A stretch of 19,146 bases of DNA, from assembly GCA_030040115.1 (NCBI GenBank), contig JASHUH010000527.1, positions 1 to 19,146 of the forward strand, read 5' to 3'. Position 1 is the first letter of the stretch, and each line of letters begins with the position of its first letter. Below, piece by piece: positions 1-19,146 of the stretch. The position numbers were made by a program, and so were the translations under genes. The notes beneath the pieces are model-generated. The model was not told the DNA's origin, ran no database searches, and saw only the letters and a program-made list of their open reading frames with translations. Source of the stretch: Acidobacteriaceae bacterium. Its GTDB lineage: Bacteria; Acidobacteriota; Terriglobia; Terriglobales; Acidobacteriaceae.

Positions 1-2054
1 ATATAGACATCGCTATAGGCATAGTTCAAATCGAGACCGAAGTGTTCGTTCGGGAACAGGTCCGTTGCCACGCTCACGAACCGGCTATGATCCGTATGAT
101 CCAGCGGGCCGGCGTACGCAACGTTGGCGGCCGTCAAATCGGCCGGACTCAGGTTGTTGGTGTTGTTGTGCCGTTCGCGGTCCGTAAAGGCGCCTGAAAC
201 CGTCGCCCACGCCTTCGGTCTGTAAATGGTGTGCACCCGGTACTCGCGCAATTGCCTGAAGCCCATCGGCGTAAGCGCGTTGTCGTTGTACATCGCTTCG
301 ACGGAGCCGTTGATATCCCAATTGTTGGTGGGGCGCAGGAAGGCGTTCACGATCGCGCCGTCTCCGTTGATGTCGACGATGGTGGGTGTCCAGGTGGCCG
401 GGGCGGTGCTGGTCGCGTACGCGTAGGCGGTCTGATTGATGTCATGCAAGCTGTGGCGATAGGTGAGAGCGAACGTGGCACGGGAGGTGGCGTCCCAGCT
501 CAGCGTGAAGTTATTCTCCACAGACTTCTGGCCGAAGTATTGCGGCAAGGGCAAGCCGATGTCGCCGCTGCCTTCAAAGGTCGACGCGCCCGCCGCGCTG
601 GTGTTCAATGTTGTCGGACTGTTGATCGTTTCGTTGCCCGCAGCCGTACCCGTCAGCAACGTGGTCAAGCCGTTCATGGTCGTCGTTCCCGGCTGATGAG
701 TATTCGAGAAAGTCACCTGCTCTTCGAGGCTCACCCGGTTGCTGAACTGCCATACGGCGCCAAAATCGGCGGCGATCACTTCGCGTTTGGCGCTGCCCGC
801 AGCCGTGTATACGAGTCCGGTGGTCGCCCCGCTCGTGCTGGCCGTTGTCAATCCCTGGAAGCTCTCGTAATAGGCCGGCATATTCATGTTGGCGTTGGTG
901 TACCGCACGTCGCCGTTCAAGGCCAGGTTTTTGATGCTCGAACTCTGCACCCGGAAGATCTCCGTCGGAAAGAGAATGCGCGTCGGCGCCGAACGGGAAT
1001 AGTTGGTCACTACCGCGCAAGCCGGGTTCACCACCGGCATGCCGCCGGCCATGGTCGAGGCCGACAGCATCGGATTGCCGCTCATGCTGTTGGCGTTGCA
1101 CGAGCTGCTCGTGTAGGGCGTTAGGGTAAAGTAACTCGCCAACAGCGCCGCCGGGGTTCCGTCCGCCTCCTGCACATTGAACGCGCCCGGCGCGAGGTTG
1201 AAGTAAGAGTTCACCTTCTCATGGTCGATCTCCTCTTCATACGTCAGCCGCGTGTTCCGCACCGGCTTCCAATCGATCCCGCCCAGGAAATTGTCGCCGC
1301 TGTTGCGCTGGAACTCTTCGACGATATTGGAGTACGAGCCGCCGAATGAATAGCCGCTCGGCGTCAGGCTCGGCCCCTGAAAAACATCCTGTGAGTAGCT
1401 GAACCGGTACGTCACTTTCGCCAGCGGCGCCGCGGTCAAATTCACGTTGGTCATGCGGCGCACAGTATTAAACAGGAATGGGGATTGATCGATCTGCGCG
1501 TAGGGCAGCGCGCCCGTCGGCGCGCTTGCCGGCCCGATGGGCATGGTTTGCCCTGAAGGAATGTTCGGGTTGCCCAGCAGATCATAATCCATATATTGGC
1601 GGTCGCGGCGGAACATTCCCGAGAAGTCGTAGACCTTGCCCTTCTGAAAATCCAGCCGGGCGAAATCGTTGGGATCGCCGCCAAATCCGCTGCTTACCGC
1701 ATTGAGCACATCGAACGGCCCGCTTTCATTTCCGGGATTGGCGCGCATTTCGAAGGTCTGATTCAGCACCCGTGGTCCGGACTGCAGATTCACCAGCGTG
1801 TCGTACATCGGAGCGCCGCCGTTGATGTTGGCGATGCGGCCGCCCAGGTCCACCGACTGGTGGATCGTGTAGCCGGTGGGAACGCTCATTTCCGGCGTCG
1901 CCCCCGGCGCAGCGGGCGCGGCGGGAGTTTGCGCAGCGGCGAGGCCCGCGATCAGCGCCAGGATAGCCGCCCCGGCGCACGCACTGAGACGCCGAACCAT
2001 TGCGGGCGAGCCATGTTGCTTCGAAAGCTTTGAATGCCAGACTGTCATGTTCAT
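1..2054 (-). CDS. mtrB: MtrB/PioB-family decaheme-associated outer-membrane beta-barrel protein (3' end cut by window edge)
   Basis: About 684 residues are visible and the frame is still open at base 1, so the C-terminus is missing. The start at 2054 is chosen because a GAGG Shine-Dalgarno (complement of 2061-2064) sits 6 nt upstream; a later Met at 2000 has none. Residues about 19-41 form a signal peptide ending in Ala-Ala-Ala-Gln, followed by a Pro/Ala-rich linker. The rest alternates aromatic and polar residues as in outer-membrane barrels, with many Tyr/Asn/Arg-rich strands, and the last visible strands read LFPNEHFGLDLNYAYSD, typical of this family. MtrB/PioB barrels hold a decaheme cytochrome inside the outer membrane so that electrons can cross it. 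The gene directly upstream encodes that cytochrome. The N-terminal Cys-X-X-Cys of Shewanella MtrB is absent. The family call rests on my reading of the translation plus context; I am fairly sure. Confidence 0.82.
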   Translation of the reverse strand, partial: MNMTVWHSKLSKQHGSPAMVRRLSACAGAAILALIAGLAAAQTPAAPAAPGATPEMSVPTGYTIHQSVDLGGRIANINGGAPMYDTLVNLQSGPRVLNQTFEMRANPGNESGPFDVLNAVSSGFGGDPNDFARLDFQKGKVYDFSGMFRRDRQYMDYDLLGNPNIPSGQTMPIGPASAPTGALPYAQIDQSPFLFNTVRRMTNVNLTAAPLAKVTYRFSYSQDVFQGPSLTPSGYSFGGSYSNIVEEFQRNSGDNFLGGIDWKPVRNTRLTYEEEIDHEKVNSYFNLAPGAFNVQEADGTPAALLASYFTLTPYTSSSCNANSMSGNPMLSASTMAGGMPVVNPACAVVTNYSRSAPTRILFPTEIFRVQSSSIKNLALNGDVRYTNANMNMPAYYESFQGLTTASTSGATTGLVYTAAGSAKREVIAADFGAVWQFSNRVSLEEQVTFSNTHQPGTTTMNGLTTLLTGTAAGNETINSPTTLNTSAAGASTFEGSGDIGLPLPQYFGQKSVENNFTLSWDATSRATFALTYRHSLHDINQTAYAYATSTAPATWTPTIVDINGDGAIVNAFLRPTNNWDINGSVEAMYNDNALTPMGFRQLREYRVHTIYRPKAWATVSGAFTDRERHNNTNNLSPADLTAANVAYAGPLDHTDHSRFVSVATDLFPNEHFGLDLNYAYSDVY

Positions 2055-2133
2055 ATGAAGCCTCACTTGAAAACCGCTTCTTCCCTAAACCCCCAAACCT
2101 TGCTTCAAAGACCTGCCGCCCGGCCCGCGCCGC

Positions 2134-2162
2134 CGTCCGGGCAGGACTGAGCGGCCCGGACG
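2134..2162 (-). promoter_or_regulatory. Intercistronic hairpin between the decaheme cytochrome and the barrel gene
   Basis: A perfect 9-bp inverted repeat (CGTCCGGGC / GCCCGGACG, arms 2134-2142 and 2154-2162) with an 11-nt loop lies 7 nt after the cytochrome stop codon. No U-tract follows on the minus strand, so it is not a classical intrinsic terminator. It could protect the cytochrome mRNA 3' end or reduce read-through into the barrel gene, giving unequal amounts of the two proteins. The structure is seen in the sequence; the role is inferred. Confidence 0.55.
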
Positions 2163-2169
2163 TTGACAG

Positions 2170-3207
2170 CTACCTCAGAAACGCTTGGTCAATGTTGGAA
2201 CCGTGAATGTAGGTGTGGCAGCTCGTGCACGGCGCCAACTCATCCGATCCCGCGCCCATGCCGTGAATCGTCGCGTTCGCCACCCGGCTATGGCACTGGT
2301 TGCAGAGATTGTTGATGCTGGCCAGGTTCAGCAACCGCGGATTCTGCGAACCATGCGGCGTGTGGCAAGCCAAGCACCCTTCCGCCTTGACCGGCGCGTG
2401 CTCGTACACAAACGGCCCGCGCACGTCGGTGTGGCACTTGGTGCAGATCATGTTCTGATCCGCCGTGCTCCGCAGATTGTTGGGGCCGAATGTGCCGTGT
2501 ACATCATGGCAATCGGAGCACTGCACCAGGCCTTCATTCACCCGGTGATGAATGGGCATGTTGAACTGCGCCCGCTCGCTGTTGTGGCACTGGTAGCAGA
2601 GCGTGGGCTCCGGCCCTTTGAGCAGCTCATCCTTGGCCTCGGGGCTGTGCACGTCGCTGGTGGTGCCCATCAGGTGCAATTCCGCCGCCTGCAAGGGAGT
2701 GCGTGCCTCGGAACCGTGAATGCTGTGGCAGCTAATGCAGCTCAGGCCCGCTTTGGCGTGGGGCGAGCGCTCAAAATTGGGGTGGGTTCCAGCGTGGCAT
2801 TTCAAACAGGTGTCGTTCACCTGCTTTGCCGAGCCCTTCAAAGGATCGAAGATTTTGCTCACGTCGCCGCCGCCGGCCACGTGGTCGGCGCCCGGTCCAT
2901 GGCAGTTTTCGCAGGTGATGCCGTTGTCACCGTGCATGAACGCCATCTTGGTGTGCGGATTGGTGGCGAACTTCTTGCTCACCTCGTCATGGCAGGTGGC
3001 GCATGTGTCGGAGCCCACGTAATTCGAGGGCTGAACCGCCTTCGCCGCCGCGGGGTTGGCCGGCTTGTCGCTCTTGGGAGGAGCGGCCAGGGCGGTGGCG
3101 CAGATCATGCCCGCGCCCAAAATCAACATCCAACTCGCTCGCAGTCCCGGCCAAATCCCCGGAGCCGCACCGATCGGCAATCGCGTTACAGGCCCACTCG
3201 TATGCAT
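2170..3207 (-). CDS. mtrA: Periplasmic decaheme c-type cytochrome, MtrA/DmsE/PioA family
   Basis: This 345-residue protein has exactly ten CXXCH heme-binding motifs, at residues 69, 99, 134, 157, 204, 230, 255, 278, 302 and 327. That count and the length agree with MtrA/DmsE/PioA cytochromes (about 330 residues, ten hemes). Residues about 22-42 form a hydrophobic signal segment ending in Ala-Leu-Ala-Ala, so the protein is exported for heme attachment in the periplasm. The C-terminus, CHTYIHGSN, is typical of the family. In known systems this cytochrome is a heme wire inserted in an MtrB/PioB barrel; it takes electrons from periplasmic or inner-membrane carriers and passes them out, or inwards in iron oxidisers. 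The barrel gene is next downstream (115 bp). The Shine-Dalgarno at this start is weak. Alternative: a DmsE-like subunit for an external terminal reductase. Confidence 0.92.
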   Translation of the reverse strand: MHTSGPVTRLPIGAAPGIWPGLRASWMLILGAGMICATALAAPPKSDKPANPAAAKAVQPSNYVGSDTCATCHDEVSKKFATNPHTKMAFMHGDNGITCENCHGPGADHVAGGGDVSKIFDPLKGSAKQVNDTCLKCHAGTHPNFERSPHAKAGLSCISCHSIHGSEARTPLQAAELHLMGTTSDVHSPEAKDELLKGPEPTLCYQCHNSERAQFNMPIHHRVNEGLVQCSDCHDVHGTFGPNNLRSTADQNMICTKCHTDVRGPFVYEHAPVKAEGCLACHTPHGSQNPRLLNLASINNLCNQCHSRVANATIHGMGAGSDELAPCTSCHTYIHGSNIDQAFLR

Positions 3208-3353
3208 GCAAGTTACCGCCTTGGGACACTCCCTCTGCCTCTTCCACCGGCAGCGGAGCTAGCGGCGCGTGGGGCCGGACCTGACGTTTTCTCTTGCGGG
3301 CGCCGGATCGGCATCATGTGCGCTGGTTCGTCTTACCGAGGAAGCTTCGCGCT

Positions 3354-3367
3354 GTGCGGAGCATCAC
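3354..3367. promoter_or_regulatory. Weak CRP-type operator candidate
   Basis: The site reads GTGC-N6-TCAC, one base away from the GTGA-N6-TCAC pattern of the three better sites that follow; with flanks it matches 8 of 10 informative bases of the CRP consensus TGTGA-N6-TCACA. It is the nearest of the series to the cytochrome start, about 147 nt upstream. Supported only by similarity and by its place in the cluster. Confidence 0.3.
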
Positions 3368-3408
3368 TACTTATCCGCAACGTTACGCTGCGGTCATACA
3401 CCCAAGCG

Positions 3409-3422
3409 GTGATGTTCATCAC
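3409..3422. promoter_or_regulatory. CRP/FNR-type operator
   Basis: GTGATGTTCATCAC is a palindrome with 5-bp arms. With flanking bases it matches 9 of 10 informative positions of TGTGA-N6-TCACA, and it also resembles the FNR box TTGAT-N4-ATCAA. It lies about 200 nt upstream of the cytochrome start in the divergent region next to a Crp/Fnr gene whose recognition helix has the CRP-like Arg-Glu-X3-Arg pattern. Confidence 0.6.
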
Positions 3423-3499
3423 ATCATTTCAAGCGCCCGGAATTGGCCTTTATTTGCCCGCGCCAGAGCGATTTACGCTCCGGGGCCGATCGTCATTTC

Positions 3500-3513
3500 G
3501 TGAGCGCAGTCAC
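3500..3513. promoter_or_regulatory. CRP-type operator
   Basis: GTGAGCGCAGTCAC has GTGA/TCAC arms with a 6-bp centre, followed by ATCC as at the 3572 site. It matches 9 of 10 informative bases of the CRP consensus. It is centred 91 bp from the operator at 3409 and 72 bp from the one at 3572. Confidence 0.55.
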
Positions 3514-3571
3514 ATCCATGCGCGTTCCGCGCCTGACTTCGTTCCGCCTCCGCGACGCCCTTTCAATAGAC

Positions 3572-3585
3572 GTGAGGCCCATCAC
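3572..3585. promoter_or_regulatory. CRP-type operator
   Basis: GTGAGGCCCATCAC has GTGA/TCAC arms with a 6-bp centre and matches 9 of 10 informative bases of the CRP consensus. Its right half, CATCACATC, is identical to that of the site at 3409. It lies about 157 nt upstream of the regulator's start and could serve autoregulation. Confidence 0.55.
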
Positions 3586-3742
3586 ATCCAAGGCCACGCT
3601 CAATGCGCAACACTTTCCTGAGACAAGAGCCTTCATGCCCCGAGAGCCTTCGCGCCTCCACCTTGATGATGGCCCTCACGAGGAGCGCAAGGTCCAGGAA
3701 AACGGCGGAGGCGCTGTATCGGCATCGGAAGAAGGCAAGTCG

Positions 3743-4495
3743 ATGGCGAACACAGAAATTTCTTCGGATGGGCATGCCCGGACCGCACACCTGGGTCGCC
3801 AGGCGCCGGTGGGTTGCGCCGCCTGCTCCAACCGCCGTCCCGGGTGGTTCTGTTCCCTGGGCAGCGCCGTTCTAGCCGATCTCGAGTTGGCCACCAGCAC
3901 CATCTCTCTGCCCGCGCAGGCAGCGCTGTTTACCCAGGGCGAGGAAGCCCGCTGCCTCTACCTCATCTGCGGCGGCTATCTTAAGCTCACCGCCGGCCGG
4001 CCCGACGATCACCAGATGATCGTCCGCGTCGCCGGTCCCGGCTCCATGCTCGGCCTGTACGCCGTTCTCTCCCACGGCGTTTACGAAGTTTCGGCGGAAT
4101 CCCTGACCACCGCCCAATTGCGCCCCGTCGAGCGGGAGCGGTTCCTCACCTTCCTGCGCAGCCATAAAGAGGCGCAAATGCGCGCCGTGCAGTGCATCTG
4201 CCAGGAGTATCGCTTCGCTTTGCAGGACGCCTGCCGCATCGCCCTCTCTGAAACCGTGGCCACGCGCCTCGGCCGGCTGCTACTTGAACTCGCCCATCAA
4301 ATCGGTGAACGCACCGAAGGCGGCGAATTCCACTTTCCCCTCCTCCTCACCCACGAGGAGATGGCCTCCATGACCTGCACCACCCGCGAAACCGTGACCC
4401 GCACTCTGGGTCAGTTCCGGAAGGAAGGCTGGATCGCGATCGAGGAGTCTCTTGTCACCCTCCGTCAGCCCGAACGGCTGCAAAGCCTCCTCTAG
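3743..4495 (+). CDS. Crp/Fnr-family transcriptional regulator with N-terminal cysteine cluster
   Basis: The start at 3743 gives a 250-residue protein, normal for the family, with GAAGG 7 nt upstream; an in-frame ATG at 3635 or 3443 would add an unusual N-terminal tail. Residues 25-37 hold Cys-X2-Cys-X8-Cys. Residues about 45-150 form the cyclic-nucleotide-binding-like beta-roll (FTQGEEARCLYLICGGYLKL, with extra Cys71 and Cys76). A long dimerisation helix follows, then a winged helix-turn-helix near residues 190-225 with recognition helix TTRETVTRTLGQF. Arg-Glu-Thr-Val-X-Arg corresponds to the DNA-contacting Arg180, Glu181 and Arg185 of E. coli CRP. The Cys cluster is like the Fe-S ligands of FNR but more widely spaced (FNR has CX2CX5C), so iron-sulfur or thiol redox sensing is possible, not shown. 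It is divergent from the electron-conduit genes with CRP-type sites between them and probably controls them. Confidence 0.88.
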   Translation: MANTEISSDGHARTAHLGRQAPVGCAACSNRRPGWFCSLGSAVLADLELATSTISLPAQAALFTQGEEARCLYLICGGYLKLTAGRPDDHQMIVRVAGPGSMLGLYAVLSHGVYEVSAESLTTAQLRPVERERFLTFLRSHKEAQMRAVQCICQEYRFALQDACRIALSETVATRLGRLLLELAHQIGERTEGGEFHFPLLLTHEEMASMTCTTRETVTRTLGQFRKEGWIAIEESLVTLRQPERLQSLL

Positions 4496-4558
4496 GCGCT
4501 TGACCTCACGCTTCGCTTTTTGCCGCTTCCGCCTGGCCCGTTTCCCCAGTCCAAGAGG

Positions 4559-4564
4559 TATGAT
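4559..4564 (+). promoter_or_regulatory. Possible -10 element upstream of the SnoaL-like gene
   Basis: TATGAT matches 5 of 6 bases of the sigma-70 -10 consensus and lies 43 nt upstream of the start codon at 4608, in the 112-bp gap after the regulator gene. No good -35 hexamer is seen 16-18 nt further upstream, so the site is tentative. Confidence 0.25.
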
Positions 4565-4607
4565 TTTCCTAGGGCCTTCCCAGTACAAACGGGAGAACAC
4601 ATCGCAT

Positions 4608-5222
4608 ATGAACCGCCTTTTTGCGTGCTTTTCTGCTGTTCTTTTTGCGTGCTGCGCCGCAGCCGCCCAGAATCCTGCAACCGATCCCCCCACCGCCACC
4701 ACCGCCAGCCAATCCGGCGCCGGGGCCGCCGTCGAGCCGTCCGGCGCCTTGACCACCGAAAGCCCGGAGATCGTCCAGTTTCAAAAGATCGAGGACGCCT
4801 GGGCAGGCGCCGTCAATCAGCACGACCAGTACGGCTTAGAGAATGTCTTGTCGCCTTTGTTCGTCGATGTTGCGGCCAACGGCGACATCACCACCCGGAA
4901 CCAGCAGGTGGTCCAGGTCATCTCCAGCGACGACAAGGGGCTATATCTCACCCAAAAGGTGATTACGGTGCGCATGCTGGGCGACGTCGCGGTGGCCAAC
5001 GGCACCTATACCCTCCGCCACCGGGTAGGCGCGTCGGAAGCGACCGAAAAGGGCGTCTTCACCCATATTTTCGAGCGTTCCCATGGCGGCTGGAAGTGCA
5101 TCAATTCCCAACGCACCGTGCTCCGCCAAGACTCGAACGGCAAACAGAAGAAGCCCTCTACAGCCGAAGAACCGTTCCACATTCCGTTCTTCTCGCGCGG
5201 AGATAAGGACAGCCAAAATTAG
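4608..5222 (+). CDS. Secreted SnoaL/DUF4440-like (NTF2 fold) protein
   Basis: This 204-residue protein starts with a signal peptide (residues 1-20, Phe/Cys/Ala-rich core), followed by a low-complexity Thr/Ala/Pro linker (21-50). Residues about 53-172 resemble the DUF4440/SnoaL-like NTF2 fold: an N-terminal helix with the IEDAWAGAVNQHD pattern, then LFVDVAANGDITT, a strand VAVANGTYTLRHR and a final GGWKCINSQRTVL. Such domains bind small ligands or are enzymes with few conserved residues, so no reaction can be given. The hydrophobic stretch contains Cys-Cys near a possible lipobox, so a lipoprotein cannot be excluded. The start at 4608 gives an intact signal peptide; a purine-rich GGGAG lies 12 nt upstream. 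It follows the regulator in the same direction but has its own 112-bp gap. The tail (173-204) is polar. Confidence 0.72.
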   Translation: MNRLFACFSAVLFACCAAAAQNPATDPPTATTASQSGAGAAVEPSGALTTESPEIVQFQKIEDAWAGAVNQHDQYGLENVLSPLFVDVAANGDITTRNQQVVQVISSDDKGLYLTQKVITVRMLGDVAVANGTYTLRHRVGASEATEKGVFTHIFERSHGGWKCINSQRTVLRQDSNGKQKKPSTAEEPFHIPFFSRGDKDSQN

Positions 5223-5232
5223 GCCCTAATTT
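5216..5232. terminator. Palindrome between convergent genes, possible bidirectional terminator
   Basis: AAATTAGGCCCTAATTT is a perfect palindrome around a single central base and covers the stop codon of the SnoaL-like gene. It lies in the 43-bp gap before the stop of mnmG, which converges on it. The A-rich left and T-rich right arms make a short hairpin with U-runs possible in both directions. The stem is short and AU-rich, so function is uncertain. Confidence 0.35.
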
Positions 5233-5265
5233 GCGCCGGCATGAAGTGAACTTTGGCCCGGGCTT

Positions 5266-7398
5266 TCAGCAAGCTTCTCTTTGAAGAGCCGTAGCGCGCT
5301 CGTCGTCCGTCGCAGGATCCGGGCGCCGCGGGCCGTTCCCTTCAGCCGGCCGCCGCGCCCCCTGCACCTTGCCCTCCCCTTTGCGCGCTCCTTGCAACTT
5401 GATTGACACATGCACCAAGCTGAGCGCCGCCGGCGTCACCCCGGGAATGCGGCTCGCCTGCCCGATCGTGCCTGGCCGCACCCGCTCCAGTTTTTCCCGC
5501 ATCTCGCGCGATAGCCCGCTGATCGATCCGTACTCGATCCACTCCGGGATTGCCAGAGCCTCGGCCGCCTTTAGCTTTTCAATCGATTTCTTCTGCTGCT
5601 CCAGATACCCGGCAAACTTGATCTCCGTCTCCACCGCCCGCGCCTCGTTGCGCAGCGCACTGCGTTCGATGGGATCGGGGATGTCGCCGCCGGAAAACCC
5701 GAATTCGGCCAGCAACGGATCTCGCCTGAGTCGGTCGGCCATCGCCACAAGCACCGCCTCGATCGTCACCTCCGGCCGCTTGAGCAATTGCGCCCAAGTC
5801 AGTCCCGCCGTCGCCCAAAGCTCGCCAAGACCCGCGGCCTGCAGTTTTTCGGAATCGGCTTTGCCCGCCGCCAGCAGCCTCTCCAACGCCGCCATCCGCG
5901 CCTGCTTGCGCTCGTACTCGGCCCACGCTTTGTCGCTGATCAATCCCAGCCGGCACCCGTGCGGCGTCAACCTGCGGTCCGCGTTGTCGATGCGCAGGTG
6001 CAGCCGGAACTCCGCCCGGGACGTAAACATCCGGTACGGCTCATTGGTCCCCTTCGAGATCAAGTCGTCGATCAAAATGCCCGTATAACCCTCGCTGCGA
6101 TCCATCGTGAACGGCGGCTCGCCCTTCAACCACAACGCCGCATTGATGCCCGCCATGATCCCCTGGCACGCCGCCTCTTCGTACCCGCTGGTGCCGTTAA
6201 TTTGTCCCGCAAGGTAAAGGCCTTCCATCGACTTCACGCGCAACGTGCGGTCCAGCTCCGTGGCGTCCACACTGTCGTACTCGATGGCGTAGCCCGGCCG
6301 CAGCATCTCCGCTTCGTCGAGCCCCGGGATCGAGTGCACCATCCGCCACTGCACTTCCATGGGCAGCGATGTCGACATGCCGTTCACATAAACTTCGTGC
6401 GTGTTCAGCCCCTCCGGCTCCAGGAAAAACTGGTGCTGCATCTTGTCGGGGAACTTCACAATCTTGTCTTCGATTGACGGGCAGTACCGCGGTCCGATGC
6501 CCTGGATTCGCCCCGAATACATCGCGCTCCGGTGCACATTTTCGCGGATCAGCCGCAGCGTCTCCGGCGTGGTGAAGGCAATATGACAGCTTACCTGCGG
6601 CTGCACGATCTTCTTCGTCCGGAAGCTGAACGGCGTAGGCTCCGCGTCGCCTGGCTGCTCCTCAAACATCTCCCACCGGATGGTTCGCCCATCCAACCGC
6701 GGCGGCGTGCCCGTCTTCAACCGGCACGTCCGCAGTCCAAGCCGCCGCAGCGCCTCACCCAGCAACACGCTGGCAGGCTCGCCGCTCCGGCCCGCCGGAT
6801 ACCGTTCTTCGCCGCAGTGAATCAGTCCATTCAGAAACGTGCCCGTGGTGATAATCGTTGCGCCCGCCATCAGCCTGCGCCCGTCGCGCAGCTTCAGCCC
6901 CAGCACCCGCCGAAACGGCCGCTCCGGCCGCGGCAACTCCGCCAACTCCTCGATTCCCTCAGCAGTTAAGCCCTTAGTCCCTAGTCCCTCAGTCCCTGGT
7001 CCCTCTTCGATCACCAGGTCCACGACTTCCGCCTGCCGTATGTGCAATCCCGGCTGCCCTTCCAGCATCTCGCGCATTTTCACCCGGTAAAGCTGCTTAT
7101 CGCACTGCGCCCGCGGACTCCACACCGCCGGCCCGCGCGAGGAGTTCAGCAGCCGGAACTGAATCCCTACCGCGTCCGCCACTTCGCCCATAATTCCGCC
7201 CAGCGCGTCCACTTCGCGCACCAGGTGTCCCTTGGCTACGCCGCCCACCGCCGGGTTGCAGCTCATCTGCGCAATCAGGTCCAGGTTCATGGTGATCAGC
7301 GCGGTCTTCAGTCCCATGCGCGCCGCGGCCATGGCCGCCTCGCATCCGGCATGCCCCGCGCCTACCACCACCACATCGTATTGCTCCGTAAAAGCCAT
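5266..7398 (-). CDS. mnmG: tRNA uridine-5-carboxymethylaminomethyl modification enzyme MnmG (GidA)
   Basis: MnmG is a FAD enzyme that with MnmE installs the cmnm5 group on U34 of certain tRNAs. The start at 7398 gives [18 protein letters not shown], with the Rossmann GXGXXG at residues 13-18; the frame stays open further upstream but that part has no family resemblance. Family motifs are clear: [10 protein letters not shown] (about 44-53, with Cys47), [14 protein letters not shown], the QVSCHI cysteine, [34 protein letters not shown] and [14 protein letters not shown] near the C-terminus. The length is 710 residues against about 630 in E. coli. The excess is an insertion at residues about 132-163, encoded partly by a tandem repeat, and a C-terminal tail of about 40 residues containing [17 protein letters not shown]. 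It is convergent with the SnoaL-like gene. No mnmE is in view. Confidence 0.96.
6971..7003 (-). repeat. G-run tandem repeat inside mnmG with G-quadruplex potential
   Basis: Five CCC runs (6971, 6979, 6986, 6994, 7001) spaced by 4-5 bases form imperfect 7-8 bp repeats of the type CCCTAGT/CCCTCAGT. On the coding strand this is five GGG runs with 4-5 nt loops, which fits the usual G-quadruplex pattern. The repeat lies in frame and encodes part of the MnmG-specific insertion. A related CCCTGTT string occurs in non-coding DNA at 15595-15615. Confidence 0.7.
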
Positions 7399-7599
7399 CT
7401 CTTTCAATTCTACGATTTCCGCGATTTTCTTTGGAAACGGGTTTTGAAGGCGCAGCGCTCCTTTGAGATTTCCCAGGGAAACCGGCACGCACGACCCAAT
7501 GCGAACGATATCTGGAAGAATCCGAAGTGCCTCTGACCGCGGTTGCAGGTGCCGGCGTCCCTCCAAAACCGTTGCGCCCGGAGAAAACACAACGACCAA

Positions 7600-7616
7600 G
7601 TCGCGTCATTCGCGAC
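7600..7616 (-). terminator. Hairpin after the DUF1501 gene
   Basis: Arms GTCGCG and CGCGAC with a 5-nt loop lie 28 nt after the DUF1501 stop codon, in the 245-bp gap before mnmG. Pairing can be extended with one bulged base. There is no clear U-tract, so it may be a weak or factor-assisted terminator, or chance. Confidence 0.3.
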
Positions 7617-7643
7617 CTTCAAGAGGCGCCTGAACCGCGCCGG

Positions 7644-8900
7644 CTAGACCAGCCACAAAAACTGTTCGCGCTGGAGCCGCGCGCCCGGAAACACCATTTC
7701 CAGGTTCTCCGCGCCCAGCGTGCGCGTCACCAATTCGCCCAAAACCGCGCGATAGTCGGTGGTCAACGCCAGGTCCCGTCCCTGGTTGAGCTGCGCGTTG
7801 CCCAGCCCCGGCCAGCGCCCGTACACTTTTCCGCCCTTCACCTGCCCGCCCAGCACAAACATCGCATTGGCGTGGCCGTGATCGGTGCCGCCGGTTCCAT
7901 TCTCGTGCGCGGTGCGGCCAAACTCCGACATGGTCGCCAGCGTCACGTTCTCCGCCTGGTCGCCCAAGTCGCGCCAGAACGCCGCAAGACTGGCCGAGAA
8001 GTCGCTGAGCCGGTTGGCAAGCTGCCCGTTCACGCCGCCCTGGTTCACGTGCGTGTCCCAGCCGGTCACGTCGGTAAACGCGGCCTCCACGCCCAGGTTG
8101 GCCTTGAGCAGTTGCGCAATTTGCCGCATGCTGGCGCCGAATTCGCTGTTGGGATAATTGGCTCCGGCCGCAGGCGCGTACTGCGCCGGATCGGCGGCGC
8201 GCAGCATCTTCACGGCCTCGAAGGTCTCGTCGCCCGCGGCATGAAAAATGCGGTCGCCCGAGTCGGCGTACATGGCTTCAAAGGCTTCGGCGGCCGGCGA
8301 CGGCGCGGGCCCGCGCCCAGCCACGGTGAACCCATTCACATTGTTCAGCGCAATGGCGGAGATTTTTCCGGCCAGCGTCAGCGGGACCTCGGCGCCCAAC
8401 GCCAGCGCGCGGAACGCCGTATGCTCCTCGTCGTGCCCCATGCGATGGCACGCGTCCTCGGCCTGCAGGGCGCGATTCAGCCAACCATCGCTCGTGTTCT
8501 TTATGCCCGGCGTGCCCGATTCCATATAGTCCTGCGCATCGAAATGAGAGCGGCTCATATCCGGCGAGCCGGCAGCGTGGACAATCGCCAGATGGCCCTG
8601 ATCGTAGAGCGGCTTGAAGGGGGTGAGCGATGGATGCAGCCCAAAGAAGCCGTCCAGATCGATCACCTGTTTTTGCGGAATGGCGATCGTGGGACGCATC
8701 GCGTAATAGTTCTTCTCGCGATAAGGAACCACCACATTGAGCCCGTCAGCCGCGCCCCGCTGAAAAATCACGACCAGCCGTTGCCCGGGCGCGCCCTCCG
8801 CTTCGGCCAGCACCGAGCGGACCAGGAAATTGGGCAGCGCCGCCGTGCCGGCCACGGCCAGCGCGCCCCGGTGCAGAAAGAATCGACGGGTGAGGACCAT
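7644..8900 (-). CDS. Tat-exported DUF1501 domain protein
   Basis: The start at 8900 is well set: GAGGAG lies about 7 nt upstream and the protein opens with a twin-arginine signal, TRRFFLHRGALAVAG (Arg5-Arg6, hydrophobic 12-32). The 418 residues match the DUF1501 family: LVVIFQRGAADGLNVVVPY (42-60), SRSHFDAQDYMESG (116-129), SEFGRT (about 325) and TDHGHAN (about 339). The His/Asp motifs resemble the metal-binding residues of the alkaline phosphatase/sulfatase superfamily, to which DUF1501 proteins are related; the substrate is unknown. It lies downstream of the DUF1800 gene on the same strand, the usual pairing of these two families, which suggests a shared process in the periplasm or at the cell surface. 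Export as a folded, probably metal-containing protein through Tat is inferred from the signal. Confidence 0.9.
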   Translation of the reverse strand: MVLTRRFFLHRGALAVAGTAALPNFLVRSVLAEAEGAPGQRLVVIFQRGAADGLNVVVPYREKNYYAMRPTIAIPQKQVIDLDGFFGLHPSLTPFKPLYDQGHLAIVHAAGSPDMSRSHFDAQDYMESGTPGIKNTSDGWLNRALQAEDACHRMGHDEEHTAFRALALGAEVPLTLAGKISAIALNNVNGFTVAGRGPAPSPAAEAFEAMYADSGDRIFHAAGDETFEAVKMLRAADPAQYAPAAGANYPNSEFGASMRQIAQLLKANLGVEAAFTDVTGWDTHVNQGGVNGQLANRLSDFSASLAAFWRDLGDQAENVTLATMSEFGRTAHENGTGGTDHGHANAMFVLGGQVKGGKVYGRWPGLGNAQLNQGRDLALTTDYRAVLGELVTRTLGAENLEMVFPGARLQREQFLWLV

Positions 8901-8953
8901 CAGGATCTCCTCTCTTCGCGCGCAATTTCCCTTTCCAGAAAAAGCGTGACTCC

Positions 8954-9241
8954 TTACTGCGAAATGCGGTGCAGGATGGCGTCCACGCCGTTTTCGCGGG
9001 GAGCTCTTTGCGGCAAGCACCAGCACGAGTCGTCGATCTGGTGATGTTTGCCAATCGTCGGGACGATGTGCGGAGTTGAGCCGATATCCGGCTCGCCATC
9101 CACGTCCCTCAGCTCAAAAACGACCACCCATTTGCCTCGCTTTTTTTCGTCTCTGCTGGGCGCATAGAATTTTCGCGCCCGCCCGCTCTCGGACGCGCGC
9201 CTGCATTCGGGCGGGAGTAAACCTTGAAAACGAGAGTTCAT
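8954..9241 (-). CDS. Small CWC-motif protein of unknown function
   Basis: This 95-residue frame lies between the DUF1800 and DUF1501 genes on the same strand. An AGAGGAG Shine-Dalgarno 5-6 nt before the ATG at 9241 supports translation. The C-terminal half reads HIVPTIGKHHQIDDSCWC and ends with a further His (residue 91). Conserved His plus Cys-Trp-Cys suggests a small metal-binding or structural motif; I recall similar short HxVP...H...CWCxP hypothetical proteins but cannot name a family. No signal peptide or membrane segment is seen. The frame is open upstream to an ATG at 9358 that overlaps the DUF1800 stop (ATGA), so a 134-residue form coupled to DUF1800 is an alternative. Confidence 0.6.
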   Translation of the reverse strand: MNSRFQGLLPPECRRASESGRARKFYAPSRDEKKRGKWVVVFELRDVDGEPDIGSTPHIVPTIGKHHQIDDSCWCLPQRAPRENGVDAILHRISQ

Positions 9242-9354
9242 GGCGTCTCCTCTGAATCCGCCTTGCATCCGTCCCCAGAATCTCAGTCTTGCCTTTTGGC
9301 CCAATCCGTGTTCTCCACCAAAGCGTTCCCCGTCTTCTCCAGTTCTTCTGGAAA

Positions 9355-11550
9355 TCATCGCCGCTGGAAATCCGGAGACCCGATCAGCAGTCCAGCCAGC
9401 AACTGGTCTTGGCGTTCGCGCGCTAAAACCGCCTGGCGGGAGTTGGCGCGAAGCATCGGCCGCCCGGCAAGAACCGGCCGCATCGCCGCGGATTCCTGCG
9501 CGCTCTGCCTTGCAAACTCATCCAGCGCCGCCGCCCGTGTCGTCGCGCTTGCCCCGCCGGGAAGCAGCAGCGGCTCCAGCCGCGCCTCTTCGCTCTGCGC
9601 GGTGGGAATCCCTTCGTCGGCCGCCGTTGTGTCCGCCGTCTGCGGCTGCCATTGCACGGTGATTCCGGGCAGGCGATTGGCCGACAGGTTTAGCGCAAAA
9701 TTCATCCGGTCCACCAGCGCGCCCGTCGAAACCCAGGTGGCCGCATCCCAACGATAACCGCTGGGCGGAATGCATTCGTAGAGTGGCATGCCCATGGCCC
9801 GCACCGCGTTCACCAGGGGCATGTAATTCTCCACATTGGCGTCGCTCGCCCGCACCGCCGAAACCACAAATTCAATCGGCGTCTTCACCTTGGCGCGGTA
9901 AGCATCTTTCGACCAGAACTCGGGCGAGCGAAACAGCGTGGTCAGCACCGTGGAAATATCGCCGCCGCTGGCCATGTATGTCTTCGCCATGCGATCAACA
10001 ATCGATTGTGGCGGGTTATCGCTCACAAACCGCTCCGCCAGCTCCCGGGAAAGGAAATGCGCCGTGGCCGGCCGCGTGGCCAGCATGTGCAGCAGCTCGC
10101 GGCCCTCCATTTCGCCGTTCCCCTTGATCTTCTTGCCCAAAACCTTCTTCGTCCCCGGCTCATGACGGTTGGGATTGAAGACATATCCGCCGCCGAACTG
10201 CGGCCGATCGACCGTCCAGCCGGTCAACACCCGCGCCACCTGGATCACGTCCGCCTGCGTATAGCCGCCGTTCACGCCCAGCGTGTGCAGCTCCATCAGC
10301 TCCCGCGCATAGTTCTCGTTGATGCCCGGCGGATCCTGGCGCTGCTTCGCCGGCCGCCGCCACGCCGCCATTTTGGCGCGCTCCGCCGCCAGCGAATCCG
10401 GACCCACGCTCTCCGCGTTATCGAGATACAGCAGCATGGCCGGGCTGTGCGCCACAGCTTCCAGCAGGTCCTCGAATTTTCCCAGCGCGCGCGGACGAAC
10501 CGCATCCCGCTCGAAGCTCACCAGGTAATACGGCATCTGCTCGTTTTTGCGCAGGTAGATGTTGAAGTGGTTGAGCCAGAAGTCGGTCATCACTTCCTGG
10601 AGTTGTGCATTCGAGTAGATATCGCGCGTCAGCCGCTCGGCCATCAGCTCTTGCACCACCAGGCGTTCGGGATTTTCGAGGTCGTCCACAGCCTCCCTGA
10701 GCGCGGGAACCATATCGGCGGTGAGTTTGGCGCGCTGGGCAGGCCGCAGCGATTTCAGAAAGTCCTCGAATTCCGCCGGCCGCATGGCTTCCAGCTTCAG
10801 CACGCGCTGCTCGGGCGTTAACCCCAGGATTGCGTCACTAGCCGGATCGTCGTCCAGGGCGTCCATCTGCGCCGCCAGCGCCATCGCCTGCGGATCGTCA
10901 GGAACCGGCGCGGCGGCGCTCGCGACGCCGCCGGAGTTCGCGTCCATTCCCGCGACGGGATTTGCCCCCATCGCCATCCCCGGATTTCCCTCCGCCCCGG
11001 GATCTTCACTCATCCCTCGCGCGCCGATCATGGTCGTTCCTTCGCCAGCCGGCGCAGCCGGGCTCGCGGACGCGCCCGCGTTCTTCTCCTTCTTTTCCGC
11101 TTGCCTCGCTTGCAAGCGGTAGATCGCATCTTCATAGACCGCGTGCAGCGCCCCCCGCCGCGGAATTTCGATTCTTCCCTTCATCGCCTGGCGCACAATG
11201 GCGTTCGAGGGAATGCGCAAAAGCAGGTCCTCGACGCTCCATTGCATGGCGGGATATTGCGCCAGACGCGCGTCCAGGTCCGCTTCATCGATGTTTGCTG
11301 GGTGCAGTTGCCGTTCGAACCACGCCTCCAATCCCATCGCGCGCACGGCCTCCACGTCGCCGGGCCGGGGTCCAAAAGTAAATCGGTCCAGCGCGTGGAG
11401 AATCCGCGCGTCTCCTTGCAGTTCGGGGGAGGAATACGAAGGGCGCGAGGCGGCAGCCGAATTCGCCGTCGGGGCAGGCCCCGCGGCCGCGGCCGGCATG
11501 CACAAATTCAAGCACAACACCACGGCGAGCGCGCCTCGCAGCGAATCCAT
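9355..11550 (-). CDS. DUF1800 domain protein, secreted
   Basis: The start at 11550 yields a signal peptide, MDSLRGALAVVLCLNLCMPAAAA, with GGAG about 9 nt upstream; an ATG at 11598 is possible but would put 16 residues before it. The 731-residue product has DUF1800 hallmarks: LDRFTFGPRPGDVEAVRAMG near the N-terminus, MTDFWLNHFNIYLRKNE, NENYARELMELHTLGVNGGY, VARVLTGW, and a C-terminal GSPDFQRR. The function of this family is not established; it is usually encoded with a DUF1501 protein, here about 450 bp downstream with a small gene between. Residues about 150-230 are an Ala/Gly/Met/Pro-rich low-complexity insertion that splits the domain and looks like a flexible linker. Periplasmic or outer-surface location is inferred from the signal peptide. 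Confidence 0.9.
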   Translation of the reverse strand: MDSLRGALAVVLCLNLCMPAAAAGPAPTANSAAASRPSYSSPELQGDARILHALDRFTFGPRPGDVEAVRAMGLEAWFERQLHPANIDEADLDARLAQYPAMQWSVEDLLLRIPSNAIVRQAMKGRIEIPRRGALHAVYEDAIYRLQARQAEKKEKNAGASASPAAPAGEGTTMIGARGMSEDPGAEGNPGMAMGANPVAGMDANSGGVASAAAPVPDDPQAMALAAQMDALDDDPASDAILGLTPEQRVLKLEAMRPAEFEDFLKSLRPAQRAKLTADMVPALREAVDDLENPERLVVQELMAERLTRDIYSNAQLQEVMTDFWLNHFNIYLRKNEQMPYYLVSFERDAVRPRALGKFEDLLEAVAHSPAMLLYLDNAESVGPDSLAAERAKMAAWRRPAKQRQDPPGINENYARELMELHTLGVNGGYTQADVIQVARVLTGWTVDRPQFGGGYVFNPNRHEPGTKKVLGKKIKGNGEMEGRELLHMLATRPATAHFLSRELAERFVSDNPPQSIVDRMAKTYMASGGDISTVLTTLFRSPEFWSKDAYRAKVKTPIEFVVSAVRASDANVENYMPLVNAVRAMGMPLYECIPPSGYRWDAATWVSTGALVDRMNFALNLSANRLPGITVQWQPQTADTTAADEGIPTAQSEEARLEPLLLPGGASATTRAAALDEFARQSAQESAAMRPVLAGRPMLRANSRQAVLARERQDQLLAGLLIGSPDFQRR

Positions 11551-11700
11551 GGAAGACGCTCCAGGCAGAAATGACCGGGGAAGAATCGCGCCACGCAATC
11601 TGGCTGATAGGGCAGACGCCGCTTTTCGGGAAAAGTTGCGCCTTCAATACATGCTTCCAGCAAAAGTAGCGCCGGGCTTGGCAGGGCGTTGCGGCTCCGA

Positions 11701-11729
11701 TTGAATAACTATGGAATCCAAGCTACTAT
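11701..11729 (+). promoter_or_regulatory. Candidate sigma-70 promoter for the coiled-coil gene
   Basis: TTGAAT (11701-11706), a 17-nt spacer and TACTAT (11724-11729) each match 4 of 6 consensus bases. A transcript would start near 11736, leaving a very short leader that could cut into the Shine-Dalgarno (11734-11738), so the assignment is tentative. Confidence 0.3.
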
Positions 11730-11748
11730 GCTAGGGAGTGACGCAGGC

Positions 11749-12108
11749 ATGGCCGAAAACATACTCGAGACGCTGCAACACGTCATTCAAGATGTAATTG
11801 CGCCCGACGTGCGCGAACTCAAGGTGCGCGTGGCCTCCCTGGAAAAACAGATGGACGTGCGCTTCGCGGCGGTCAATGAGAAGCTGGTGGCGATGAACGA
11901 GAAGATGGATGCGCAATTCAAGGCATTCAGCGAAAAAACCGATACACAATTCAAGGCGCTCAGCGAAAAGACCGATGCGCAGTTCCGGGCGCTTATGGCC
12001 GCGATCGGGGAATCCAAAGCTCAGTCTGAGCTGAACACCATGCGGCTCCTGTCGTCCCTCAGTGAGCGAGTGGCCGTCCTCGAATCTCATCGCACGCCGC
12101 GCCAGTAA
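11749..12108 (+). CDS. Small coiled-coil protein with 11-residue repeats
   Basis: This 119-residue protein (start at 11749, GGGAG 10 nt upstream) has no signal peptide or membrane segment. Residues 51-83 are three near-identical 11-residue units (EKMDAQFKAFS, EKTDTQFKALS, EKTDAQFRALM), encoded by a 33-bp tandem repeat. Degenerate copies precede them, and the flanks (VRELKVRVASLEKQMD and LLSSLSERVAVLES) have heptad character. Hendecad repeats of this kind form long, slightly right-handed coiled coils. The protein is presumably a cytoplasmic oligomer; no function can be assigned. It is divergent from the DUF1800 gene and convergent with the anti-sigma gene. An in-frame ATG at 11728 overlaps the candidate promoter and is less likely. 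Confidence 0.7.
   Translation: MAENILETLQHVIQDVIAPDVRELKVRVASLEKQMDVRFAAVNEKLVAMNEKMDAQFKAFSEKTDTQFKALSEKTDAQFRALMAAIGESKAQSELNTMRLLSSLSERVAVLESHRTPRQ
11899..11997 (+). repeat. Three 33-bp tandem repeats
   Basis: Units 11899-11931, 11932-11964 and 11965-11997 are in frame and encode the 11-residue repeats of the coiled-coil protein. They differ at scattered, often synonymous, positions, suggesting older duplication. Confidence 0.75.
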
Positions 12109-12135
12109 TTCGACGAACTCCTGAGCGCCCAGTCG

Positions 12136-12378
12136 TCAGCAGCGTTTGGCTTTGCACCGGGCCATGATGGCCTCGTGTAGCCGCTCGTTCGCCTCATACG
12201 GCAGCTCGTAGATGTGATGGGAGCGATAGATTTCGATGGTCTTGCGCGTGGTGTTCAGCACCACTTCGCAGTGGCCGCATTTGCGCAGGTGCTGCTCCAC
12301 TTCCGCCCGTGTCTCCGCCGCCACAATGGAGTCGTCGATCATGTCGTCGAGCATCGCCAGAAACTCAGTGCAGGTCAC
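12136..12378 (-). CDS. Anti-sigma factor, soluble zinc-binding (zf-HC2 type)
   Basis: This 80-residue protein starts with GTG at 12378, whose first base lies just outside the sigma factor stop, giving a GTGA 4-nt overlap and likely translational coupling. It contains His30-X3-Cys34-X2-Cys37, the core of zinc-binding anti-sigma domains, where an upstream His or Cys (Cys3 here) can complete the site. There is no membrane segment, so it should act in the cytoplasm like RsrA/ChrR-type factors by binding and blocking the partner sigma factor. Release could be by oxidation of the zinc site; two extra Cys (75 and 80) lie at the C-terminus. Function is inferred from family motif and gene order. Confidence 0.82.
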   Translation of the reverse strand: MTCTEFLAMLDDMIDDSIVAAETRAEVEQHLRKCGHCEVVLNTTRKTIEIYRSHHIYELPYEANERLHEAIMARCKAKRC

Positions 12379-13019
12379 GTTTCAACTCCGCTTTTCCGTT
12401 GCGCGGCCCGGGTTCGCCTGTGAAAGTAGCGGCTCAGCCGCTCGCGCAATTGCAATCGCGCGCGCAGCAGCCGCGACTTCACGGCCGGAACGCTCAGTCC
12501 CAGCGCCTCCGCGGTTTCCTCTGTCGATAAGCCTTCGACGTCGCGCAGGGCGAAGACCACGCGAAACCCCCGCGGCAAACCCTGGATGGTCCTGCGCAGA
12601 ATATCGCCAAGCTCGGCGGTGCTGTAATTCTGCTCCGGGTCGGGAGCCCAGTCGGCTAAATCGCGGGGAACGGTTCCCTCCTCGGTCTCCAGATCCTCGT
12701 CGATCGAGACCATCTTTCCCGAGCGCCGCTTGCGCAGCCGCATCAGGCTTTCGTTCACCGCTATACGCACCAACCATGTGTAAAACTTCGCGTTTCCCTG
12801 AAACTGGTCCAGCTTTTCGTATGCCTTCAGGAAGGCATCCTGCATCACGTCTTCGGCATCTTCCCGGTTTTGCGTGATGTGCTGCGCAATCCTGAAGATC
12901 TGCCGCTCGTACTTGCGGACCAGCGTATCGTACGCCGAAACATCTCCCGCCCTTGCCCGTTCCACCAGGGCGACATCGGGATGCTCGTTTTCTCCTGCAA
13001 TCGATTGGATGGTCGACAT
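12375..13019 (-). CDS. ECF-type RNA polymerase sigma factor
   Basis: The 214-residue product has sigma region 2 at residues about 29-100 (YDTLVRKYERQIFRIAQHIT, REDAEDVMQDAFLKAYEKLDQF, FYTWLVRIAVNESLMRLRKR) and region 4 at about 138-195 (LPRGFRVVFALRDVEGLSTEETAEALGLSVPAVKSRLLRAR in two pieces: promoter -35 binding helix-turn-helix). Regions 1 and 3 are absent, as in the ECF group. The start at 13019 was chosen from family length; its Shine-Dalgarno is poor and an in-frame ATG at 13076 or further upstream is possible. The partner anti-sigma gene overlaps its 3' end. The lytic transglycosylase gene is divergent (166 bp away), so a link to envelope stress is possible but unproven. Confidence 0.93.
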   Translation of the reverse strand: MSTIQSIAGENEHPDVALVERARAGDVSAYDTLVRKYERQIFRIAQHITQNREDAEDVMQDAFLKAYEKLDQFQGNAKFYTWLVRIAVNESLMRLRKRRSGKMVSIDEDLETEEGTVPRDLADWAPDPEQNYSTAELGDILRRTIQGLPRGFRVVFALRDVEGLSTEETAEALGLSVPAVKSRLLRARLQLRERLSRYFHRRTRAAQRKSGVET

Positions 13020-13185
13020 GGCGGTTGGATGCGGAAAATGGTCCCGGGTGGGCTTTTGGTCCCCCCCGGTCAACATGAGTGTAACGGACGGCGGGCGCAG
13101 CGGTCCAAGCGAGCGCAGCAGCCGGCCGGTGCCCGCAGTGATTCCTCGCACGTTTCTCAAGCAAAAAACCAGATAAAGTGAAGGT

Positions 13186-15561
13186 ATGAAGGTGCAGTCT
13201 TCTCCAGTTGCTTTTCTTCGCCACGTCCTCTGTGGTCTGGCTGTGGTGCTTTCGTTGCTCCTGGTTGCATTTCCCTTGGCCGCTCAATCCTCGGAATCTA
13301 CTCAGAAAAGCTCTTCCGTTTCCTCTCATCGCAGCGCGAAAAAACCCATCCGGCGGACCACCACCCGCCATACCCGGCGCCGCGTGTACCGAGCCAGCCG
13401 CGCCGTAAGGAGAGCCCGCACCGCCCGCATCCGCCGTGCCTTCGTGGCCTCGGCCGACCTGCGGGCCATGGCCGAGCAACTGGCCACCTTGCGCACCCCT
13501 GAAGCCTATGCCGGCGTAACCGCGTACGCTCACCGACATACCGGCGACGCCGCTGCAGCCGCCTACCTCGCTCTCGGCCATGCCTATCTGCTCGACCATC
13601 GCTATGCCGAAGCCGTGGAGAACTTCAAGCGGGCCAGAGAGGGCAACGCCGAGCTGGCCGATATCGCCGATTTTTTGGCCGCCGAGGCCGATCACGATTT
13701 CGCTGACGATGCCGCTGCCGAAACCCTCCTCCACGGTTTTGCCGAGCGCTACCCCGACAGCATTTTCGCCGACCAGAGCCCGGAGCTGGAGGCTAACGTG
13801 CTCCTGGCTTTGAATGATCCCACCCGCGCCCGTGAAGTCCTGGCCGCGGCCGAAGGCACTGACGCCGTTGACCGCCCCGGTTACCAGCTGGCCCAAGCGC
13901 AGGTCGAGTACACGCTCGGCATGCAAGACCAGGCCGTCGCTCTTTTCAAACAGTTGCTTCTCAGCCGCCCATTGACGCCTGAGGCCCAGGTTGCCCGCGC
14001 CAAGCTTATCGCGATCGGGGCCGAGGCCACCCTGACCGTCGCGGAGCTGCGCAGCTTGGGCGACGCCTATTACCGCGCCGGGCGTTACGATGAGGCCGCC
14101 GAGCAATACCGCGCCCTCGCCCACTCATCGGCGCTTACGGCCGAGGACCGCGATGGATTCGAGGTCGCTTTCGCCGACTGCCAACTTCACCTCAGTCGCC
14201 TCAGCCAGTCGCAGGCCGAAGTCTTACCCGATACTCCGGATGAGAACGGAGCCCGCCGTCTCTACCTGCTCATGGAATTGGCCCGCGACCGCGACGATAC
14301 CGCCGATCAGCAAAACATCGTCTCCCAAATGGAGACCCGCTTTCCCCACAGCCCCTGGCTCGCTGAAGCGCTCTTCTCCAGCGGGAATATGTACCTCTTG
14401 CGCCGCGACTATCCTACCGCGGTCCAATATTACAGCTATCTGGCCGAGCATTTTTCCACCCAAAAGTACGCCGCTTCCGCGCACTGGCGGGCCGGCTGGC
14501 TCAGCTACCGCCTCGGCCAGTTCGCCGACGCCGCTCACCTCTTCGACGCGCAGATCAAGGATTACCCCTCCGCCGCTGAAACCGTTTCTGCGCTCTATTG
14601 GCGCGGACGCCTCTACGAAAGCCAGGACCATTACCCGTCCCTTGCGGCGGCCGATTATCGCGCCATCATCCGCGCCTACCCGCATTACTTCTATGCGCAA
14701 ATGGCGCGCGAACGGCTCACGGCGCTGGGCAAGCTCGCGCCCTCCACCATACCCGCAGACGAACCCGCGCTCGACCACTTCCAGCCCTTACCTGAACCCA
14801 AACTCGTCGACACTTTCCCCGCAGACAGCCCTCATCTGGCCAAAGCGCGCCTGCTGGCCAACGCCGGCCTGAACGAATACATCGCCCCCGAAATTCAGGC
14901 TGACCCGGACTCCGCCTCGTGGAGCGCCCTTGCCGAAGCCCAGATCTACTCCTCCTATAACGAAACCTTCCGCGCCCTGCGCGCCATGAAACGCGCGCTG
15001 CCCTACGCTTCTACAGCGCCCATGCAGGCCATTCCTCTGGTTTACTGGCGCATTCTCTTTCCCGAGCCGTGGTGGGAGACCATCAAGACCGAGTCGGAAA
15101 AAAACAACCTCGATCCCTATCTCGTGGCCTCGCTCATTCGCCAGGAGTCGGAGTTCAATCCCAACGCCGTCTCCTACGCCAACGCTTACGGGCTCATGCA
15201 GTTGCTCCCCTCCGTGGGCCGCGCCATGGCCCGCCAGGAAGGCATGACCCGCTTCCGCACCTTTCAGCTTCTCGATCCCGAAACCAATATCCGCCTGGGC
15301 ACGCGCTACCTGCGCGAAATGCTCGACCGCTTCGGCGGGGTTGACGAGTACGCGCTGGCCGCCTACAACGCCGGCGACAATCGCGTTGCTGACTGGCAGG
15401 CCGCCGGCCCCTACTCCGGCATGGATGAATTTGTCGAATCCATCCCTTTCACCCAGACCCGCGACTACGTCGAGGCCATTCTGCGCAATGAAGAAACCTA
15501 CCGCGCCATTGACGCCTTCTCCCGCATGCAAGATCGGGAAGCCACGTCTGCTTCCCGATGA
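13186..15561 (+). CDS. slt: Slt-type soluble lytic transglycosylase with TPR-like repeats
   Basis: This 791-residue protein cleaves peptidoglycan between MurNAc and GlcNAc, forming 1,6-anhydro ends. A signal peptide covers residues about 1-33. Residues 49-85 are extremely basic, with 15 Arg in 37 residues. Residues about 95-600 are helical TPR/Slt superhelix repeats (for example AYLALGHAYLLDHRYAEAVE and AHWRAGWLSYRLGQFADAAH). The catalytic SLT domain lies at about 630-770: LIRQESEFNP with catalytic Glu654, AYGLMQLLP (667-675) and AAYNAGDNRV (from 725). The domain order matches E. coli Slt70 but the protein is longer, mostly from the basic linker and repeats. The start at 13186 has GAAGG very close to the ATG. 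It is divergent from the ECF sigma gene. Confidence 0.93.
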   Translation: MKVQSSPVAFLRHVLCGLAVVLSLLLVAFPLAAQSSESTQKSSSVSSHRSAKKPIRRTTTRHTRRRVYRASRAVRRARTARIRRAFVASADLRAMAEQLATLRTPEAYAGVTAYAHRHTGDAAAAAYLALGHAYLLDHRYAEAVENFKRAREGNAELADIADFLAAEADHDFADDAAAETLLHGFAERYPDSIFADQSPELEANVLLALNDPTRAREVLAAAEGTDAVDRPGYQLAQAQVEYTLGMQDQAVALFKQLLLSRPLTPEAQVARAKLIAIGAEATLTVAELRSLGDAYYRAGRYDEAAEQYRALAHSSALTAEDRDGFEVAFADCQLHLSRLSQSQAEVLPDTPDENGARRLYLLMELARDRDDTADQQNIVSQMETRFPHSPWLAEALFSSGNMYLLRRDYPTAVQYYSYLAEHFSTQKYAASAHWRAGWLSYRLGQFADAAHLFDAQIKDYPSAAETVSALYWRGRLYESQDHYPSLAAADYRAIIRAYPHYFYAQMARERLTALGKLAPSTIPADEPALDHFQPLPEPKLVDTFPADSPHLAKARLLANAGLNEYIAPEIQADPDSASWSALAEAQIYSSYNETFRALRAMKRALPYASTAPMQAIPLVYWRILFPEPWWETIKTESEKNNLDPYLVASLIRQESEFNPNAVSYANAYGLMQLLPSVGRAMARQEGMTRFRTFQLLDPETNIRLGTRYLREMLDRFGGVDEYALAAYNAGDNRVADWQAAGPYSGMDEFVESIPFTQTRDYVEAILRNEETYRAIDAFSRMQDREATSASR

Positions 15562-15594
15562 CCTCGAATCGTGTCATCAATGACTCGACATGAT

Positions 15595-15615
15595 CCCTGT
15601 TCCCTGTTCCCTCCC
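15595..15615. repeat. CCCTGTT tandem repeat
   Basis: Three 7-bp units plus a further CCC give four CCC runs (15595, 15602, 15609, 15613) with gaps of 4, 4 and 1 bases. The complementary strand fits a G-quadruplex pattern. It is related to the repeat inside mnmG at 6971-7003. Confidence 0.6.
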
Positions 15616-15683
15616 GTATTGGTCCCGCTATGCCCGATCCGGGCCGAGGAATCCTTTTCGACACCTCCCGGCTTCGATTCCGG

Positions 15684-15713
15684 TTGACTTCTCGACCCGC
15701 CTGCGTCAAAACT
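15684..15713 (+). promoter_or_regulatory. Candidate promoter of the zinc-ribbon gene
   Basis: TTGACT (15684-15689, 5 of 6 bases of the -35 consensus) is followed at 17-18 nt by CAAAAC/AAAACT, a poor -10. A start near 15720 would leave a leader of about 110 nt that begins with the hairpin at 15721-15741. Confidence 0.3.
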
Positions 15714-15732
15714 AGCTCCACCGGAGTTTTTT
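15714..15732 (+). terminator. Short hairpin with U-tract, possible terminator or leader element
   Basis: CTCC-ACC-GGAG (15716-15726) is followed at once by six T (15727-15732), the layout of an intrinsic terminator, which would end the upstream transglycosylase transcript. The stem is only 4 bp plus a possible G-U and A-U pair. The GGAG arm is shared with a stronger alternative hairpin at 15721-15741. Confidence 0.35.
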
Positions 15733-15741
15733 GATCTCCGG
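15721..15741 (+). promoter_or_regulatory. Alternative hairpin CCGGAG/CTCCGG
   Basis: Perfect 6-bp arms (15721-15726 and 15736-15741) enclose a 9-nt loop that contains the six T. Forming this stem excludes the terminator-like hairpin just upstream because both use the GGAG segment. Confidence 0.4.
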
Positions 15742-15830
15742 CGTCATGCGCAGCCTGCTGTTGCAAGACGGCAAAGCCTCGCTGGCCCTCTCGGGTGCGG
15801 CTCTGCCGATCTTACCTTGTGGAGGGCAGG

Positions 15831-16094
15831 ATGTCCGCCGATCTGCAGTTCCTTGAGGAATGGATCCCCGAAAAAATGGACCCCGGCACGGTTTTCCTGC
15901 TCGAAAACCAAGCCAAGCTCGGCCACGCTCAGAACCCATATGTCGCGGTGATGTCCTGCCCCCGTTGCGGCGCCATGGGGCTCATCACTCGCCGCCAGCT
16001 TTATAACGGCGACCTCATGATCTGCGGCGATGAATTCTGCTCCGCCGAATACCGCCTGAACGGGGAAAACATCTGCTACCGCTCCCCGCAGTAG
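15831..16094 (+). CDS. Small zinc-ribbon-like protein of unknown function
   Basis: This 87-residue protein has a strong Shine-Dalgarno (GGAGG at 15821-15825) 5 nt before its ATG, which makes it very likely to be expressed. The N-terminal 40 residues are acidic and helical (LQFLEEWIPEKMDPGTVFLL). The C-terminal half has CPRCG (Cys43, Cys46) and, about 18 residues later, CGDEFC (Cys65, Cys70), with another Cys at 82; this spacing suits a zinc ribbon or small treble-clef knuckle. There is no signal or membrane segment. I do not recognise the family; DNA or protein binding is only a guess. It is tail-to-tail with the TonB-dependent receptor gene, with 149 bp between the stops. Confidence 0.78.
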   Translation: MSADLQFLEEWIPEKMDPGTVFLLENQAKLGHAQNPYVAVMSCPRCGAMGLITRRQLYNGDLMICGDEFCSAEYRLNGENICYRSPQ

Positions 16095-16243
16095 CCCCGT
16101 TGCGTCCGGCCTGAAGAATCCCTCCGGCGGGGCCGCTCCATCTGCCCGCCATCCCACTCCACATGCGCCCGCGTTTGCCGCCCGCCCAAACCGATGTGAC
16201 GGACCCAGCCGCCGCATTCCCACCCTTGTTTCTCGCGTCCCAA

Positions 16244-19146
16244 TCAGAACACCAGCCTCGCCGCGATTTCAATTTCCCGCGGCGTGTACAGGAATCCGCT
16301 GGAGTTGGAATTCGAGGGTATGCCCAGCGAGTTCTGCTTCGGGTACGACGGTCCCTGCCCGAGGTAGGTCAGAGTGCCACCCGAGTAGGAGTAAGCCGTG
16401 GTCCCCACCGCCGTGATGTTCTGGTGGTTGGCCACGTTAAACACGTTGCCCATGAGTTGCAGTGTGTAACCGTGCTCAAATTCGAGGTTCTTTTCGACGC
16501 GCATATCGTCGACCATCGTCCGCGGCTGGCGCGCGCTGTCGTAGCCGTACACCCCGGGAATGATCCCCAATCCGCCCGCGCCGTTGAAGTCGCTGTTCAG
16601 GGCGCCACTCAGCTTGCCGCTCCAGCTGGGCGTATAGGTCAGGCCGTTTTGCATCTGGAAGCTCTCGTTCAGGCTCCAGCCGTTCGCCACCCATTGCAGC
16701 GGATTGTCCGCGTGCATCTCCGGTAGATTATAGAGCGCGTAAGCCACGAACCGGTTGGGAATGTCCCACGTCGAATTGCCGTAGTTGAGCCGGTAATTTC
16801 CGTAAGGGTCATACCAGGCGTTGGTCGCGCCTTCGGTGTCGGCGTTCTGCGCAAAATCCAGCGCGTGCGACCACGTATAGTTGGCGTCGAAGGTCACGCG
16901 CTTGAGCGAGCGGTTTAGAACCTCCACCACCGCGGCGTTGTAGCTCGAGTTCACGTTGCTCGCCATCTCCGTGATGGAGCCAAAGTTGACGGCGTTCGGG
17001 CCCAATAGAGCCGTATTGCCGTAGCTGGTGTAGATATTGTTGATGGTCAGGTTGTTGGTTCCGGCCGGAATCGGCCCCATGCCCGAGGCGTCGGCTACGC
17101 TGATCGTCACCGATTCGCAGGCCGTCGGCGAAGCCGAACAGGGCGCCATGTTCACGTTGACGAAGTTCGGCAGCCGCCGCCCTTGCGAGCCGATGTAGCT
17201 CGCCGAAAGGTACGTTCCCTTACCCAGCGCCTGCTGCACCTGCATATCGAACTCCTGCACCTCGGGCAGCCTCAGGTTGGAAGAGAAAAAATAGGAGGTG
17301 GGTTTGGCGCCGCTGCTGCCGCTGGCAAAACGGCTCGGAAATTGCGGGCCCTCCGAAATTGTGGATGTTGGAGCGTTGTAAAAAGTGGGGCTGGTCTGCG
17401 CCGCCGGGCTTCCCGTGTCGAACAACACCTCCAGCAGATTGCCGTTGGTGATGCGTCCGAAGTACATGCCCCAGCCGCCGCGCAGCACCGTGTTCCCCCT
17501 GCCGAAGACATCGTACGCAAAGCCCACACGCGGCCCAACGTCCGCATTGTCGCTGGGGTGGTTCGTCAATCCCTGGTAAGGCGTAAAGCTGCCCACGGTC
17601 TGCGTAAACGCTGCGCTGGGTTGGGGCAGCAACTCGTGATCGTAGCGCAGACCCAGCTCCAGGGTCAGACGCGGTGAAAACTTCCAGTTGTCCTGCACAA
17701 ATTCGCCGGTGTCCATGGTCGAAAGGCCATACGTCGCCGCCCCGAATCCCTGGTAGAAATCCGCATAGCAAGGATAGGTCCCGACCACCGAACCCGCCTT
17801 GGCGGCGCTGCTGCCGTCGCCGTACTGGCCCGCGTACTCGGCGTAGTCTTTGTCGCATCCGGTTCCGGCCGTGGACGCTACTCCGTTTTTGAAGTTGAGA
17901 AGGTCGTTGATGTACAGGCCAAGATATCCGTAGCTGTAGTAGCCGTTGCCCTCGTACACGCTGTTCTGAAAATCGTTATTGTGCACGGCGTCCAGTCCGA
18001 ACCTGAAGCTGTGATTGCCCTTGTTCCAATAGAGAAGGTCGCCGATTTGCCATTTTCTCTCCGAAGGATAGGCGGGCCGGTACGAATAATATGGCGAGCC
18101 CGCATAGAATCCCCACCCCGACGATCCCTCGGCCACGCTCACCTCGGGAATGTTGCCGCTGTTGTTATTCAGGTCCGCCAACGTGTACGCGGTGTAAGGC
18201 TGCTGGTTTTCGTCCTCCAGTTCGCGGCCGTACTGATACAGCAGCTCGTTGCTGATGTTCGAGGTGATTAGACTGGTCAGCTTCGTCAGCCCGTAATCCA
18301 GCTTCACAAAGTCGTTGCCCTGCGTGTCGCGCGCGTAGAAATCGGTGGACGCGGTTTGCACGCCGCCCGGCGAATCCCAGCGCAGGCGATGGAAGAGCGC
18401 GCTCCAATGGTTTCTATCGTTGATCTGCCAATCCAGCTTGGGCGTGTTGATCTCCTGGTAGCCGAAGCGCGGCGCCGTGCCCACGTCGGAGCTCAAGCCA
18501 AGGTCCGCAATGGCGGTCGCGCCTGCATAATTGCCGATGGTCGTGCTGGCGCTGCCGTTGATCAGCGCCGCCCAGTCGTACGCCGCCTGCGTATAGCTGA
18601 TATTCTGTCGCGCCGCCAGCGTGCAAGCCTCCGCGTCCTGCACCGAGGTGTCCCCGGTCAGGTAGCCATTCTGATAGCTCACCGTCGGCGGCGTGCTCGA
18701 GCCGTTCAGATAGCAAATGGCGCCGCTCGGCAGCGTGGCCGCCGGCAAGGTGTAAAACTGCTGCGGGTTGTACGGAATACCCACGACCGGAAAGACGCGC
18801 GTGTGCTGGTCGTAGGTGTAGATCCAGAAAAGCTTGTTTTGCTTCAGCGCACCTCCTGCCGTGAAGCCGTAAATCTTGCGCAGGTCCTCGGGTTTGATGT
18901 GTTCCGTCTCACCGGCCGAATTCACCATCGTGGCGTAATCGTTGAACGCGGCCCAATTGCTCTCGCGATCGTAAAAGTACGCCTGCCCGTGAAGCTGGTT
19001 TGTCCCGCTCTTGGTCACCGAGGTGATCACGCCCCCCGCGGCGCGGCCGTATTCAGCCGAGTACACGCCGGTGTTTACGGCAAACTCGCGCACCGCGCTG
19101 CCTGAGGTCGAATACGCCTCCCGCGTGCGCCCGCGCTCTTCCGACC
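16244..19146 (-). CDS. TonB-dependent receptor, Oar-like outer-membrane protein (5' end cut by window edge)
   Basis: About 966 residues are visible and the frame is open to base 19146, so the N-terminus, probably a signal peptide and a carboxypeptidase-regulatory-like domain, lies outside. The visible part opens in the plug: REFAVNTGVYSAEYGRAAGG followed by VITSVTKSGTNQLHGQAYFY, the diagnostic plug motif of the large acidobacterial Oar-like receptors. The barrel follows, with repeated Trp/Tyr/Asn strands, LTLELGLRYDHE, PRVGFAYDVFGRGNTVLRGG and a C-terminus ending in EIEIAARLVF, an aromatic terminal residue as expected for BAM-dependent barrel assembly. Such receptors import large substrates, often glycans, siderophores or peptides, with TonB energy; the substrate here is unknown. 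No hydrolase or SusD gene is next to it in the window. Confidence 0.93.
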   Translation of the reverse strand, partial: SEERGRTREAYSTSGSAVREFAVNTGVYSAEYGRAAGGVITSVTKSGTNQLHGQAYFYDRESNWAAFNDYATMVNSAGETEHIKPEDLRKIYGFTAGGALKQNKLFWIYTYDQHTRVFPVVGIPYNPQQFYTLPAATLPSGAICYLNGSSTPPTVSYQNGYLTGDTSVQDAEACTLAARQNISYTQAAYDWAALINGSASTTIGNYAGATAIADLGLSSDVGTAPRFGYQEINTPKLDWQINDRNHWSALFHRLRWDSPGGVQTASTDFYARDTQGNDFVKLDYGLTKLTSLITSNISNELLYQYGRELEDENQQPYTAYTLADLNNNSGNIPEVSVAEGSSGWGFYAGSPYYSYRPAYPSERKWQIGDLLYWNKGNHSFRFGLDAVHNNDFQNSVYEGNGYYSYGYLGLYINDLLNFKNGVASTAGTGCDKDYAEYAGQYGDGSSAAKAGSVVGTYPCYADFYQGFGAATYGLSTMDTGEFVQDNWKFSPRLTLELGLRYDHELLPQPSAAFTQTVGSFTPYQGLTNHPSDNADVGPRVGFAYDVFGRGNTVLRGGWGMYFGRITNGNLLEVLFDTGSPAAQTSPTFYNAPTSTISEGPQFPSRFASGSSGAKPTSYFFSSNLRLPEVQEFDMQVQQALGKGTYLSASYIGSQGRRLPNFVNVNMAPCSASPTACESVTISVADASGMGPIPAGTNNLTINNIYTSYGNTALLGPNAVNFGSITEMASNVNSSYNAAVVEVLNRSLKRVTFDANYTWSHALDFAQNADTEGATNAWYDPYGNYRLNYGNSTWDIPNRFVAYALYNLPEMHADNPLQWVANGWSLNESFQMQNGLTYTPSWSGKLSGALNSDFNGAGGLGIIPGVYGYDSARQPRTMVDDMRVEKNLEFEHGYTLQLMGNVFNVANHQNITAVGTTAYSYSGGTLTYLGQGPSYPKQNSLGIPSNSNSSGFLYTPREIEIAARLVF

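Follow-up and report, generated by a model that had tools for sequence, protein, structure and literature searches.

Known outer-membrane electron conduits combine a multiheme cytochrome with a barrel protein. In Shewanella MtrCAB, the MtrAB complex of which is PDB entry 6R2Q (PMC10654088, in excerpt), and in DmsEF, a decaheme c-type cytochrome of the DmsE/MtrA family is encoded beside a barrel of the MtrB superfamily; PioAB and MtoAB likewise comprise a decaheme and a barrel without a surface decaheme. Among acidobacteria, a survey of 24 genomes reported mtrA/mtrB candidates and, in the excerpted text, judged that Fe(III) reduction of the Shewanella or Geobacter kind is not used, the operons being incomplete (PMC5900883), a judgement that counts against a conduit of this kind. 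‘Group 5’ MtrCAB from Bryobacterales (Acidobacteriia) has a decaheme and a barrel in the same phylum as the locus described here; unlike that locus, it includes MtrC and a tetraheme cytochrome and, in the part of the source available, no nearby inner-membrane quinone oxidoreductase (PMC8805035). Group-2 porin–cytochrome clusters from karst metagenome-assembled genomes, which we liken to our locus by description, were found by heme and strand counts and have a small decaheme, a porin of 25–36 strands and, in 6 of 8, an ImcH or NapC/NirT-like protein; the excerpted account does not deal with how the barrels are related, how they pair with decahemes or how the genes are regulated (PMC13264449, 2026). 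On the evidence of these partial texts, mtrA/mtrB candidates in the family studied here and the decaheme–porin–ImcH arrangement are already published; a second barrel lineage, the fidelity of its partner and its operators appear to be new.

Here we analysed a stretch of 19,146 nucleotides (the window) from an Acidobacteriaceae bacterium, which is the whole of contig C364 in a genome of 649 contigs that is 84.7% complete. The locus at its start probably encodes an MtrAB-like trans-outer-membrane conduit with a diverged MtrB-superfamily barrel, which would export quinol electrons to the outside under Crp-type regulation. In place of the incomplete operons of the 24-genome survey (PMC5900883, in excerpt), we find a fuller operon of another make. 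Its features in the window are as follows.

3 to 2054, reverse strand: divergent MtrB-superfamily outer-membrane barrel, N-terminal ~683 of ~868 amino acids, assigned by profile link to MtrB
2170 to 3207, reverse strand: DmsE/MtrA-family decaheme c-type cytochrome, 345 amino acids, 10 CXXCH motifs, TIGR03508
3409 to 3422, no strand assigned: GTGA-N6-TCAC palindrome, candidate operator 1, 202 nt upstream of the start of the decaheme
3500 to 3513, no strand assigned: GTGA-N6-TCAC palindrome, candidate operator 2
3572 to 3585, no strand assigned: GTGA-N6-TCAC palindrome, candidate operator 3
3743 to 4495, forward strand: Crp/Fnr-family regulator, divergently transcribed, PF13545 and PF00027; a start at 3635 is also possible

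An earlier note on this DNA had described a cytochrome with ten CXXCH motifs, and the description holds: we counted 10, and the protein matches TIGR03508 with 251.3 bits (E = 9.9e-75; curated cut-off, 192.2). The top hit in a search of PDB sequences was 6r2q_A (E = 1.9e-31), although that entry carries another protein’s name. Eight histidines outside the motifs are kept in at least 90% of an 84-row alignment and two more in 86%, and the N terminus has, by eye, a hydrophobic stretch and an Ala-x-Ala cleavage-like site. PF01578, a cytochrome c assembly family, is present. The decaheme and barrel genes lie on a common strand with a gap of 115 bases, assuming an ATG start for the barrel.

The reading frame of the barrel runs off base 1 of the window. 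As the window is a complete contig, the sequence past this point sits on another contig of the same genome, C300, which begins at barrel residue 686 and supplies the C terminus (L054:3-557); contigs C460, C479 and C629 were ruled out as continuations of the operon. The barrel starts at a GTG at 2066 or, more likely, at the ATG at 2054, where the match to a full-length relative (P0001; 868 amino acids, 95% identical to the window barrel) begins.

The earlier note had looked to MtrB/PioB profiles for a check on the barrel, and here its expectation failed: the window part of the barrel matches neither PF11854 nor TIGR03509, an NCBIfam scan of the full-length relative returned no MtrB/PioB match, and searches of Pfam, NCBIfam and PDB sequences with the window barrel gave nothing significant. 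When 10 distant relatives were compared with Pfam, L102 alone came near PF11854, scoring 19.6 bits, below the cut-off of 23. The Geobacter pair GSU2203 (OmcK)–GSU2204 is approached in that the window decaheme and the distant barrels score against its models, all below the cut-offs: the decaheme reaches 210 bits with the GSU2203 model (NF041028; cut-off, 325), and six of eight distant barrel-family members reach 17–27 bits with the GSU2204 model (NF041027; cut-off, 350), with which P0001 has no match. Barrel homologues numbered 1722 among 8000 scored candidates.

Homology of the barrel to MtrB was detected by comparing profiles. Set directly against the MtrB profile, the close barrel family reached only 11.5% in hhalign, so we used a profile that also included distant members. 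Aligned with acidobacterial MtrB, this broader profile gave 99.7% (E = 1e-25 for the single comparison) across 602 columns, end to end, compared with 1.3–3.5% for LptD and 6–11% for reversed profiles. The LptD set (29 of 30 fetched open reading frames) was added because the TonB-receptor control rested on one sequence. The link depends on intermediates at ~20% identity, and a hidden Markov model built from the MtrB set matches none of the barrels. Because the homology is visible only through intermediates, the window barrel is, as judged from profiles, a divergent lineage of the MtrB superfamily and not a member of the named MtrB/PioB family. An MtrA/MtrB-type conduit, as proposed in the earlier note, is still the best reading, with a decaheme above its cut-off, although the barrel misses both MtrB/PioB models. 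In this the locus departs from Shewanella MtrCAB, as it does in having no MtrC-type match.

Of 297 Acidobacteriota genomes, 81 contain a match to the barrel family, which in 59 is at least as strong as E = 1e-40, and in 80 of the 81 the decaheme is also present. Within the window’s family, the barrel is present in 14 of 15 genomes that have the decaheme (E ≤ 1e-20) and in 0 of 16 that do not. In a tree of the decahemes, those with the new barrel (56 rows) and those neighbouring a PF11854 barrel (26 rows) fall on opposite sides of one branch (support, 97/95; 0 of 500 shuffles as low). Tandem pairs of both barrel kinds occur on one contig in two genomes (G131 and G291); the two decahemes of G131 both appear in the tree and fall within their respective clades, and the same holds for three genomes with two pairs on different contigs (G009, G121 and G147). 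For 22 of 128 tabulated decahemes, neither barrel type lies within 1 kb, possibly owing to contig ends or third barrel types. At the level of gene content and phylogeny, these comparisons show that the decaheme is faithful to its barrel lineage. They also bear on whether the two proteins are simply neighbours, a periplasmic electron-storage cytochrome and an unrelated porin that form no conduit. The position of the barrel outside both curated MtrB models would allow this, and it is by inference that we place the cytochrome inside the barrel; the way in which decahemes sort cleanly by barrel type, the profile homology to MtrB with its negative controls and the near-universal co-occurrence make it very improbable.

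On C300, genes for two monoheme cytochromes c come after the end of the barrel gene, and next is that for an ImcH-like quinol oxidase, a label given by features reported for ImcH. Those features are an atypical CX3CH beside a transmembrane helix, 5–9 CX2CH motifs and a NapC/NirT-like part (PMC6295460, in excerpt); the C300 protein has CGQSCH at residue 140, five CX2CH motifs and a PF03264 match of 42 bits, and its N terminus has two segments over the Kyte–Doolittle threshold, with a third helix seen only by eye. An ImcH-like gene occurs in 17 of 27 paired decaheme–barrel loci, and no such match was found in 6 of the 27 that have 4.1–6.4 kb of downstream sequence, including L027 and L029. The earlier note had suggested that a surface cytochrome might lie past base 1 or be absent. 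The genes read on C300 include none, and the own genome, at its 84.7% completeness, has no match to the OmcA/MtrC model (TIGR03507); what lies on C300 instead is the ImcH-like inner-membrane cytochrome, where Shewanella uses CymA.

A conduit without a surface cytochrome of its own needs an outer partner or direct contact, and the profile matched by the decaheme takes its name from DmsE. Both points would suit a pair that feeds a dedicated extracellular small-molecule reductase, as DmsEF feeds DmsAB, and not minerals. We consider this improbable: no such reductase was recognised beside the pair on C300 or in ten related loci, the open reading frames of which were partly annotated, and the gene seen next after the cytochromes in all of these encodes an RNB-domain ribonuclease.

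Under the export that we favour, the ImcH-like protein would oxidise quinol, one or both of the small periplasmic cytochromes c would take the electrons on to the decaheme, which, assembled inside the barrel, would hand them to an acceptor at the surface of the cell without an MtrC-type protein; Fe(III) phases or humic quinones would be the likeliest acceptors. The same conduit could run inward, in the manner of PioAB/MtoAB, passing electrons from Fe(II) or another external donor into the quinone pool or on to an oxidase. The absence of an MtrC-type match recalls those Fe(II) oxidisers whose MtrAB homologues come without MtrC (PMC8805035, in excerpt), the adjoining monoheme cytochromes are reminiscent of MtoD, and 27 PioA/MtoA homologues were counted in Acidobacteriia (PMC10654088, in excerpt). 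PioAB and MtoAB differ from the window locus in barrel lineage and in the linked ImcH-like protein, and the ImcH family has so far been implicated only in quinol oxidation, according to the excerpt of PMC6295460. The physiology of relatives also counts against inward flow. Acidobacterium and Acidicapsa belong to the same family as the window’s organism. The iron metabolism reported for strains of both is Fe(III) reduction (PMC8790237, in excerpt), which favours an outward conduit. On balance, we regard inward flow as unlikely.

Many soils and peats are rich in acidobacteria, and those with this gene set may be able to respire external minerals or humic substances. More broadly, we suggest, tentatively and with slightly more doubt than conviction, that Acidobacteriota have a further line of MtrAB-type conduits that evolves separately, is missed by curated MtrB models, delivers electrons to external acceptors without a surface cytochrome and is connected to ImcH and to a regulon of Crp type. 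If so, soil acidobacteria that have been taken for plain heterotrophs would commonly respire minerals or humic matter, and soil surveys that count genes for extracellular electron transfer would change. The decaheme–barrel pair is also present in two named isolates, Granulicella paludicola (L027) and Bryocella elongata (L029), which are candidates for gene deletion.

The divergently encoded Crp-family regulator would control the locus by binding at the GTGA-N6-TCAC sites. It carries RETVTR within its recognition-helix region and, near its N terminus, cysteines spaced C-x2-C-x8-C that are kept in 16 of 16 rows of close relatives; a divergent Crp-family gene is kept in 15 of the 27 decaheme–barrel loci. 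Operator-like sites are conserved and concentrated upstream of the decaheme, with 35 in 8,651 nt of such sequence from 17 loci versus 7 in ~250 kb elsewhere in the same loci; L015, L027 and L029 have none within 500 nt. An FNR-type box (TTGAT-N4-ATCAA) was considered and rejected, as its best occurrence has 2 mismatches, a score reached by 42 of 500 shuffles; the CRP-type site, which we prefer, has a single mismatch, and 2 of 500 shuffles did as well.

The window spans all of contig C364 (19,146 bases), and its source genome (4.1 Mb in 649 contigs, 84.7% complete) has its nearest relatives in the Acidobacteriaceae. The two genes of the putative electron conduit are:

2170–3207, minus strand: 345-residue decaheme cytochrome, in which CXXCH occurs exactly ten times
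3–2054, minus strand: barrel open reading frame, with the ATG start of a 95% identical relative (an alternative GTG at 2066 is open), running off base 1

The cytochrome, whose ten CXXCH motifs the earlier note describes, matches NCBIfam TIGR03508 (DmsE family decaheme) at 251 bits, above the cut-off of 192 (E = 9.9e-75). The score against the GSU2203 model (210 bits) is below its cut-off of 325, and the best match among sequences of solved structures is 6r2q_A (E = 1.9e-31). Among 84 decahemes, eight non-motif histidines are conserved in at least 90% and two more in 86%, which is what bis-histidine ligation would need. Chance can be ruled out.

The part of the barrel within the window has no significant match in Pfam (best E = 0.12), NCBIfam (none) or PDB sequences (best E = 0.06). 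It has at least 1,722 homologues (8,000 candidates scored); among the 120 listed, none carries a Pfam domain and those named by their source are all ‘hypothetical protein’. Distant members were gathered by searching 297 Acidobacteriota genomes with the barrel alignment, and a cytochrome with 10 or 11 CXXCH motifs adjoins the distant barrel in 27 of 29 loci (L088–L116), all but L115 and L090, the latter lying at the end of a contig.

When the barrel profile that includes distant members (A3) was compared with a profile of MtrB proteins of the same phylum, drawn from matches to the MtrB/PioB model PF11854 (A4), homology was returned at 99.7% probability (E = 1e-25 for this single comparison) over 602 columns reaching the C terminus; other alignments gave 99.2–99.7%. 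Controls gave 1.3–3.5% for LptD of the same phylum, also a 26-stranded barrel, 0.5–11% for reversed profiles and 0.3–5% for a TonB-type receptor (one sequence). The close barrel family alone reaches only 11.5% against MtrB, so the link is transitive, via the distant members, to which the close family aligns at 100% (E = 4e-53). Of the 30 MtrB sequences, 6 are matched (27–49 bits) by a hidden Markov model of the L088–L116 set; the reverse search with the MtrB model matched no barrels. Five reading frames are matched by both PF11854 and A3 (in G015, G107, G125, G245 and G285), and the L102 barrel has a PF11854 match under the cut-off. Together, these comparisons place the barrel, by sequence, within the MtrB superfamily as a diverged lineage, outside the named MtrB family. 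The MtrB/PioB-like barrel of the earlier note thus holds at the level of the superfamily, but not as a member of the named family, as no curated model matches it.

Barrel-like matches in eight genomes contain one in-frame TGA (G101:C39, G058:C11, G144:C94, G262:C88, G294:C13, G078:C87, G228:C31 and G238:C6). Because the NCBIfam name of GSU2204, a related family, includes ‘(seleno)protein’ (see also PMC13188914), some of these acidobacterial barrels may be selenoproteins.

At an E-value threshold of 1e-3, the A3 profile matches 81 of the 297 genomes, and in 59 of these the match reaches 1e-40 or better; PF11854 matches 71. For 8 of the 81 genomes, A3 and PF11854 match the same frame. A TIGR03508 match (E = 1e-20 or better) is present in 80 of the 81 genomes, compared with 75 of the 216 others. 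Within the window’s family, 15 genomes have the decaheme and 16 do not; the barrel occurs in 14 of the former and in none of the latter. Among the 128 above-cut-off decahemes in the matches listed, 62 have only a PF11854 barrel within 1 kb, 37 only an A3 barrel, 7 both (two tandem pairs and five doubly matched frames) and 22 neither; a third barrel type or contig ends could account for these 22. In a tree of 84 decahemes, a single branch (support 97/95) separates the 56 of the new-barrel group from the 26 PF11854 partners (two outside rows excluded from the count); 500 label shuffles gave no value as low. L005, among the 56, was assigned by kinship, its contig ending 273 bases past the decaheme. 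G131 and G291 carry both pair types in tandem; the G131 decahemes L061 and L109 (a long branch) each fall in their own clade, and G009, G121 and G147 have one decaheme in each clade. Such fidelity would be predicted of a fitted cytochrome–barrel complex; shared ancestry of the whole operon would also produce it.

The remainder of the barrel (residues 686–868 of the full-length relative P0001) opens C300, another contig of the same genome. We infer that C364 and C300 adjoin, because the genes are continuous in relatives L001 and L002. After the barrel end, C300 encodes two monoheme cytochromes c and a NapC/NirT-type cytochrome of 484 residues, which has five CX2CH motifs and one atypical CX3CH; an RNB-domain ribonuclease follows. 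Features of this kind are given for ImcH in PMC6295460, and the protein is likened to ImcH by them, although only two of ImcH’s three helices exceed a simple hydropathy threshold. These genes occupy the place beyond base 1 where a surface cytochrome had been thought possible, and OmcA/MtrC has no match in the genome at 84.7% completeness, which suggests direct contact or soluble acceptors. The genome carries the cytochrome c assembly family PF01578.

Decaheme and barrel are both present in 27 of 36 related loci, with the barrel downstream. Loci of the window’s group begin with mnmG, DUF4440 and, on the opposite strand, a Crp-family gene; the decaheme and barrel come next, then one or two cytochromes c, an ImcH-like gene and an RNB ribonuclease, with individual loci missing one gene or another. 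The ImcH-like gene is matched in 17 of the 27 paired loci, some clipped by the locus end. L004, L008, L015 and L019, without a match, have just 0.9–2.2 kb of downstream sequence; L011, L020, L021, L023, L027 and L029 show no match in 4.1–6.4 kb of downstream sequence. In a second arrangement (L022, L024, L025 and L026), the barrel is followed by a 13-heme cytochrome fused to cytochrome b, which resembles CbcL/MtrH-type quinone oxidoreductases, and then by genes for an 11-heme cytochrome and an ImcH-like protein; two quinol oxidase types are thus linked to one conduit in these loci. All but L026 also have a separate cytochrome b match. The start of a 13-heme gene lies at the contig end in L019. 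In L028 that gene is missing, but those for the 11-heme cytochrome, cytochrome b and the ImcH-like protein are present.

In the proposed mechanism, the ImcH-like protein would oxidize quinol, small cytochromes c would carry electrons to the decaheme inside the barrel, and the decaheme would deliver them outward. Export of quinol electrons is the most likely working of the conduit by analogy, favoured because ImcH has so far been implicated only in quinol oxidation (PMC6295460) and because Fe(III) reduction under low oxygen is reported for Acidobacterium and Acidicapsa strains (PMC8790237).

Upstream of the conduit, the stretch that separates the decaheme from the Crp-family gene contains three perfect GTGA-N6-TCAC palindromes, candidate operators. 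In the whole window there are four, compared with 0.28 expected (0 of 200 shuffles had four). The Crp-family gene is present in 15 of the 27 paired loci and also in L005 and L006 (L002 and L006 are one MAG), and all of these 17 related loci have 1–3 sites upstream of the decaheme. The upstream stretches, set by hand to about 400 nt for L001, L002, L004 and L016, contain 35 sites in 8,651 nt, compared with 7 in the remaining sequence of about 250 kb. A site lies 196–217 nt before the decaheme in 15 of the 17, and at 202 nt in the window. Twelve paired loci do not have the window-type regulator. Among them, L026 has no upstream sequence; within 500 nt, a site occurs in 8 of the remaining 11 and in none of L015, L027 and L029. 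In L020, another Crp-family gene (35% identical) lies upstream on the decaheme’s strand. The regulator contains RETVTR, which resembles the GTGA-reading helix of CRP. A pattern of cysteines near its N terminus is conserved in all 16 sequences aligned, all close relatives. An FNR-type box was unsupported.

Acidobacterial decahemes from Arctic peat, with iron reduction proposed, were described in 2013 (PMC3669403). In 2018, mtrA/mtrB candidates were reported in Granulicella, Terriglobus, Terracidiphilus and others, and a Shewanella-like pathway was argued against (PMC5900883). A Holophaga genome was reported in 2020 to encode complexes resembling MtrB and ExtB/E (PMC7399161), and a 2022 study that started from PSI-BLAST found MtrCAB in Bryobacterales with no quinone oxidoreductase close by (PMC8805035). 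The absence of mtrAB beside imcH was reported in PMC6295460, whereas a 2026 karst study describes eight decaheme–porin clusters, six with ImcH or NapC/NirT-like proteins (PMC13264449). Given these reports, neither the idea of a conduit nor its linkage to ImcH is new. For the second barrel lineage, partner fidelity and operators, we found no description among the open-licence papers searched.

Elsewhere, L056 (G000:C479:1-3137) encodes a multiheme cytochrome with nine CXXCH motifs in its sequenced part, beside cytochrome b (PF00033), a Rieske protein (PF00355) and a cyclic-nucleotide-binding-domain protein. The window also encodes a DUF1501 and DUF1800 protein pair (7644–11598, minus strand), which adjoins mnmG in relative L001 too, and a large TonB-receptor-like outer-membrane barrel (16244–19144, minus strand; PF25183, 325 bits) that is cut by the contig end.
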